Shown: piece after piece, positions 1 to 64,000 of the stretch
Numbering within the stretch: the stretch's first letter is position 1
How the letters are laid out: each line of letters begins with the position of its first letter
From: Dyella sp. BiH032
Lineage (GTDB): Bacteria > Pseudomonadota > Gammaproteobacteria > Xanthomonadales > Rhodanobacteraceae
Length of the DNA: 64,000 bases
Assembly (NCBI RefSeq): GCF_031954525.1
Contig: NZ_CP134867.1
Span: 3,100,001-3,164,000, forward strand
Direction: 5' to 3'
Notes under the pieces: model-generated
What the model saw: the letters and a program-made list of their open reading frames with translations, nothing else
What the model was told of the DNA's origin: nothing
Databases searched by the model: none
Position numbers and translations under genes: made by a program

Positions 1-227
1 ACGTCGGCCAGACCTACGCCTATGCGGCCGCGCTGCGCGACGCCGGGGTGCCGGAGGCAACGGTGGTCAAGCGGATACCGCCGGTGCGCACGCTCTTTGC
101 CCAGGGAACGACGGCGCGCATGCACCGGGACGACATCCGCAAGCTGTTCGAACGCCCGCAGATCACTCCCGCGCTCGCCTACGCCTACTGGCGCGACGGT
201 TGCCTGGAGCGCGAATCGCCGCCCTGA
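1..227 (+). CDS. 3' end of an unrecognised protein (partial)
   Basis: An open frame enters from the left edge (codons begin at base 3) and ends at a TGA at 225-227, giving 74 visible C-terminal residues. The tail is rich in Ala, Arg and aromatic residues (TYAYAAALR, FERPQITPALAYAYW) and ends in ESPP. I do not recognise a family. The same bases hold another open frame at 22-249, but the frame kept here has the more protein-like composition, although that does not prove it. The neighbouring SDR gene converges on it with a gap of about 185 bases in which I see nothing definite. Confidence 0.45.
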   Translation, partial: VGQTYAYAAALRDAGVPEATVVKRIPPVRTLFAQGTTARMHRDDIRKLFERPQITPALAYAYWRDGCLERESPP

Positions 228-413
228 GCGCATGTGGCTGCGTGCGTAGTTGGCAGCGCGCGACGACGCCTTTGCACACCCGGGTTGCCGCTAAATCGAC
301 AGCCTTGTCGTATCCGCAGCACGCGCTCATGTCCGCTCGCCGTGCACAGTGAATCGCGCCGGCGTGGCGGATGGACCGGCCCGATGGCACGGGCCGGCAC
401 CGTCAGTCCCGCC

Positions 414-1193
414 TCAGATCACCATGCCGCCCGAGACCTCGATGCGCTGCGCATTCACCCAGCGGTTCTCCTCCGACAGCAGCGAGGCGATCATCGGGCC
501 GATGTCGTCCGGCACGCCGGGACGGCCGAGCGCAGTCATCTCGGACACCTGCCGGTTGACTTCCGGGTTGTCGCGCACGATGCCGCCGCTGAAATCGGTC
601 TGCACCGCGCCCGGCGCCACCGTGTTCACGGCGATGCCACGGGAACCCAGTTCCTTGGCGAGGTAGCGCGTCAGCACCTCGACGGCTCCCTTCATGGACG
701 CGTACGAAGCACTGCCCGGGTATGAGAAACGCGTGAGCCCGCTGGACACGTTGACGATGCGTCCGCCGTCATTGATCAGCGGCAGCAGTTTCTGCGTGAG
801 AAAGAACACGCCCTTGAAGTGGACGCGGTAAAGACTGTCCAGGTCCTCCTCGGTGGTCTCGGCAATGAGTGCGTGATGCGAAGTGCCGGCGTTGTTGACG
901 AGGTAGTCGAAACGTTCCGCATCCAGCGCATCGAGCGCCTTGCGGACCTCGTGGACGAACACGTCGAACTCCCCCGTGTTGCCCGTATCCAGCGGCAGCG
1001 CGATGGCCTTGCGCCCGGCGGCGGCGGCCAGCTGCACTACTTCCGCGGCTTCTGCCTGGTTGGAGCGGTAGGTAAAGATGGCATCCACGCCGCGCCGAGC
1101 GAGGCTCAGTACGGTGTTGCGGCCCAGGCCGCGACTTCCGCCGGTGACGATGGCGATCTTCGTACCAGGCTTTTCTGTGGCGATGGCATTCAT
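414..1193 (-). CDS. SDR family NAD(P)-dependent oxidoreductase
   Basis: A 259-residue classical short-chain dehydrogenase/reductase. Visible hallmarks are the dinucleotide-binding glycine motif TGGSRGLG (residues 17-24), the NNAG motif (100-103), catalytic serine in NVSSG (about 149-150) and the YxxxK pair Y164/K168 in YASMK. The arginine after the glycine motif suggests NADP(H) preference, but the substrate cannot be told. The ATG at 1193 is chosen because the fold begins about ten residues later. An upstream in-frame extension to 1328 would overlap the promoter side of the divergent AraC gene. It lies head-to-head with the AraC regulator at 1355, a common arrangement in which the regulator controls the reductase; that link is inference. 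Confidence 0.9.
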   Translation of the reverse strand: MNAIATEKPGTKIAIVTGGSRGLGRNTVLSLARRGVDAIFTYRSNQAEAAEVVQLAAAAGRKAIALPLDTGNTGEFDVFVHEVRKALDALDAERFDYLVNNAGTSHHALIAETTEEDLDSLYRVHFKGVFFLTQKLLPLINDGGRIVNVSSGLTRFSYPGSASYASMKGAVEVLTRYLAKELGSRGIAVNTVAPGAVQTDFSGGIVRDNPEVNRQVSEMTALGRPGVPDDIGPMIASLLSEENRWVNAQRIEVSGGMVI

Positions 1194-1354
1194 GAGGCTT
1201 CTCCGTCTGGGGTATCGATGACGAAGAAGCTTAGGCACCCGGGGCGACGCGCCGAATGCCGGAAGCCACCCCATTCTTGCCTGATCCTGCTCGCGGCCCG
1301 GCGCACGGCCGGGCAATGGCGCTAGCATGCCGGCATCCGTTCGAGGACCGTCCC

Positions 1355-2242
1355 ATGCCGGACACGCTGGCCCAGATCGTCAAGCGATATACCGATGCCC
1401 ATGGCGGTGAAGGCCACGTGCTCACGCCGATCAAGGGGTTTTCCTTCATCCGCACGGACCTGCGCCGACAGCCCGCGCACATCGTGTTCAAGCCGGTGCT
1501 GTGCGTGGTGGTGCAAGGCGCCAAGTGCAGCATCTTCGGCGGCCGGCGCTTCGACTATCGCGCCGGCGAAGCCTTGGTGGTGAGCGTGGAAGTGCCCGGC
1601 CTCAGCCGCGTGGTCCGCGCCAGCGCGGCCGAGCCGTATCTCAGCGCCGTCATCGAATTCGACCCGGCGCTGATGCGCGAAGTCATGGAAGGCCTGCCGG
1701 CGCCGCCGGCCCTGTCTGGCCAGGTGCGACACGGCGTCTTCGTCACCCACTTCGATGGCGCCATGGCCGACTGCGTGCTGCGGCTCGCGCGACTGCTCGA
1801 CACACCGGAGGCCATCCCCATGCTGGCGCCTATGGCGCTGCGGGAACTGTATTACTGGCTGCTCACCGGGCCGCACGGCGGCGACGTGGCCGGCATGGTG
1901 TTGGGGAATGGGCATGCGCAGCGGGTGATCAAGGCGATCCATGTCCTGCGCGACCAGTTCGCCGGCACCGTGCGCATCGAAGACTTGGCCGCGATCGCGC
2001 GGATGAGCCCCTCGGCCTTCCACCGCCAGTTCAAGGCGCTGACCGCGATGACACCGCTGCAGTACCAGAAGCAACTTCGCCTGCTGGAAGCCCGCCATCT
2101 GATGCTGGCAGGCGTCGCCAATGCGGAAACCGCGGCGTACCAGGTGGGCTACGAAAGCCCATCGCAGTTCAGCCGGGAATATTCGCGCATGTTCGGCGCG
2201 CCGCCGCGCAGGGACGTGGTGGCGATGGAGACGACGGCGTAG
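1355..2242 (+). CDS. AraC family transcriptional regulator (AraC_N type)
   Basis: A 295-residue regulator. The N-terminal half (about residues 20-165) reads as the cupin-like AraC_N ligand domain (HIVFKPVLCVVVQGAK, then RAGEALVVSVEVP). The C-terminal hundred residues are a double helix-turn-helix (RIEDLAAIARMSPSAFHRQF, then AYQVGYESPSQFSREYSRMFG). The ATG at 1355 is preferred over an upstream one at 1256, whose extra 33 residues are low-complexity and do not resemble the family. It is divergent from the SDR gene with about 160 bases between starts, which probably holds the shared control region. Members of this subfamily often regulate an adjacent oxidoreductase; the effector is unknown. Confidence 0.9.
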   Translation: MPDTLAQIVKRYTDAHGGEGHVLTPIKGFSFIRTDLRRQPAHIVFKPVLCVVVQGAKCSIFGGRRFDYRAGEALVVSVEVPGLSRVVRASAAEPYLSAVIEFDPALMREVMEGLPAPPALSGQVRHGVFVTHFDGAMADCVLRLARLLDTPEAIPMLAPMALRELYYWLLTGPHGGDVAGMVLGNGHAQRVIKAIHVLRDQFAGTVRIEDLAAIARMSPSAFHRQFKALTAMTPLQYQKQLRLLEARHLMLAGVANAETAAYQVGYESPSQFSREYSRMFGAPPRRDVVAMETTA

Positions 2243-2257
2243 CCGGCCCGCAGCGGA

Positions 2258-2608
2258 TCAGGCTTCCGACCACACGGCCAGTTCGTAACCGTCCGGGTCG
2301 GTGAAGTGGAACCGCCGCCCGCCGGGGAACTCGAACAGGGGACGCACGATCTTTCCGCCCGCCGCTTCGATCGCGGTCTGTGTCGCCGCCAGATCATTTG
2401 AATACAGCACCACCAGGGCGCCGCCCGGCTTCGGCTCGCCATGAAAGAAGCCGCCGGTAAGCCGGCCGTCGCGGAATTCGCAGTAGTCCGGGCCGTAGTC
2501 CTGGAAAGTCCAGCCGAAGGCCTGGCCGTAAAAGCGCTTTGCTGCGGGGATCGAGGTGACGGCGAGTTCGAGGTAATCGATGCGGTGGTGCTGCTCAGAA
2601 CGCGGCAT
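2258..2608 (-). CDS. VOC family (glyoxalase/bleomycin-resistance fold) protein
   Basis: A 116-residue single-module VOC protein. It begins HRIDYLELAVTSIPAAKRFY, the usual first beta-strand with a metal-ligand-like position, and ends with FHFTDPDGYELAVWSEA, where the DPDGYE segment carries the typical C-terminal glutamate ligand. Such proteins act as metal-dependent dioxygenases, isomerases or sequestering proteins, and the substrate cannot be inferred. The ATG at 2608 fits the family start; an upstream extension to 2686 is not conserved-looking. It lies 78 bases downstream of the AraC gene at 2687-3406 on the same strand and may be co-transcribed with it. Confidence 0.85.
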   Translation of the reverse strand: MPRSEQHHRIDYLELAVTSIPAAKRFYGQAFGWTFQDYGPDYCEFRDGRLTGGFFHGEPKPGGALVVLYSNDLAATQTAIEAAGGKIVRPLFEFPGGRRFHFTDPDGYELAVWSEA

Positions 2609-2686
2609 GGAAAGTCTCCGGGTCAAGGTGGGCATGCCCCGAGCATACGAGGCCGACACGGACGCCGGCTTGGACAAAACGGCCAT

Positions 2687-3406
2687 TCACCGACCATGGT
2701 GCGCCACCAGCTCGCCCGGACTCAGTCCGGTCAGCTGCTGCGAGTCGCGCACGAGATGGGGTGCGTCCGCATAGCCGGCAGCCAGCGCCGCGGAAGTCAG
2801 GCTGGCGTGCCCGGGCGCCAGCCGCAGGAAGCGCTGCAGGCGCAGGATGCGGTCCAGTGTCTTGGGACCATAGCCGAAGGCATCCAGGCAATGCCGGCGC
2901 AGTGAGCGCTCGCTGTAGCCGAGCGTGGCGGCCAGTTCGGTGACGCGTACGCCTTCGCCACGGGCCAGGAACCGGAACAGTTGGCGCATACGGCCGTCCG
3001 GCTCGCCGGCCTGCCCGGCGCACCATGCCAGCATCGCGGCTGCGGGATCCTGCCCTTCGCCGATCACTCGCTCCAGACTCGCCCCGCGCTGGCCCCATAG
3101 ATCGGACATGGCAACCCGTTGGTCGGTCAGTTCGTGCAAGGGCAGACCGAGCAGACTGGCGCCTGCGCCGGGCGCCAGGCGCAGGCCGGTCAGCGTGAGA
3201 CCCGGCGTCAGGTGCGCCATGGCGGCCGCCGTGTCCGGTCCGGCGACGAACAGGCTGCGTCCGTCCCAGATCAAGTCGATGTGCCCATCCGGCAGTACAC
3301 GGACCGGCGCCACGCTCAGGCCCTGGCGGAACCGCCAGGTACACACCACCCGGCCGGCCAGCGCGGGCGGCGCGGGCTGCTCGAGGTAGGTCGAGACATC
3401 GGTCAT
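2687..3406 (-). CDS. AraC family transcriptional regulator (DUF6597-like N-terminus)
   Basis: A 239-residue regulator. The N-terminal part (PPALAGRVVCTWRFRQG, then LPDGHIDLIWDG) matches the beta-rich domain common in short AraC regulators that sit beside VOC or DNA-repair genes. The C-terminal part has two helix-turn-helix units (RVTELAATLGYSERSLRRH and LTSAALAAGYADAPHLVRDS). The ATG at 3406 is preferred, because upstream residues to 3463 are arginine-rich and overlap the space before the divergent acetyltransferase. It is followed on the same strand by the VOC gene, consistent with a two-gene unit. Confidence 0.87.
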   Translation of the reverse strand: MTDVSTYLEQPAPPALAGRVVCTWRFRQGLSVAPVRVLPDGHIDLIWDGRSLFVAGPDTAAAMAHLTPGLTLTGLRLAPGAGASLLGLPLHELTDQRVAMSDLWGQRGASLERVIGEGQDPAAAMLAWCAGQAGEPDGRMRQLFRFLARGEGVRVTELAATLGYSERSLRRHCLDAFGYGPKTLDRILRLQRFLRLAPGHASLTSAALAAGYADAPHLVRDSQQLTGLSPGELVAHHGR

Positions 3407-3516
3407 CCGGCAGTTGCCTCCCGAGCGGCGGCGTCGGATTAACGCCCTCGCCAGGATAGCCATGCGGCAGAGGCAACATGCAAGCTATGCCCGATCAACG
3501 ACCCGGAGCGCGCCGC

Positions 3517-3948
3517 ATGACCGTGACGATTTTCCATGCCGAGACCGACGACCAGATCGCGGCAAGTTTTGACGTCATGCGGCAGCTTCGCCCGCATCTG
3601 GAACCCGGGAGCTATGTACCGCTCCTGCGCGGCCTCATGGCGAGCGATGGACTGAAAATGCTCGTGCTGGCGGACGCGGGCGTGGTCAGGGCCGTGGCGG
3701 TCTATCGCTTCATGAACATGTTGTATTGCGGCCGGCTGCTCTACGTCGACGATCTCGTCGCCGACGAACAGGTGCGTTCCAAGGGTTACGGAACGCAACT
3801 GGTGGCCCGGCTCAAGGACGAGGCGCGGGCCAACGGCTGCAGCGAAGTCCAGCTCATTTCGCGGGTGATCCGTGAGCAGGCGCACCGCTTCTATTTCCGC
3901 CAGGGCTTCGGCATCGAGTGCTTTCATTTCCGCACGAAGGTGGGTTGA
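3517..3948 (+). CDS. GNAT family N-acetyltransferase
   Basis: A 143-residue GNAT-fold enzyme. The acetyl-CoA pyrophosphate loop is visible as VRSKGYGTQLV (R87, G90, G92), preceded by the beta-4 strand LLYVDDLVADE. The last quarter (AHRFYFRQGFGIECFHF) is the usual C-terminal strand-helix-strand with the aromatic YF-R-GF pattern. The substrate is unknown. The ATG at 3517 is chosen over 3478 because a GGAG lies eight bases before it and the family starts near TVTIFHAET. It is transcribed away from the AraC gene on the other strand. Confidence 0.88.
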   Translation: MTVTIFHAETDDQIAASFDVMRQLRPHLEPGSYVPLLRGLMASDGLKMLVLADAGVVRAVAVYRFMNMLYCGRLLYVDDLVADEQVRSKGYGTQLVARLKDEARANGCSEVQLISRVIREQAHRFYFRQGFGIECFHFRTKVG

Positions 3949-4451
3949 TCCTGGGGCACCGCAAGTCCGTACCGAAGGCGCCGCAGCCGCGTGGCTAGAG
4001 GCGCGGTGATGTTCGGTAATCGCCAAATGCTTGCGGAGCGATACCGCCATCGCCGTCAGCCGGAAAGCGCTTTGACCGACATCGCAACAGGCATGAGGTC
4101 GGCACTATCCGTGCATGGCAACTGCCGATACGCGCGGCTCGTCAGGCTTCACGCAAGTTGGCATCGGCATTCGGAATCGCAAAGGTCGCGAGCGACGAGT
4201 CCATGAAATGAGGCGATTTTCCGTCACGCAACACGTGAACGTTTGCCACGCATTCCTTGACGGAGCTGAAGCTCGAATTCACCTGCTTTTGGCAAAGTTT
4301 TGATCAAACCTTTGATGCACATCACATTCAGGCACTTGTGACTTCAAGCCCGGAAGCGCAAACCAGAGCTCGGCGCCCCTGGTGGCGCCGGTTGAAATGA
4401 GATGCCACCTTACGGCATCTTCCGAAACAGTTAGCAATGGAGGGGACGCAT
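3949..4451. other. Intergenic region without a convincing gene
   Basis: About 500 bases between the acetyltransferase stop and the small secreted protein. Short open frames exist on the plus strand, but they have no good ribosome-binding site and no protein-like pattern. A run around 4295-4325 is noticeably AT-richer (TTTTGATCAAACCTTTG) and could hold the promoter of the downstream gene, but I could not fit a convincing -35/-10 pair. Confidence 0.4.
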
Positions 4452-4916
4452 ATGCGGCATCTGCCGACTCGTGGTTTCAAGACGCTCGCAGCCATCGCGC
4501 TGCTGGCAGGGGTGGCGGTCGCCGGACCAGCCATGGCGAGCAACCGCGGCGCGACCGGCCTTGGCCAAGCGTGGCCCAACGCCCAGGACGTGAGTTCCAG
4601 CCCACGCTGGCACGTGTACGTGTTCGAGCGCGACGGTATTCGCTATATCCAGATCAACGATCTGAACGGCAACGTGCGCGCCGCCTTCGCGACCCAGGGC
4701 GGCAGCTTCCTGGTCCTTCCCATCGGCAGCGACGCCTCCCGCCTCGCCACGCCACAGGACCCGCAGCCGGCACCGGCCGACACGCAAGGCGAGATCGTCT
4801 ATCGCGACAGCGACGTGCAGCTCCAGGTCACGCCCCAAGCCAGCGGCATGACCACCCTGCAAGCCGTGGACGCCACCTGCAGCGACCCGGTGGAGTGCAG
4901 CTCGCGGGTCAACTGA
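4452..4916 (+). CDS. Small secreted protein of unknown function
   Basis: A 154-residue protein with a clear Sec signal peptide: basic n-region (RHLPTRGFK), hydrophobic core (LAAIALLAGVAVAG) and a predicted cut after AMA near residue 29. The mature part has a short predicted beta region (WHVYVFERDGIRYIQINDLNG, broken here at twenty-one residues by my reading) and a C-terminal CSDPVECSS segment whose two cysteines could form a disulfide. I do not recognise the family. The ATG at 4452 is preceded by a strong GGAGGGG ribosome-binding site. A Rho-independent terminator follows directly, so it is probably monocistronic. Confidence 0.75.
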   Translation: MRHLPTRGFKTLAAIALLAGVAVAGPAMASNRGATGLGQAWPNAQDVSSSPRWHVYVFERDGIRYIQINDLNGNVRAAFATQGGSFLVLPIGSDASRLATPQDPQPAPADTQGEIVYRDSDVQLQVTPQASGMTTLQAVDATCSDPVECSSRVN

Positions 4917-4935
4917 TTTTTTTGAAAGCGACAAG

Positions 4936-4964
4936 GGCGCGGGTGAGTAACCCGCGCCTTTTTT
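4936..4964 (+). terminator. Rho-independent terminator after the small secreted protein
   Basis: A perfect 9-bp stem (GGCGCGGGT with ACCCGCGCC), a 5-base loop and a run of six T follow the stop codon by about 20 bases. Confidence 0.9.
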
Positions 4965-5253
4965 GTGCGTGGATTGGAGGCCCGGCAGTGCTTGAAGATG
5001 CACTGCCGTACATCAGCCTATGGGCGTAATCGCAAGCCCCCGCCCCTCATCCCGCCTTCTCTCCCACGGGGACTACCTTCGGGTCGCCCGGCGGGGAGAA
5101 GGAGAAGTGCAGTACCGCGACAAGCAGCCAACCACCAAGCAAGAGCGAGCGAAGCGACGCTCCGTCGCGCTCTTGATCTGCCGGGTTCCCTTCGCGGCGG
5201 TGAGGGCTGGACGATCAGGCCGCCGCAGGCGGGCGGGGACAGGACGTCCCCGC

Positions 5254-5288
5254 CTTTTCGATTCGGGCAGGGATGCCCGATCGAAAAG
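5254..5288. repeat. Bulged stem-loop in copy A that covaries with copy B
   Basis: The left arm (16 bases) and right arm (15 bases) pair fully around a 4-base loop with one unpaired T at 5262. Compared with 21732-21766 in copy B, three base pairs have changed on both sides (5264:5279 C-G to A-T, 5263:5280 T-A to C-G, 5259:5283 C-G to T-A), and no change within the stem is uncompensated. Confidence 0.8.
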
Positions 5289-5361
5289 CCCGGCCAGCCC
5301 TCAACGCACCCGCAGCAGCGTAGGCTGCGGAGGGCGCCGCGCAGGGGGCCCTTCTTCTTGG

Positions 5362-5393
5362 TTACTTCTTCTTGGGCAAGCAAGAAGAAGTAA
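5362..5393. repeat. Perfect 13-bp inverted repeat equal to the IS30 target in copy B
   Basis: TTACTTCTTCTTG pairs with CAAGAAGAAGTAA around a 6-base loop (GGCAAG). In copy B the IS30-family element is inserted exactly at the first TTA of this hairpin. Confidence 0.9.
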
Positions 5394-5550
5394 CTCGCTC
5401 TCCGGCAGGAGAGCGAAAACCCTCGCCCCGCGAGGGGCGAGACAAGGCTGGCGATGAGGCGACATGAGAGGACGAGACGCCCCTTAGCGCCCGTTGGAGT
5501 TCGCAGGCTCACCCCAACCTACACTGCTCGCGCCAGCGCCATACCACCCC

Positions 5551-5587
5551 AAAAGCAAAAGGGCGAGGAAGCAACGCCCCCTCGCCC
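5551..5587 (-). terminator. Probable terminator of the MASE1-type sensor gene
   Basis: Read on the minus strand, an 8-bp stem (arms at 5561-5568 and 5580-5587) is followed by TTTTGCTTTT. It lies about 30 bases past the stop of the gene at 5619-7274. Confidence 0.65.
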
Positions 5588-5618
5588 CCATCAACACCGA
5601 TCAATCAACCAGAAAAAC

Positions 5619-7274
5619 TCAGGGCGCAGCCCGCGGCAAATCCGGTCGCGTCGACCGCAACGCATCATGCAGCAGCACCGTGATACGCAAGCCCAGCGGA
5701 TTCTCCCGCACATGCGCATCGCCACCGTAGATCTGCGCGCGTTCGCGGATCGTCTCGATGCCAAGGCCGCTGGTACCCAGCAGCGACATCGCCTTCTTGC
5801 ACTGCTCCTGGGCAAGACGCGTCCCGCCATCGGCCGACGAGGCACGGTGGCAATCCATGCGCATCACCACCCAGCGCTGTCCCTGGCTGTGTCCGCCGCG
5901 GATCACCAGATCTACGTGACGGGTCGGCTGCCGGCTCAACGCGCAGACCAGCGACTCGCCGGCCAGGCGATACAGCGCCATGTGCACGTCGGACGCCAGA
6001 TGGTCCAGGTCCTGGCCGATCAGCTCGCATTCGTAGGTGGCGCCCACGGCCGCCGCCGCCATCGCCACTGGGCCTTCGCGCAGCTGCACCGTGGAAGGTT
6101 CGCCCTGCTCACGCCACACGCGCGGGTAGAGCGCGTTGGTGAGGCGGTGCATCTCGTGCTGGGCCAGCGCTGCCTGGCGGGAATAAGCCCGCTCCTCGTT
6201 GGCGGGAATGCGGTCGCGCAGGCGATCCAGCAGGCGGTTCTGCATGTCGCGCATCGACTGGCGCACCTGCTCCAGCGCTTCGGCGGCGTGCTTCATGCGC
6301 TGCTCTTCCTGGTACAGGCCCTGCTGGGCGAGCAGCAGGCCGTATTCGCGGTCGACGCGCTCGCGGTTGGCGACCGCGTTCGTCGTCTCCGGGACGGCCA
6401 TGCGCTCGCCGAGCATCAGCAGCGTGGAGATCGCGAAGGCGATGATCGCCTGGGCCTGGATCACCGAGGGATCGCGCACGATGGTGGACGTGAGCGCCAC
6501 GGCGAAGCTCGCCGCAGCGCCGCCGAGGGCCGCGCCCTGCCAGCCATGGCGCAACGTCAGCCAGGCCACCGGCAGGAACATGGCGATCCGGCACACCTGC
6601 ATCGCATCGGCGTTGCCGCTGGCGTAGCCGAGCCAAGCCAGTGCGGAAAGCGGCAGCACTAGGCTCATGGCGCCGTCGCGCAGCAGCGCACTGTCGCGCA
6701 GCGAGGCCAGAGCCGAACCTGGGCGTACGGCGGTAAGCCACGAACGCGCGGCCAGCGCGAGCGGCGTAAGCGTCAGCGCGCCGAGGTAATTACCCAGGAA
6801 ATAACCGAAGACGATGCGTGCGGTCAGCACCGGCGCCGGCTGTCCGCCAGGCAGGTGCACCGAAGCCAGCGCCGCCACGTTGCCGGCCGTGGTCAGGACC
6901 GCGCAGGCCAGTGCCATGGTCAGCATCGGCGAAATGGATATGCGGCCGTCCGCCTGCACGATGGTCATGCGGCGACGGAACCAGGCTACCAGCGGCGCGC
7001 AAAGCGCAATGGGCGGAAAGGCGGCGAAGCTCGCCCAGGCCAGGCCGAAGTCGTCGTGGCACAACCAGGCCTGGTAGCCGACGGGAATCGCCTCGCCCAC
7101 GACGAGCGCGGGCCAGTAGCGCATGGGCACGAGGAGCAACGAAGCAAGCCGCAGACTCGCGGGGAGGTTCCAATTGGAGACCGACACGCTGCGAAGCGCG
7201 GCGTACACGGCCGCGTAGACGAGCGCCACCAGCAGGTGACGCCACCACGCGATCCGGATCGTTTCCTCCCGCAT
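5619..7274 (-). CDS. MASE1-like membrane sensor with a degenerate histidine-kinase core
   Basis: A 551-residue protein. The first 300 residues hold about eight hydrophobic segments in the pattern of MASE1 sensory domains. A coiled-coil-like linker follows (about 320-400), and the C-terminal part resembles a HisKA_3/HATPase kinase. The G-box-like segment SGLGIETIRERA is present near the end. The expected N-box is altered: ALYRLAGESLVCAL stands where family members usually have a paired asparagine. No convincing phospho-acceptor histidine motif is visible either; the nearest candidate is AQHEMHRLTNAL. It may therefore be a receptor or a regulatory partner, not an active kinase. The ATG at 7274 follows a GGGAGG box and is preferred over upstream starts to 7547. 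Confidence 0.7.
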   Translation of the reverse strand: MREETIRIAWWRHLLVALVYAAVYAALRSVSVSNWNLPASLRLASLLLVPMRYWPALVVGEAIPVGYQAWLCHDDFGLAWASFAAFPPIALCAPLVAWFRRRMTIVQADGRISISPMLTMALACAVLTTAGNVAALASVHLPGGQPAPVLTARIVFGYFLGNYLGALTLTPLALAARSWLTAVRPGSALASLRDSALLRDGAMSLVLPLSALAWLGYASGNADAMQVCRIAMFLPVAWLTLRHGWQGAALGGAAASFAVALTSTIVRDPSVIQAQAIIAFAISTLLMLGERMAVPETTNAVANRERVDREYGLLLAQQGLYQEEQRMKHAAEALEQVRQSMRDMQNRLLDRLRDRIPANEERAYSRQAALAQHEMHRLTNALYPRVWREQGEPSTVQLREGPVAMAAAAVGATYECELIGQDLDHLASDVHMALYRLAGESLVCALSRQPTRHVDLVIRGGHSQGQRWVVMRMDCHRASSADGGTRLAQEQCKKAMSLLGTSGLGIETIRERAQIYGGDAHVRENPLGLRITVLLHDALRSTRPDLPRAAP

Positions 7275-7820
7275 AGCCTCCCTCCCCGTCGTCGCCATCA
7301 TCCTCCGCCCGCCTCTATCGGCCATCACTCGTTGCGTGTGCACCCTGGGCTCTGCGTGGATCGCCCCCGACGCCGCAGGCCCGAAATGAATGATCGGACG
7401 AAAAAGCCTGTGCGTTACATCGCCAAACCGGCAAGAAGGAGGCAAGACTCGAAATGTGTGATGCGCCTCACGCTCAGATCGCTCCTTGGGCGGTGGCGTG
7501 ACGGAAGTCAGGAAGAATCCTCTTGGCCCCGGTGCCCATTTTGCCACGCGTGGCGCGCCAGCGTGCGCAAACTTAGATACCTCTTACCTTTGCCCTAGGT
7601 ATGAAAGAACCATGCCATGGCGACTGGATAGACCATTGGCCATAGGAATAATTCCGACCGATGCCAACTTCCACCCGTGGAAGCCATCCATCACGCATCA
7701 GCTCGCCGGTCGCCAAGCGTTTATGGCGATAAATCCCGCTTGCACGGCGTTCGCAGGAACCTGCCGTATGCCGGCCGGTTCCGTGTAACGCGCATCGAGA
7801 CGACCGGTAGACAAATGGAC
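7275..7820. other. Intergenic region upstream of the sensor gene
   Basis: About 550 bases between the divergently reading MASE1-type gene and the end of the sulfate operon. It presumably carries the sensor promoter on the minus strand. An interrupted inverted repeat ATACCT...AGGTAT lies near 7577-7602. No open frame in it has a convincing start and composition. Confidence 0.4.
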
Positions 7821-7852
7821 GGCCAAAAGCGCCCCTCCGGGGCACTTTGGCC
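7821..7852 (-). terminator. Terminator of the sulfate transport operon
   Basis: An inverted repeat with a 7-bp outer stem (GGCCAAA/TTTGGCC) and a GC-rich core. Read on the minus strand it ends GGGGCGCTTTT. It lies just past the cysA stop at 7874. Confidence 0.75.
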
Positions 7853-7873
7853 GGGATGCGCCGGGAAAGGGAC

Positions 7874-9028
7874 TCAGGCCTTGCGGTGCAGCCAGGCCGA
7901 GAAATCGATGGGATGCGCGTCGGCGGCGCCCTGGCCGGAAACCGTCGGCACGAAACGGTAACGCCGCTGCGGGCCTACGGATTCGAACAGGGTGATCTGC
8001 CGCGCGTGCACGCTGACCACGTCGCCGACGGCCAGGGAGCGCGCCGCCACGTCGGCGGCACTCCATTCGGCGTCCAGCGACAAGCCGTCGCCATGCATGG
8101 ATAGTCTTGCGCGGGTCAGTGGCCCGGCCTGATCCAGGTACTCGATGCGTCCGGACCAGCCGCCACTTCCGCGTGCGGCCAACGCGAGATGCTCGGGGCG
8201 CAGCCACGCGTCCACTTCCCGCCCCGCGAATTCCGCCGGCAGCTCACCGGCGAAGGCATGGCCGCCGAGATGGAGGCGATCGCGCTCGACGTGGCCACGC
8301 ACACGGTTTGCGCGGCCGATGAATCCATGCACGAACGGCGTGGCCGGTTCGCGATAGATCTCCGCCGGCGAACCGATCTGCTCGACATGCCCGTGGTTCA
8401 TCACCACCACACGGTCGGCCAGCTCCAGCGCCTCTTCCTGATCATGCGTGACGAGTACCGTGGTGAGCCCCAGCGATCGCTGCAGCTCGCGCAGCCAGTG
8501 CCGGAGCGTTCCGCGAACCTGGGCGTCCAGGGCGCCGAACGGCTCGTCCAGCAATAGCAGCGACGGCTCGACCGCTAGCGCCCGCGCCAGCGCGACCCGC
8601 TGCCGCTGGCCGCCGGACAGCTGCGCGGGATAACGCCGCCCGAGGTCTTCCAGCTGGACACGCCGCAGCAAGGCTTCCACGCGCGCGTCGATCTCGCGCC
8701 GCGATGGCCGCCGGGCGCGCGGCCGCACGCGCAGCCCGAACGCCACGTTGTCCGCCACCGTCATGTGCGGAAAGAGCGCGTAGTGCTGGAACACCAGGCC
8801 CACTCCGCGATGCTGCACGGGTAAGGCGAGCAGGTCCTGTCCCTCGCGCCATACTTCGCCGCGATCCGGTTCGTCCAGGCCGGCGAGGATGCGCAGCAGC
8901 GTGGTCTTGCCTGAGCCGGACGGCCCCAGCAAGGCCACGAATTCGCCATCGGCGATGTCGAGCGAAACGTCGTCCAGCGCAGCGAAGGCGCCGTAGCGAC
9001 GAGTGAGTTGCCGGATCGAGATGCCCAT
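7874..9028 (-). CDS. cysA: Sulfate/thiosulfate ABC transporter ATP-binding protein CysA
   Basis: A 384-residue ATPase of the sulfate importer, acting at the cytoplasmic face of the inner membrane. Walker A is GPSGSGKTT (residues 35-43), the signature is [15 protein letters not shown], and Walker B is [15 protein letters not shown]-terminal TOBE-like region of about 130 residues follows, as is usual for CysA. It is the last gene of an operon reading binding protein, CysT, CysW, CysA. CysW ends 9 bases before its start. Family members energise uptake of sulfate or thiosulfate for cysteine synthesis. Confidence 0.95.
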
Positions 9029-9037
9029 AGCAGAACG

Positions 9038-9913
9038 TCAATGCCCTCGGAAGGAATGCGCCAGTTCGTCGCCGTGCCGCCACTCCATCAGCCGCTTGGC
9101 CAGCAAGGTCGCCAGCCCCAGGCAGGCCAGCAGGGATGCCAGGGCGAAGGCCGAAGCGATCGCGTCCTGGCTGCCGCCGTTGTAGACCTGGTCCACCTGC
9201 AGCGGGAGCGTGTTGGTGAGGCCGGGAAGATGACCCGACACGACCGAGACTGCGCCGAACTCGCCCATGCTGCGGGCCGCGCACAGCAGCACACCGTAGA
9301 GCAGCGCCCAACGGATTCGCGGCAAAGTGACGCGGAAGAAGATCTGCCAGCCCCCTGCCCCCAACGTGCGCGCCGCCAGTTCTTCGTCGCTGCCGCGCGC
9401 CTGCATCAGGGGCACCAGCTCGCGCGCGACGAAGGGGAATGTCACGAACGCCGTCGCCAGCAGCACGCCCGGCAGGGCGAATACCACGCGAATGCCGTGT
9501 GCCTCCAGCCAGCCGCCGAACCAGCCGTGCACGCCGTAGACGAGCACATACACGAGGCCCGCCACCACCGGCGATACCGAGAAAGGCAGGTCGATCCATG
9601 CCGAAAGCCACGCCTTGCCGCGAAACCGGTGGTGCGTGAGCAGCCAGGCCGCGGCCAGGCCGAAGAGGGTATTCGCCGGTACGACGATCGCCGTAACGAT
9701 CAGGGTCAGCCGCACGGCAGTGAGCGCATCCGGATCGGTCAACGCAGCCGCGAAGACGCCCCAACCCTTGGCGAAGGCTTCCGCGAACACGGCCACCAAG
9801 GGCAGTACCAGCAAGGCCCCCGTGCACAGCAGGGCCGCGCCGATCAGGAGGGCATGCCGCCATCGACCGTTGCGCGAGCGTGTCCGGGGCATGGAATGCG
9901 CGGTCGCGACCAT
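9038..9913 (-). CDS. cysW: Sulfate ABC transporter permease CysW
   Basis: A 291-residue inner-membrane permease with about six hydrophobic segments and an EAA-like cytoplasmic loop (ARTLGAGGWQIFFRVTLPRI). SMGEFGAVSVVSGHLPG is characteristic of sulfate permeases. The ATG at 9913 starts two bases after the cysT stop. A long upstream in-frame extension is excluded because it overlaps cysT. CysW and CysT form the heterodimeric channel driven by CysA. Confidence 0.95.
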   Translation of the reverse strand: MVATAHSMPRTRSRNGRWRHALLIGAALLCTGALLVLPLVAVFAEAFAKGWGVFAAALTDPDALTAVRLTLIVTAIVVPANTLFGLAAAWLLTHHRFRGKAWLSAWIDLPFSVSPVVAGLVYVLVYGVHGWFGGWLEAHGIRVVFALPGVLLATAFVTFPFVARELVPLMQARGSDEELAARTLGAGGWQIFFRVTLPRIRWALLYGVLLCAARSMGEFGAVSVVSGHLPGLTNTLPLQVDQVYNGGSQDAIASAFALASLLACLGLATLLAKRLMEWRHGDELAHSFRGH

Positions 9914-9915
9914 CG

Positions 9916-10740
9916 TCAGAAGGCTCCGCTCCAGCGCCGGCTCCAACGCTGCAGGCCGTTCACGGCCAACAGCACCAGCAGCGACACGGCGAGCATGACC
10001 GCGCCGAGCAAGGCGGCCGGCGCGGTGTCGCCGCCGGTATCGATCTTCTGCACGATCAGCAGCGGGACGATCTCCGTACGCATGGGCAAGTTGCCGGAGA
10101 TATAGATCACCGAGCCGTATTCCCCCACCGCCCGCGCCAGCGCCAGCGCGAAACCGGTAAGCAGCGCGGGCGCAAGCAGGGGGAGCAGCACGCGGCGGAA
10201 GCTTTGCAGGGGCGTGGCGCCGAGCGTGAGGGCTGCCTCTTCCAGCTCGCGTTCCAGGGTCTCGATCACCGGCTGCAGCGTGCGCACCACGAATGGCAGG
10301 CCGACGAACACCATCGCCAGCAATACGCCAAGGCGTGTGTAAGCGACTTGCACACCGAGCGGACGCAGCAGGCGACCGGCCCAGCCGTCGGGCACGTACA
10401 GTGCCGTGAGCGCGATGCCGGCGACTGCCGTGGGCAGCGCGAACGGCAAGTCCACCAGGGCATCGCACAGCCGCCTCAAGGGAAAGCGGTAGCGCACCAG
10501 CACCCAGGCCAGCAGCAAGCCCAGCAGGAGGTCGAGCGCGGCGGCCAGCAAGGCGCCGCCGAACGTCAGCTGCAATGCCATCAGCACACGGCGCGTGCCC
10601 AGGTGCGTCCACCATGCGCCCACCCCCAGGCTGGCCGCTTTCCACGCCAGCGCCGCCAGCGGCAGCAGCACGATGCCGCCGAGCCAGGCCAACGTCAGGC
10701 CCAGGCTCAGGCCGAATCCGGGCAGCGCGCGCCGGGCCAT
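9916..10740 (-). CDS. cysT: Sulfate ABC transporter permease CysT
   Basis: A 274-residue permease (also named CysU) with the segments typical of the family: ALVDLPFALPTAVAGIALTALY, shortened here to ALVDLPFALPTAVAGIALT, then TLGATPLQSFRRVLLPLL as the EAA loop, and AVGEYGSVIYISGNLP. It follows the binding-protein gene by three bases and precedes cysW by two, so the whole operon is tightly packed and probably translationally coupled. Confidence 0.95.
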   Translation of the reverse strand: MARRALPGFGLSLGLTLAWLGGIVLLPLAALAWKAASLGVGAWWTHLGTRRVLMALQLTFGGALLAAALDLLLGLLLAWVLVRYRFPLRRLCDALVDLPFALPTAVAGIALTALYVPDGWAGRLLRPLGVQVAYTRLGVLLAMVFVGLPFVVRTLQPVIETLERELEEAALTLGATPLQSFRRVLLPLLAPALLTGFALALARAVGEYGSVIYISGNLPMRTEIVPLLIVQKIDTGGDTAPAALLGAVMLAVSLLVLLAVNGLQRWSRRWSGAF

Positions 10741-10743
10741 GCT

Positions 10744-11799
10744 TCAGCGCCCCGCTTCGCTGATCTGATCGTAGATGCCGCCATCCGCGAAATAGGTCGC
10801 CTGCGCCTTACGCCAGTCGCCGAAGCTTTCGGCGAGGGTGAAGATCTTCGCCGGCGGAAACTGCGCGGCGTATCTGGCCGCGACAGCGGTGTCCCGGGGG
10901 CGATAGAAATGTTTCGCCACCAGTCCCTGGCCTTCCGGCGAATAGAGGAAGGCAAGGTAGGCCTCCGCCGCGGCGCGGGAGCCATGCTGGGCGACGACCT
11001 TGTCGACCACGGCCACGGGCGGTTCGGCCAGGATCGTCAACGAAGGCACCACGACGTCGAACTTGTCCGCGCCCAGTTCCTCCCGCGCCTGCAGCGCCTC
11101 GCTCTCCCACGCGATCAGCACGTCGCCGATGCCGCGCTGGACGAAAGTGTTCGTGGCCCCTCGCGCGCCGGTATCGAGCACGGGCACATGACGGTAGAGC
11201 TGGGTCACATAAGCCTTGGCGCGTCCGGCATTGCCGCCCGGCTGGCGCAGAGCCCAGCCCCAGGCCGCCAGGAAATTCCAGCGTGCGCCACCGGACGTCT
11301 TGGGATTGGGTGTAATGACCTCCACCCCATCGCGAATCAGGTCAGGCCAATCCCGTATCGCCTTGGGGTTGCCCTTGCGCACCAGGAACACCACGGTCGA
11401 GGTATAGGGCGTGCTGTGTGCAGGCAAGCGCGATTGCCAGTCCTTCGCCAGCAGCCCGCGATCGGCGAGCACGTCGATGTCCCAGGCCAGCGCGAGGGTG
11501 ACGACGTCCGCCTCCAGGCCGTCCTGGACCGCTCGCGATTGCTTGCCGGAACCGCCGTTGGACGTGGTGACACGAATATCCTCGCCGGTCTTCTGCTTCC
11601 AGGACGCTGCGAAGGCCTTGTCCACTTCCTTGTACAACTCGCGCGTAGGATCGAAGGAGACGTTCAACAGACGGGCGTCGCCAGCGAACACAGCGAACGG
11701 CAACGAGGCAAAGCAAAGCGTCAGGATGATCCGGCGCGCGCGCTCGCCGCCTGCCCTCCTGCCCCCGCGCTCGCCTCGCCTGCCGATCGACCAGCCCAT
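10744..11799 (-). CDS. Periplasmic sulfate-binding protein (Sbp/CysP type)
   Basis: A 351-residue solute-binding protein, first gene of the sulfate operon. Family signatures are NVSFDPTRELYKEVD, NGGSGKQSRAVQDGLEADVV and NPKTSGGARWNFLAAWG. The signal peptide is unusual: a long arginine/glycine-rich n-region (GRRGERGGRRAGGERARR) precedes the hydrophobic core IILTLCFASLPFAVFA, with cleavage likely before GDA. The ATG at 11799 has a GGCGG-like box. An ATG at 11820 in the same frame is possible, and so is a start further inside the n-region. Whether it prefers sulfate (Sbp) or thiosulfate (CysP) is not clear from sequence. Confidence 0.9.
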   Translation of the reverse strand: MGWSIGRRGERGGRRAGGERARRIILTLCFASLPFAVFAGDARLLNVSFDPTRELYKEVDKAFAASWKQKTGEDIRVTTSNGGSGKQSRAVQDGLEADVVTLALAWDIDVLADRGLLAKDWQSRLPAHSTPYTSTVVFLVRKGNPKAIRDWPDLIRDGVEVITPNPKTSGGARWNFLAAWGWALRQPGGNAGRAKAYVTQLYRHVPVLDTGARGATNTFVQRGIGDVLIAWESEALQAREELGADKFDVVVPSLTILAEPPVAVVDKVVAQHGSRAAAEAYLAFLYSPEGQGLVAKHFYRPRDTAVAARYAAQFPPAKIFTLAESFGDWRKAQATYFADGGIYDQISEAGR

Positions 11800-11906
11800 G
11801 TTTCCGCCCACCCTTGACATATGGATGGAGCAAGGGTGCCCGCCGTGGAAATAGCGGTGAAATGATCCATGCGCATATGGACATGGCCATTTGGCCGTAT
11901 AAGCTT

Positions 11907-11945
11907 CCGCTGGCGCGTCGCGATCGGTTCACGACGCGCCAGCGG
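11907..11945. repeat. Perfect 14-bp inverted repeat between protease and sulfate operon
   Basis: CCGCTGGCGCGTCG at 11907-11920 pairs with CGACGCGCCAGCGG at 11932-11945 around an 11-base loop. It lies just past the protease stop at 11972 and upstream of the sulfate operon. No T-run follows on either strand, so it may be a Rho-independent-like hairpin acting poorly, an mRNA end stabiliser, or an operator. A separate 12-bp palindrome, GGCCATTTGGCC, is at 11885-11896. Confidence 0.6.
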
Positions 11946-11971
11946 CTACCTGGCATCAGAAAGATGGATGG

Positions 11972-13858
11972 TCAGAGACGGTAGGTCGCCAATACGGAGA
12001 GTCCGGCAAATGGACGGTCGCTCTTAACGCGGAGGTAATAGGTGTCGGCTGACGGTTCCGAGACGATGACCGCTTCGCTGTTACCCGCCTTTGCCGATAC
12101 GAAGTCCGCTTCAACGCCGTCTTGCGGCACGGCTCCGGCCTTCACGAACAGCATCACGTCGCCCACACCGGCCATGGTGCGGATGTTCAGATCGAGCGCA
12201 CCGGCCGGCACCTTGATGCTGTACAGACGCGATCCCCCCGCGGGGGCGGATTGGTTGCCGAGCACGACGCCGCGGCTCAGCTCAGTCACCGGATCCGGTG
12301 CCGGACCGCCAGCGAGCGCAAGCTTCACGGCCGCGTTTGCATCGATGATGCCCGCACCGATCGGACGATCCACCGCCACCGGGAATGGCCGCGCGCTTTG
12401 CACCAGGATCTGCCGCATCGCATCGGGCGTGGGCATGGCTTCACCGGCATCCTTCAGCGCGCCGTGAACCAGTGCCACGGCGCCGCTCACGTGCGGAGCC
12501 GCCATCGAGGTGCCCGCATTGCCGATGTAGCCGGGCTGCTCCGGTACGGTGGCACCAAGATTGATCGCTGACCACACGAAGCCTTCCGGATTGGCGATAT
12601 CGCCACTGGCGGCATCGTCCTTGAAGATGCCACCGCCGGGCGCGGAGAGAGTAATGAGCGAACCGTAGTTCGAGTAGTACCTCGCGCGCTGGCCCGTGAT
12701 GCCGTTGGAAGCCACCGCGATCACACCGGGACAGTTGGCAGGCGTGAAATTGGCGACATCGCTGTTGCTGTTGCCCGCAGCCACCACCACCGTGGTGCCT
12801 CGCTTGTTGGCCTCGGCAATCGCCTGTGCGGTGACGCTTTGCGAAGCGCAACTGCCCTGGCCGCCGAGGCTGAGGTTGATCACCTGCGCGGGGTGCATGT
12901 TATCCGGCACGCCTTCGACATGGCCGCCCGACGCCCACACGATCGCCTCGGCGATATCCGAGCTGCTGCCGCCGCAGTGGCCGAGCACGCGCACCGGCAG
13001 CACCTTCGCCCGCGGTGCGACACCGGCCATGCCGGTGCCGTTGCCGGTCAATTCGGCGACGGTGCCGGCGACGTGCGTGCCGTGCCAGGTGCTGTTCCTG
13101 CCTTTTCCATCCACCTCGCAAGCGCTCAGCCAGGGCTCCGTGGTTGTCCAATCCCCGAGATCCCAGCCACCCGGCACGCGGCCATCCGCGTCGCGGCCGG
13201 ACAGGAAGGCGCTGGTGATGAAGTCGTAACCGGCGTCCGCCAGCGAGAGATCGATATCGGGGTGCTGCGTGATGCCCGTATCCAGGACGGCGACGACCAC
13301 GCCTTCTCCATCGGCGAGATCCCATGCGTCGCTGACGCTCGCGCCGCCCGGCGCACCGCGCAGATGCCATTGGTATTTGGCGTAGTCGGGGTCGTCAGGT
13401 TCGGTCGCCTTGATGGCGGTGGGAACGGCTACGTCCCGCACGGGCTGCAGGCGCAGATCGGGTTCGGCGTAAGCCACGGCGGGATCGCTCATCAGCCGCT
13501 GGACCAAGGCATCCTGTTCGCCGGGCGACAAGTTGCGGGAGAGCTTGATGAGATGCGCGCCAGTGGCCAGTGTGCGCTGGTAGCTTGCGGCAAGGGGCGC
13601 GGCACGGTGGCTGGTCTGTGCGCCGTCGAGTCCGATCGCCGCGATCGCGGCCTGCACGTGTTGCAGGGCCGCAGTCGACACGGTGCGTTCGGTCGCGTCA
13701 GTGCGATAACTGACGATGATGCGGTCAATGGATGCCGACGCCGAACGGGCAGGCGGCATCTGCGGTGCGGCCAGGATTTCGCCGGCATGGACCGGCGCAA
13801 ACGCCAGCGCGAGGGAAACACCCCACACGCTCAGACACATGGAACGGAAAAAAGGCAT
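11972..13858 (-). CDS. Secreted S8 (subtilisin-like) serine protease
   Basis: A 628-residue exported protease. A signal peptide (core LSVWGVSLALAFAPVHA) is followed by a propeptide of about 110 residues with an inhibitor-like pattern (RIIVSYRTDATE to DPAVAYAEPD). The catalytic domain then shows Asp193 (VAVLDTGI), His259 (HGTHVAG), oxyanion Asn363 (AAGNSN) and Ser451 (GTSMAAPH). The last 100 residues look like a bacterial pre-peptidase C-terminal domain (SRLYSIKVPAGALDLNIRT, YYLRVKSD). Extracellular degradation or processing of surface proteins is the likely role. It is directly downstream of the adhesin on the same strand, so adhesin shedding is a possible but unproved function. Confidence 0.93.
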   Translation of the reverse strand: MPFFRSMCLSVWGVSLALAFAPVHAGEILAAPQMPPARSASASIDRIIVSYRTDATERTVSTAALQHVQAAIAAIGLDGAQTSHRAAPLAASYQRTLATGAHLIKLSRNLSPGEQDALVQRLMSDPAVAYAEPDLRLQPVRDVAVPTAIKATEPDDPDYAKYQWHLRGAPGGASVSDAWDLADGEGVVVAVLDTGITQHPDIDLSLADAGYDFITSAFLSGRDADGRVPGGWDLGDWTTTEPWLSACEVDGKGRNSTWHGTHVAGTVAELTGNGTGMAGVAPRAKVLPVRVLGHCGGSSSDIAEAIVWASGGHVEGVPDNMHPAQVINLSLGGQGSCASQSVTAQAIAEANKRGTTVVVAAGNSNSDVANFTPANCPGVIAVASNGITGQRARYYSNYGSLITLSAPGGGIFKDDAASGDIANPEGFVWSAINLGATVPEQPGYIGNAGTSMAAPHVSGAVALVHGALKDAGEAMPTPDAMRQILVQSARPFPVAVDRPIGAGIIDANAAVKLALAGGPAPDPVTELSRGVVLGNQSAPAGGSRLYSIKVPAGALDLNIRTMAGVGDVMLFVKAGAVPQDGVEADFVSAKAGNSEAVIVSEPSADTYYLRVKSDRPFAGLSVLATYRL

Positions 13859-13987
13859 GGTAATGAAGTCCTCGTATCAGGAAGCCGGCGCCGGAGCGGC
13901 GGCGATGGCGACGCTTTGCCGTGTGGACCAGGAAGCGTCGGATTGAAGGAGTTGCCGGACCTCTACGGGAATGCCGTCGGAGGAAGC

Positions 13988-14014
13988 CCCCGCGGGAACG
14001 CTGTTCCCGCGGGG
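13988..14014 (-). terminator. Hairpin after the adhesin gene, possible terminator
   Basis: An 11-bp perfect stem (CCCCGCGGGAA with TTCCCGCGGGG) around a 5-base loop lies about 60 bases past the adhesin stop. The minus-strand downstream sequence is GCTTCCTCCG with no long T-run, so read-through into the protease gene is conceivable. Confidence 0.45.
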
Positions 14015-14071
14015 TACTTCACCCATGCCGCCCTTCCCCTCCTCCCGATGCCAGGGAGGGCGGCCGGGTCC

Positions 14072-17000
14072 TTACCAACCGAAGCTGACGCCGATGGTTC
14101 CGCTCGACTCACCACCGCCGGCGACGCTGCCGCCGACCAGCAGTGCGCCATTGCCCGGCAGGCGATGCGCAAATCCCACCGCCAGCGCGCCCTGGCCGCG
14201 ATAGCCGCCGAGCGCGGCGGAGACGCGGTTGTCGGTACCCGGCGCTGCGGCGATCGCACCGGCCATGCCGGCCATGGCCGAGCCCATCGCGCCCACCCGA
14301 TTCAGGCGGGTGTTGAGGCCGCTGAAGCGCGTATTCACGTCGGACTTGAAGGCGTCGAAGTCCGAGTTACTGACCAGATTCGCGGTGCGTTCGTCGGTGT
14401 ACGCCTTGGCATCGTTCAGGGTCTGCTGCGCGGTGGTGTCGGTGTAGGACTGGGCCGTGGCCAGTGCCTCGTCCACCTGGCTGACATTCGCCGCGTCGGT
14501 CGGCGCGACACCGCTGGCCACGTTGCCGACCACCGCGGGACCGGAAGCATTGCCGCTGCCCTGGTCCGGTGGCGAAATCGGCTCCGGATCGATCGGGCCT
14601 GGCGCAATGGTGTGCCCGCTTTCGAGGTTGTCGACGCGGAAGTCCAGTGAGCTCAAGGCACCATCCACCGCACTGAGCGCATCGCCGACGTTGTAATAGC
14701 TGCCGCCTTGAATGGCGTAGACCGGAGCCACCAGGCCACTGGAACTCATGTAAGCGCCGCCACCCAGCATCTGCGCGGTCTGGTCACCCAGCCGATACAG
14801 CTGGCCGCCGTTGACCGCGTCCATGCTCGTAGCGCTGAGCGCGCCATCGGCCACATGGCGGAGCTGCGTGCCGCCCTCGCCCGCGAAGGTGACGGATTGC
14901 TTGCTTTCATCGTCGTACTTGACCGCGTTGGCGACGTCACCGCCCACACCGCCGATGGCCTCGTTGAGCTGGCCCAGGTTCACCGCATCCGTGTCCTCCG
15001 TGCCAGCCGCCACGTGGGTGATCTGTCGCTCGTGTCCCACGCTGCCGACCGATACGGTGTTCGCGCGATCGGCGACCGACCACGCACCGAGCGCGACCGC
15101 ATTGGCGGCCGTCGCCGAACTCAAATAACCGATGGACACGCTGTCGTCCGCCGAGCCGCGGAAACCTGCGCCGGCGCCGAGAGAAACCGAGTGGCGGCCA
15201 TCCGCCGTCGCGCCGAGACCTACCGCGACGCTGCTCTCGCCATTGGCCCAGCTGGCCGAACCCAGTGCCAGCGCACCTCTCGCTTCCGCGATGGCACCGC
15301 TGAAGCGGATCTGGTTCGACGCATCGTCGACGAAGGCACCCAAGCCGCCGATGGCCACGCCGAAATCCGCGTTCGCCGCAGCGGTCGCGCCGATGGCGAT
15401 GGCGGTTTGCGCACCGTCGCCGATCAAGGCGCCCACACCGAACGCCATGGAGCCGCTCGAGTTCGGGCCAACATAAGCGGTATAGCCCAGTGCCATGCCG
15501 AAGTTCGCGCCCTCGCCCACGAAGCCGCCATTCATGGCCAGCGAGAAATTGCCGTTCGCCGTGGAATCCGCACCCAGCGCCGTGGCGTTCAACGCACCGG
15601 CCTGTGCGTTGGCGCCGAACGCCACGCTGCGCTCGCCGAGCGCGCTGCTGCCGTACCCGATCGCCGAACTGTATTCCCCGATGGCATTGGCGCCGCTGCC
15701 ATAGGCCACGGCGCCCGTGCCCATGGCATAGCTTCCGGCGCCGGCCGCGATGGCGTAGTCGCCATCGGCTTGCGCATCGTCGGTGCCGTCCTGCAGGCCA
15801 TTGGCCGCGAAATACCGCACGGAACCGGCCACCGAGTCGACCGCTTCGTTGAGCTGTGCCACATTGACCGCATCGGTGTCTTCGGTTCCCGCGGCCACGC
15901 CTGCGATCTGGCGCGTCATGCCGGTGAACTCGTTGCCTACTGCGACCACGTTGTCGCGTGCAGTCCACGAATCGCGCCCCAGGGCGACCGAGTTGAAGCC
16001 ATCGACCACCGCGCGGGCGCCGAGCGCCATGCCGCCCTCGGAGAGCGCGTGAGCGCCGGCACCTAGGGCAATGCTGTGATCGCCTTCGGCGCCCACGGTG
16101 CCGCCAGTGCCCAGATCGTCCCGCCCGCCGATGGCGATCGAACCATGGCCTTTGGAGTAAGCGTCGGTACCGACTGCGATGCCATAGCTACCGTCGACGG
16201 TGGCCTCCGTACCTAGCGCAGTGCCGCCGAAGGTGCCTGCCGATACGATGGCCCCGGCACCGACGGCCACGCTGCCTCCCTGGGCGACGCTGCCCGCGCC
16301 GATGGCGGTCGAACGCCGGCCGTTGGCTTGCGCATCGGAACCGAAGGCGCTGGATTCCTCGAAGCCGCCGGCCCAGCTGCGTGCACCGACAGCCGTACCG
16401 CGGTCGGCGATGGCCGTCGCGCCGCTACCGATGGCCACAGCGTCTTCCGCATTCGCCACGGCCGTGTTGCCAAGGGCCAGAGAACCGTTGCCGGTGGCCA
16501 TCGCGCTCATACCCAGAGCGATCGCGAAGAGCCCGTCGGCAGACGCTCCGGCTCCCATAGCCATGCTTCCGTCGCCCCCTGCGTGGCTGTGTGCGCCGAT
16601 GGCGACGGCCTGAAGGCCTTCCGCCATGGCATCGTCCGAACCATCGTTGGCGCCGTTCGCGCGGAAGTAGCGGCTGGTGGCTTCCGCACCGGCGACGGCT
16701 TCATTCAACTGCGCCACGTTGACGGCGTCCGTGTCCTCGGTGCCTGCGGCGACATGACTGATCTGGCGGTCGATGGCCTGGTGCAGCGAGCCGTCCTCAC
16801 CGATCCATTCGTCCGCGCCGACCGATACCGTATTGGCACGATCGGCGACCGAGCCCTGTCCAAGGGCCACGCTATTGTCGGCCCGTGCCCTCGAATGCGC
16901 GCCGAGGGCCGTGGAGTCGTCGCCGGCGGCCCACGAATTGAAGCCTACCGTCGTACCGCGCAGCCCATCGGCGAGACTTTCGGCGCCGAGGGCCGTGGAG

Positions 17001-19558
17001 TCGTCGGCGGCGGCCCGCGAGTTGAAACCTACCGCCGTACCGCGCAGCCCATCGGCGAGACTATTGGCGCCGAACGCACTGGCCAAATGCCAGGCCTGTG
17101 CGTGATTGCCGACCGCCGTACCCCAGGAATCGGCATAACTGCTCGCACCAAATGCACTGGACCACGCGCCGGCGGAAATGGCGCCAAAACCTACCGCGAC
17201 GCTTTCCAGGCCGAGCGCCTGGGAGGCGAGACCCAGGCCAACCGATCCCGGCCCTGATGCATCGGCATTCCAGCCGATGGCGATACTTCCCCCTCCTGCC
17301 GCGATCGCATGATTGCCAAGCGCCACGGATCCGCCGGTATGAGCCATCGCTTCGTTACCCAGCGCCACACTGGCTTCCCCGCCGGCGTCGGCACCAAAGC
17401 CGGCAGCGAGAGAACGAGCGCCCCCGGCTTTCGACACCGCGCCCACCGCGACCGCCTCGCTGCCCGCGCTCGCACCGAACCCGGCCGCGAGGCCGGCACT
17501 TTCGGCCGAGCTGTCGGCACCCAGTGCGGTCGCACGCGCGGCCGATGCATCCGCCAGCGAGCCCAATGCCGTGGATTGCTTGCCCGCGCTTGACTCTGGC
17601 CCGACCGCGACACTGCCCAGGTAGAACGCGTGAGCCCGGAAGCCCGCTGCGAGCGAATACTGACCCTCCGCCTTGGATTGCGAACCCATCGCCGTGGCGC
17701 TGACGTCGTTCGCTTGTGACTGGTCGCCGATGGCCGTCGCACCGAACGCCGCGAAGGAGCCGCGGCCGACCGCCACGCCGGCAGCATCGGCGGTCGCGCC
17801 GGCGCCGAAGGCCGCCGCGTTCATGTCTGCACGGCTGTCCACGCCAACGGCTACGGAATCGTCACCCAGCGCCTGGCTTCGGAAGCCGGCCGCCGTCGAA
17901 CGCAACCCGTGGGCGCGGCTCTCCGAACCGAGCGCGCTGGCCTGGTCGTTCGCCGATGCCAGGCCGCCGAGCGCGACGGCGTTGTCGCCCGCACGGCTCT
18001 GCGCACCTACCGCCGTGCCCGCGGAACCGGTCGCCGCACCTTCACCGACCGCGGTACCGAAGTCGGCGGCGCTGCTGCCGTATCCCACCGCCGTGGAAGA
18101 TTCCGCCAACGCGACGGCGGTGCCGCCGAGCGCCAGGCTCTTCGCACCCTCCGCGCTGGCGCCGATACCCATGGCGGTCGCCGCCCAGCCGCCCGCATAG
18201 GACGCCGGTCCGATGGCGACCGCGCCGAACTCCTCGGCCAGCGCGCCCGCGCCGATGGCGATATTCCCGCTGCCGACGGCGGTGCTTTCGTTGCCGATCG
18301 CCACGGAGCCATCGCCCACCGACAACGCGTCATGGCCCGTCGCCACGCTGAACTGGCCGATGGCCCTGCTGTACGCGCCAGTGGCGACGCTGGCCTCGCC
18401 GTAGCTGAGGGCACTGAATCCCGCAGCCAGGCTGCCATCGCCGAGCGACGTCGCCAGCCCGCCCACGGCGGTCGAGCCGGTGCCGGAAGCCGTGCTCAGT
18501 GCGCCCAGCGCGGTGGCGGCCTGCTCTGCATCGGCGATGGCGCTGGCGCCCAGCGCGGTATTGCCGAAGCCCCAGGCTTGCGCGCCCTGACCGATCGCCA
18601 CGGTCGCATCGGCAACGGCCAAGGCCTCTTGACCGAATGCCGAAGCGCCCAGGCCGATCGCCTTGCTGCCGCTGCCGACAGCGGTGCCATTGCTCATGGC
18701 ATGGCTGTTGCTGCCCGCAGCCACGGCGCCGTCGCCCTCGGCCATGGCATCGTCGCTCCCGTCCTGCCGGCCGCTGGCCTTGAAGTAGTGTTGTGCTTCG
18801 CTGACGCCGTCCGCGACGGCATCCAGCTGCGACTTGTTCACCGCGTCGGTGGCGAGGGTGCCGGCGGCCACGTGGGTGATCTGGCGTTCGGCGCCGTCGC
18901 GCCCCACCGACACGGTATTTTCGCGGTCGGCCATCGAACCGGCGCCGAGCGCCACGCTGTTGGTTGCGCTCACGATCGAACGCGCGCCCAAGGCCACGCC
19001 ATTGGTGGCGGCCTCCAGCACGCGGCTGTCGTAACCGAGCGCGGTGGCCGCATTCGCGCGGGCCTGCGCGTTGGAACCGATGGCCGTGGTGACGGCATCC
19101 AGCGCCTGCGCGTTGGCGCCCAGGGCGGTGCTGTTGGTGCCCTGGGCGTTGGCGTTGTGGCCGAACGCGGAAGCGCTGATGCGCGCCGCGCGGGCATGCG
19201 CACCAAAGGCGCTGGCCGCATCCGCGTCGGCGGATGCGCCGTTGCCGATCGCGGTAGCGTCACGACCGGCGGTGCTGGCGCCGCCATCGGCATAGCTGCC
19301 ATCGGTGCCTGGCTCCCCGCGTGCCTCCTTCGCGCGGATCACTTCGACCACGCCGTCGGCGGCCGTCGCGCCGATCGCACGATCCTCCGCCAGCGCATGA
19401 CCGCCTGCGCACAGACCACCAGCCGCGACCATCGCGGCAGCGAGGCGCCTGCGCAGACTCCGGCCCGCCGAACCCTTGCCGCGGACGCGGGCGAACTCGG
19501 ATGCCACTACCAGCATGCCAAGCGACTTGTTCCATACCTTGCTGTAAATCCGATTCAT
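14072..19558 (-). CDS. Trimeric autotransporter adhesin (YadA-like), giant head
   Basis: A 1828-residue surface adhesin. Residues 1-25 (MNRIYSKVWNKSLGMLVVAS onward) are an extended signal peptide region, and cleavage is likely near residue 58 (HALAED). The passenger is almost all YadA-like head repeats with the GxxAxAxGxxSxA periodicity. It is divided by four neck modules that share the pattern NTVSVG...RQITHVAAGT...DAVN..QL. Three head blocks restart with a related RYF.A.G..DG.DDA motif. A stalk with coiled-coil character follows (ATAQSYTDTTAQQTLNDAK), then a C-terminal anchor of about 75 residues ending in SFGW, which forms the trimeric outer-membrane barrel. The start is set by the signal region and a GGAG box. 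The response regulator upstream is a plausible controller. Confidence 0.95.
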   Translation of the reverse strand: MNRIYSKVWNKSLGMLVVASEFARVRGKGSAGRSLRRRLAAAMVAAGGLCAGGHALAEDRAIGATAADGVVEVIRAKEARGEPGTDGSYADGGASTAGRDATAIGNGASADADAASAFGAHARAARISASAFGHNANAQGTNSTALGANAQALDAVTTAIGSNAQARANAATALGYDSRVLEAATNGVALGARSIVSATNSVALGAGSMADRENTVSVGRDGAERQITHVAAGTLATDAVNKSQLDAVADGVSEAQHYFKASGRQDGSDDAMAEGDGAVAAGSNSHAMSNGTAVGSGSKAIGLGASAFGQEALAVADATVAIGQGAQAWGFGNTALGASAIADAEQAATALGALSTASGTGSTAVGGLATSLGDGSLAAGFSALSYGEASVATGAYSRAIGQFSVATGHDALSVGDGSVAIGNESTAVGSGNIAIGAGALAEEFGAVAIGPASYAGGWAATAMGIGASAEGAKSLALGGTAVALAESSTAVGYGSSAADFGTAVGEGAATGSAGTAVGAQSRAGDNAVALGGLASANDQASALGSESRAHGLRSTAAGFRSQALGDDSVAVGVDSRADMNAAAFGAGATADAAGVAVGRGSFAAFGATAIGDQSQANDVSATAMGSQSKAEGQYSLAAGFRAHAFYLGSVAVGPESSAGKQSTALGSLADASAARATALGADSSAESAGLAAGFGASAGSEAVAVGAVSKAGGARSLAAGFGADAGGEASVALGNEAMAHTGGSVALGNHAIAAGGGSIAIGWNADASGPGSVGLGLASQALGLESVAVGFGAISAGAWSSAFGASSYADSWGTAVGNHAQAWHLASAFGANSLADGLRGTAVGFNSRAAADDSTALGAESLADGLRGTTVGFNSWAAGDDSTALGAHSRARADNSVALGQGSVADRANTVSVGADEWIGEDGSLHQAIDRQISHVAAGTEDTDAVNVAQLNEAVAGAEATSRYFRANGANDGSDDAMAEGLQAVAIGAHSHAGGDGSMAMGAGASADGLFAIALGMSAMATGNGSLALGNTAVANAEDAVAIGSGATAIADRGTAVGARSWAGGFEESSAFGSDAQANGRRSTAIGAGSVAQGGSVAVGAGAIVSAGTFGGTALGTEATVDGSYGIAVGTDAYSKGHGSIAIGGRDDLGTGGTVGAEGDHSIALGAGAHALSEGGMALGARAVVDGFNSVALGRDSWTARDNVVAVGNEFTGMTRQIAGVAAGTEDTDAVNVAQLNEAVDSVAGSVRYFAANGLQDGTDDAQADGDYAIAAGAGSYAMGTGAVAYGSGANAIGEYSSAIGYGSSALGERSVAFGANAQAGALNATALGADSTANGNFSLAMNGGFVGEGANFGMALGYTAYVGPNSSGSMAFGVGALIGDGAQTAIAIGATAAANADFGVAIGGLGAFVDDASNQIRFSGAIAEARGALALGSASWANGESSVAVGLGATADGRHSVSLGAGAGFRGSADDSVSIGYLSSATAANAVALGAWSVADRANTVSVGSVGHERQITHVAAGTEDTDAVNLGQLNEAIGGVGGDVANAVKYDDESKQSVTFAGEGGTQLRHVADGALSATSMDAVNGGQLYRLGDQTAQMLGGGAYMSSSGLVAPVYAIQGGSYYNVGDALSAVDGALSSLDFRVDNLESGHTIAPGPIDPEPISPPDQGSGNASGPAVVGNVASGVAPTDAANVSQVDEALATAQSYTDTTAQQTLNDAKAYTDERTANLVSNSDFDAFKSDVNTRFSGLNTRLNRVGAMGSAMAGMAGAIAAAPGTDNRVSAALGGYRGQGALAVGFAHRLPGNGALLVGGSVAGGGESSGTIGVSFGW
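16899..17066 (-). repeat. 84-bp tandem duplication inside the adhesin head
   Basis: Two adjacent 84-base units (16899-16982 and 16983-17066) differ at only a few positions and keep the frame. They encode two copies of a 28-residue head segment containing LADGLRGT.VGFNS and DDSTALGA. This is much closer identity than between other head repeats, so the duplication looks recent. Confidence 0.85.
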
Positions 19559-19945
19559 TGCGAGCTCCGTGTTGCCGCGGAACGGATGGAGCAGTGCCCA
19601 GGGCACCACCCATCCGCGGATGCCGCATCCGTGGCGTCGACGACGTCCAGGCGGTAGCGGACCGGCGCGCGCTAGCACGCCCGGCACGGAGCTTTGACGA
19701 GTGCATGGCAGCGATCACGCACGCTTTCCAACCGAAGCTAACGGTGACTTTGCGTCATGCCTGATCGCGGAAAGTATCTGCGCCCGGGCGAAACGCCGAC
19801 ACAGCGAGGGGAAGAAGAGAGCGCCACCCGACGTGGCGCGTTACTTCGGAGCCGGAGAGAAACTCACCTTCCAGGCAAAAGATGAACGCACTTTCCAATA
19901 CTTCTGATAACGACCGAGGAGAATCCGTAGCTGAGCTTTGACCCG
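19559..19945. other. Intergenic region between adhesin and response regulator
   Basis: About 390 bases that must hold the adhesin promoter and the end of the regulator transcript (both on the minus strand). It is somewhat AT-richer at 19740-19930. I see no gene and no clear terminator. Confidence 0.4.
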
Positions 19946-20734
19946 TCAACCGGAAGCACAGCCATTCGTCGCACCTCTCACGAAGACGTAGCCCGTGCCG
20001 CGGACCGTAACCAGCGGCAGCACGTCGATGCCCTGCTCTTTCGCCTTGCGCCGCAAGCGATAGATGAGCATTTCCAGGCGATGAGGGTCGAACTCGTGAA
20101 TGTCGTCGTGAAGCGCCGCGATCAAGGCGTCCCGCGACACGGTCGCCCCATGCGCCTCGAACAGCTGACGCAACACGCCGCGCTCGGAAGGTGACAGGGG
20201 AACGGCGATGCCTTCCGGTGAAACGAGGTTCCAGTCGTCGACAGCCAGGTGCCACTCGCCTGCCGTGGTTCGTTCCGTCATCCGCGGGGCCGCCTCGTCC
20301 TGCGGCTCAGGCGCTGTCGATCGCGTGGCCAGGCGACGGCCCAGGCTATGCAAGCTGGCGGCAAGCACGGCGAGGGCCGAGGGCTTGCGCAGGTAGAGAT
20401 CGGCGCCGGCCATCATCGCGCGAACCTGATCATCGCTTTCGAGGCTACCGGTAAGCACGACGATGCCGATCGTCGAGCACTCCCGCAGATAGCGCGTGGT
20501 CGACACGCCGTCTTCGCCGGGCAGCCCCAGGTCGAGCACCACCATGTCGAACGGCTTGGCGACCATGTGTCGGTAGAGATCGGCGGCGCGCTCCATGCCG
20601 ATCGCATCGAAACCGAACTGCGCGAGCCCCGGCACGATGATGCCTTCGCGCAACGCCTGGTCATCCTCCACCACGGCCACACGCCAAGGGCGGGACGCAA
20701 GCCCTACCAACTTCGCCGAAGAAATGACTGACAT
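19946..20734 (-). CDS. Response regulator, receiver plus winged-helix output domain
   Basis: A 262-residue OmpR-type regulator. The receiver domain (about 18-130) has the acidic pair in VVEDD, the phospho-acceptor Asp68 (MVVLDLGLPGEDG), Thr95 (VVLTG) and Lys117 (LYLRKPSA). The C-terminal DNA-binding domain (about 165-255) shows VPLSPSERGVLRQLF and the recognition helix and wing pattern HRLEMLIYRLRRKAKEQG to RGTGYVFV. No cognate kinase gene is adjacent. It reads toward the adhesin gene on the same strand, which makes surface-adhesion control a reasonable guess. The ATG at 20734 has an AAAGG box about 12 bases upstream. Confidence 0.9.
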   Translation of the reverse strand: MSVISSAKLVGLASRPWRVAVVEDDQALREGIIVPGLAQFGFDAIGMERAADLYRHMVAKPFDMVVLDLGLPGEDGVSTTRYLRECSTIGIVVLTGSLESDDQVRAMMAGADLYLRKPSALAVLAASLHSLGRRLATRSTAPEPQDEAAPRMTERTTAGEWHLAVDDWNLVSPEGIAVPLSPSERGVLRQLFEAHGATVSRDALIAALHDDIHEFDPHRLEMLIYRLRRKAKEQGIDVLPLVTVRGTGYVFVRGATNGCASG

Positions 20735-20880
20735 GCGCGACGAACACCTTTGCGAGTGTCGCCGGACCTTAGCAGGGGGCGCTTACCGCGCCACAAGCAA
20801 ATGGCCGTCCATATGAGAAGAAGCGCCATGCGTGCGACCTGTTCGGCGCGCATATTCCGAGAGCTGCGCGCTACAGGCAC

Positions 20881-20911
20881 AAAAAAACGCGGCGACTTGC
20901 GTCACCGCGTT
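20881..20911 (-). terminator. Rho-independent terminator of the HU-like gene
   Basis: On the minus strand a 7-bp stem (AACGCGG/CCGCGTT) closes a 12-base apical region and is followed by seven T. It starts about 20 bases past the stop at 20933. Confidence 0.9.
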
Positions 20912-20932
20912 CTCTTCCTCCGCGGGCTGGAA

Positions 20933-21310
20933 TCAGCCGACGGCGGCGTCCTTCAGCTTCTTCAGCGGACGGATCTTCACCTTCACCGTGGCCGGCTTGG
21001 CGGCGAACCACTGCTCTTCCTTGGTGAAGGGGTTGATGCCCTTGCGCTTCGGCTTGGCAGGCACGTTGACCGCCGTGATCTTCAGAAGACCCGGCAGCGT
21101 GAACGAGCCATGGCCCTTCTTGTGGACCGAGCCAGCCACGGCATGCTCGAGCGAAGCCAGCACGGCGCGCACGTCCTTGGCCACGACACCGCTGGCCTCA
21201 GCGATGTGGGCGACCAGCCCGGACTTGCTCAGAGCATCCTTGATCGGCTTAAGAGCGGCCGGCTTGGCGGCAGCCTTGGCGGTGGTCTTCTTGGCGGCTT
21301 TCTTGGCCAT
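20933..21310 (-). CDS. HU/IHF-family DNA-binding protein with Lys/Ala-rich tail
   Basis: A 125-residue nucleoid protein. The first 28 residues are a basic, alanine-rich tail (AKKAAKKTTAKAAAKPAA). The remaining part is an HU-like fold: helices LKPIKDALSKSGLVAHIAEA, then HGSFTLPGLLKITAV and the arm region with GINPFTKEEQWFAAKPA. The tail resembles histone-H1-like extensions found on some HU relatives and probably adds non-specific DNA contacts. The ATG at 21310 is used because the tail begins there, and upstream codons overlap the promoter. It has its own promoter and terminator, so it is monocistronic. Confidence 0.88.
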   Translation of the reverse strand: MAKKAAKKTTAKAAAKPAALKPIKDALSKSGLVAHIAEASGVVAKDVRAVLASLEHAVAGSVHKKGHGSFTLPGLLKITAVNVPAKPKRKGINPFTKEEQWFAAKPATVKVKIRPLKKLKDAAVG

Positions 21311-21365
21311 ACATTCCCCGTAGTTTTGATGGGTTTGGTTGGAACCTGTGCCTTTCGGCAGGTGG

Positions 21366-21394
21366 AATGTATGGCAAGCGAGCGGTGCCGCCAA
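21366..21394 (-). promoter_or_regulatory. Sigma70-like promoter of the HU-like gene
   Basis: On the minus strand TTGGCG and TACATT are separated by exactly 17 bases, about 55 bases before the start codon. The fit is good for both boxes, but no experimental start is known. Confidence 0.6.
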
Positions 21395-21550
21395 GACGCA
21401 AACGCATAAATGTGTCTTACGGCATGGTCTTTTTGGCGTGTCCGTCGCGGTCGGGGGCTGTTTTTCAGGGAAAAACGGCGGACGGGCTGGCGGAATGGGT
21501 GTTTTTTTGGGGAGGGGTGTATCGCCTGAAGTGGCGCGTTCGCGAGCACC

Positions 21551-21842
21551 CGCCCCTCATCCCGCCTTCTCCCCGGAGGGGGAGAAGGAGAAGTGCGGTA
21601 CCGCGGCAAGTAAAAAGCAAGAGCGAGCAAAGCGACGCTCCGTGTGGCTCTTGATCTCCCGGGTTCCCTTCGCGGCGGTGAGGGCTGGACGATCAGGCCG
21701 CCCAAGGCGGGCGGGGACAGGACGTCCCCGCCTTTTTGATCAGGGCATGGATGCCCTGTCAAAAAGCCCGGCCAGCCCTCAACGCACCCGCAGCAGCGAA
21801 GGCTACGGAGGGCGCCGCGCAGGGGGCCCTTCTTCTTGGTTA
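21551..21842. repeat. Dispersed multi-hairpin repeat, copy B, left part
   Basis: The left half of the repeat described at 5041-5522, beginning with the same CGCCCCTCATCCCGCCTTCT. It contains a perfect CCTTCTCCCC/GGGGAGAAGG stem, the conserved GGCGGGGAC/GTCCCCGCC stem and the covarying stem at 21732-21766. It stops at the TTA target duplication of the inserted element. Confidence 0.88.
21732..21766. repeat. Covarying bulged stem-loop in copy B
   Basis: Same geometry as 5254-5288: a 16-base left arm with one unpaired T at 21740, a 4-base loop and a 15-base right arm. Relative to copy A all six arm differences are three compensated base pairs. Confidence 0.8.
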
Positions 21843-22960
21843 GGCGGTGTCAATCTAGAAGTGCATCATCGATGGCCTGAGCGAGGTCATCGTGCCCCAT
21901 GGCACGCATGAACATCTCCGCCGGACAGTGGTAGCCCAAGGTGGCTCGGGGCCGAAGGTTCATCTCCTGAGCGATGGCATCCAGCGCTCGCTGGCTATGC
22001 ACGGACAGATCGGTGCCTTTAGGGAGGTACTGCCGCAGCAGGCCGTTGGTGTTTTCGCAGATGCCCCGCTGCCAGGGGCTGCGCGGATCGGCGAAATAAA
22101 TGCTCAAGCCGGTACGTTCGGACAAGGTCTTGTACAGCGCCATTTCCTTGCCCTGGTCATAGGTCAGTGTCTGGCGAAGCTCCGGCGGCACGCCCTGGAA
22201 GGCGCGACTGAAGCCCTCCAGCGCCTCCTGGGCCGAACACCCCTTCATCTTGACCAGCTTCAGGAACAAAGTGCGTCGATCCACCAGCACCCCCACCGAC
22301 GATCGGTTACGCGCCCCCTTGAGGAAGTCGCCTTCCCAATGGCCTGGTAACAGGCGCTCGTTGGCCTCCGGCGGGCGGTCATGAATACTCGGCAGATCCT
22401 GCATGCGGCCGCGCCGGTTCGCCCCTTGGCCACGCGGACGGCGTGCGCACTTGTGTTGGCGCAGCAAGGCCACCAGCTCACGCCGCAGTTCGCCACGCGG
22501 CATGGCATAAATCGCGGTGTAGATCGTCTCATGGGACACGTGTTTGGCCGGCTCGTCAGGATGCTGCCGGCGCAGTGTGCGGCTCACTTCTTGCGGTGAC
22601 CAGCGGCGCGCTAACAGCTGGCGCACCAGGGGCCACAAGACCCCATCACGATGTAGCTTGCGCCGTCGGCGTGCCTTGCGCGCGAGCCGTCGAGCCCGCG
22701 CACCGGCACGGCGGGCGTCATAGCCAAGTGTCGGACGACCCATGCGCGGACGCTCCGCCGGTTCGCGGTGCCCATTACGCGCCAATTCCCGGGAAATCGT
22801 GCTAGCCGAACGGCCTAGCAGCCGTGCCAGCTGCCGAGCGCTCTCGCCGCGTGCCTTGCCCACCATGATCGCGCCCCGTTCTTCGGCGCTCAGATGGCTG
22901 TAATGCTGTCCCATGCATCACCGTGTCGTGGGGGTGGTGCACTTGATGTTAGAGACCGCC
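21843..22960 (-). mobile_element. IS30-family insertion sequence, complete
   Basis: A 1118-bp element with imperfect terminal inverted repeats of about 23 bp. The left end begins GGCGGTGTC and the reverse-complemented right end GGCGGTCTC; 17 of 23 positions match and both finish in AAGTGCA. A 3-bp duplication, TTA, flanks it (21840-21842 and 22961-22963). Removing the element and one TTA restores the hairpin seen intact at 5362-5393. One intact transposase gene fills it. Ends, duplication length and transposase all fit the IS30 family. Confidence 0.93.
21850..22914 (-). CDS. IS30-family transposase
   Basis: A 354-residue DDE transposase with no frame damage. An N-terminal helix-turn-helix (HLSAEERGAIMVGKARGES and RLLGRSASTISRELARNG) is followed by a basic region. 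The catalytic core shows the acidic triad in HWEGDFLKG, TLTYDQGKEM and ICENTNGLLRQYLPKG, which is diagnostic for IS30. It begins 46 bases inside the right end and stops 7 bases from the left end of the element, so it is probably functional. Confidence 0.95.
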   Translation of the reverse strand: MGQHYSHLSAEERGAIMVGKARGESARQLARLLGRSASTISRELARNGHREPAERPRMGRPTLGYDARRAGARARRLARKARRRRKLHRDGVLWPLVRQLLARRWSPQEVSRTLRRQHPDEPAKHVSHETIYTAIYAMPRGELRRELVALLRQHKCARRPRGQGANRRGRMQDLPSIHDRPPEANERLLPGHWEGDFLKGARNRSSVGVLVDRRTLFLKLVKMKGCSAQEALEGFSRAFQGVPPELRQTLTYDQGKEMALYKTLSERTGLSIYFADPRSPWQRGICENTNGLLRQYLPKGTDLSVHSQRALDAIAQEMNLRPRATLGYHCPAEMFMRAMGHDDLAQAIDDALLD

Positions 22961-23251
22961 TTACTTCTTCTTGGGCAAGCAAGAAGAAGTAACTCGCGCT
23001 CCGGCAGGAGAGCGAAACCCTCGCCCCGTGAGGGGCGAGACAAAACGGCCGACCACCTCACGATCACCGAGTGGCGTCGCCACCGGACGACTCGCTACGC
23101 GCGCCCCTTCGAGGCCGCCCTCCGGGCGTTCTCCACGCTATGCGCTCCGTCCGGCCCTCGCCCCCTTTTCGGGGTACGCCGGAATGACGAGGATGAGAGG
23201 GCGGGTCGCCCCTTAGCGCGCGTTGGGGCTCGCAAGCTCACCCCAACCTAC
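22961..23251. repeat. Dispersed multi-hairpin repeat, copy B, right part
   Basis: Continues the repeat after the insertion: the TTACTTCTTCTTG hairpin, the CTCGCCCC/GGGGCGAG hairpin and the closing GCTCACCCCAACCTAC are all shared with copy A. It carries an extra segment of about 110 bases (around 23060-23190) absent from copy A. It fills the gap up to the zipA stop. Confidence 0.87.
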
Positions 23252-23275
23252 CGCCAGCCATGGAGGCACAGCGCA

Positions 23276-24292
23276 TCAGCGCCCGAAGATGATTTCCTTC
23301 CCCTCGTGGTCGCGATCCCATCCCCGCAACTCATCCCGGATATGGGCGATCCGCTGCCGCCCCAGCGCATTGCGCTCCTCGTCCAGCACCTGGCCATCCA
23401 GCAGCTCGGCCAGCCGCTGCGCGGTCGGCAGCATCGCATCCCAGGCGTCCAGCGCCGGGACGGGCGCCGGCAGGGTCATGAAGAAACTCAGGCCCGGCGT
23501 GCGCAGCGCTTCCAGCCGGGACAAATCGAAATTGCCGGGCTTGAGCATGTTGGCCACGCTGAAGATCGGGCCGTGTTCGCGCTTGCCATCCAGCAGACGG
23601 TGATAGATGCCCATGTCGCCGAATTCAAGGCCGGCCTTCTCGGCGGCCACAATGAGGTCGGGACCATGGAACACGGAGCCCTCCCGCGCGACCACGAACA
23701 GCGTCACGATGCGTTCCACCGGCATCTGCGCGGGACGCCGGCCGACATCCGAACGGGCCTGCACGCGCGGCGCGGCGGGCGCCGGGGCCGGTGCGGGCTC
23801 GGCAGCGGGCGCCTGCGCGGGTGCGCGCGGAGCGGGTTCGGCCGCCGGCGCGGGGACGTGTCCCTGCGCAGCCAGGAACTGCTCCGGCGGTGCGCGCAGT
23901 GCTTCCACGATGGATGCGGCGGCGCCCATCGGCTTGCTCACCGGGGCGGGCGCGACGCGTTCGTTCGACAGCGTCGCGCCGAGCTTTTTCAGCTCCTCGC
24001 GCAGGCCCATGTCCAGTTCGCCCTGGCGAGGCTTCGGCTCGTCGAGCGGATCGAGGCGGAAGTCGTCGCGCGCGCTGACGTGCGGGACGTCATCCTCGGC
24101 GACGTCGACGTCGCCGAAGGTCGGCTCCCGCCGCTCCTCGCCAGCCGGCGCGGCCGGCATGCGGCGACGGCCCTGCTCTTTCCTGGGCTGGCCGAACAGC
24201 CAGATCAGGCCGAGCACGATCACGCCCACAATGAGCAGCGGAATGCCGACCGCCGGGTTCCAGGCGAAGGCGAGCACGGGTTGCATGGTCAT
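23276..24292 (-). CDS. zipA: Cell division protein ZipA
   Basis: A 338-residue FtsZ-anchoring division protein. An N-terminal membrane segment (VGIPLLIVGVIVLGLIWLFG) is followed by a charged stretch and a Pro/Ala-rich linker (about 150-185). A C-terminal FtsZ-binding domain then runs from VERIVTLFVVA through GPIFSVANMLKPGNFDLSRL and TPGLSFFMTLP. It tethers FtsZ to the inner membrane at midcell. It starts 11 bases after the smc stop with a GAGGA box, so the two are co-transcribed. Downstream lies the repeat with the insertion element and not ligA, the gene that often follows. Confidence 0.93.
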   Translation of the reverse strand: MTMQPVLAFAWNPAVGIPLLIVGVIVLGLIWLFGQPRKEQGRRRMPAAPAGEERREPTFGDVDVAEDDVPHVSARDDFRLDPLDEPKPRQGELDMGLREELKKLGATLSNERVAPAPVSKPMGAAASIVEALRAPPEQFLAAQGHVPAPAAEPAPRAPAQAPAAEPAPAPAPAAPRVQARSDVGRRPAQMPVERIVTLFVVAREGSVFHGPDLIVAAEKAGLEFGDMGIYHRLLDGKREHGPIFSVANMLKPGNFDLSRLEALRTPGLSFFMTLPAPVPALDAWDAMLPTAQRLAELLDGQVLDEERNALGRQRIAHIRDELRGWDRDHEGKEIIFGR

Positions 24293-24303
24293 GTGGGGGG
24301 TCC

Positions 24304-27300
24304 TCAGGCTGCGCCGGCGAGTTTGGCCGCTTCGGCCAGGTCCACCTGCACCAGGCGCGACACGCCGGGTTCGCGCATGGTGACGCCGCAGAGCTGCGAC
24401 GCGGCCTCCATGGTGGCCTTGTTGTGGCTGACGAAGATGAACTGCACCTTCTCGCTCATCTCCTTCACCATGTTGGAGAAGCGCCCGACGTTGGCTTCGT
24501 CCAGCGGCGCGTCCACCTCGTCCAGCAGGCAGAACGGCGCGGGGTTCAGGCCGAAGATCGAGAACACCAGCGAAACCGCGGTGAGCGCCTTCTCGCCGCC
24601 GGACAGCAGCGAGATGTTGGACACGCGCTTGCCGGGCGGGCGCGCCATGATGGCGACGCCGGTGTCGAGCAGGTCGTCGCCGGTCAGTTCCAGGTAGGCG
24701 TGGCCGCCGCCGAACAGGCGCGGGAACAGCTCCTGCACACCGGCGTTGACGCGGTCGAAGGTTTCCTTGAAGCGCTGGCGGGTTTCGCGGTCGATCTTCT
24801 TGATCGCGCCTTCCAGCGTTTCCATGGCGCTGGTGAGGTCGGCCAGCTGGTTATCCAGGTAGGTCTTGCGCTCGCTCTGCTCGGCGTGCTCCTGGATCGC
24901 GGCCAGGTTGACCGGTTCCAGGCGCTGGATCTTCTGCCCGATGTCGGTGAGCGCGCCGCGCCACTGGCTGGCATCGGCGTCTTCCGGCAGTTCGGCGAGC
25001 AACGGCTCCAGTTCCAGGCCGGAAGCGGCGATGGCCTCGGCGAGCTGCTGCGCGCGCAACTGCAACGCCTGCGCGGCGAGGCGCTTCTCGGAGAGCTTCT
25101 CGCGCAGCGCGTTGAGGCTCTGCTCGATGCGCTGGCGCTCCTGCTCCAGGCGGCGGAATTCGCCGTCGCAGTCCTCCAGCGCGCGGCGCGCCTCGACCAG
25201 TTGCTTGTCGACCAGCAGGCGCTGGTCGAGATAGGTCTGGCGCTCGGCTTCGAGTTCGGCGATGGGATCGGAACCGGCGGCGAGCTGGTCGGCGATTTCC
25301 GTGCGGCGAGACTCGATCTGGCGGATCTGCGTCTCCATGCGCGCCAGCGCCTGCTCCAGCGAGGTCAGCGAGGAGCGCTTGGATTCGAGCGACAGCGCGA
25401 GGGCATGCGCCTGGTCGGCGGCCTCGCGGGCATTCATGCGCGCTTCCTCGCGGGCCTCGAGCAAGGCGCGGCGCTCGTTCTCCAGCTCGCGGCGCTGGTC
25501 TTCGAGGTCGCCCATGTGGTTGACCGATTCGTCCAGGCGGGCGCGCGCATCGCGCGTCTGCGTCTGCAGCTCGTCGAGCTGGTTGATGATCTCGCCCAGT
25601 TCGCCGGCCACTTTCTCGGCGCGCGCACGGGCGGTTTCCATCTTGCCGCGATGGCTCTGCAACTGGCCGGCGAGTTCGGACTGGCGGCGATGCGCGTTGT
25701 ACAGCTCGCGCTGGGCGTCGTCGCGCGCGCGTTCGGCTTCGAACTTGCGGGTGCGCAGGTCGTCGAGCTGGCCGGTGGCTTCTTCGATGCGCGCTTCCAG
25801 CGTGTCGATCTGCTCGGCCAGCAGGCGCATCTCGCGTTCGCGGGCCAGGATGCCGACCTGGTTGCCCTGGGCACGGCGCACGCGCGCCCAGCCCGGGCCG
25901 AGCCACTCGCCCGAGCGGGTCATCACGGACTGGTACGGCGCCATGGCGGACAGCCCGGCAACGCGCTGGTGCGCTTCGTCCAGGTTCTCGGCGGTGAGCA
26001 CGTGGCTCAGGATGGCCACTGCCGCGGCCGGACCGCGCACGTGGGCGGCCAGCGTGCCGGCAGTGTTGGCGCCGCCCTCGGCTGCGTCGAGCAACGCGAG
26101 GTCGGCGTCCTTGAGGTCGCCGAAGTCCTTCGCGAAGTCGTGGGCGCCATCCACCAGCACGGCATCGAGAAAACCGGCAAGCGCGGTTTCCACGGCGGTT
26201 TCCCAACCGGCTTCCACCTGCAGGGATTCGCCGAGGCGGCGCGACTTGTCCAAGCCCAGGCGGGACAGCCAGCCGCTGGCGGCGCTTTCCTCCTGGCCCA
26301 GCGCGGCATGCTGCAGCGCCTCCAGCGAGGCTTGGCGGCCGCGCGCGGTCTGCAGCTGCTGGCGGGCCTCGTTGAGCGAGGCCTGCACCTGGCGCTCTTC
26401 GTCCAGCACCTTTTCATAGGCGAGCTTGTGCTGGTCGAGCATGCCGCCGAGCGTTTCGACGCGCTCGCGCTGGGTGTCGTGCTCGCCCTGCAATTGTTCG
26501 AAAGACGCGTCGAGCGCATCGACGTCGGTGGCCTTCTGCTCGGTCTCCAGCGCCTCGCGGCGCTTGGACAGGTCGATGGATTGGCGATCCAGGTAGGCCA
26601 GCTTGGTGCGTTCCACCTCGGCAGCGCGGCTCGCCTCGCCGGCGGTGCGCGTGTACGCATCCCAGCGCTGCTGCCAGTCGGCCAGCTTGGTTTCGGTATC
26701 GCGCTGGGCGTCGGAGGTATCGTCCTGCATCTGCTGCAGGGCTTCGAGCTTCGGCTCGCCCTCGGCCAGCGCCATGCGCAGCGTTTCGATCTGTTCGCGG
26801 TCCGTCGCGATATGCGCGGCCAGTGCCTCATGCTCGCGCTCGGCCTCGCCCTGGGCGCGCTGCAGGCGTTCGGCGGTTTCGCGGTTGAAGCGCACTTGCT
26901 GCTCGACGCGGGCGATCTCCGCGCCGACCTTGTAGACCTCGCCCTGCACCTGGTTGAGGTGCTCGCTGGCGCCGGTGTGGCGCTCGCGCACGCTTTCCAA
27001 CTGCGCTTCGACGTGGCGTTGCTCGGCCACGCGCTTTTCGATCTCCACCTCGGCGGCGGACAGGCCGGCGCCCTCGCCGTCGTGCTGGCTCTTCAGGCCG
27101 CGGTATTCCAGCGCGCGCAGTTCGGCTTCCTTGCGGGTCTGCTCTTCCTTCAGCGCCTTCCAGCGTTCGGCGGCGCGGGCCTGGCGGTTGAGGTGTTCGA
27201 GCTGCTTGTCCACTTCATCGCGCACGTCCTTCACGCGATCGAGGTTCTCGCGGGTGGATTTGATGCGGCTCTCGGTCTCCTTGCGGCGCTCCTTGTACTT

Positions 27301-27813
27301 GGAGATGCCGGCGGCTTCCTCCAGGTGGACGCGCAGCTCTTCCGGCGCGGCTTCCACGATCTGGCTGATCATGCCCTGCTCGATGATCGAGTAGCTGCGC
27401 GGCCCCAGGCCGGTGCCTAGGAAAAGATCGGTGATGTCGCGGCGCCGGCAGCGTGCGCCATTGAGGAAGTACGCCGACTGGCCGTCTCGGGTGACCTGGC
27501 GCTTCACCGAGATCTCGGCGTACTGGCCGTACTCGCCCTGGATGGTGCCGTCGCTGTTGTCGAAGATCAGCTCGACGGTCGCCTGCCCCACCGGCTTGCG
27601 CGAGTTGGAGCCGGAGAAGATGACGTCGGTGAGCGAGTCGCCGCGCAGGCGGCTGGCCGCGCTCTCGCCCATCACCCAGCGGATGGCGTCGATGATGTTG
27701 GACTTGCCGCAGCCGTTCGGCCCCACCACGCCGGTCATGTTGGTCGGCAGGTGAAGGGTGGTCGGATCGACGAACGACTTGAAGCCGGCGAGTTTGATCG
27801 TGGTCAGGCGCAT
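24304..27813 (-). CDS. smc: Chromosome partition protein SMC
   Basis: A 1169-residue SMC ATPase that organises and segregates the chromosome. Walker A is GPNGCGKSN (31-39), and two long coiled coils flank a hinge near the middle (about 510-640). The C-terminal head has the signature LLSGGEKALTAVSLVFS and Walker B PFCLLDEVDAPLDEANV. The length is normal for the family. The strong heptad and alanine bias creates a long antisense open frame that is not a gene. It is followed by zipA. The partners ScpA and ScpB are not in this window. Confidence 0.97.
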   Translation of the reverse strand: MRLTTIKLAGFKSFVDPTTLHLPTNMTGVVGPNGCGKSNIIDAIRWVMGESAASRLRGDSLTDVIFSGSNSRKPVGQATVELIFDNSDGTIQGEYGQYAEISVKRQVTRDGQSAYFLNGARCRRRDITDLFLGTGLGPRSYSIIEQGMISQIVEAAPEELRVHLEEAAGISKYKERRKETESRIKSTRENLDRVKDVRDEVDKQLEHLNRQARAAERWKALKEEQTRKEAELRALEYRGLKSQHDGEGAGLSAAEVEIEKRVAEQRHVEAQLESVRERHTGASEHLNQVQGEVYKVGAEIARVEQQVRFNRETAERLQRAQGEAEREHEALAAHIATDREQIETLRMALAEGEPKLEALQQMQDDTSDAQRDTETKLADWQQRWDAYTRTAGEASRAAEVERTKLAYLDRQSIDLSKRREALETEQKATDVDALDASFEQLQGEHDTQRERVETLGGMLDQHKLAYEKVLDEERQVQASLNEARQQLQTARGRQASLEALQHAALGQEESAASGWLSRLGLDKSRRLGESLQVEAGWETAVETALAGFLDAVLVDGAHDFAKDFGDLKDADLALLDAAEGGANTAGTLAAHVRGPAAAVAILSHVLTAENLDEAHQRVAGLSAMAPYQSVMTRSGEWLGPGWARVRRAQGNQVGILAREREMRLLAEQIDTLEARIEEATGQLDDLRTRKFEAERARDDAQRELYNAHRRQSELAGQLQSHRGKMETARARAEKVAGELGEIINQLDELQTQTRDARARLDESVNHMGDLEDQRRELENERRALLEAREEARMNAREAADQAHALALSLESKRSSLTSLEQALARMETQIRQIESRRTEIADQLAAGSDPIAELEAERQTYLDQRLLVDKQLVEARRALEDCDGEFRRLEQERQRIEQSLNALREKLSEKRLAAQALQLRAQQLAEAIAASGLELEPLLAELPEDADASQWRGALTDIGQKIQRLEPVNLAAIQEHAEQSERKTYLDNQLADLTSAMETLEGAIKKIDRETRQRFKETFDRVNAGVQELFPRLFGGGHAYLELTGDDLLDTGVAIMARPPGKRVSNISLLSGGEKALTAVSLVFSIFGLNPAPFCLLDEVDAPLDEANVGRFSNMVKEMSEKVQFIFVSHNKATMEAASQLCGVTMREPGVSRLVQVDLAEAAKLAGAA

Positions 27814-27960
27814 GCGGAATCCGCGGCAGCTCTACGGGAAAGGCCCGGCGAATACGGGGCGATGGGGCACTGTGCCAAACGCGGGGCGGGGTCGCAATGC
27901 GCGGCAGCAGCTGGACATGGCGTGAAGAATACGCCCCATGTCCGTGTTCCCGAAAGAGTT

Positions 27961-28224
27961 TTATGTGTCCGGCGGTCGCGCGTCGATGGACAAGGCATGG
28001 ATGCCGTTGTCCATCAGCCCTTCCAGGGCCGCGTAGATCATGCGATGGCGCTTGAGCGGCGGCTTGCCGGCGAACACCGGACTGACGATGCGCACGTGGA
28101 AATGGCCCTTGCCTTCATTGGCGTGGCCGGCGTGCTTGTGCCCTTCGTCGAGCACTTCCAGCTCGACCGGGGCGAGCGCGGCCTGCAGGCGCTCGCGGAT
28201 CTGGGCGGCCATCGAGGCATTCAT
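27961..28224 (-). CDS. bolA: BolA family protein
   Basis: An 87-residue BolA-fold protein. Characteristic segments are IRERLQAALAPVELEVLDEG, the histidine-containing GHKHAGH, FHVRIVSPVFAGKPPLKRHR and MIYAALEGLMDNGIHALSI. Family members bind monothiol glutaredoxins and 2Fe-2S clusters, and some regulate cell shape or iron responses. The ATG at 28224 is three bases from the YciI stop; a second ATG at 28212 is possible. It follows lysS-yciI in a compact run on the minus strand. Confidence 0.92.
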   Translation of the reverse strand: MNASMAAQIRERLQAALAPVELEVLDEGHKHAGHANEGKGHFHVRIVSPVFAGKPPLKRHRMIYAALEGLMDNGIHALSIDARPPDT

Positions 28225-28226
28225 GG

Positions 28227-28526
28227 TTACGGCAGCACTTTGCGGAAGGGTTTGACCGAGACCGAAGCATAAACCCCAGCCGCCACATAGGGATCGGCGT
28301 CGGCCCAGGCCTTCGCGGCTTCGAGCGAGGCGAACTCGGCCACGATCAGGCTGCCGCTGAAACCCGCGCTGCCGGGGTCTTCCGCGTCGATCGCCGGAAA
28401 GGGGCCGGCCAGCAGCATGCGGCCTTCGGCCTGCAACTGCTGCAGGCGGGCCAGATGGGCCGGACGCGCGGACAGGCGCTTCTCCAGCGAATCGGGAACA
28501 TCGGTGCCGACGATGGCGTACCACAT
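28227..28526 (-). CDS. YciI family protein
   Basis: A 99-residue protein of the YciI superfamily (ferredoxin-like alpha/beta fold). It shows [17 protein letters not shown] at the start, the [20 protein letters not shown] helix with its family histidine, GPFP and the [17 protein letters not shown] end. The biochemical role is not well defined. In many proteobacteria it accompanies bolA-like or septation genes. It lies 3 bases from lysS and 2 from bolA, so the three are one transcription unit. Confidence 0.9.
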
Positions 28527-28529
28527 GAC

Positions 28530-30050
28530 TCAGGCCTCCGGGCGCATGTACGGGAACAGCAGCACGTCGCGGATCGACACGGATCCGGTCAACAGCATCA
28601 CCAGCCGGTCGATGCCGATGCCCAGGCCGCCGGTGGGCGGCAGGCCGACTTCGAGGGCGCGGATGTAGTCCGCGTCGAAGTGCATGGCCTCGTCGTCGCC
28701 GGCGTCCTTGGCGGCCACCTGGGCGCGGAAGCGTGCTTCCTGGTCTTCGGGATCGTTCAACTCGGAGAACCCGTTGGCCAGTTCCTTGCCGTTGATGAAC
28801 AGTTCGAAGCGGTCGGTGATGCCTTTGTCGGTGTCGCTCTCGCGCGCAAGCGGCGAGACTTCGACCGGATGCTGGGTGATGAAGGTCGGCTGGATCAGGG
28901 TGTGCTCGACGGTCTTCTCGAAGATCTCCAGCAGCAGCTTGCCCCAGCCGTAACCGTCCTTGACCTGGCAGCCCAGGCGCCTGGCGTGCGCGGCCATGGC
29001 GGCGCGATCGCGCAGCTCTTCGCGGCGGATCTCGGGGTTGTGCTCCAGCACCGCGTCTTCCATTGACCAGCGGCGGAAGGCCGGGCCCAGGTCGATGTCA
29101 GCGCCTTCCCACTGGATCTGCGTGGTACCGATCACGTTCTGCGCGGTATCGCGGATCACCGCCTCGGTGAGGTCCATGATCTCGGTGTACGTGGCATACG
29201 CCTGGTACAGCTCGAGCATGGTGAATTCGGGATTGTGCCGGGTGGACACGCCCTCGTTGCGGAAATTGCGGTTGATCTCGTACACGCGGTCGAAGCCGCC
29301 GACCACCAGGCGCTTCAGGTACAGCTCCGGTGCCACGCGCAGGTACAGGTCGATGTCCAGCGCGTTGTGATGCGTGATAAACGGCTTGGCCGTGGCACCG
29401 CCGGGGATGATCTGCATCATCGGCGTCTCCACCTCCATGAAGCGGCGCGGCTCGGCTTCCAGCCACTTGCGGATGAAGCCGATGATCTTCGAGCGCAGCA
29501 GGAAGGTGCGGCGCGCTTCCTCAGTGACGATCAGGTCGACGTAGCGCTGGCGGTAGCGCTGTTCGACGTCGGCCAGTCCGTGGAACTTGTCAGGCAGCGG
29601 GCGCAGGCTTTTGGTGAGCAGGCGCAGGCTTTCCACCTTGACCGACAGCTCGCCGGTCTTGGTGCGCATCAGCACGCCTTCGGCGCCGACGATGTCGCCC
29701 GCGTCCCAGCCCTTGAAGGCATCGTAGGTGTCCTCGCCCACCGTGCCCTGGTGGATGAACAGCTGGATGCGGCCGGTCATGTCCTGCATCTGCACGAAGC
29801 TGACTTTGCCTTGCACGCGCTTGAGCACGATACGGCCAGCCACCTTCACGCGACGCGCCAGCGCATCGATCGCTTCGGCCGTATGCGTGTCCTTGTCGGC
29901 GTATTCGGCCTGCAGGTCGCCCGCGAACGCGTCGACCTTGAAATCATTCGGGAACGCGATGCCCTGCCCGCGCAGCGCTTTGAGTTTTTCGCGGCGCTCG
30001 GCGATCAGCTTGTTCTCATCGACGGGCAGGTTCTCGATCGGTTCGCTCAT
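28530..30050 (-). CDS. lysS: Lysine--tRNA ligase, class II
   Basis: A 506-residue class II LysRS that charges tRNA-Lys. The N-terminal OB-fold anticodon domain (about 60-150, [20 protein letters not shown]) precedes the catalytic core. Motif 1 is [14 protein letters not shown] to FMEVETPMM, motif 2 is [20 protein letters not shown] and motif 3 is [15 protein letters not shown]. The length is normal. The ATG at 30050 is followed by a typical charged N-terminus ([20 protein letters not shown]). prfB and lysS are neighbours in many proteobacteria; here a small repeat protein gene separates them. Confidence 0.97.
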
Positions 30051-30136
30051 GGGTTTTCCGTAGCTGCACGCGTCCGCGCCGAGGGGCGGACGCTTCTTCG
30101 TTGATCTTGTGATGGCGGTGCCCGCGGCACCGCCCC

Positions 30137-30559
30137 TCAGTCGCTTTTGCCGAACACTTTCTTGGCCGCGTCCTTGGTCGCGTCCCAGCCTTCGCGGGCA
30201 CCGTGCCCGATCGTCTGGCCGACTTCCTTGGCGCCGTGGCCGACTTTCACGCCGGCATCCCGCGCGCCGTGGCCGACCGCCACCCCGGCGTCCCGCGCGC
30301 CATGGCCGACCTTGACGCCTACGTCCCTGGCACCGTGCCCGACTTTGACGCCGGCGTCCCTGGCGCCATGACCGACCTCGACCGCTGCGTCCTTGGTCGC
30401 GTGGCCGACGTCGCGGCCCGCTTCGCCGACCGCATGGCCGGCGGACTTGGCGTCCTGCTTGATGCCTTGCCCCGTGCTTTCCTGTGCATTCGCGGCGCTG
30501 GCGCAAAGAGCCAACGCCATCCCGGCGATCAGGATCCGGAAGGTCTTGCTGCGGTTCAT
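30137..30559 (-). CDS. Exported 11-residue-repeat (LEA/apolipoprotein-like) protein
   Basis: A 140-residue protein with a signal peptide ([21 protein letters not shown], cut after residue 25 by my reading) and a repetitive mature part. Seven 11-residue units run from residue 51 to 127; the consensus is [11 protein letters not shown]. Periodic small and charged residues predict amphipathic helix, as in group 3 LEA proteins and related desiccation or envelope-stress proteins. The similarity is of pattern, not proven homology. The ATG at 30559 follows a strong AGGAGG box. It sits between prfB and lysS on the same strand, an unusual position. Confidence 0.75.
30179..30409 (-). repeat. Seven 33-bp tandem units in the LEA-like gene
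   Basis: Seven consecutive 33-base units encode residues 51-127. Units 2, 4 and 5 are nearly identical at protein level, and the outer units are more divergent. Such arrays can change copy number by slippage or recombination. Confidence 0.85.
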
Positions 30560-30626
30560 GCGGACGCCTCCTGGTGGGTCTGGCACATCGGCTGGTGAAG
30601 AGGATGGACTGGCGCTTGCCCGGCGA

Positions 30627-31752
30627 TTACGCGTCGACGCGCTTGGCGCCAGCATCCAGGCCGGCTTTCAGGCTGGCCTCGACGAATTCGTCCAGGTCGC
30701 CGTCCAGCACTTTCTGCGTATCCGAGCGCTCGACGCCGGTGCGCAGGTCCTTGATGCGGCTTTGGTCGAGCACGTAGTTGCGGATCTGGCTGCCCCAGCC
30801 GATGTCGGACTTGGTCGCTTCCAGCGCGTCCTTCTCGGCATTGCGCTTCTGCAGCTCGATCTCGTACAGCTTGGCCTTCAGCATCTTCATCGCGCGGTCG
30901 CGGTTGGCATGCTGGCTGCGTTCGGTCTGGCAAGCCACCACCACGCCCGAAGGCACGTGGGTGATACGCACCGCGGACTCGGTCTTGTTGACGTGCTGGC
31001 CGCCCGCGCCGGAGGAGCGATAGACGTCGGTCTTCAAGTCCGCTGGATTGATCTCGATGTCGATGTCGTCGTCGACTTCCGGCGACACGAACACCGAGGT
31101 GAAGCTGGTGTGGCGGCGGTTGTCGGAATCGAACGGGCTCTTGCGCACCAGGCGGTGCACGCCGATCTCGGTCTTCAGCCAGCCATAGGCGTAGTCGCCT
31201 TCCACGCGGAACGTGGCGGACTTGATGCCGGCCACGTCGCCGCCGCTGGCCTCGAGCAGCTCGGTCTTCCAGCCGCGCGACTCGCACCAGCGCAGGTACA
31301 TGCGCAGCAGCATCTCGGCCCAGTCCTGCGCCTCGGTGCCACCGGCGCCGGCCTGGATGTCCACGAAGGCGTTGGTGGCGTCCATCTTGCCGGAGAACAT
31401 GCGCTGGAATTCCAGCTTGCTCACCTGCGCATCGAGCTTGTCGAGGTCGGCGACGATGGATTGCACGGTGGCTTCGTCGTTGTCGGCGACGGCCATCTCC
31501 AGCAGATCGGCCGAATCGGCCAGGCCGGCGGTCAGCGAGTCGATGCCGCTGACGATGGTGTCCAGGCGGGCGCGTTCGCGGCCCAGTTCCTGCGCCCGCG
31601 GCGGATCGTCCCAGACGTTGGGGCTTTCCAGCTCCCGGCTTACTTCTTCGAGACGCTCACGCTTGGTGGCGTAGTCAAAGATACCCCCTAAGCGATTCGA
31701 CGCGGCCCTTGAGGTCCGCGATCTTCGCAAGGATCGGATTGGTTTCGATCAT
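30627..31752 (-). CDS. prfB: Peptide chain release factor 2, with programmed +1 frameshift
   Basis: RF2 (374 residues after frameshifting) releases peptides at UGA and UAA. The first 25 codons, from the ATG at 31752, end at an in-frame TGA at 31675-31677. Translation continues in the +1 frame from 31676. The second part has the GGQ peptidyl-hydrolysis motif ([17 protein letters not shown]) and the stop-recognition region containing [15 protein letters not shown] upstream of it. The expected tripeptide for RF2 stop recognition (SPF) is present in [10 protein letters not shown]. The frameshift is the conserved autoregulatory switch, not a sequencing error. Confidence 0.96.
31674..31689 (-). promoter_or_regulatory. 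prfB: prfB programmed frameshift site
   Basis: On the minus strand AGGGGG, a Shine-Dalgarno-like stimulator, is followed by TAT, then the slippery CTT-TGA-C at codons 25-26. This is the canonical RF2 recoding sequence with the correct three-base spacing. Confidence 0.97.
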
Positions 31753-31961
31753 GGATGGATGTGGCTTGGAAATGGCCCGAAAGGATAGCAGGCGAGGCGC
31801 TTTCGCGGGTAGGTTGAGCGGGCGCGAGCAAATTGCGGCAAGCGCGCCGGGCGGCCGCTGCCACGGCGGCCGGCAGCTGCCTCGGCGCACCGCCGGGGCG
31901 GTGGTGGGTAGTGGTCCGTCGGGCATCACCCTCGGGCCCGCCCCCACCGACGCCGCACCGG

Positions 31962-33644
31962 CTAGCCCAGCGCCTGCTGGTGCACGCCGCGGACGGCGCG
32001 GCCCGACGGGTCGGCCGCGACGGCGAACGCCGGGTCCCACGCCAGGGCCGCGGGGGACGAACAGGCGATCGACTTGCCGCCCGGCACGGTGGCCGCGCAG
32101 GCCTCGCCGGGGAAGTGCTGCTCGAAGATGCGGCGATAGAGATAAGCCTCCTTGGTCGCCGGCGGGTTGTGCGGGAAGCGCGTGGATGCGGCGGCGAATT
32201 CGCGATCGCTGATCACCTGCTCGGCATGCGCCTTCAGGCCATCGATCCAGCCGTAGCCGACGCCATCGCTGAACTGCTCTTTCTGCCGCCACAGGATCGA
32301 GTCCGGCAGCGCGCCCTGGAAAGCTTCGCGCAGCACGGCCTTTTCGATGCGGCCATGGCCGGCCATCTTGTACTTGGCATCCAGCCCCATCGCGACGTCC
32401 AGGAACGCCAGGTCGAGGAACGGCACGCGCGCCTCCACGCCCCAGGCCATCATCGCTTTGTTGGCACGCAGGCAGTCGAAGCTGTGCAGCGCGTCGAGCT
32501 TGCGCACGGTCTCCTCGTGGAAGGCTTCGGGCGACGGTGCTTTGTGGAAATACAGATAGCCGCCGAAGATCTCGTCCGAACCTTCGCCCGAAAGCACCAT
32601 CTTGACGCCCATCGCCTTGATGCGGCGGGCCAGCAGGAACATCGGCGTGGAGGCGCGGATGGTGGTGACGTCGTAGGTTTCAATGTGGCGGATCACTTCG
32701 GGCAACGCGTCCAACCCTTCCCAGAAGGTGTACACGAAACCGTGATGCACGGTACCGAGCGCATCCGCCGCGATCTGCGCGGCGGCCAGGTCCGGCGAGC
32801 CCTCAAGACCGATCGCGAAAGAGTGCAGGCGCGGCCACCAGGCTTCGCTGCGATCGTCGTCCTCGATGCGCTCGCGGGCGAAGCGCGCGGCGCAGGCCGC
32901 CACCAGCGAAGAATCGAGGCCGCCGGACAGCAGCACGCCGTACGGCACGTCGGTCATCAGCTGGCGATGCACGGCCTGCTCGAAGGCATCACGCAATTCG
33001 GCCGGCTCCACCTTCTGGCCGTGCGTGACTTCGTAGGAGCGCCAGGTCTTGCGGTAGTAGCGCACGACTTCGCCGGTCGCGCTGTCGTACACGTGTCCCG
33101 GCGGAAACGCCGAGACGTCGGCGCAGACGCCGACCAGCGCCTTCATCTCGGAAGCCACGCATAGTCGCCCTTCCGCGTCGTGCCCCCAGTACAGCGGGCA
33201 CACGCCGATCGGATCGCGCGCGATCAGATAACGCTGCGCAGCGCTGTCCCACAGGGCGAAAGCGAAGATGCCGTTGAGCTGTTTGATGCCGCGCGCGATG
33301 AACTCCTCAGCGCCCAGCTCGCGGTACAGCGCGTTGATCACCTCGCAGTCCGAGCCGGTGGTGAAGTCGTAGCGGCTGGCCGCGCGCAGTTCGCGGTGGT
33401 TGTAGATCTCGCCGTTCACCGCCAGGGCCAGCTCATCGTCGCGCGAACGCAGCGGCTGCGAGCCGCTGGCCGGGTCCACGATGGCCAGGCGCTCATGCAC
33501 CAGGATCACGCCGGCGTCCACGAAGACGCCGCTCCAGTCCGGACCGCGGTGGCGCTGGCGCTGCGACAGCTCCAGGGCCTGGCGGCGCAAGGCGGCCAGG
33601 TCGTCGCCGGGTTGCAGGTCGAACATGCCGAAGATGGAACACAT
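31962..33644 (-). CDS. asnB: Asparagine synthase B (glutamine-hydrolysing)
   Basis: A 560-residue enzyme converting aspartate, glutamine and ATP to asparagine. Cys2 is the glutaminase nucleophile (MCSIFGMF), and the N-terminal amidotransferase domain has RHRGPDWSG and NGEIYNHRELR. The synthetase domain (about 210-510) shows the PP-loop VLLSGGLDSSLVAA, then SGEGSDEIFGGYLYF. The length suits the bacterial AsnB type. It is the last gene of the lysS-prfB-side cluster on this strand, and its 5' region holds a leader peptide with Asn codons and a terminator, described separately. The spacing from the terminator T-run to the ATG is about 47 bases. Confidence 0.96.
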   Translation of the reverse strand: MCSIFGMFDLQPGDDLAALRRQALELSQRQRHRGPDWSGVFVDAGVILVHERLAIVDPASGSQPLRSRDDELALAVNGEIYNHRELRAASRYDFTTGSDCEVINALYRELGAEEFIARGIKQLNGIFAFALWDSAAQRYLIARDPIGVCPLYWGHDAEGRLCVASEMKALVGVCADVSAFPPGHVYDSATGEVVRYYRKTWRSYEVTHGQKVEPAELRDAFEQAVHRQLMTDVPYGVLLSGGLDSSLVAACAARFARERIEDDDRSEAWWPRLHSFAIGLEGSPDLAAAQIAADALGTVHHGFVYTFWEGLDALPEVIRHIETYDVTTIRASTPMFLLARRIKAMGVKMVLSGEGSDEIFGGYLYFHKAPSPEAFHEETVRKLDALHSFDCLRANKAMMAWGVEARVPFLDLAFLDVAMGLDAKYKMAGHGRIEKAVLREAFQGALPDSILWRQKEQFSDGVGYGWIDGLKAHAEQVISDREFAAASTRFPHNPPATKEAYLYRRIFEQHFPGEACAATVPGGKSIACSSPAALAWDPAFAVAADPSGRAVRGVHQQALG

Positions 33645-33691
33645 GGTTGACGCTCCTAGGGGGTGGTGACGCGCTAGAACTCAAGGGCAGG

Positions 33692-33726
33692 AAAAACAAA
33701 AGGGCCCGCGGTTGGCGGGCCCTTTT
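33692..33726 (-). terminator. Attenuator terminator in the asnB leader
   Basis: A perfect 12-bp stem (arms 33715-33726 and 33698-33709, each AAAAGGGCCCGC or its complement) with a 5-base loop, followed by G and five T. It lies 26 bases past the leader-peptide stop and about 50 bases before asnB, so it must be overcome for asnB to be transcribed. Confidence 0.9.
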
Positions 33727-33770
33727 GCGTGGATTCGAGACTTTTTTCGTGTCTACACGCCGGCCCACCC
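33714..33770 (-). promoter_or_regulatory. Predicted antiterminator pairing for the asnB leader
   Basis: GGUGGGCC in leader codons 38-40 (33762-33769) can pair with GGCCCGCC (33714-33721), which overlaps the 5' arm of the terminator: eight pairs, one of them G-U. A competing pairing joins CGGCC in codons 24-26 to GGCCG in codons 39-41. Together these reproduce the 1:2, 2:3 and 3:4 arrangement of amino-acid attenuators. Drawn by hand; energies not computed. Confidence 0.65.
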
Positions 33771-33881
33771 GTCGATGCGGGGATTGTTATTGGCGTTGTT
33801 ATTCAGGCCGTTCGCGTGCGCACGCAGACCTGCCGCGTAGGCGGCGAAGGCGGAGCGCTGGCTGGCGAAGGAGGAAGACAT
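33753..33881 (-). CDS. asnB leader peptide, asparagine-rich
   Basis: A 42-codon open frame upstream of asnB. Residues 24-33 hold seven Asn codons (NGLNNNANNN), and the peptide ends at Val42-TAG. Its role would be to report asparaginyl-tRNA supply. A ribosome stalled at these codons leaves codons 37-40 uncovered for antiterminator pairing, while a ribosome that finishes permits the terminator. Twelve bases lie between the last Asn codon and GGGTGGGCC, suitable for a stalled ribosome. No Shine-Dalgarno precedes the ATG, and the transcript may be leaderless. Leader peptides of this kind are known for other amino acids; for Asn this is my inference. Confidence 0.8.
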   Translation of the reverse strand: MSSSFASQRSAFAAYAAGLRAHANGLNNNANNNPRIDGWAGV

Positions 33882-33888
33882 GGGGCCG

Positions 33889-33918
33889 ACTAAAGCACAG
33901 CCTTGCTGCGCCGCGCAA
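33889..33918 (-). promoter_or_regulatory. Weak candidate promoter for the asnB leader transcript
   Basis: TTGCGC and TTTAGT on the minus strand, spaced by 18 bases. Initiation about seven bases past the second box would place the first transcribed base at the leader ATG, a leaderless message. Both boxes are poor matches. Confidence 0.35.
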
Positions 33919-33961
33919 GAGAAATTTTTCTCCCCCTTCCCTCGGTCCGCCGTCCGCATAG

Positions 33962-34041
33962 CGTGGGTGAGCACAGCGAACCCCAACGTGGCGCCCCCGC
34001 GCGAGGTTCGCTGGGTTTCGCCGGTGGCTCGCCCCAACCTA
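33962..34041. repeat. Partial relative of the dispersed repeat end (copy C)
   Basis: Contains GGGTGAGCACAGCGAACCCC and ends in GCTCGCCCCAACCTAC, one base different from the ends of copies A and B (GCTCACCCCAACCTAC). The rest of the repeat is missing. The stop codon of the next gene lies within its last bases. Confidence 0.55.
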
Positions 34042-34416
34042 CGTCTCAGTCTTCGGGGCACTGACCCAGGTCCGCGCCTCGTCCAGTTGCGCTGTCTCGT
34101 ACAGGCGAAATTCCCCTGGGGAGAGGAAGCCCAGCGCCTTGGCCAGATTGCGCATCCAGCCCACGTCGGTGACCAGGGCGGCGCGCTCCCAGCCGCTGAA
34201 ATGGCGGAAGCCGAGCTTGGCATCGTCCCACATCGCGCCGGGGTCGAAGCCGGTGAAGTCCTGGTCGATATGGAAGATCACGCGCAGCTTGCGGTTGAGC
34301 GCGAACGCCGCTTCGATGTCGGGAATTACCACCCGCTCGTAGTCGGCCGCGGTGACTTGGTTGTGGGCGGTGAATCCGATCACGCCCGGCGGCAGGCCGG
34401 TCATCTGCACGATCAT
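34039..34416 (-). CDS. STAS/SpoIIAA-like domain protein
   Basis: A 125-residue single-domain protein. The pattern GVIGFTAHNQVTAADYERVVIPDIEAA, quoted here in part as VIGFTAHNQVTAADYERV, then LRVIFHIDQDFTGFDPGAMWDD and LVTDVGWMRN, matches the SpoIIAA-like (DUF3478) family. Members lack the phosphorylatable serine motif of true anti-anti-sigma factors, and their role is unclear. The ATG at 34416 has GGGAG upstream. It stands between the molybdopterin-domain gene and the asnB leader, with separate spacing on both sides. Confidence 0.85.
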   Translation of the reverse strand: MIVQMTGLPPGVIGFTAHNQVTAADYERVVIPDIEAAFALNRKLRVIFHIDQDFTGFDPGAMWDDAKLGFRHFSGWERAALVTDVGWMRNLAKALGFLSPGEFRLYETAQLDEARTWVSAPKTET

Positions 34417-34530
34417 GGCTCCGGCTCCCTGTGGAAGAGACTGTCGCTATCCAAGCGCGCCGACTGTTGCGCGGGGGGCTAGAACCCGTGAAGGGCCAGG
34501 CAACAAATGCCGCCTTCGCGGCGATGCCGG

Positions 34531-35007
34531 CTAGTCGGTCACCCGAATGACCGCGACCTGCCTTACCCAACGCGCAGGCCGTGCTTCGGCAGGAATCACC
34601 AGGCGCCACGGACCATCGCCCGGCGACATTGCCTGGCCGTTCTCGCGGTCCGCCAGCAGGATGTGCGCATTACCCAGCGTGGGGTCCAGGTCGGCCAGGG
34701 CGAAGACCGCTTCGTAGCCATCCCGCGCCGACACCCGGACAAGCCGGGTGAGCTGCTTGCCCTTGAGGCTCTCGGCGGTTGCCAGGCCGGCGGCCTTGAG
34801 CACCTCGCGCAGGTCGTAGCCTTCATAGGTGGATGTCCGGCCGTGGGCGGTCGCCGATATGGACTGGCGCGGCAGCTTCGCGACAGCCGCCTGGATGTCG
34901 ACCGAGCGACCGCCGATCTCGATGATCGCGGCGGATGGATTTGCGTCGACCGCCCACGAGGGAACAGCGACGAGCAAAGCGAACACCCACAGAACACGAA
35001 GACGCAT
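34531..35007 (-). CDS. Exported oxidoreductase-like molybdopterin-binding domain protein
   Basis: A 158-residue protein with a signal peptide (RVLWVFALLVAVPSWA, cut before VDANP) and one domain resembling the Mo-pterin-binding fold of sulfite oxidase-type enzymes. Segments include STYEGYDLREVLKAAGL, GYEAVFALADLDPTLG, PWRLVIPAEARPARWVRQV. The stand-alone domain lacks a dimerisation domain, and the Mo-ligand cysteine of true sulfite oxidases is not evident, so cofactor binding is uncertain. It starts 9 bases after recJ with AGGAG before the ATG, so it is probably the last gene of the ABC-F/RpfE/recJ unit. Confidence 0.8.
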   Translation of the reverse strand: MRLRVLWVFALLVAVPSWAVDANPSAAIIEIGGRSVDIQAAVAKLPRQSISATAHGRTSTYEGYDLREVLKAAGLATAESLKGKQLTRLVRVSARDGYEAVFALADLDPTLGNAHILLADRENGQAMSPGDGPWRLVIPAEARPARWVRQVAVIRVTD

Positions 35008-35015
35008 GATGTCTC

Positions 35016-36737
35016 CTAGCCGGCCAGTGGTTCGAAGTAGCGCAGCAGCAGGCGCGGACTTTCCCTGCCCTGCCAATCGTTGATCGTGAGTTCGTAGGCC
35101 GCGCGCAACCGCGACGGCGGCGGCTGGCCCGTGTAGGCGCCGAACATCACCGCGTCGTGAACGCTGCCGTCCCGCGGATCGGACAGCGTGAGGCGAAGGT
35201 GCGTCTCGCCCATCACCTTCCACGCGGCACACACGAATTCGTTGTCGAACACCGGCTCCGGAAAGGCTTGTCCCCACGGACCGCCGTAGCGCAGCTGGCG
35301 CGCCAGCTCCAGCGTCGCGGCGCCGGGCGGCAGTTCGCCGTCGGTATACAGCACGGCCTCCAGGCGTTCCTCGTCCAGCCATTCGCGGGCGACCGCATCG
35401 AACGCGGCGGCGAAGCGGGCGAAGTCCTGTGCTTTCAGGCTCAGGCCAGCCGCCATGGCGTGGCCGCCGAAACGCTCGATCAGCCCCGGCTGGCGCGCGT
35501 CGATCGCGGCCAGCGCGTCGCGGATGTGGAACCCGGCGATGGAACGGCCCGAGCCGCGCAGCTCTCCGGTGTTGTCCTCGCTCGCCGGGGCGAAGGCGAT
35601 GACCGGGCGATGCATGCGCTCCTTGAGCTTGGACGCGACCAGTCCCACCACCCCGGCGTGCCACGACGGCTCGAACAAGGCCACGCCTACCGCGTCGGTA
35701 TCCGCCGCACGGGCGACCATGACCTCAGCCTCCGCCACCATCGCCGCCTGCAGCTCGCGGCGCTCCTGGTTGATGGTACTCAGCTGCTCGGCATAGCGGC
35801 GCGCGACCGCAAGGTCGTCGGTGAGCAGGCACTCGACGCCCAGGCGCATGTCTTCCAGCCGGCCCGCCGCGTTGAGGCGCGGGCCGACCGAATACCCGAG
35901 ATCGCTGGCGCACAGCGTGGCCAGGCTGCGCCGGCCGGATTCCACCAGCGCGGCGATGCCCGCGCAGGCGCGGCCGGCGCGGATGCGCTTGAGTCCTGCC
36001 TCGACGAGCACGCGGTTGTTGTAGTCCAACGGCACCAGGTCGGCGACAGTGCCCAGCGCCACTAGGTCGAGCAGTGCCGAGAGATCGGGTTCGCCACCGG
36101 CGAAGGCGCCCTGCTCCCGCAGCTTCGCGCGCAGCGCCAGCAGCAGGTAGAACATCACGCCGACGCCCGCCAGCGCCTTGCTGGGGAAGGCATCGCCGGC
36201 GAGATTGGGATTGACCATCGCATCGGCGGCGGGCAGCTGTTCGCCGGGCAGATGGTGATCGGTGACGATCACGCGGATGCCCAGCGCCTGCGCCGTGGCG
36301 ACGCCGGCCACGCTGGCCACGCCGTTATCGACGGTGACGATGAGCTGCGGACTCGGCTGCAACGACTCGACCAGCGCGGGGCTGAGGCCATAGCCGTGGA
36401 TGAAACGATTGGGCACGGCATAGGCGACGTCCCTCGCGCCGAGCAGGCGCAGACCGCGCACCGCGACGGCCGTGCCGGTAGCGCCATCACAGTCGTAGTC
36501 GCCGGCGATCAGGATGCGCCAGTCCGCGCGGATCGCCTCGGCCAGCAGCTCCACCGCACGTTCCATGCCGCCCAGCTGGTGCGGCGCAAGCATGCGGGCG
36601 AGCCGGTGGTCGGCATCGACCGGCGTGAGCACGCCGCGCGCGGCATAGACCTGCCGCAACACCGGATGCACGCCATCGCTCCAGCCCTGTGGCGTCCCCT
36701 TGGGCACGCGGCGGCGCAGGCTCAGGCGGGGCGTCAC
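35016..36737 (-). CDS. recJ: Single-stranded-DNA-specific exonuclease RecJ
   Basis: A 573-residue 5'-3' exonuclease for recombination and mismatch repair. The DHH phosphoesterase core shows LIAGDYDCDGATGTAVAVRG, TVDNGVAS and IVTDHHLPGEQLP. The DHHA1 part has GSGRSIAGFHIRDALAAID and RFGGHAMAAGLSL, and a C-terminal OB-like region follows. The start is a GTG at 36737 that overlaps the stop of the RpfE-type gene by GTGA, so translation is coupled. Any ATG start would be inside the conserved region or far upstream in the other gene. Confidence 0.96.
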   Translation of the reverse strand: MTPRLSLRRRVPKGTPQGWSDGVHPVLRQVYAARGVLTPVDADHRLARMLAPHQLGGMERAVELLAEAIRADWRILIAGDYDCDGATGTAVAVRGLRLLGARDVAYAVPNRFIHGYGLSPALVESLQPSPQLIVTVDNGVASVAGVATAQALGIRVIVTDHHLPGEQLPAADAMVNPNLAGDAFPSKALAGVGVMFYLLLALRAKLREQGAFAGGEPDLSALLDLVALGTVADLVPLDYNNRVLVEAGLKRIRAGRACAGIAALVESGRRSLATLCASDLGYSVGPRLNAAGRLEDMRLGVECLLTDDLAVARRYAEQLSTINQERRELQAAMVAEAEVMVARAADTDAVGVALFEPSWHAGVVGLVASKLKERMHRPVIAFAPASEDNTGELRGSGRSIAGFHIRDALAAIDARQPGLIERFGGHAMAAGLSLKAQDFARFAAAFDAVAREWLDEERLEAVLYTDGELPPGAATLELARQLRYGGPWGQAFPEPVFDNEFVCAAWKVMGETHLRLTLSDPRDGSVHDAVMFGAYTGQPPPSRLRAAYELTINDWQGRESPRLLLRYFEPLAG

Positions 36738-37648
36738 CGGCCCGCCCCGCGCCAGAAGCGCAAGCGGTGCCAGGGACGAAGCAGCCACCGTTCGCCGCTG
36801 GCGAAGGACAACGACAACGTCGTGCCCGACAGGCGTTCGAGCATGGGCCACCAGGAGCCGGCCAGGTCGGCGACAGGCAGATCCTGCAGATCGATCAGCC
36901 AGCCGCTTTTCGCCGCGGCGATCGCGTCCGGCGTGCGCGACGCCACCTCGACGCCCGCGCGCGCAGCCAGCGCGCCGAGCAGCACGTCGTCGCTGACGCA
37001 GCCGGCGAGCTCGCTGCGCACGGCCACCGGCAGCGAGCCGCCGCCCCATAGCCACAGGCTGTTCACCGGCGGCAGACCGAGTTCGCGCCGCTGCGCATTC
37101 AGCGGATGCTGGTGCAGCAGCACCTGTACCTCAGTGAGGATGGCGCGCCAGCGGCGCCCTTCCGTGCCCTCCGGCAGATGCTGGGCCAGGTCTTCGCCCA
37201 GCGCCTGCTCGGGCGAAGCGAACGGAGGCAGCCGGGCATCGGGCGGCAGGCGCACATGCCAGCGGTCCGGAGAACTCACTTCCAGCGTCATGCCGGCGTC
37301 GCCGAAGACCGGCTTCAAGGGTCGCGCCAGATCGAGCGCGTCGTCCATGCTCAGTTGCATCTGCCCACAGGCCAGCAGTCGCGCGCCGTTGAGGTCGGGC
37401 TGGATCCAGGCCGGGTCGGCGCTCAGCCAGGCGGCGTCCGCGGCGTCGCCGGCCAGCAGTTCGCGGGTGAGCGCGGCCGGCGCGAAACCGCCCACGCATT
37501 CGAAGTAGCTGGCCAGGCCGGCAAGGTAGCCACGCGGTGCGTCGCCGGCCCGGTCCGCGCGCGCCAGCCAGGCGCGCAGCGGATGCCCTGGCTCGAAGCG
37601 CGGCAGGTCGGGCAGCCAGAGTTCGAGCGGTCTCGCCGTGTCCGCCAT
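36734..37648 (-). CDS. RpfE-type regulatory protein (phosphoglycerate-mutase-like)
   Basis: A 304-residue protein whose position upstream of recJ, overlapping it by four bases, and whose composition match the Xanthomonas RpfE-type family. Recognisable parts are the acidic N-terminus with ELWLPDLPRF, the LQPD-like ADPAWIQPDLNGARL and the family's central NSLWLWGGGSLP. Members are also annotated as phosphoglycerate mutase-like, but I see no classical mutase active-site motif. In Xanthomonas, rpfE belongs to the region of diffusible-signal genes. No rpfF, rpfC or rpfG is in this window. It follows the ABC-F gene by four bases. Confidence 0.7.
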   Translation of the reverse strand: MADTARPLELWLPDLPRFEPGHPLRAWLARADRAGDAPRGYLAGLASYFECVGGFAPAALTRELLAGDAADAAWLSADPAWIQPDLNGARLLACGQMQLSMDDALDLARPLKPVFGDAGMTLEVSSPDRWHVRLPPDARLPPFASPEQALGEDLAQHLPEGTEGRRWRAILTEVQVLLHQHPLNAQRRELGLPPVNSLWLWGGGSLPVAVRSELAGCVSDDVLLGALAARAGVEVASRTPDAIAAAKSGWLIDLQDLPVADLAGSWWPMLERLSGTTLSLSFASGERWLLRPWHRLRFWRGAGR

Positions 37649-37652
37649 GCGC

Positions 37653-39548
37653 TCAGGCCTCCAGTTGTTCGTAGAGTTCCAGCCACTCGCCCTCGAGCAT
37701 TTCCTTCTCGCGGCGCAGCTCGCTCTGGCGCTGGCCCAGTTTCATCAGTTCGGCCGTGGGGCCGTTGTAGGTGTCCGGGTCGGCCAGTTTGGCTTCCAGC
37801 TTGGCCAGTTCGTCGTCGATCGCGGCGACCCGCGTCTCGATCTTCTTCACGCGCTGGCGCGTGGCTTTCTCGTTCTCGCGCTGCGCGGCGGCGGCGCGGC
37901 GGCGATCGGCGGCGGATACCGCCGGCGCACCTTCCGGTTCCTCGGCTTTCTTCTGGGCGTTGCCGCGCGCGCGGAGCCAGCGCGCGTAGTCGTCCAGGTC
38001 GCCGTCGAAATTCTCGACCCGGCCATCGGCCACGCGCCAGAAGCTGTCGCAGACCATGCCCAGCAGGTGCCGGTCGTGCGAGACCAGCACCAGGGCGCCG
38101 TCGAACTCGGCCAGCGCGTCGGCCAGCGCCTCGCGCATGTCCAGGTCCAGGTGATTGGTGGGCTCGTCGAGCAGCAGCAGATTGGGCTTGTCCCAGGCGA
38201 TCAGCGCCAGCGCCAGTCGCGCGCGCTCGCCACCGGAGAAACCGTCCACCGATTCGAAGGCGCGGTCGCCGGCGAAGTTCCAGTTGCCGAGGAAATCGCG
38301 CAGCACCTGCGCGCCCACGCCGGGGGCCTTGTCCTGCAAGTGGTCGAATGGGCTCGCGCCCTCGCGCAGGCTTTCCACCGTGTGCTGGGCGAAGTAGCCG
38401 ATCTTCAGGTCCTTGTGCGCCTTGCGCTCGCCGCCCAGCGGCGCCAGCTCGCCGACCAGGGTCTTGACCAGGGTCGACTTGCCCGCGCCGTTCGGGCCCA
38501 GCAGGCCGACGCGGTCGCCGGCTTCGAGGCGGAAGCGCACGTCGCGCAGGATCACTGCGGGTGCGGCGCCCTGCTCGCCCGGATAGCCGGCGTCCACCTC
38601 TTCCAGCTGCAGCATGGAATCCGGCAGGCGGTCGGGGACAGCGAACTGGAAGCGGAACGGTCGTTCTGCGCGCACTGCCTCGGTACCGGCCATCTTCTCC
38701 AGCCGCTTCATGCGCGACTGCGCCTGCTTGGCCTTGCTGGCCTTGGCCTTGAAGCGGTCGATGAAGGATTGCAGATGCGCGCGCTCGGCCTGTTCGCGTT
38801 CGTGGGCGATCTGCTGCAGGCGCAGCTGCTCGGCGCGCTGGCGCTCGAAGGCGCTGTAGTTGCCGGTGTAGAGCTTGGCCCGGCCTTCGTTCAGATGCAG
38901 GGTGTGGGTAATCACGCCGTCGAGGAACTCGCGATCGTGCGAGATCACCAGCAAAGTACCCTGGTAGCGGCGCAGCCATTCTTCCAGCCACAGCACCGCG
39001 TCGAGATCGAGGTGGTTGGTGGGCTCGTCCAGCAGCAGCAGCTCGGACGGGGCCATCAGCGCGCGGGCGAGGTTCAGGCGCACGCGCCAGCCGCCGGAGA
39101 ACTCGCGTACCGCGCGCTCGTGCGTCTCCGGCGGAAAGCCCAGTCCGTGCAGCAGCCGGCCGGCGCGCGCGCGGGCGTCGTAGCCGTGCAGTTCCTCGAT
39201 GCGGTGGTGTGCCTTGGCCATCGCCTCGGTGTCGCCGCGGGCCTGGGCATCCAGTTCGTCGCGCAGTGCGATGGCCAGTTCCTCGTCGCCCCCCATCACG
39301 TAGTCGATGGCCGGATCCGGCAGCGCCGGCGTTTCCTGGGCCACCGAGGCCAGGCGCAGCCTGGCGGGCATGTCCAGCTCGCCCGCGTCGGCCTCCAGCT
39401 TGCCCTGCAGGGCGGCGAACAGGCTGGACTTGCCGCAGCCGTTGCGGCCGACCACGCCCAGCCGCCAGCCGCTCTGGATCACCAGGTCGATGTCGGAAAG
39501 CAGCAGCCGGGCGCCGCGGCGCAGGGCGAAATGGCGAAAAGAAATCAT
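37653..39548 (-). CDS. ABC-F family ATPase (YheS-like)
   Basis: A 631-residue protein with two ABC domains in tandem and no membrane segment. The first has GRNGCGKSS, FSGGWRVRLNLARAL and LLLLDEPTNHLD; the second has GPNGAGKST, FSGGERARLALAL and the same LLLLDEPTNHLD. A linker of about 80 residues (RAEQLRLQQIAHEREQAERA) and a C-terminal coiled coil (about 555-630) flank them. ABC-F proteins act on ribosomes in translation, and the YheS-like subgroup is suggested by order and length. The ATG at 39548 is chosen because ISFRHFALRRG starts the first domain. It leads a unit with the RpfE-type gene and recJ. Confidence 0.93.
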   Translation of the reverse strand: MISFRHFALRRGARLLLSDIDLVIQSGWRLGVVGRNGCGKSSLFAALQGKLEADAGELDMPARLRLASVAQETPALPDPAIDYVMGGDEELAIALRDELDAQARGDTEAMAKAHHRIEELHGYDARARAGRLLHGLGFPPETHERAVREFSGGWRVRLNLARALMAPSELLLLDEPTNHLDLDAVLWLEEWLRRYQGTLLVISHDREFLDGVITHTLHLNEGRAKLYTGNYSAFERQRAEQLRLQQIAHEREQAERAHLQSFIDRFKAKASKAKQAQSRMKRLEKMAGTEAVRAERPFRFQFAVPDRLPDSMLQLEEVDAGYPGEQGAAPAVILRDVRFRLEAGDRVGLLGPNGAGKSTLVKTLVGELAPLGGERKAHKDLKIGYFAQHTVESLREGASPFDHLQDKAPGVGAQVLRDFLGNWNFAGDRAFESVDGFSGGERARLALALIAWDKPNLLLLDEPTNHLDLDMREALADALAEFDGALVLVSHDRHLLGMVCDSFWRVADGRVENFDGDLDDYARWLRARGNAQKKAEEPEGAPAVSAADRRRAAAAQRENEKATRQRVKKIETRVAAIDDELAKLEAKLADPDTYNGPTAELMKLGQRQSELRREKEMLEGEWLELYEQLEA

Positions 39549-39764
39549 GGGAACAACGTATCCGGCATAGCGATGGGAGGGGGCGTCCAGCCGCCCGCGG
39601 CCGACCATGATAGCGGACGCTTCGCGCCCTCCCGCGGCTGTCCGCCGCGCCGCCCACACCCGGAATGCCCACCGCATCGCAGTCGCGCATCCTGCACGTA
39701 GCGCCCCCGGGGCGGTTCTGCTACAACGACGCCGCACTGCGCAGCGGCCACGTACCGCTGCCGC

Positions 39765-39794
39765 TTGGGGGCATCGAGATAATCGACATATAGA
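39765..39794 (+). promoter_or_regulatory. Candidate promoter for the small exported protein
   Basis: TTGGGG and TATAGA separated by 18 bases, the second about 54 bases before the ATG at 39848. The -10 box is good, the -35 box weak. The remaining intergenic bases (39549-39764) show nothing else. Confidence 0.35.
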
Positions 39795-39847
39795 TAACGT
39801 GCGGAGGCGCAGCCTTGGCTGGTCTCCGTTGCCGTGGAGAGGGGACC

Positions 39848-40186
39848 ATGACCAAGTTCAGCATCAGCCTGCCGATGATCGCGCTGCTCGCCGTCGGCGC
39901 CGCCGCGCCGCAGGCCGTCCGGGCGGACAATCTGCTGATCAACCGCGTGAAGCAGGAACAGGGCATGGACCTTCCCGCCCGCGGCATGAGCATGGCGCAG
40001 GTGGAGCAGAAATACGGCGCGCCCAAGCGCAAGCTGTCGCCCCGCGGCGGCGACACCGCCAAGCATCCGGTGATCAATCGCTGGGACTACGCTAGCTTCA
40101 TCGTGTACTTCGAGCACAGCCACGTGATCCATGCCGTGCTCAACACGCCGGCCGGCAACAACAAGAGTCCGGAATCGGTCAACTGA
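39848..40186 (+). CDS. Conserved small exported protein
   Basis: A 112-residue protein with a signal peptide (TKFSISLPMIALLAVGAAAP, cut before or after QAVRA). The mature part contains QEQGMDLPARGMSMAQVEQK YGAPKRKL and INRWDYASFIVYFEHSHVIH, quoted in two pieces. The MxQVExxYGxP pattern recalls the SmpA/OmlA-like fold used in outer-membrane assembly factors, but no lipobox cysteine is present. Function is unknown. The ATG at 39848 is preceded by GGAGAGGGG. Similar proteins appear to be common in Xanthomonadales (recollection). Confidence 0.75.
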   Translation: MTKFSISLPMIALLAVGAAAPQAVRADNLLINRVKQEQGMDLPARGMSMAQVEQKYGAPKRKLSPRGGDTAKHPVINRWDYASFIVYFEHSHVIHAVLNTPAGNNKSPESVN

Positions 40187-40332
40187 GGCCATTGCCCCGG
40201 GCCCTCAGGCACGCCGGGCAAGCGTAAGGCCGGCGCTGCCGGCTCGGGGCCTCTGGCGTCGGCCCGATCCATTCCCTATTCGCGGCCCCCTCGCCCTACA
40301 ATTCGCGTTTCCCTCTGAAACGCGAGTCCCCC

Positions 40333-41370
40333 ATGAGCCAATCCACCCTGCGCCTGCCGGCGGAATGGGAGCCGCAGTCGGCCGTCCTGATCGCCTGGCC
40401 GCATGAGGACACCGACTGGGCCGATCGTCTGGCCGAGGTGGAGACCACTTACGTGGCCCTGGCTGCCGCGGTCACGCGCTTCGAGCCGCTGATCGTCGTG
40501 GTGGCCGATGCGGCGCTGCGCGCTCATGTCGAGAAGGAACTGCGCGCAGCGGACGTGGACCTGGGCCGCATCCGCTTCGTCGAGCTGCCGTATGACGACA
40601 CCTGGCTGCGCGACTCCGGGCCGATCACGCTCAAGGACGCCCAGGGGGCGTTCCAGCTCACCGACTTCCGCTTCACCGGCTGGGGCGGCAAATTCGGCGC
40701 CGAGCAGGACGACGCCCTGGTGGCCGGCCTGGTGCAGGCCGGCGTGTTCGGCGGCGCGCGGCACAAGCGCATCGACTGGGCGCTGGAAGGCGGCGGCATC
40801 GAGAGCGACGGCGCCGGCACGGTGCTGACGACCTGGCGCTGCCTCGTGCAACGCCATCCGGAGCAATCGCGCGAGGAGATGAGCGCGATCCTGCGCGACG
40901 GCCTGCATGCCGAGCGGATCCTGTGGCTGGACTACGGCTATCTGGAAGGCGACGACACCGACGCGCACATCGACACGCTGGCGCGCTTCGCGCCGGGCGA
41001 ACGCATCGTGTTCCAGGCCTGCGACGATCCTTCCGACCCGCATCACGAGGAGCTCGGTCGGATGGCCGCCGAACTCACCGCGCTGCGCACGCCCGAGGGC
41101 AAGCCCTATCAGCTGTATCCGCTGCCCTGGGCGCGGCCGATCATCGACGAGGGGCGTCGCCTGGCCGCGTCGTATGCCAATTACCTGATCGTCAACGGTG
41201 CCGTGCTGGTGCCCGCGTACGGCGACGCGGCGGACGACGAGGCGGCGCGCATCATCCGCGAGGCGCATCCGGGGCGCGAAGTGGTGCAGGTACCCTGCCG
41301 GCCGCTGATCTGGCAGAACGGCAGCCTGCACTGCATCACGATGCAGCTGCCGGCAGGCATCGCCGGCTGA
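40333..41370 (+). CDS. aguA: Agmatine deiminase
   Basis: A 345-residue guanidino-group hydrolase converting agmatine to N-carbamoylputrescine. Family features are LPAEWEPQSAVLIAWPHEDTDW, quoted here as EWEPQSAVLIAWPHEDTDW, DDTWLRDSGPI, WALEGGGIESDG, and the catalytic cysteine near the end (GSLHCITMQ, C334). The length is slightly below the usual 360-370. It makes the first step of the arginine-derived putrescine route, and the second enzyme is encoded at 42990. The AraC and PEBP genes lie between the two. Confidence 0.95.
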   Translation: MSQSTLRLPAEWEPQSAVLIAWPHEDTDWADRLAEVETTYVALAAAVTRFEPLIVVVADAALRAHVEKELRAADVDLGRIRFVELPYDDTWLRDSGPITLKDAQGAFQLTDFRFTGWGGKFGAEQDDALVAGLVQAGVFGGARHKRIDWALEGGGIESDGAGTVLTTWRCLVQRHPEQSREEMSAILRDGLHAERILWLDYGYLEGDDTDAHIDTLARFAPGERIVFQACDDPSDPHHEELGRMAAELTALRTPEGKPYQLYPLPWARPIIDEGRRLAASYANYLIVNGAVLVPAYGDAADDEAARIIREAHPGREVVQVPCRPLIWQNGSLHCITMQLPAGIAG

Positions 41371-41480
41371 GACGACGGGGCGCCTGCGGGCGTCCCTGCT
41401 TTTTCGCTCGGAAACGACGACCCGCCACGTGCGCCCGCCGGGCATACACTGATCGCCCCTTTCATGTCGTGCATTCGCGC

Positions 41481-42260
41481 ATGAGCAGCCTCGCCCGCCT
41501 GGACGTCTACACCCGGCATCGCCAGCGCATTGCCTCCGCTCCATTCGCGGAGCTGAGCGTCGTGCGGATTCTCCGCGGCAGCAAGCGCGTCGATGACGGC
41601 CACGACATGGCCGAGGTCATGGCCGGGCAGTATCTCGTGGTGGCCCCGGGGCAACTGTTGAATGTGGAGAACCTTCCCGCGGAAGGTGTCTACGCGGCCA
41701 GCTGCCTGTGCATTGCCGCCGATGTTCCGCGGCCGCGCGTCGACGTTCCGCCGCGACGCTGGGCCGGAATGCCGGCGCGCACCGTCCTCGACCAGGCGTT
41801 CGATCACGCCGAGCAAGGACTGCGGGAAGGGCTCGCGCCGTCGCTGCTGTCCTATCGCATCGGCGAACTGCTCGAAGCCCTGGCGCTGTGCGGTTTCGTA
41901 CCGCTGCCCAGTGATGGCGAGCCGACCACCGAGCGCGTCCGCATGCTGCTGGCGATGGCTCCCGCCGAAGACTGGCGTGCCGAGACCGTGGCTTCCCGCC
42001 TGGCGATGAGCCCGGCCACCCTGCGCCGGCGATTGGCGGCCGAGGGCTCCGGCTTTCGCGACCTCCTGGAAGAGGTTCGCCTGGGGCATGCGCTCGCGCT
42101 CGTGCAGGGAAGCGCGCAGCCGCTCAAATGGGTGGCGCACGCCTGCGGCTATCAATCCGCCTCGCGCTTTGCCGAACGCTTTCGCGAGCGGTTTGGCTGT
42201 CTTCCATCGGAACTGCGCGGGGACGATGCCGGCACCATCCGGAACGGCGTCGCCGCCTGA
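41481..42260 (+). CDS. AraC family transcriptional regulator
   Basis: A 259-residue regulator. The N-terminal half has no recognisable ligand domain but keeps the cupin-like pattern (QYLVVAPGQLLNVENLPAEG). The C-terminal half holds the double helix-turn-helix: RAETVASRLAMSPATLRRRL and PLKWVAHACGYQSASRFAERF. The ATG at 41481 follows the AguA stop by 110 bases. It is directly upstream of the PEBP-like gene and probably regulates it or the surrounding putrescine genes. An extension of this frame upstream overlaps aguA and is rejected. Confidence 0.87.
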   Translation: MSSLARLDVYTRHRQRIASAPFAELSVVRILRGSKRVDDGHDMAEVMAGQYLVVAPGQLLNVENLPAEGVYAASCLCIAADVPRPRVDVPPRRWAGMPARTVLDQAFDHAEQGLREGLAPSLLSYRIGELLEALALCGFVPLPSDGEPTTERVRMLLAMAPAEDWRAETVASRLAMSPATLRRRLAAEGSGFRDLLEEVRLGHALALVQGSAQPLKWVAHACGYQSASRFAERFRERFGCLPSELRGDDAGTIRNGVAA

Positions 42261-42346
42261 GCGTTTCAGGCGACCGCTTGCGCGTTCGCGGGCACGCGCC
42301 GTGCGGGCGGGAGCGCATGATGCGCGCCACCTGACGGAGGAACCCC

Positions 42347-42874
42347 ATGCGCAAGTTACTGAGCGTTTTTCTTTTCGCCGCCGCACTGTCGGCCCATGCC
42401 GAGGACTTCAGACTCAAGGTCGATGCCGATGCACCGAACGGCGGCATCGCGCCACGCTTCACCTATCACGGCTTCGGTTGCACCGGACAGAACCTGGCGC
42501 CGGCCGTGCATTGGGAAGGCATGCCCGCGGGCACGAAGAGCCTGGCGCTCACCGTCTACGACCCGGATGCCCCTACCGGCAGCGGATGGTGGCACTGGGT
42601 GGTGATCGATCTGCCGACCGCCACCGCGGGCCTGCCGCAAGGCGGCGCCCTGCCTGCGGGAGCGCATGCGCTACGCAACGATTACGGCGATGCGGCCTGG
42701 GGCGGCCCTTGCCCGCCGCAGGGCGACAAGCCGCATCGCTACGTGTTCACCGTGCATGCGCTGGACGTCCCCAGCCTGGGCTTGCCGGCCGATGCCTCGG
42801 CGGCCAAGGCGGGCTTCCTGATCGGGCAGCACACCATCGGCAAGGCGCAGGCGACGCTGCGCTACGGGCGCTAG
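42347..42874 (+). CDS. YbhB/YbcL family (PEBP, Raf kinase inhibitor-like) protein
   Basis: A 175-residue phosphatidylethanolamine-binding-like protein with a signal peptide (RKLLSVFLFAAALSAHA, cut before EDF). The fold marks are FTYHGFGCTGQNLAPAVHW, VYDPDAPTGSGWWHWVVIDL and the DPDAPTGSG-HW loop that forms the ligand pocket. HALRNDYGDAAWGGPCPP and HRYVFTVHALD follow. Function in bacteria is poorly defined. The start has a GGAGG box. Likely partner is the AraC gene before it. Confidence 0.92.
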   Translation: MRKLLSVFLFAAALSAHAEDFRLKVDADAPNGGIAPRFTYHGFGCTGQNLAPAVHWEGMPAGTKSLALTVYDPDAPTGSGWWHWVVIDLPTATAGLPQGGALPAGAHALRNDYGDAAWGGPCPPQGDKPHRYVFTVHALDVPSLGLPADASAAKAGFLIGQHTIGKAQATLRYGR

Positions 42875-42989
42875 CAGCCTACGGGCGTCGCTGCCCTTAC
42901 CTGCGGTCGCGCCGGCGTGCTTGACGGAACGCCGGAGCGACTCCGGTACACTTGCGTCCTTTTCGCCCCCAGCGAGCAGGACATCCCCC

Positions 42990-43880
42990 ATGACCCGCAA
43001 GACCCTCAAGGTCGCGCTGCTGCAGGAAACCCACCGCGGCAGCCGCGACGCCAATCTCGACGCCATCGAGGCCGGCCTGCGCGAAGCCGCCGCGGCCGGC
43101 GCCGAACTGGTGCTGCTGCAGGAACTGCATAACGGCCCGTACTTCTGCCAGCACGAGTCGGTGAGCGAGTTCGACCTCGCGGAAACCATTCCCGGCCACA
43201 GCACCGAACGCATCGGCAAGCTGGCCGAGGAGCTGAAACTGGTCGTGGTCGCCTCGCTGTTCGAGAAGCGCGCCACCGGGCTGTATCACAACACGGCGGT
43301 GGTGTTCGACCGCTCGGCGAAGATCGCCGGCAAGTACCGCAAGATGCACATCCCCGACGACCCGGCGTTCTACGAGAAGTTCTACTTCACGCCGGGCGAC
43401 CTGGGCTTCGATCCGATCGACACGGCGGTCGGCCGCCTCGGCGTGCTGGTGTGCTGGGACCAGTGGTATCCGGAGGCCGCGCGCCTGATGGCGCTGGCCG
43501 GCGCGGAGCTGCTGCTCTATCCCACCGCGATCGGCTGGGATCCGAACGACGAGCAGGCCGAGAAGGATCGCCAGCGCGAAGCCTGGGTCACCGTGCAACG
43601 CGGCCATGCGGTCGCCAATGGCGTGCCGCTGCTGGCCTGCAACCGCACGGGATATGAGCCGGACCCCGCCGGCGTCGGCGCCGGCATCCAATTCTGGGGC
43701 ACCAGTTTCGTGGCCGGACCGCAGGGCGAGTTCCTAGCCCGTGCCGGCACCGATCAGCGCGAGCTGCTCGTGGTCGAGATCGACATGGCGCGCAGCGAGC
43801 ACGTGCGTCGGATCTGGCCATTCCTGCGCGATCGCCGCATCGACGCGTATGGCGACCTGCTCAAGCGCTTCCGCGACTGA
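42990..43880 (+). CDS. aguB: N-carbamoylputrescine amidase
   Basis: A 296-residue nitrilase-superfamily enzyme hydrolysing N-carbamoylputrescine to putrescine. The Glu-Lys-Cys triad is visible at E45 (LLQELHNGPYF), K118 (KYRKMHIPDD) and C155 (VLVCWDQWYPE). HQFWGTSF-like GIQFWGTSFVAGPQGEFLA and the DIDMARSEHVRR-like EIDMARSEHVRRIWPFLRD are typical for AguB. An upstream ATG at 42921 is not needed. It completes the agmatine route begun by aguA. Confidence 0.94.
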   Translation: MTRKTLKVALLQETHRGSRDANLDAIEAGLREAAAAGAELVLLQELHNGPYFCQHESVSEFDLAETIPGHSTERIGKLAEELKLVVVASLFEKRATGLYHNTAVVFDRSAKIAGKYRKMHIPDDPAFYEKFYFTPGDLGFDPIDTAVGRLGVLVCWDQWYPEAARLMALAGAELLLYPTAIGWDPNDEQAEKDRQREAWVTVQRGHAVANGVPLLACNRTGYEPDPAGVGAGIQFWGTSFVAGPQGEFLARAGTDQRELLVVEIDMARSEHVRRIWPFLRDRRIDAYGDLLKRFRD

Positions 43881-43957
43881 GCAGCCGGTTTCCGGCCGCT
43901 TGCGCCGCGCGGAAACCGACCCCATGCAGTGACTCTCCCGACATCGACGAACGACGC

Positions 43958-45193
43958 ATGAGCCTGGACGCCTCCGCCGAACCACTCCCCACCGCCCTCG
44001 AAGGCCAGCCCATCGAACGGGTCGTACGCGATGGCGTGGAGTATGTGGTGCTTGGCACCGCGCACGTTTCCCGCGCCAGCGTCGATGCCGTGCGCGAACT
44101 GCTGGTGCGCGAGTCGTTCGATGCCGTGGCGGTAGAACTCTGCCCAAGTCGCGCGCAGGGCATGCGCGATCCGGACGCGCTCAAGAAGATGGACCTGTTC
44201 CAGGTGATCCGCCAGGGCAAGGCCGGCATGGTCGCCGCGAGCCTGGTGCTGTCGACCTTCCAGAAGCGCCTGGCCGATCAATTCGGTATCGAACCGGGCG
44301 CGGAAATGAAGGCGGCCATGGATGGCGCCGAACAGCGCGGAGTGCCGGTGTGGCTGGTGGACCGCGAAGTGGGCACCACGCTCAAGCGCGCCTGGCGCAG
44401 CGTCGGATTCTGGCAGCGCTTCGGCCTGATGGGCGGCCTGTTCGCCAGCGTGTTCGAGCGCGAGGCGATCGAAGAAAAGGAAATCGAGAAACTCAAGCAA
44501 GGCGACATGCTGGAAAGCGCCTTCAGCGAATTCGCCAGCCAGTCCGAACCGCTGTATCGCAGCCTGATCGCCGAGCGCGATGCCTATATGGCGGCGCGCC
44601 TGCGCGAGGAAGCCGGCCGCGCGGGATATAGCGGTGAGCCTCGCCGTGTGCTGGTGGTGATCGGTGCAGGCCACCTCAAGGGACTAAGCGAACAGTTGCG
44701 CACGCAGGAAGGCGATCCGGGCGCGGAGGCCACGGAACTGGCGAAGCTGCCTGCGCCGTCCAAGTGGCCGAAGTGGATCGCCATCGGCTTGGTGTTGCTG
44801 GTCTTCGCAGCCATCGCGGTGGCGTTCCACCGCAACGCTGCGCTCGGCGCGCAAGCCTTGCGCGACTGGGTGATGTACACCGCCGGCTTCTCGGCACTGG
44901 GTGCTGTCGTCGCGGGTGGGCATCCCTTGAGCGTGTTTGCGGCGGCCGTGGCCGGGCCGATCAAGCCGTTCCGCCCCGGCGTTCCGTCCGGCGCGATCAG
45001 TGCGATGACCGAAGCCTGGGTACGCAAGCCGCGCGTGGCGGACTTCGAAACCCTGCGCGACGACATCGGCCACTGGACCGGCTGGTGGAAGAACCGCGTG
45101 GCGCGCACGCTGCTGAATTTCCTGCTGGTGTGCGTTGGCACCATCGCCGGCGAGTACACCGCCGGCATCCATATCTTCAAGAGCTTGTTCTGA
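43958..45193 (+). CDS. TraB family membrane protein (TraB/GumN-like)
   Basis: A 411-residue protein. The soluble N-terminal half carries the family motifs VVLGTAHVS (residues about 30-38) and AVELCPSR, with GAGHLKGL further on and a variable hydrophilic middle. The C-terminal 150 residues hold three hydrophobic segments (IAIGLVLLVFAAIAVAF, GFSALGAVVAGGHPL, LNFLLVCVGTIAGEY). The family is related to metalloprotease-like TIKI proteins and to TraB of enterococcal plasmids. The enzymatic function is unknown. It is not linked to the upstream polyamine genes by tight spacing. Confidence 0.88.
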   Translation: MSLDASAEPLPTALEGQPIERVVRDGVEYVVLGTAHVSRASVDAVRELLVRESFDAVAVELCPSRAQGMRDPDALKKMDLFQVIRQGKAGMVAASLVLSTFQKRLADQFGIEPGAEMKAAMDGAEQRGVPVWLVDREVGTTLKRAWRSVGFWQRFGLMGGLFASVFEREAIEEKEIEKLKQGDMLESAFSEFASQSEPLYRSLIAERDAYMAARLREEAGRAGYSGEPRRVLVVIGAGHLKGLSEQLRTQEGDPGAEATELAKLPAPSKWPKWIAIGLVLLVFAAIAVAFHRNAALGAQALRDWVMYTAGFSALGAVVAGGHPLSVFAAAVAGPIKPFRPGVPSGAISAMTEAWVRKPRVADFETLRDDIGHWTGWWKNRVARTLLNFLLVCVGTIAGEYTAGIHIFKSLF

Positions 45194-45249
45194 CGCCTCC
45201 GCGGCGCACGCCGCACCAGGGTACGCTGCGGCCCGTTCGAGTATTCCGT

Positions 45250-46392
45250 TTACGGGTGATGCAAGCCCGCATCGAGGACGTCCAGCAGTTCGTCGTCCTT
45301 GTCTAGGCTCTGTTCCCAGTACATCGCGCCGCCTAGGCGATGCTGCCGGATGAAGGCAGTCTTGATGCGCAGCGATGCCGGATCCTCGTAGCTGACGAAG
45401 GTGCGCGTCTTCGCGTTCCACAAGAACGGGACCTGCGCCTGTTCGTCCCAATGCCGGGCATAGCCATTCTTGCCGATATAGTCGGCCACCAGTTCGCGCC
45501 ACGATGGCGCGCCGAAGAATTTGCCGTAGGGCTGCTGCAGTCCATCGTGGTCCGGCGCGACGTCGGTGAACGCCCTTCCGTAAAACGGCACGCCCAGCAC
45601 GAGCTTGGCGGCAGGCACGCCGGCGTCGAGGTACTGGCGCACAGCCTTGGACGCAGCGCGATCGCCGGGCGGATCGGCCTTCGACGGATACAGGCCCGCA
45701 TGGTGGCCGGTCCTTGGGGTCAGGCTGTTGTGGAAGTCGTACGCCATCAGGTTGAACCAATCCAGCGAACGCGCCACGCGCGCCAGCTCGATGCCGGCGA
45801 CGAATTCGTTGTCGGCCGAGGCGATGGTCAGGAAGTAATGCCGGCCGCCATGCTGCTTGCCTAGCTGGTCCAGACGGTGGCGCACGGTTTCCATCAGCAG
45901 GCTGAAGTTGCGCTTGTCTTCGGGACGATGGCTGATGCCGCCGCCGGGCAGCGTCGGGTATTCCCAGTCGACGTCCAGGCCGTCGAGCTCGTGCTGCTCG
46001 ATCAGCCGGGCAGCATCGTCGGCGAACTGGCGGCGCGACGCCTCGCTGAGCGCCGCTTCCGAGAAGTGTCCGGCGCCCCAGCCGCCCACCGAGAGCAGCA
46101 CCTTCAATCCGGCGTTGTCGCGGCGCAGGGCGACGAGCCTGGCCAACGAGGCCTCGGCATGCGGACTGCGCAGCACGATGCGGGCCTGGTCGTCCAGCGT
46201 GCCAAAGGCGTAATTGATGACGTCGAGCTTGGACGCGGAAATGGGCGGCAGCGGATCGGCGTCGGCCACGTAACCGACGATGCGGTAACTACCGGACGTC
46301 TCCCTGGCACCCAGCGCGCCGGCGAACGATGCAAGCAGCACCGCCCAGAAGCGCCCGGCCGCCAGGCGACCCATCGACCACTTTCCACGCAT
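45250..46392 (-). CDS. Secreted GH18 family glycoside hydrolase (chitinase-like)
   Basis: A 380-residue exported enzyme. The signal peptide has core GRFWAVLLASFAGALG. The catalytic barrel shows SVGGWG and the GH18 active-site motif DGLDVDWEYP, with D137, D140, D142 and the acid/base E144. MAYDFHN and GVPFYGRAF are further conserved barrel strands. The substrate may be chitin or peptidoglycan-type amino sugar polymers. No chitin-binding domain is seen. The ATG at 46392 is chosen because the signal peptide begins there; upstream codons to 46539 are not needed. It reads toward the TraB gene and is divergent from the cytochrome genes. Confidence 0.93.
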   Translation of the reverse strand: MRGKWSMGRLAAGRFWAVLLASFAGALGARETSGSYRIVGYVADADPLPPISASKLDVINYAFGTLDDQARIVLRSPHAEASLARLVALRRDNAGLKVLLSVGGWGAGHFSEAALSEASRRQFADDAARLIEQHELDGLDVDWEYPTLPGGGISHRPEDKRNFSLLMETVRHRLDQLGKQHGGRHYFLTIASADNEFVAGIELARVARSLDWFNLMAYDFHNSLTPRTGHHAGLYPSKADPPGDRAASKAVRQYLDAGVPAAKLVLGVPFYGRAFTDVAPDHDGLQQPYGKFFGAPSWRELVADYIGKNGYARHWDEQAQVPFLWNAKTRTFVSYEDPASLRIKTAFIRQHRLGGAMYWEQSLDKDDELLDVLDAGLHHP

Positions 46393-46518
46393 ACCCCTCT
46401 CTCCTCTCCGTCCCTGCCGGCGGGGCCCGCGGACTACCGTCGGCGTTATTGTCCCTGCTCGGACCGTCCCACTATACTTCCGAGACTTTAACGCCATGTA
46501 CCCGCCGGAATCGTGGGA

Positions 46519-46848
46519 ATGATGATGACTCGACTGCACATGCTCGGCCTGACCGTCGCTGCCGCACTACTCGTCACTGGCAGCGTTCATGCCGAAGGCG
46601 ACAAGGCCGCCGGCCGCAAACTGGTCTATACCTGCAACGGCTGCCACGGCGTCACTGGGTACGAGAACGCCTATCCGCGTTATCCGGTACCGAAGATCGT
46701 CGGCCAGAACGCTCAGTACATCGTTAACGCCCTGCACGGCTACAAGAACGGCGACCGCCACCATCCGACCATGGTGGCCCAGGCGCAGAGTCTGTCCGAC
46801 AAGGACATCGACGATATCGCCGCCTACCTGTCCAGCCTCGCCAAGTAA
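46519..46848 (+). CDS. Periplasmic cytochrome c (first of a pair)
   Basis: A 109-residue class I cytochrome c. Signal peptide (MLGLTVAAALLVTGSVHA) then the haem site CNGCH (residues about 36-40), GHP-like loop and a methionine ligand candidate in PTMVAQAQ. Three start codons lie close together (46519, 46522, 46525); the first is used. It lies 27 bases before a second cytochrome gene, and the two resemble each other (YxxALHxYKxGxRxxxxMxxxAxxLSDxDIxDxAAYxSSL), so they probably arose by duplication. The electron partner is not in this window. Confidence 0.9.
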   Translation: MMMTRLHMLGLTVAAALLVTGSVHAEGDKAAGRKLVYTCNGCHGVTGYENAYPRYPVPKIVGQNAQYIVNALHGYKNGDRHHPTMVAQAQSLSDKDIDDIAAYLSSLAK

Positions 46849-46875
46849 GTAGCCCCCGGGAACCAAGGATTCCGC

Positions 46876-47232
46876 ATGAATCGTGCGCTCACCCTGATTT
46901 CGTTCGGCGCCGCCCTGGCGTTCGCTTCCGTCCAGGCGCAGGCCGCCGGCAACATCGAAGCCGGCAAGCAGAAGGCCGCCGCCTGCTTCGCCTGCCATGG
47001 CACCGACGGCAACGCCATCGACCCGCAGTACCCCCGCCTCGCCGGCCAGTACAACATGTACATCCAGCAGGCGCTGCACGAGTACAAGAGCGGCCAGCGC
47101 AACAACGCGATCATGAAGGGCTTCGTCGCCACTCTGTCCGACCAGGACATCGAGGACGTCGCCGCCTACTTCTCGTCGCTGCCGACCAAGCTGGACAATC
47201 TCGACGGCCACATCCAGGGCGACAAGAAGTAA
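46876..47232 (+). CDS. Periplasmic cytochrome c (second of a pair)
   Basis: A 118-residue cytochrome c with signal peptide (LISFGAALAFASVQAQAA) and haem site CFACH. The PRLAGQYNMYIQQALHEYK and LSDQDIEDVAAYFSSLP segments fit the c4/c554-like group. It ends in a lysine-rich tail. It is probably co-transcribed with the cytochrome gene just upstream, and the two end at a shared bidirectional terminator. Confidence 0.92.
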   Translation: MNRALTLISFGAALAFASVQAQAAGNIEAGKQKAAACFACHGTDGNAIDPQYPRLAGQYNMYIQQALHEYKSGQRNNAIMKGFVATLSDQDIEDVAAYFSSLPTKLDNLDGHIQGDKK

Positions 47233-47245
47233 TTGCGTCGCCACG

Positions 47246-47276
47246 AAAAAAAGGCCCGCGCGAGCGGGCCTTTTTT
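47246..47276. terminator. Bidirectional terminator between the cytochromes and nfuA
   Basis: A 9-bp stem (AAGGCCCGC/GCGGGCCTT) with a 4-base loop has seven A before it and six T after it, so it can stop transcription from both sides. It lies 14 bases after the cytochrome stop and 15 before the nfuA stop. Confidence 0.92.
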
Positions 47277-47290
47277 CTTGCTGCCAGCGC

Positions 47291-47899
47291 TCAGCCCATG
47301 GCTGAGCGCCCTTCCCGCTTGTCGTAGTAAGGATTGGCGCCGCCCGCATGGTCGGTCGCGTCGCGCACCTCAGTGACTTCGGGAATGCGCTCGCGCAGCG
47401 TCTTCTCCACGCCATGCTTCAGCGTAACGTCGACCATGCCGCAGCCATGGCAACCACCGCCGAACTGCAACACCACGACCCCCTCCGCGCTGACTTCCAG
47501 CAGGCTGATGCGTCCGCCGTGCGCGGCGACGCGCGGATTGATCTCCGCGTCGAGCACGTAGCGCACCCGCTCCACGAGGCTGGCTTCCATCCCCGGCATG
47601 TCGCCCTTGATGCGCGGCGCGCGGATGTTGAGCTGGCCGCCGGTGGCATTGGGTTCGTAGTCGATGCTCGCGCCATCCAACCAGGGTGCACTGGCACCTT
47701 CGACGTGGAAGAGGAAGCCTTCGCACTCGATGGTCCATTCGTCGCCGGAGAGTTCGTCCGGCTCGCAGAACTCCAGCTCGCAGTTGGCTGCCGGGGTGCC
47801 TGGCGCGGTGACCCGCACGCGGATGCTCAAACCCTCGATGCCCTGCTGGGAAAGTAGGCGCAGGAAGTGCTGCTGCGCGCGTTCGGAAATATCGATCAT
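47291..47899 (-). CDS. nfuA: Fe-S biogenesis protein NfuA
   Basis: A 202-residue carrier that delivers 4Fe-4S clusters to target enzymes. The N-terminal A-type-like domain (ISERAQQHFLRLLSQQGIEG to DGASIDYEPNATGGQLNI) lacks the cluster cysteines, as is normal. The C-terminal NifU-like domain has the binding pair in LQFGGGCHGCGMVDVTL. The length matches the enterobacterial NfuA. It ends at the bidirectional terminator and is transcribed opposite to phhB. Confidence 0.96.
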   Translation of the reverse strand: MIDISERAQQHFLRLLSQQGIEGLSIRVRVTAPGTPAANCELEFCEPDELSGDEWTIECEGFLFHVEGASAPWLDGASIDYEPNATGGQLNIRAPRIKGDMPGMEASLVERVRYVLDAEINPRVAAHGGRISLLEVSAEGVVVLQFGGGCHGCGMVDVTLKHGVEKTLRERIPEVTEVRDATDHAGGANPYYDKREGRSAMG

Positions 47900-48050
47900 G
47901 CCTGCTCCGGAAAGACGGCCGGCCTTGCAACACGTCGCTGGCCGGAAAACAGCACCATTTTAGTCCTCTTTCCGCTGGACTGCATGGTTTTGACTTTTTC
48001 GCGCGCAGCTTCGACGCTTCGCGCTTTCGATAACGCCCGGAGCCTCGACC

Positions 48051-48392
48051 ATGAGCCAAGCCGAACTCGCCAGCCAGCACTGCACTCCCCGTCGAGGCAA
48101 GGAGCACGCACTGGACCGCGCCCAGGTCGACGCGATGCTTGCCGACCTGCCTGGCTGGCAGCTGGCGGACGGGGGCAAGGCCATCGTGAAGGACTTCAAG
48201 TTCAGCGATTTCCACCACACCCTGGGCTTTATCAACGCCGTCGGCTTCATGGCCAACCAGGAAGACCATCATCCGGACCTGGAAGCGGGCTACGGCCATT
48301 GCCAAGTGCTGTGGTCGACGCATGACGTCGGCGGCCTCTCGCTGAACGATTTCATCTGCGCGGCACGCGTCGAGGCCTTGCTGGCGCGCTGA
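48051..48392 (+). CDS. phhB: Pterin-4a-carbinolamine dehydratase
   Basis: A 113-residue enzyme that regenerates quinonoid dihydropterin after phenylalanine hydroxylation. Family marks are WQLADGGKAIVKDFKFSDFHH, quoted in part as KDFKFSDFHHTLGFINAVGF, and MANQEDHHPDLEAGYGHCQVL with the histidines of the active site (HHPD). No phhA is in the window. The next gene begins two bases after its stop, suggesting one transcript. Confidence 0.94.
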   Translation: MSQAELASQHCTPRRGKEHALDRAQVDAMLADLPGWQLADGGKAIVKDFKFSDFHHTLGFINAVGFMANQEDHHPDLEAGYGHCQVLWSTHDVGGLSLNDFICAARVEALLAR

Positions 48393-48394
48393 GC

Positions 48395-49900
48395 TTGGAT
48401 GCCCGCCTGCCAGCATGGGCCCGCGCTGCCGGATTCGTGCTGGCAGCCGTGTTGCTGTCGTTTGGACTGCGTGCGCTCGCGGGATTCGTGGTGGAAACCC
48501 GATTGCGCCACGACGCCGAGCGCGAGCTGGACGCCCTGCAGAAAGGCGAGCCGCTGTGGCGCTGGACGCTACGGCAACCACGCGACCTCGTCGCGGGACG
48601 ACCGTTCGGCAACGCCACGGCTGACGGCACCGCATCCGGACTGCGCCTGACCAGCCGCGACGGTCAGCCCTTCGAAGTGGGGCTGCCCGTCATGCAGCCG
48701 CTTGACCTGGCACATTGGCCGCTGCTGCGCCTGGACATGCCGGTGATCGAGAGAGCGGGAGCACTCTCGCTCATCGTGCAGAGCCGACCCGGCGAGGCGG
48801 TGTGTTCGTCGGCTGGTCTCGCGATACCGGCGCACGGCGACGGCTTCACGGTCGATCTGCGCGGCTTGGCCTGGAAGCGCGAAAACGGCGAAGCCTGCCC
48901 GCCACCGGGCGTCGTCACCTACATGCTGCGGTTGCGACTGCAGCTTCCGGCTGGCGGGACGGTCGAACTTCGCGAGGCGGCGCTGCTCGCCGCCGGGACC
49001 ATTGCTCCGCCTAGCCAGACCGCTGGAACATTACCGACCGACAATGCCTCAGCCTTCCTGGCGTCGCTGGGACGTTCCTCGCCGTCGATGCCGGCCGCCC
49101 CGCTCCTGTTGCTGCCACACGACGCCCCGGTAGAAACCTGGCTCGCCCAGCGCGACCGCATCCGGGATCGTTGGCCGGCTGCGGCCGTCATTCCGGAGGG
49201 GGCCGCGCTTGTGCCTGGTACGCGCACAGCCGCGCCGGAGTGGGTGGCCTGGGCGCTCACCGCCGTCTACGGGCTGTTGCTGCTGCATGCCGGCCTGCGT
49301 CGGACGCATCCGGCCTGGCAGCTGGCTCTACTGGTCGGGGGTTCGCTGTGGTTGATCGCCGGCATGCAATGGGGCATCCGCGCGTCTCCCCCGGCCGTAG
49401 CCGCTTTCGTGGCGGCCCTGGCGTGGGCCGCCTGGCAGGAAAGACGCGATCGTTCCTCGGATTGGCGCTGGCTGGGGGAAACACCTGGGGAGTGGCTGCT
49501 GCCCCTGATCCTGATTCCCGTGGCCTGGGGACTGGCGGCCGGATGGGGCAATGGATTCGCTGCCCCGAACGGCAGGCATGCGCTTCTTTATATCGCCTGG
49601 GCGGGATTGCAGCAGTGGCTGATGCTCGCGGTCGTGCTGCGCCGCTTGGAACGGTGGCCGGGCGGCCGCGCCCTGCCGATGCTGGCCACCGCCACCTTCT
49701 TTGCTCTCCTGCACACCCCCAACGGGGTGCTCATGCAGCTGTGCTTCGTGGCCGAACTCTGGTGGGCCTGGTGTTTCCTGCGTTCCCGGCGCTTGCTGCC
49801 GATCGTGCTCGCCCACGCCGGAAGCGCCTTGCTGGTCGAAGCGGGCCTGGTCGGCGGAGCGCTGCGCTCGCTGGAAGTCAGCGCGCGCTTCTTGCTCTAG
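48395..49900 (+). CDS. CPBP-like membrane protein with altered catalytic motif
   Basis: A 501-residue protein. One N-terminal membrane segment (GFVLAAVLLSFGLRALAGF) is followed by a periplasmic-looking domain of about 240 residues and then seven or so membrane segments. The last 110 residues resemble the CPBP (Abi) intramembrane protease core. H440 (FFALLHTPN), N443 and H474 (IVLAHAGSALL) match motifs 2 and 3. The first motif, usually a pair of glutamates before a conserved arginine, reads LQQWLMLAVVLRR with Gln406 and Gln407. Proteolysis is therefore doubtful. The start is a TTG at 48395 two bases after phhB. Its 3' end overlaps rluC by 23 bases. Confidence 0.75.
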   Translation: MDARLPAWARAAGFVLAAVLLSFGLRALAGFVVETRLRHDAERELDALQKGEPLWRWTLRQPRDLVAGRPFGNATADGTASGLRLTSRDGQPFEVGLPVMQPLDLAHWPLLRLDMPVIERAGALSLIVQSRPGEAVCSSAGLAIPAHGDGFTVDLRGLAWKRENGEACPPPGVVTYMLRLRLQLPAGGTVELREAALLAAGTIAPPSQTAGTLPTDNASAFLASLGRSSPSMPAAPLLLLPHDAPVETWLAQRDRIRDRWPAAAVIPEGAALVPGTRTAAPEWVAWALTAVYGLLLLHAGLRRTHPAWQLALLVGGSLWLIAGMQWGIRASPPAVAAFVAALAWAAWQERRDRSSDWRWLGETPGEWLLPLILIPVAWGLAAGWGNGFAAPNGRHALLYIAWAGLQQWLMLAVVLRRLERWPGGRALPMLATATFFALLHTPNGVLMQLCFVAELWWAWCFLRSRRLLPIVLAHAGSALLVEAGLVGGALRSLEVSARFLL

Positions 49901-50870
49901 ACGAGGTCGGATTTCCTTTAACGGCAAGCACATCCAGAAAATTCTTCAGGTCATCTGGCAGGGGAGCGGAGAAGCCGTAGGCCCGCCCGTCCAGCTCGAA
50001 GCTCATGTGCGAGGCGTGCAGGAACAGGCGATGCAACCCCATTTCCCGGAAGCGCTTATTGGCTTCCTTATCGCCGTATTTGGCGTCGCCGGCCAGGGGA
50101 TGGCCGACGTGCGCGGCATGCACGCGGATCTGGTGGGTGCGCCCGGTGCCCAGGGTCGCCTGCATCAGGCGGGCTCCCGGGTACTGCTCCATCTCGCGGA
50201 AAAAGGTGAGCGATGGCTTGCCGTTATCGGACACTCTTACCATTCTTTCTCCGCCCTGGAGCACCGACTTCTGCAAGGGTGCGTTGACGTCGAACTTGGC
50301 CTTGGGTGGATGACCGGCCATGAGGCAGAGGTACTGCTTGGTCACTTCCCCCGAACGGATCAACGCCTGCAGGCCGGTCAGGCCGGCCCGGCTCTTGGCG
50401 AACACGAGCACTCCGCTGGTGTCCCGGTCGAGACGATGAACCAGTTCGAGATGGTCTTTCGGGCGCGCGGCCCGGAGCAGTTCGATCGCCCCATGGCTCA
50501 CACCGCTTCCACCGTGGCTGGCGATGCCGGCCGGCTTATCGATCACCAGGAAATGCTTGTCTTCGAAAATGACCGCGTCCGCGACCGCATGGACCAGTTC
50601 GGCCGATGGCGGCTGCTCGCCGGTTTTTTCGGCCGCCATCCGAACCGGGGGAATGCGCAGGATATCGCCTGCCGTGAGACGAGTCTCAGGCTTCGCGCGC
50701 TTGCCATTCACCCGCACCTGGCCGGTGCGCAGCAAGCGGTAAATCATGCTTTTCGGCACCCCCTTGAGCAGGGTGACCAGTGCGTTGTCGATCCGCTGGC
50801 CGTCCCTCTCCGGGCCGATCTCGACTTGACGCACTCCGTGAGGTGCGTCGTGGGAAGTTGCCGTCTGCAT
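49878..50870 (-). CDS. rluC: 23S rRNA pseudouridine synthase RluC
   Basis: A 330-residue pseudouridine synthase that modifies 23S rRNA at positions 955, 2504 and 2580 (E. coli numbering). The N-terminal S4-like domain (RIDNALVTLLKGVPKSMIYR, RTGQVRVNGKRAK) is followed by the catalytic domain. The active-site motif is VHRLDRDTSGVLVF with the catalytic Asp. The end region LGTGRTHQIRVHAAHVGHPL is typical. It is convergent with the CPBP-like gene, and divergent from rne, as in E. coli. Confidence 0.95.
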   Translation of the reverse strand: MQTATSHDAPHGVRQVEIGPERDGQRIDNALVTLLKGVPKSMIYRLLRTGQVRVNGKRAKPETRLTAGDILRIPPVRMAAEKTGEQPPSAELVHAVADAVIFEDKHFLVIDKPAGIASHGGSGVSHGAIELLRAARPKDHLELVHRLDRDTSGVLVFAKSRAGLTGLQALIRSGEVTKQYLCLMAGHPPKAKFDVNAPLQKSVLQGGERMVRVSDNGKPSLTFFREMEQYPGARLMQATLGTGRTHQIRVHAAHVGHPLAGDAKYGDKEANKRFREMGLHRLFLHASHMSFELDGRAYGFSAPLPDDLKNFLDVLAVKGNPTSSRARSAR

Positions 50871-50898
50871 TGAAAAAAACCTGACTAGATAGGATACT
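50870..50898 (+). promoter_or_regulatory. Sigma70-like promoter of rne
   Basis: TTGAAA and GATACT, separated by 17 bases. Initiation just downstream would give a 5' leader of about 300 bases before the rne start. Confidence 0.65.
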
Positions 50899-51207
50899 CG
50901 ACCGGCGCTACGCCCTAGCCCGCCGAAGTTCGGTCCGGGCCCGGGGCGCCCGTCCGTGACGCCGGCGAGGATAGCGCCGGCCGCTCTCCCGGCAGCCGGT
51001 CGCTGCTCCCTTTCATCGTAACGGTTCGGGTTGCCGTTTGTCCGATGCTTCTTAGGAATCGGCACGGCAGGCGTGATGCCACGAATACCCCGGAGCCGGT
51101 AACGGCGCCGTCTTTTCGCCGCTTCACCGCTGCGGCGCGATCCCCGGCAGGCCGCCCCTCGGGCGCCACCGCGGCACGCGACGCGCGGCAAGCCAAGGAA
51201 CAACACA
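50899..51207 (+). other. Long 5' leader of rne, no gene
   Basis: About 310 bases, GC-rich, between the predicted promoter and the rne start codon. In E. coli the rne leader is about 360 bases and mediates feedback cleavage by RNase E; a similar role here is inference. No credible open frame is present. AAGGAACAAC precedes the ATG as ribosome-binding site. Confidence 0.55.
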
Positions 51208-54200
51208 ATGAAACGTATGTTGATCAACGCAACTCAGCGTGAAGAGTTGCGTGTGGCCATTGTCGATGGCCAGACCCTGTACGACCTCGACATCGAAATC
51301 CCGTCCCGGGAACAGAAAAAGGCCAACATCTACAAAGGCCGCATCACTCGCGTCGAACCCTCTCTGGAAGCCTGCTTCGTCGATTACGGCGCGGAGCGTC
51401 ATGGCTTTCTTCCGCTCAAGGAAATTGCCCGGGAATATTTCACCCCGGGTCTGGACCCCAACAAGTCCAACATCCGCGACCTGCTGAAGGAAGGCCAGGA
51501 AGTGGTCGTGCAGGTGGAGAAGGAGGAGCGCGGCAACAAGGGCGCCGCCCTCACCACCTACATCAGCCTCGCCGGCCGGTACATGGTGCTGATGCCGAAC
51601 AACCCGAAGGCCGGCGGCGTCTCGCGCCGGATCGAGGGCGAGGACCGCCAGGCGCTGAAGGAAGCCCTGGAACACCTCACCGTGCCCGACGACGTCGGCC
51701 TGATCGTGCGCACCGCCGGCATGGGCCGCGACGCCGAAGAGCTGCAGTGGGACCTGGACTACCTGCTCCAGCTCTGGAAGGCCATTTCGGCCGCCGCCAG
51801 CGCGCAGAAGGCGCCGTTCCTGATCTACCAGGAATCGAAGCTGTTCATCCGCGCCCTGCGTGACTACCTGCGCAACGACATCGGCGAGATCCTCATCGAC
51901 GAGGAAGCGCTGTACAACGACGCGCGCGAGTTCATGCAGCAGGTCATGCCCAATGCGCTGCGCAAGCTCAAGCTGTATCGCGACGACACCCCGCTGTTCT
52001 CCCGCTACCAGATCGAGACCCAGATCGAGAGCGCGTTCGACCGCCAGGTGCGCCTGCCGTCCGGCGGCTCGATCGTGATCGACCAGACCGAAGCGCTGAC
52101 CGCGATCGACATCAACTCCTCGAAGGCGACCAAGGGCAGCGACATCGAGGAAACCGCATTCAACACCAACTGCGAGGCGGCGGTGGAAATCGCCCGCCAG
52201 CTGCGCATCCGCGATGCCGGCGGCCTGATCGTGATCGACTTCATCGACATGGACAGCCCCAAGCATCAGCGCGAAGTGGAGGAGCGCCTCAAGGACGCCC
52301 TCAAGCTGGACCGCGCCCGCGTCCAGGTCGGCCGCATCTCGCGCTTCGGCCTGCTGGAGATGTCCCGCCAGCGCCTGCGCCCCAGCCTGGGCGAGGCCAC
52401 GCAGGTGGTCTGCCCGCGCTGCGAAGGCCATGGCCACATCCGCAGCGTGGAATCGCTCGCGCTGTCCACCCTGCGCCTGATCGAAGAACATGCCATGAAG
52501 GACAACACCGGCCAGGTGCTGGTGCAGGCCCCGCCGACGGTGGCCAACTTCATGCTCAACGAAAAGCGCGCCGGCGTGGTCGAGATCGAGCTGCGCAACA
52601 AAGTCCACGTGGTAATCGTGGCGGACGACAAGCTCGAGACGCCGCATATCGAGATCCAGCGCATCCGCGAGTCGGAGATGGGCGAGCACAGCAAGCCCAG
52701 CTACGAGCGCCTCACCGCCGTCGAAGCGTCGCCGGTCCCGAAGATGGGCCAGGCCCTGGGCAGCGGCGAACAACCTGCCGTCAGCGGCATCGTGCCTGCC
52801 TCGCCCGCCCCGGTCCGCGAAGACATCGCGCCGGCGCCCGCGCCGCAACAGCCGCAGCCGTCGGCTCGTCAGGCCGCCGCACCGGCGCCGCATGGCGGCC
52901 TGATCTCGCGTTTCCTGGGCTGGTTCCGCGGCGCCCCGACCCCCGCCCCCGCTACTGAAGCCAAGCGCGAAAGCGCCCAGCCCGCGCGCCAGCCCCGTCG
53001 CGATGAACGCGGTCGCGGCCAGGCGCAGCAAGGTCGCCAGCAGCAGCCCCAGCAGCGTCGTGAGCAGCCGCAGGCCAAGCAGGGCCAGGCTCAGGCGCAG
53101 CAGCAAGGCAAGGGCAATCGCCAGCGCGGCAACGAACAGCAGCCGCGGCAGCAACAGGCCCAGGCCCCTGCCAAGCAGGAGCAGCAGCGTCAGCAGCCCA
53201 AGGCCGCCGACAACCCGCAGAACGAACGCAAGCCCACGCAGCCCCGCCAGGAGCAAGGCAAGCCCGCACAGCAGCAGGCCTCGCAGGAACCGCGCCAGGC
53301 CCGCGCACCGCAGCAGGCCCCGCAACAGCAGCAGGCTCCGGCCCAGCCGCAGCCGTCGCATCCCGCACAGCCGACCCAGCGCCCCGCCGCCGCGCCCGCG
53401 GACCAGGCTGCCGAGGAAGCGGCGCTGGCGAACAAGCCGGTGACCGATGCCGTTGCACCGGACGGTATCGATGCGGCGCAGGCGGAGACCGAAGCCGGAC
53501 AGCCGCGCCGCCGTCGTGGCCGTCGTGGCGGGCGCCGCCGCCGGCGCCATGACGACGCGACCCAGGCCGGCGCACCTGAAGCGCGCCTGGAAGGCGATCT
53601 CGATCTGGATGATGAAGACCGCGACGAAGACGTCGCTCCGTCCGCTTCGCCCTCGACCGAAGGCCGCCAGGCTGCTGCCGTATCCCCTGCGATCACCATC
53701 GCCGCTGCCGCCGCCGCCGTGACTGCCGAGGCAGCAGAGACGATCACTGCGGAATCGACTGGATTTGCGCGCACTCCCGAGCTGGAGCTTCCGGTGGTGG
53801 AGACGCCGGCACCCGCGCCGGTGTCGTTCAACCTCCCCGCGTTGCCGCCGATTCCGGTCAGGTCGGAAGCGCAGGAACCCGTCGCGTCCGAGGCCGAGTC
53901 GACGGCTTCGGAGCCGACCGCTTCCGAGTCGGTCGTCGAACCCGGCGAACCCGTCGTCGCGCACGTACCGCCGATCGAAGCCGTGCCTGAAGCGGCCGCC
54001 GTGTCGGCAGCGCCGGCGCCGGTCGTCGAGAGCACCATCATCGAAGCCACGCACGTCGAGGTCACCACGCCTGAGTCGGCGCCGTTGTTTGCGCAAGAGG
54101 AACCCGCGGTCATCGCGGAGCCTGCGGCGGAGCTTCCGCAGGAGGCCCATGCGGAGACGGCCGCCCCCCGGTTCGAAGAGCCGCAGGTGACGCAGAATCA

Positions 54201-54357
54201 CGAACCCGCCGCCACGCCGGCCCCACAGTCTCCCGCCCAGGGCGATCTGCTGGGTCATGTGGACAGCCATGCTTCGCCGTCGCAGGAAGCGACCGACGCC
54301 GAAGGCGCCGCGAACGACCTCGAAGAGAAGAAGGACGGTCACGCCTCTCACGGATAA
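51208..54357 (+). CDS. rne: Ribonuclease E
   Basis: A 1049-residue endoribonuclease, the core of the RNA degradosome. The N-terminal catalytic half shows [18 protein letters not shown], an S1 domain ([20 protein letters not shown]), metal-binding Asp in [13 protein letters not shown] and VIDFIDMD, and the Zn-link [11 protein letters not shown] stretch of about 25 residues near 565-590 ([15 protein letters not shown]) is the membrane-targeting amphipathic helix. The rest (about 600-1049) is low-complexity. It is Gln/Arg/Ala-rich to about residue 775, then acidic and Val/Pro-rich, with an Arg-rich patch near 770 ([14 protein letters not shown]) probably binding RNA. Its antisense open frame is an artefact. 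Confidence 0.97.
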
Positions 54358-54381
54358 GAGGCGGATCATCGCGAAACAAAC

Positions 54382-54413
54382 AAAAAAGCCGGGCTGATGC
54401 CCGGCTTTTTTGT
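54382..54413. terminator. Terminator between rne and uvrY, bidirectional
   Basis: AAAAAAGCCGGGC pairs with GCCCGGCTTTTTT around a 4-base loop, extended by AAAC/GTTT outside. It is about 25 bases after the rne stop and 14 before the uvrY stop on the other strand. Confidence 0.92.
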
Positions 54414-54426
54414 TTCGCCCCAGCGG

Positions 54427-55080
54427 TCAGCCGCCGATCTGATTGTTGTACGTATCGAGCAGGCCGTGGATCGTCATCAAATGGGCGAGGCTCACGATGT
54501 GATCCACCTGCAGTTTCTCCATCAGGCGTTGCTTGTAAGTGGAGACGGTCTTGGGGCTCAGATTGAGCTGCTCGCCGATCGTCGTCAGCGCCTTGCCCCT
54601 GACCAGCATCATGGCGACTTCCAGTTCGCGGCTGGACAGCGCATCGAAGGGTGATGCCTCGCCGTCCAGGGTCGCCAGAGCGAGTTGCTGCGCAACCGCA
54701 GGTGCAAGGTACCGGCGACCACTGGCGACCTGGCGCACCGCGCACAGAAGCTCTTCGGCGGTGCAGCCCTTGGTGAGGTAGCCGGTGGCCCCTGCCTCGA
54801 GCAGACGCTTGGGAAAGCGCGCATCGTCGACCACGGTGATGATGATGATCTGTGTGGCGAGCTTGGCACGCGCGACGCGCTCGGTGAGCTCGATGCCGCT
54901 CATGCCGGGCATGTGCACATCGACCAGGGCGATATGCGGATCGTGGGCCCGGATCAGTTTGAGCCCATCCTCGGCCGTACCCGCCTCGCCGCAGATATGT
55001 ACGTCGGGCTGCTGCTGCAAAATCATTCGAAACCCGGTGCGGACGAGCTCGTGATCGTCGATAAGCACAAGATTGATCAC
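54427..55080 (-). CDS. uvrY: Response regulator UvrY/GacA (NarL/FixJ type)
   Basis: A 217-residue regulator. The receiver has VLIDDHELVRTGF, phospho-acceptor Asp54 (IALVDVHMPGMSGIEL), and Lys near 104 (YLTKG). A LuxR-type helix-turn-helix follows (LSSRELEVAMMLVRGKALTT and LSPKTVSTYKQRLMEKLQ), with the exact pattern seen in GacA/UvrY. In gammaproteobacteria it drives small RNAs that antagonise CsrA/RsmA; those RNAs are not visible here. The kinase gene is not near. It usually adjoins uvrC, which here is about 2.6 kb away beyond four tRNAs and pgsA. Confidence 0.92.
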   Translation of the reverse strand: MINLVLIDDHELVRTGFRMILQQQPDVHICGEAGTAEDGLKLIRAHDPHIALVDVHMPGMSGIELTERVARAKLATQIIIITVVDDARFPKRLLEAGATGYLTKGCTAEELLCAVRQVASGRRYLAPAVAQQLALATLDGEASPFDALSSRELEVAMMLVRGKALTTIGEQLNLSPKTVSTYKQRLMEKLQVDHIVSLAHLMTIHGLLDTYNNQIGG

Positions 55081-55748
55081 TTCGCCGCCCTCCGTGGGTC
55101 AAGATTCTGAAAGTAGGCGGCATGCGCAAGCGATGCAAGCGCCCCCCTGTAAGTGGCGTCCAACAACATAGATGCTTCTTCTAGCCTCCCTTTCCCGGAC
55201 AGCCCGCCCGCCGCCTGTTCTTGTGCGTAAGTATCTTCGATCCCCTGCGCCAGGTCTGTCAGTCATGGCCTACGGAATGTCGTCATAAGCCGGCGCGCGT
55301 TATGTCTTCGTGACGACGTTCGCGCTTTCTGCTTCTCCGCAAAACCGCTTGGCACAAGGCCACGCCGCCGTTTTCGTGAGCGCATCTGCCTACAGGCAAT
55401 ATCCGAAGAGGCTGCCGCATTTAGGAGTGGTCCCAACCTCAAAATGAGGTCATGGGGCCGGACGCCCCCGCCTCTGCGAGATAGACGCACTGGGGGCATG
55501 CGGGAGGTGCCGCCGATTAGCAGGACATATGCCGAGCGCCTGTCTGTTTCGCCCATCCGCGTCCAGCAATCGGCCGAATGAGCACGAACAGTGCTCCCAA
55601 TCTCCTATCCCGCTCCGCGGCGACAACCGTCAATGGATCCGGCAGGCCATATCCCGGGATACGGTATTGCCCCCAAATGCATGAGCCCGCCAAGGCCTCG
55701 CCGACGGAAACTCAAACGTTCGTTGGCGGACCATGGCGCGCGTGCTCT
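55081..55748. other. Intergenic region upstream of uvrY, no gene recognised
   Basis: About 670 bases. It should hold the uvrY promoter (minus strand) and the end of the small gene at 55749. It is lower in GC than the neighbours in places, with several short palindromic words. I see no repeat array, tRNA, or open frame with good start, and no run of unpaired GGA motifs that would suggest an RsmY/RsmZ-type RNA. Confidence 0.4.
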
Positions 55749-55976
55749 TTAGGGATGTGGGGCCGATCCCGCCCAGCGATCGATGTGATCCTGGATCGCC
55801 TGCCGAATAGCTAGCTCCCCCTCCACTCCTGCGGGAAGCTGATGGAAGATTTCAGATCGTAAATCGACGATTTCTCCTCCGTAGGCAATGGCAAAAACGC
55901 AGATGGTTTTCTCGCCATCGGGAATGAAGGACATGTCGTATTGAAAGCCGTTGTACTCGCCCGTGAGTTCTCTCAT
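55749..55976 (-). CDS. Small hypothetical protein
   Basis: A 75-residue protein beginning MRELTGEYNGFQYDMSFIPD and ending in HIDRWAGSAPHP. It is acidic, has a plausible alpha/beta composition and no signal peptide or cysteine. The start has a strong GGAGG box six bases before the ATG at 55976, which makes it a likely gene. I do not recognise a family. It reads away from the tRNA genes on the same strand. Confidence 0.6.
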   Translation of the reverse strand: MRELTGEYNGFQYDMSFIPDGEKTICVFAIAYGGEIVDLRSEIFHQLPAGVEGELAIRQAIQDHIDRWAGSAPHP

Positions 55977-56214
55977 CAGCAACCTCCATGGACCATTGTC
56001 CGCAGGCGCGAGCCAGGGGCAACGCAGGTTGTGAAGGAATACGAACAAGGACGCTCGTCGTGTTCACCATCGTGATCGCGCGTTCCCGAGCCCATTGACG
56101 CGCGCACAACGAGCCGGCCAGGACAGCTTCAGCAGCGTAGTGCCGATGTGGAAAAACAATGTGGAGACCGGACGATGCGAATCAGCATCGAAGCGGCAGG
56201 GAGAATCCGATGCC

Positions 56215-56301
56215 TGGTGCCCGGAGCGGGGATCGAACCCGCATAGCCTTTCGGCTGAGGGATTTTAAGTCCCTTGCGTCTACCAGTTTCGCCATCCGGG
56301 C
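56215..56301 (-). tRNA. tRNA-Leu (anticodon TAA)
   Basis: 87 bases with the CCA encoded. The acceptor stem GCCCGGA/TCCGGGC, anticodon loop CTTAAAA with TAA and a long variable arm are visible. It is the last of four tRNAs in the minus-strand series. Confidence 0.95.
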
Positions 56302-56442
56302 GTGTGGATGACTGCCACATACAGGGCTTTATCGCGGTGCGGCATCCTAGCATGCGCAAATCACCCCGGGTCCCGGTCGATGCATCCGTGCCGTCGCCCT
56401 GCACGCGGACGCGCGAAGGAAATGGGCCGTGCGACATCCCAA

Positions 56443-56467
56443 TAAAAAAGCCCGCGCTTGGCGGGCC
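56443..56467 (-). terminator. Terminator after tRNA-Cys
   Basis: A 6-bp stem GCCCGC/GCGGGC with a 5-base loop and a run of six T on the minus strand, about 17 bases past the tRNA-Cys 3' end. Confidence 0.85.
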
Positions 56468-56483
56468 GAAAGAACTTGGGCAA

Positions 56484-56557
56484 TGGAGGCCAGGGTCGGA
56501 ATCGAACCGGCGTACACGGCTTTGCAGGCCGCTGCATGACCACTCTGCCACCTGGCC
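56484..56557 (-). tRNA. tRNA-Cys (anticodon GCA)
   Basis: 74 bases with CCA. The acceptor stem GGCCAGG/CCTGGCC and the anticodon stem-loop CGGCCTGCAAAGCCG with GCA are visible. Confidence 0.95.
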
Positions 56558-56598
56558 ATTGCCGGCGAATCGTAACCGGAAAGGTCACGCTTCGCCTT

Positions 56599-56630
56599 AA
56601 AAAACAAAACCCCGGTGGTCCGAGGTTTTG
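56599..56630 (-). terminator. Terminator after the second tRNA-Gly
   Basis: A 10-bp stem with one G-T (AAAACCTCGG/CCGGGGTTTT), a 4-base loop and a T-rich tail on the minus strand. Confidence 0.8.
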
Positions 56631-56638
56631 CTGAAGAC

Positions 56639-56714
<76 letters not shown>

Positions 56715-56836
56715 ATCGGAGTCAGAAATCATAGCAGAAGATCCGGGTTTGTGAAGAGGCTGCGACGGCTTTTTTTACCGGCGGTTACCGCCGCCTTCTG
56801 CCGTCGAACTTCAATTCCGGAGCATCGCCCAAAACG

Positions 56837-56863
56837 AAAAAGCCCCGGGGTTACCGGGGCTTT
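56837..56863 (-). terminator. Terminator between the two tRNA-Gly genes
   Basis: An 8-10-bp stem (AAAGCCCCGG/CCGGGGCTTT) with a 5-base loop. The minus strand continues into T residues. Confidence 0.85.
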
Positions 56864-56873
56864 CATCGAAATC

Positions 56874-56949
<76 letters not shown>

Positions 56950-56997
56950 ATCGGAGTCGCGCATTTTAATGGCTAAATGGCGGTCGTCAACCCTCCG

Positions 56998-57615
56998 TCA
57001 CGAAGATCCGGCATCGTCATTGGCCGGCGCGCGGATCGGCGGTTCGCCGCGCAGCATCGGCCACGCCGCGCGCAGGTAATACAGGCCGGACCAGATGGTC
57101 AGCACGCCCGCCACGACGAGCAAGGCCTCGCCGATGTGATACAGCCGCAGCGCCTCGGCGCTCTTCTCATGCTGCACGATCAGTACGACCAGGGCGACCA
57201 TCTGCATGGCCGTCTTCAGCTTGCCCACGAAGGCGACCTTCACTGCCGCGCGCATGCCGATTTCGGCCATCCATTCGCGCAGCGCCGAGACGCTGATTTC
57301 GCGCCCGACGATGACGGCCGCCGTAACCGCCATCAGCACACCCGACCAGCCACCGCGATGCGATTCCACCAGCAGGAACAGCGTCACCGCCACCATCAGC
57401 TTGTCGGCCACCGGATCGAGGAACGCGCCGAACGCCGACGTCATGTTCAGACGACGCGCCAAGTAGCCATCCAGCCAGTCGGTGATGGCGGCCAGCAGGA
57501 ACACGATCGCCGCGGTGATGTTGTGGCCCGGAAACTGCCAGTAGAACACCACCACCATCACCGGCAGCAGCGCCACGCGGAACAGAGTGAGCCAAGTAGG
57601 CAGGTTGATGCGCAT
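56998..57615 (-). CDS. pgsA: Phosphatidylglycerophosphate synthase
   Basis: A 205-residue inner-membrane enzyme forming phosphatidylglycerophosphate from CDP-diacylglycerol and glycerol-3-phosphate. The CDP-alcohol phosphotransferase motif is complete (DWLDGYLARRLNMTSAFGAF then LDPVADK). Four to five membrane segments are visible. The ATG at 57615 is chosen because RINLPTWLTLFR begins the family and AAGGAA precedes it. It lies between uvrC and the tRNA genes, a conserved gammaproteobacterial neighbourhood. Confidence 0.96.
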   Translation of the reverse strand: MRINLPTWLTLFRVALLPVMVVVFYWQFPGHNITAAIVFLLAAITDWLDGYLARRLNMTSAFGAFLDPVADKLMVAVTLFLLVESHRGGWSGVLMAVTAAVIVGREISVSALREWMAEIGMRAAVKVAFVGKLKTAMQMVALVVLIVQHEKSAEALRLYHIGEALLVVAGVLTIWSGLYYLRAAWPMLRGEPPIRAPANDDAGSS

Positions 57616-57678
57616 AGGTTCCTTGGTCCTCATGAACGCAGTGTCGCATGCGTCCGGCTTGGCCATGACAACGGGCGT

Positions 57679-59505
57679 TCAGCCGTGCAGCGCCGCATAA
57701 ATGCGCTCCGCCAGCCCGCGATCGATGCCTTTGACCTTCGTCAATTCCTCCACACCCGCCGCTTCGACGCCGCCCAGGCCGCCGAACGCCTTCAACAGCG
57801 CGGCGCGTCGGCGCGCGCCGATGCCGGGGACTTCTTCCAGCACACTGCGCTCTCTCGCCTTCTCGCGCCGCTTGCGGTGGCCGCTGATGGCGAACCGATG
57901 CGCCTCGTCGCGCACCGCCGCCACCAGGTGCAACGCCGGCGATGCCGGTCCCGGATGAATCTCGCGGCCGGCGTCGGCCAGGATCAGCGTCTCTTCGCCA
58001 GCCCGCCGTCCCGGCCCTTTCGCCACGCCGACCACGCGCACGCCGGTCACCTCTAGCGCCTTGAGCACATCCAGCGCCTGTGCCACCTGCCCCGCGCCAC
58101 CGTCGATCAGCAGGATGTCGGGGCTGGCCCCGTCACCTTCCGCCACCTTGCGAAAACGCCGCGTGAGCGCCTGGTGCATAGCCGCGTAGTCGTCGCCCGG
58201 GGTGATGCCGGCGATATTGAAGCGGCGGTAATGCGACTTCTCCGGCCCTTCGGGACCGAAGACGACGCAGGACGCCACCGTGGCCTCACCCATGGTGTGG
58301 CTGATGTCGAAGCATTCGATGCGCCGCGGGGACTGGTCCAGTTCCAGCAGTTTCTGCAAATCGTCGAAGCGGGCGCCCAACGTCTGCCGGCTGGCCAGGC
58401 GCGCCGTGAGCGATGCCTGCGCGTTGCGTTCGGCCATCTGCAGGAACCGCGCCCGCTCGCCGCGGACGCTGGACTTCAGCTCGACGGCATGGCCGGACTG
58501 CTGGGTGAGCAGCTCGCCCAGGATGTCCTGGTCGGGAATCGCCTCGCACAACACCAGCTCCCGGGGCACGGGGCGATCGAGGTAGTACTGGGCGATGAAC
58601 TGCGCCAGCACGTCGGCCGGCTCGGCATCCAGCGGCAGGCGCGGGAAGAAATCGCGCGTGCCCAGACTGATGCCATTGCGGAAGAACAAGACGCTGACGC
58701 ACGCCATGCCCGCCTCGATGCGGCAGGCGATGACGTCCATGTCCGCGCTGGCGCCGTGCACGTGGTGCTGCGCCTGCAGGCCGCGTAAGGCGGCTACCTG
58801 GTCGCGCATGGAAGCGGCACGCTCGAACTCCAGCGACTTGCTGGCCTGCTCCATGGAGACGACGAGCTCGTCGATCACTGCACTGCTGCGTCCCTCCAGG
58901 AACATCTCCGCATGGCGCACGTCGCTGCGGTAATCATCCACAGTGATCAGCTTCACGCACGGCGCCGTGCAGCGCCCGATCTGGTGCTGCAGGCAGGGAC
59001 GCGAGCGGTTGCGGAAGTAGCTGTCCTCGCACTGGCGGACCTTGAACAGCTTCTGCATGAGATTGAGGCTTTCGCGTACCGCGAACGCGCTTGGATACGG
59101 CCCGAAGTAACGGCCCGGCAGGTTCTTGGCGCCGCGATGAAAGGCCAGGCGCGGGTAATCTTCCTTGCTGGAAAGATAGATATAGGGGTAGCTCTTGTCG
59201 TCGCGCAGCAGGATGTTGTATCGCGGCTTCAGCGATTTGATCAGCTGCGACTCGAGCAGCAGCGCCTCGCCTTCCGTGCGCGTGACAGTGATTTCTGCGC
59301 GCGCGATCTGCGACACCATGGAGGCAATGCGCGGCTCCATGCGTGGCTTGAGGAAATAGCTGCCGACGCGCTTCTTGAGATTGCCTGCCTTGCCCACGTA
59401 AAGCAGGTCGCCCTCCGCGTCGAAGTAGCGGTAGACGCCGGGCGAAGTGGTCAGGGTGCGGACGAAGGCCTTGCCATCGAAGACCTGCGGCGGAGTGGGC
59501 TGCAT
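57679..59505 (-). CDS. uvrC: Excinuclease ABC subunit C
   Basis: A 608-residue nuclease of nucleotide excision repair, making the dual incision with UvrB. The N-terminal GIY-YIG domain shows SPGVYRYFDAEGDLLYVGKA. The UvrB-binding helical region has EGRSSAVIDELVVSMEQAS. The RNase H-like second nuclease has ECFDISHTMGEATVASCVVF and IDGGAGQVAQALDVL. The C-terminal helix-hairpin-helix part shows LEEVPGIGARRRAALLKAFG. The length is normal. The ATG at 59505 is used, because upstream codons do not resemble the family. Confidence 0.97.
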   Translation of the reverse strand: MQPTPPQVFDGKAFVRTLTTSPGVYRYFDAEGDLLYVGKAGNLKKRVGSYFLKPRMEPRIASMVSQIARAEITVTRTEGEALLLESQLIKSLKPRYNILLRDDKSYPYIYLSSKEDYPRLAFHRGAKNLPGRYFGPYPSAFAVRESLNLMQKLFKVRQCEDSYFRNRSRPCLQHQIGRCTAPCVKLITVDDYRSDVRHAEMFLEGRSSAVIDELVVSMEQASKSLEFERAASMRDQVAALRGLQAQHHVHGASADMDVIACRIEAGMACVSVLFFRNGISLGTRDFFPRLPLDAEPADVLAQFIAQYYLDRPVPRELVLCEAIPDQDILGELLTQQSGHAVELKSSVRGERARFLQMAERNAQASLTARLASRQTLGARFDDLQKLLELDQSPRRIECFDISHTMGEATVASCVVFGPEGPEKSHYRRFNIAGITPGDDYAAMHQALTRRFRKVAEGDGASPDILLIDGGAGQVAQALDVLKALEVTGVRVVGVAKGPGRRAGEETLILADAGREIHPGPASPALHLVAAVRDEAHRFAISGHRKRREKARERSVLEEVPGIGARRRAALLKAFGGLGGVEAAGVEELTKVKGIDRGLAERIYAALHG

Positions 59506-59570
59506 GAGGGGAATTCTAGCGGGATTCGCCTCGTTCTTATGGAGGCCAACCGCCGCATTGCAATGCCCAG

Positions 59571-60038
59571 TCAGCGCTGCCGCAGCCGCCTGATCAGGCC
59601 GGCTACGCCTTGTTCGGCCAGGGCCACCGACGCCGTGAAGCCATCGAATGCCCCGTGGTAAGGATCGGGGAAATCCTCCGGAGGCGCCGCGCCCGTCCAG
59701 GCCAGGAACAAGCCCGTCTCGGCCCGAGAGCGAGGCGACACGTGGCTTGCGATGCCGCGCAAGTTGTCCCGGTCCATCGCCAGCACCAGGTCGTATCCGT
59801 CCAGGTCCGCCGCCTGCAGCTGCCGCGCGCGATGCGGCATCAGGTCGTAACCGGCCGCAGCCGCGGCGCGCACCATCCTCGGGTCCGCGCCATGGCCGAC
59901 GTGCCAGTCGCCCGTGCCGCACGAGGCGACCTCCACGGCCAGCCCGGCCTCGGCGCAGCGCTGGCGCGCCACGGCCTCCACCAGCGGAGAACGACAGATG
60001 TTGCCCAGGCAAACGAAAAGAAGGCGCGGCGCACTCAT
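59571..60038 (-). CDS. Low molecular weight protein-tyrosine phosphatase
   Basis: A 155-residue phosphatase. The P-loop is [10 protein letters not shown] with catalytic Cys10 and Arg16, and the general acid loop DFPDPYHG lies near the end. The rest follows the family ([20 protein letters not shown]). Such enzymes can act on polysaccharide-export tyrosine kinases, but no kinase is seen here. Its ATG overlaps the kdsB stop by four bases (ATGA), so the pair is translationally coupled. Confidence 0.93.
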
Positions 60039-60811
60039 GGCTGCGTCGCCAGCCACTGCTCCGCGCGCGCCAGATCGGCTTCGGTATCGATGCCCGGCGG
60101 GAACGGCTCGGGTGTGAGCCGCACGGCGATGGCATGGCCATGTTCGAGCACGCGCAGCTGCTCCAGGGATTCGGCCTGCTCCAGCGGGGTGCGGCCGAGG
60201 CCGGCATAGCGCTTCAGGAAACCCGCGCGATACGCATAGATGCCGATGTGCCGCAGGAAAGGCACGCCCTGCGGCAGCGCGTCGCGGTTCGCGGCGAAGG
60301 CGTCGCGCGCCCATGGCAGCGGCGCACGGCTGAAATACAACGCCCGTCCGGACACGCTCCGCACCAGCTTGACCGCGTTCGGGTCGAATAGCTCGTGCAT
60401 GTCGGCAATGGGCGTGGCCAGCGTCGCCATCGGCGCGTCGTCCTCGGCCAGCGCGCGGGCGACCTCGCGGATACCGGCGGCTGGCGCGAACGGTTCATCG
60501 CCCTGCAGGTTCACCACGATGACGTCGTCCGCCCAGCCGTAATGGCTGGCGCATTCGGCCAGGCGGTCGCTGCCCGAGGCATGATCGCTGCGGGTCATGC
60601 AGATATCTACGCCCTGCCCGCTCAACGCATCGGCGACACGCGGGTCGTCCACCGCCACCACCACCCGCGAGGCACCGGCCTGCAGGGCACGCTCCGCCAC
60701 GCGCACCACCATCGGTACGCCTGCGATGCGGCGCAAGGGCTTGGCAGGCAGACGGGTCGACCCGTAGCGGGCGGGAATGGCGACGATGAAAGGCGGAACC
60801 TGGACGGACAT
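60035..60811 (-). CDS. kdsB: 3-deoxy-manno-octulosonate cytidylyltransferase
   Basis: A 258-residue enzyme activating KDO with CTP for lipid A core synthesis. The N-terminal [15 protein letters not shown] signature is visible, with [27 protein letters not shown] and [10 protein letters not shown]. The C-terminal [15 protein letters not shown] is typical. The ATG at 60811 has an AGAGG box; a longer start at 60838 is less likely. It points to a lipopolysaccharide-bearing Gram-negative outer membrane. Confidence 0.96.
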
Positions 60812-60868
60812 GGCGACCTCTGCTGCGGAGGCCGCCAAGCCTACCCCAATGAGACTCTCGCGAGCGCC

Positions 60869-62173
60869 TCAGCCAGCGCGGAGGTCGAAACCGCAACCGT
60901 TGGCGAGTTCGAGGAAGCCGGGGAATGAGGTGGCAACGTTGGCGCAGTCCGCAATGCGGATCGGCCCGCCTGCGCGCAAACCGGCCACGGCGAAGCTCAT
61001 GGCAATGCGGTGGTCGCCGTGGCTGTCCACGTCGCCGCCGCGCAGGGTGCCGCCATCGATGATCGCGCCGTCCGGCGTTTCCTCGATCGCCGCACCGATC
61101 GCCTTCAGGCCTGCCGCCATGGTGGCGATGCGATCGGATTCCTTCACCCGCAACTCCGCTGCGCCGCGCACCACGGTACGTCCATCGGCGACGGCCGCGG
61201 CCACGAACAGGGCCGGGAATTCGTCGATCATGTCCGGTACCAGTGCCTCCGGCAGTTCCACGCCGTGCAGGCGGGCATGACGCACGATCAGGTCGCCCAC
61301 CGGCTCGCCACCGCTTTCACGTTCGTTTTCCACGCGGATATCGGCCCCCATCAAGCGCAAGGCCTGGAGCAATCCGGTGCGGCGGGGATTGAGGCCCACC
61401 GCCGGCAGGCGCAGCTCCGAGCCCGGCACGATGCTGCCGGCGACCAGGAAGAACGCGGCCGAGGAGAAATCGGCGGGGACCTCCACGTCGGTGGCGCGCA
61501 GGCGGTGACCGCCCGAAAGCCTGGCCCGGCCCGGCGCGAAGTCGATGGGCCAGCCGAACGCGGCGAGCATGCGCTCGGTGTAGTCGCGCGTCGGATGGGG
61601 CTCGATCACCTCGGTCTCGCCGTCCGCGTAGAGACCGGCCAGCAACAGCGCCGACTTCACCTGAGCGCTGGCCACCGGCAGCGTGTAGCGGATGCCCTTG
61701 AGCTTCTGACCGCCGCGCACCTGCAGCGGCGGCAGGCCGTCCTGCGTGTCGATGCGCGCGCCCATCGCAGCAAGCGGCTCAGTGACGCGCCGCATGGGGC
61801 GCTTGGACAACGATTCGTCGCCGACCAGCGTGCTGTCGAAAGCCTGCCCTGCGAGCAGGCCGGCGAGAAGACGCATGCCGGTGCCGGCATTTCCGCAGTC
61901 GAGCGGGCGGTCCGTGCCGCGCAGACCATGCAGGCCCACGCCGTGCACTACGCGTTCGCCTTCGCTCGGCGTCTCGATCTGCACGCCGAGCTGCTGTAGC
62001 ACCGCCGCCGTGGCGCGAGTGTCTTCGCCTTCAAGGAATCCGCGGATGCGGGAGCGCCCTTCCGCCAGGGCGGACAGCATCAGCGAGCGATGGGAAACGG
62101 ACTTGTCGCCCGGCACGCGCACATGGCCGTGCAGCGCGCGGGCGGGCTGGCTCAACCAGTCAATTCGACTCAC
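60869..62173 (-). CDS. aroA: 3-phosphoshikimate 1-carboxyvinyltransferase
   Basis: A 434-residue EPSP synthase of the shikimate pathway. PGDKSVSHRSLMLSALAEG, CGNAGTGMRLLAG, SLSKRPMRRV, ASAQVKSALLLAG, DEFPALFVAAAVADG and ESDRIATM are visible. The CGNAGTGMRLLAG loop and SAQVK resemble the class II type found in Xanthomonas; sensitivity to inhibitors is not inferred. It follows pheA by 42 bases on the same strand. Confidence 0.96.
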   Translation of the reverse strand: MSRIDWLSQPARALHGHVRVPGDKSVSHRSLMLSALAEGRSRIRGFLEGEDTRATAAVLQQLGVQIETPSEGERVVHGVGLHGLRGTDRPLDCGNAGTGMRLLAGLLAGQAFDSTLVGDESLSKRPMRRVTEPLAAMGARIDTQDGLPPLQVRGGQKLKGIRYTLPVASAQVKSALLLAGLYADGETEVIEPHPTRDYTERMLAAFGWPIDFAPGRARLSGGHRLRATDVEVPADFSSAAFFLVAGSIVPGSELRLPAVGLNPRRTGLLQALRLMGADIRVENERESGGEPVGDLIVRHARLHGVELPEALVPDMIDEFPALFVAAAVADGRTVVRGAAELRVKESDRIATMAAGLKAIGAAIEETPDGAIIDGGTLRGGDVDSHGDHRIAMSFAVAGLRAGGPIRIADCANVATSFPGFLELANGCGFDLRAG

Positions 62174-62215
62174 GAACGATCTCCGGGCGGCGACGCCAGG
62201 CCGCCGCGCAATTCA

Positions 62216-63304
62216 TCAGGGCAAGGCCACCGGGTAGGAACCGAGCACGCGCACCTGGGCAGCGGCGCCATCCATTTCCTGCATCGCGGCCTGGATCGGC
62301 GCGTCCTGCACGTGGCCGGACACATCGATGAAGAAGGCGTACTGCCATTTGCCGGTATGCGCCGGCCTCGACTCGATGCGATTGAGGCTCACGTCGTGCT
62401 TGGCGAACGGACTGAGCACGTCGTACAACGCGCCCGGCTTGTCGTTGACAGTGATCAGCAGCGAGGTGCGGTCGTTGCCGGACGGCGGGAACAGCGAGCG
62501 GCCGATCACCAGGAAGCGGGTGGTGTTGTCCGCGCGGTCCTCGATGCCGGAGGCCAGCGTCTTCAGTCCGTACACGCGCCCGGCGGTCTCGCCGGCGATG
62601 GCGGCCGCGTCGTCGGCATGGCGCGCCAGCCGTGCGGCCTCGGCGTTGCTGGCGACGGCGATGCATTCGACGTTGGGCAGGTTGATGCGCAGCCAGGTCT
62701 TGCACTGCTGCAGCGATTGCGCGTGCGCGTAGACGCGGCGGATGTCCTCCATCCGGCCGCTCTGCGAATGCAGGCACTGGTGTACCCGCAATTCGATCTC
62801 GCCGCAGATGGTGGCCTCGGAGGTAAGGAACATGTCCAGCGTCACCTGGATCATGCCCTGCCCCGAGTTCTCCACCGGCACGACACCGAAGTCGGCATGG
62901 CCGGCGGCGACCTCCTGGAACACCTCTTCAATACTGCCGAGCGGCAGCCCGTAGGCGGCGTGGCCGAAGTGCTTGCGCACGGCCTGCTCGCTGAAGGTGC
63001 CCTCAGGACCGAGGAAGCCGACCTTCAGGGGATCTTCCTGGGCCAGGCAGGAGGACATGATCTCGCGGAACAGCCGCACCATCTCCGTGTCCGACAGCGG
63101 CCCCTTGTTGCGGTCGACCACCATGCGCAGCACGTGCGCTTCGCGTTCGGGACGGTAATAGTCGATCGCCGAGAGGCCCTCGCCCTTCACGCGCGCCACT
63201 TCCTGCGCCCAGGTAGCACGCTCGGCGATGAGCTCCTGGATCTGGCGGTCGATGCTGTCGATGCGGTCGCGCACCTTCTCTAGCGAGAGCTTTTGGTCGG
63301 TCAT
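62216..63304 (-). CDS. pheA: Bifunctional chorismate mutase/prephenate dehydratase
   Basis: A 362-residue P-protein making phenylpyruvate from chorismate. The N-terminal AroQ chorismate mutase (about 1-90) shows VRDRIDSIDRQIQELIAERA and YYRPEREAHVLRMV. The prephenate dehydratase domain begins KVGFLGPEGTFSEQAVRKHF and includes DNTTRFLVIG, with the Thr-Arg-Phe needed for catalysis. The C-terminal ACT domain holds the feedback motif in LNRIESRPAH. No leader peptide is seen before it; serC is immediately upstream (83 bases), so it is probably expressed from the serC promoter. Confidence 0.96.
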   Translation of the reverse strand: MTDQKLSLEKVRDRIDSIDRQIQELIAERATWAQEVARVKGEGLSAIDYYRPEREAHVLRMVVDRNKGPLSDTEMVRLFREIMSSCLAQEDPLKVGFLGPEGTFSEQAVRKHFGHAAYGLPLGSIEEVFQEVAAGHADFGVVPVENSGQGMIQVTLDMFLTSEATICGEIELRVHQCLHSQSGRMEDIRRVYAHAQSLQQCKTWLRINLPNVECIAVASNAEAARLARHADDAAAIAGETAGRVYGLKTLASGIEDRADNTTRFLVIGRSLFPPSGNDRTSLLITVNDKPGALYDVLSPFAKHDVSLNRIESRPAHTGKWQYAFFIDVSGHVQDAPIQAAMQEMDGAAAQVRVLGSYPVALP

Positions 63305-63387
63305 GAGCAGCGTGGTAGGAGTAAAGATGTCCAAACGGGGAAACGCATAGTGCCTCATCCCCGCCGGGAATAGCACGTCGCCGGCGC

Positions 63388-64000
63388 TCAGCCGTGGCGG
63401 GCGGCGAAGTCCTTCATGAACTGCACCAGCGCCTGCACGGCTTCCGGCGGCACGGCGTTGTAGAGCGAGGCTCGCATGCCGCCGAGCGCTTTGTGCCCCT
63501 TCAGCGCCAGCAGGCCGGCGGCCTCGGACTCGCGCAGGAAGTCGGCATCCAGCGCGCTGTCGTGCAAGGTGAAAGGAACATTCATGCGCGAACGGGCGGC
63601 CGGATCGACCGGGTTGCGGTAATACCCGCCGGACCCGTCGATGGCCTGGTAGAGCAGCGCCGCCTTGGCCTGATTGCGCTGGGCCATCGCTTCGAGTCCG
63701 CCCTGCTCCTTCAGCCACTGGAAGGTCAGCCCGGCCAGATACCAGCCCCAGGTGTTGGGCGTGTTGAGCATCGAATCGTTCGCCGCCTGCTCCGCATAAC
63801 GGAAGATCTTCGCCATCGGGCGCGAAACACGCTGCAACAGGTCGCGACGCACGATCATCACCACCAGTCCGGACGGTCCGATGTTCTTCTGCGCGCCGGC
63901 GTAGATCAGGCCGAAGCGGCTGACGTCCAGTGGTTCGGACAGGATGTTCGACGACATGTCCGCCACCAGCGGCACATCGCCGACAGCGGGGGCGTCGCGG
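63388..64000 (-). CDS. serC: Phosphoserine aminotransferase, 3' end (partial)
   Basis: The C-terminal 203 residues or so of SerC, running off the right edge. The PLP-lysine region [20 protein letters not shown] and [20 protein letters not shown] are diagnostic, as is the end [20 protein letters not shown]. The enzyme transaminates 3-phosphohydroxypyruvate for serine (and pyridoxine) synthesis. The order serC, pheA, aroA is conserved in many gammaproteobacteria. Confidence 0.95.

Follow-up and report, generated by a model that had tools for sequence, protein, structure and literature searches.

Expression of the asparagine synthase gene asnB found in the window (the whole 64,000-nucleotide stretch of Dyella DNA that was analysed) is very probably controlled by a ribosome-mediated transcription attenuator that senses charged tRNA-Asn. 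The anatomy of this element, its conservation and its complementarities are observed, and the regulatory reading is what these sequence features argue for. The components, namely a short asparagine-rich reading frame, an intrinsic terminator, alternative RNA pairings and a promoter-like site, are listed together with the presumed target gene in Table 1.

In the proposed mechanism, RNA polymerase would start on or beside the leader AUG, and a ribosome would load directly at the 5′ end of this leaderless transcript. When Asn-tRNA is ample, the ribosome would reach the stop codon and cover segment 2, the terminator (pairing 3:4) would form, and transcription would stop short of asnB. Under Asn-tRNA shortage, the ribosome would stall on the asparagine run, leaving segment 2 free to pair with the 5′ arm of the terminator (pairing 2:3), and the polymerase would read through into asnB. 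Of 61 genomes, 59 have an asparaginyl-tRNA synthetase match over the cut-off, the window's own among them, so that charged tRNA-Asn can follow free asparagine. In the same genome no match to asnA was found; a second protein of the asparagine-synthase family is encoded there (G000:C1:4455859-4457604; 460 bits to TIGR01536, over the cut-off), and asnB may therefore not be the only asparagine source.

Table 1. Features of the asnB leader region, in window coordinates.
Feature	Position	Strand	Basis or remark
Promoter-like site, TTGCGC (33918-33913), 18-nt spacer, TTTAGT (33894-33889)	33889..33918	-	By eye
Asparagine-rich leader peptide frame, 42 codons, stop TAG	33753..33881	-	Sequence read; ATG at presumed transcript start
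Regulatory codons, 7 Asn codons in 10 (residues 24-33)	33783..33812	-	Sequence; core Asn kept in relatives
Candidate 1:2 hairpin, CCCG-CAUCGA-CGGG, would occlude segment 2	33768..33781	-	In minimum free energy fold
Segment 2, antiterminator 5′ side, GGUGGGCC	33762..33769	-	Pairing analysis, folding
Inner antiterminator helix, 5′ side, GCGUG, adjoins stop codon	33756..33760	-	Pairs with CACGC 33727-33731; fold
Segment 3, antiterminator 3′ side, GGCCCGCC	33714..33721	-	Overlaps terminator 5′ arm and first loop base
Intrinsic terminator, stem 33728-33715 / 33709-33696, loop CAACC, then TTTT	33692..33728	-	Hairpin scan, folding
asnB, glutamine-hydrolysing asparagine synthase B, presumed regulated gene	31962..33644	-	NF006949, 848.9 bits (cut-off 499)

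Architecture of the leader locus

The 42-codon frame with seven asparagine codons, described in a first-pass annotation of this DNA, is present where that annotation had placed it. It encodes the peptide MSSSFASQRSAFAAYAAGLRAHANGLNNNANNNPRIDGWAGV*, with asparagine at residues 24, 27-29 and 31-33. The ATG lies 7 nt 3′ of the promoter-like −10 element TTTAGT, and the complete stop-to-stop frame spans 174 codons, 42 of them counted from this ATG. The assignment of the downstream gene to asnB, made in the same annotation, is borne out by its protein family match (Table 1). Its closest named relatives, among the best 80 of 491 loci in the named collection, are the AsnB proteins of Dyella sp. SG609 and Dyella marensis, with 96% identity.

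The terminator hairpin with its T-run, also claimed to precede asnB, was confirmed by folding. Its stem contains 14 pairs including one G-U, or 12 if only the inner, perfect part of A/T and G/C pairs is counted, and encloses a 5-nt loop. The hairpin starts 24 nt 3′ of the leader stop codon and ends about 50 nt before the asnB start. Folded alone, it reaches −27.3 kcal/mol, compared with a shuffle mean of −11.8 kcal/mol (z −5.4).

Distribution of the leader upstream of asnB

The protein search for AsnB gave matches in 43 of the 61 relative genomes, in a named collection, of which the best 80 of 491 loci were taken, in at least 171 of 250 genomes of the order, among the matches listed, and in 4 of 274 genomes of the class. 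With a further 100 upstream regions picked from the matches listed, mostly outside the window's family, the collection comprised 210 upstream regions, 196 of which differ from one another over the final 300 nt. A leader was defined as a frame with at least four Asn in 12 codons, located no more than 460 nt from asnB. Such a frame precedes asnB in 148 of the 196 distinct regions, distributed over the window's family (f1; 87) and its genus group (g11; 12), f2 (45), f3 (3) and f8 (1); Dyella, Rhodanobacter, Frateuria and Fulvimonas are among the named genera. The same definition was satisfied by 23 of 1480 shuffled regions and by none of 148 reverse strands. Furthermore, a terminator hairpin with a T-run follows within 150 nt of the last Asn codon in all 148 leaders. 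Among 740 shuffled controls, 130 gave any terminator, eight reached the score of the weakest leader and none reached the median. The Asn run and the terminator, the combination to be expected in relatives according to the first-pass annotation, thus recur together before orthologous asnB in three families.

The 48 regions counted as misses are heterogeneous. Three of them (L070, L074 and L109) comprise only 123, 60 and 250 nt of upstream sequence, respectively, and four (L027, L101 from Dokdonella, L114 and L157) carry, as judged by eye, weaker leaders with three Asn codons in ten, an ATG and a terminator. Another four (L158, L159, L209 and L210) are without the element and precede divergent AsnB proteins of about 63-66% identity. 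The remaining 37 belong to f10 (22), f8 (11, of which two comprise just 95 and 325 nt), f5, f6, f11 and one outgroup. In a second sample of nine f10 and six f8 regions (L244-L258), none of the 15 contained an Asn leader. Among 25 asnB regions from class and phylum outgroups (L219-L243), nine contain an Asn-rich frame under the same definition, two of these nine with a terminator-like match, and no common architecture is seen; these outgroup regions are poorer in G+C than the leaders (median 0.44 vs. 0.62). Altogether, the element tracks the asnB ortholog of three families, with the f8 locus L191 as one possible outlier, and more distant asnB lineages are without it.

Two side observations concern individual loci. 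In L191, a lone member of f8, a short frame MFAIYNTINTTNNRLLRSAGSF and a GCCCGCTT/AAGCGGGC terminator precede asnB, possibly representing a reduced or independent Asn leader. In the outgroup f150, L239 and L240 show four consecutive Asn codons in frames that end 26 and 41 nt upstream of asnB, with no terminator match, an arrangement that may be due to chance.

The co-occurrence of Asn run, antiterminator and terminator in three families bears directly on a rival reading, with a constitutive terminator, transcription of asnB from a promoter of its own and a merely incidental Asn-rich frame. Many Rhodanobacter-type relatives offer space for such a promoter, with well over 100 nt separating the leader stop from asnB (83-441 nt across this group, compared with 86-118 nt in Dyella-type leaders). 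Against this, besides the co-occurrence itself, stand the promoter-like site directly 5′ of the leader and the gap of only some 50 nt between terminator and asnB in the window, where a stricter generic consensus scan found no promoter within 33600-34100, although the same scan misses the leader promoter too. An independent asnB promoter with an incidental frame is hence judged very unlikely.

Probable selection on asparagine and on leader translation

Control by a translating ribosome predicts that the leader frame is read, and the pattern of conservation along it is informative in this respect. In the Dyella-type leaders (n = 33), amino acid identity before the run is 0.08-0.37 at 21 of 22 positions and 0.62 at one. 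At two core Asn positions, amino acid identity is 0.88 and 0.83 and codon identity 0.46 and 0.63, with AAT and AAC mixed; the last Asn served as alignment anchor and is hence 1.00 by construction. The same trend, less sharp, is seen in Rhodanobacter-type leaders (21 positions before the run at 0.09-0.28, the Asn two before the anchor at 0.89, other Asn at 0.36-0.55) and in f2 leaders (early positions at 0.10-0.26, three core Asn positions at 0.68-0.83). The leaders together contain 547 AAC and 472 AAT codons. The core asparagines are kept while their codons alternate and the N-terminus drifts, which argues for selection on asparagine and hence on translation; we infer that the leader frame is translated. 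Leader lengths of 19-45 residues result from an automatic start choice, and for at least L116 and L123 the ATG selected in this way lies too far upstream to be plausible.

These data also help to weigh a different kind of sensor, in which the RNA itself would recognize a ligand, a tRNA or a protein, as in a riboswitch, a T-box or a protein-binding leader, and the frame would not be the sensing part. The RNA structure is indeed conserved, and T-box control of asparagine genes is common in Firmicutes. Retention of the core asparagines in the protein under alternating AAT and AAC codons is, however, not required of a ligand-binding RNA. In addition, a search of 12 of the 148 leader loci returned no Rfam family at gathering score, and the window region 33400-34100 gave seven Rfam hits up to an E-value of 5, all below gathering score and none of them a T-box. 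Direct sensing by the RNA is consequently regarded as extremely improbable. A sub-threshold match to Thr_leader (22.3 bits, gathering score 55) covers the terminator region only and was set aside.

Promoter and probable leaderless start

The leaders share a conserved promoter, with a TTGC-like −35 element and a −10 element bearing T at both ends. In 134 of 147 leaders, the best-scoring −10 sits 6 or 7 nt 5′ of the chosen leader ATG. A combined promoter score of at least 8 is reached by 140 of 146 leaders (f1, g11, f2 and f3) compared with 129 of 1264 reverse-strand ATGs, a comparison that favours the leaders since the best of several ATGs was taken for each. A stricter promoter pattern is found in 92 of 148 leaders and in 10 of 1714 controls. 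Shine-Dalgarno-like 4-mers precede the leader ATG in only three of 147 cases vs. 121 of 147 for the asnB ATG. Transcription usually begins about 7 nt after the −10 element. Given the 6-7-nt spacing between −10 and ATG, the mRNA therefore probably begins at or beside the leader AUG, and translation of the leader would probably be initiated in the leaderless mode. This probable leaderless start had gone unnoticed in the first-pass annotation.

A small leaderless mRNA of about 190 nt with a strong terminator, as predicted here, resembles Sinorhizobium meliloti trpL as described in one report (PMC7298713). On this ground, either product, the Asn-rich peptide or the short RNA ending at the terminator, might act in trans, like the reported peTrpL/rnTrpL of S. 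meliloti, besides or instead of control in cis. This is considered unlikely, the N-terminus of the peptide not being conserved, which speaks against a peptide function beyond the Asn run.

Alternative RNA pairings

The first-pass annotation had proposed that the 5′ arm of the terminator can instead be paired with a segment located 3′ of the Asn run. This pairing holds: GGUGGGCC and GGCCCGCC are complementary in the window, the 61-nt antiterminator piece takes the 2:3 fold (z −3.4; equalled by none of 200 shuffles), and the pairing is kept in each large clade. It is formed by GGUGGGCC and GGCCCGCC in Dyella-type leaders, by GGCGGGCC and GGCCCGCC in Rhodanobacter-type leaders and by CGGCCGAUGCGGGU and ACCCGCAUCGGCCG in f2. 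Paired cells amount to 98.5%, 96.3% and 82.3% in these three groups, respectively, compared with 24-58% in slid controls, and to 97.1% in g11, which has a six-pair version of the 2:3 helix.

Compensated changes in this helix, a further expectation of that annotation, were found in one family and were lacking in another. In f2, double changes affect 7 of the 14 pairs (slid helices, 1-5), and the number of doubly changed cells was reached by one of 500 shuffles, which, here and below, ignore the relatedness of the sequences and give fractions that are not probabilities. In f1, the 2:3 pairs show no double changes and all shuffles do as well, leaving covariation uninformative in the window's family; the same applies to g11. 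For comparison, 1, 5 and 6 terminator pairs show double changes in the Dyella-type, Rhodanobacter-type and f2 groups, respectively. Pairing energies were also compared between own and exchanged partners. Segments from f2 pair at −24.8 kcal/mol with their own terminators, at −22.3 kcal/mol with random f2 partners and at −17.8 kcal/mol with f1 terminators. Segments from f1 give −21.4 kcal/mol with their own and −14.5 kcal/mol with f2 terminators, and their own partners are no better than random ones from the same family (−22.1 kcal/mol).

Additional structures were considered. The inner helix at the stop codon is paired in 96.0% of cells in Dyella-type and 89.4% in Rhodanobacter-type leaders (slid, up to 63%), and is without support in f2, where 67.1% of cells are paired and 196 of 500 shuffles reach that level. 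A competitor of the antiterminator had been suggested in the form of CGGCC (codons 24-26) pairing with GGCCG; this element is not conserved, since among the 33 Dyella-type leaders only 8, the window included, have CGGCC anywhere in the twelve codons that precede the last Asn. The CCCG/CGGG hairpin just 3′ of the Asn run (pairing 1:2) is a better candidate, though a weak one. It is paired in 80.7% of cells in Dyella-type leaders (slid, 29-52%) and 75.6% in Rhodanobacter-type leaders, with 61 of 500 and none of 500 shuffles pairing as well, respectively, and slid versions contain as many double-changed pairs. In the window, the 1:2 stretch folded alone adopts a different, weak structure (z +1.7).

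Folding as a function of ribosome position

The effect of the translating ribosome on these pairings was modelled by taking each codon in turn, deleting everything 5′ of the leading edge of a ribosome placed there and folding the remaining RNA as far as the terminator loop, an antiterminator being counted from five pairs upward. For the three large groups, this model gives an antiterminator in 85-100% of leaders as long as the ribosome is located within the Asn run (the last Asn codon apart). At the last Asn codon it is predicted in 64% of Dyella-type, 50% of Rhodanobacter-type and 100% of f2 leaders. Three to six codons past the run, the proportion is 4-20%, and at the commonest stop positions 0-2%, again in the three large groups. 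In g11 (n = 12) the values are 100% over most of the run, 50% at its last two positions, 75-83% at one to two codons past it, 50% at three and 0% from four onward.

In a first model, which masked only the 12 nt following the last Asn, the antiterminator formed in 20 of 33 Dyella-type, 22 of 54 Rhodanobacter-type, 3 of 12 g11, 3 of 3 f3 and 44 of 45 f2 leaders. For a ribosome placed at the stop codon, the same model predicted the terminator in all Dyella-type (33/33), Rhodanobacter-type (54/54), g11 (12/12) and f3 (3/3) leaders, but in only 26 of 45 from f2. Only in g11 is the 1:2 hairpin a dominant structure in the equilibrium model. The antiterminator still forms in the three large groups when the ribosome is far upstream, and low expression without translation is therefore not predicted by this equilibrium model. 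Coverage of segment 2 by a ribosome that has left the Asn run thus appears to be the main basis of the switch.

Relation to known attenuators

Ribosome-mediated attenuators are known in proteobacteria for the trp, his, thr, leu, ilv and phe operons. In Firmicutes, asparagine T-boxes sense tRNA-Asn charging and bind the tRNA directly, without leader translation. They resemble the proposed system in sensing this charging for the control of asparagine genes, and no T-box match is found in the window's leader region or, at gathering score, in the 12 leader loci of relatives. In anatomy the asnB leader resembles the proteobacterial amino acid attenuators, which, as set out in a theory paper (PMC1183508), also combine a short leader frame, a stretch of codons for the amino acid produced, alternative pairings, an intrinsic terminator and a biosynthetic gene 3′ of it. 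The asnB leader differs from them in its codon (Asn), its target (asnB) and its probably leaderless start.

Leaderless leaders with similar features have been described elsewhere. In mycobacteria, polycysteine short frames are leaderless and ribosome speed senses cysteine (Canestrari et al., 2020, doi 10.1111/mmi.14498, as cited in the review PMC9031893). These frames share with the asnB leader the leaderless start and the run of a single codon, and differ from it in sensing cysteine instead of asparagine. The parts of a 2005 comparison that treat mycobacterial cys leaders report no conserved terminator hairpin (PMC1262725), in contrast to the terminators of all 148 asnB leaders. In the S. meliloti trpL attenuator (rnTrpL/peTrpL), the RNA begins with the leader AUG (PMC7298713); this Trp leader has 14 residues and reported trans functions, whereas the present leaders have Asn codons and 19-45 residues.

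A literature search covering titles and abstract openings found no Asn-specific attenuator among the matches listed, which does not prove its absence in print. Likewise, term searches in the main text of a premature-terminator survey (PMC2965389), the Actinobacteria comparison (PMC1262725), the attenuation theory paper (PMC1183508) and a histidine study (PMC9413887) returned no passage on asparagine. The class of attenuator is known, and its specificity for asparagine appears to be new and undescribed. The proposal of the first-pass annotation that the element is a tRNA-Asn-charging sensor for asparagine synthetase is well supported as far as sequence evidence reaches. If it is correct, asparagine would join the amino acids that control their own synthesis by leader peptide attenuation, and the regulation of asnB would be explained in several related families (Dyella, Rhodanobacter, Frateuria and others). 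The element, whose start is conserved and probably leaderless, would offer a natural system in which to study how leaderless initiation couples translation to early transcription, and the leader could serve as a reporter of tRNA-Asn charging.

Asparagine runs elsewhere in the genome

The 5.25-Mb genome was searched for runs of three plus two Asn codons (AAY-AAY-AAY-N(0-9)-AAY-AAY). The three-plus-two pattern gave seven matches at five distinct places, one of them the leader. At the other four, 82-306 codons separate the run from the stop, compared with 16 in the leader, and the next 150 nt contain no terminator hairpin at any of them, whereas one is present at the leader. No wider regulon of Asn-run leaders is seen in this genome at the sensitivity of the three-plus-two pattern. 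The stop-to-stop frames at these four places comprise 557, 806, 292 and 112 codons, and the 292-codon frame is as Asn-dense as the leader (7 in 12). The leader architecture in the window is not a chance product.

A separate observation in the vicinity of asnB concerns prfB, the gene of release factor 2, which is split over two frames (window 30627-31730 and 31675-32292, both on the minus strand) and presumably reflects the classical programmed +1 frameshift of that gene, which it resembles.
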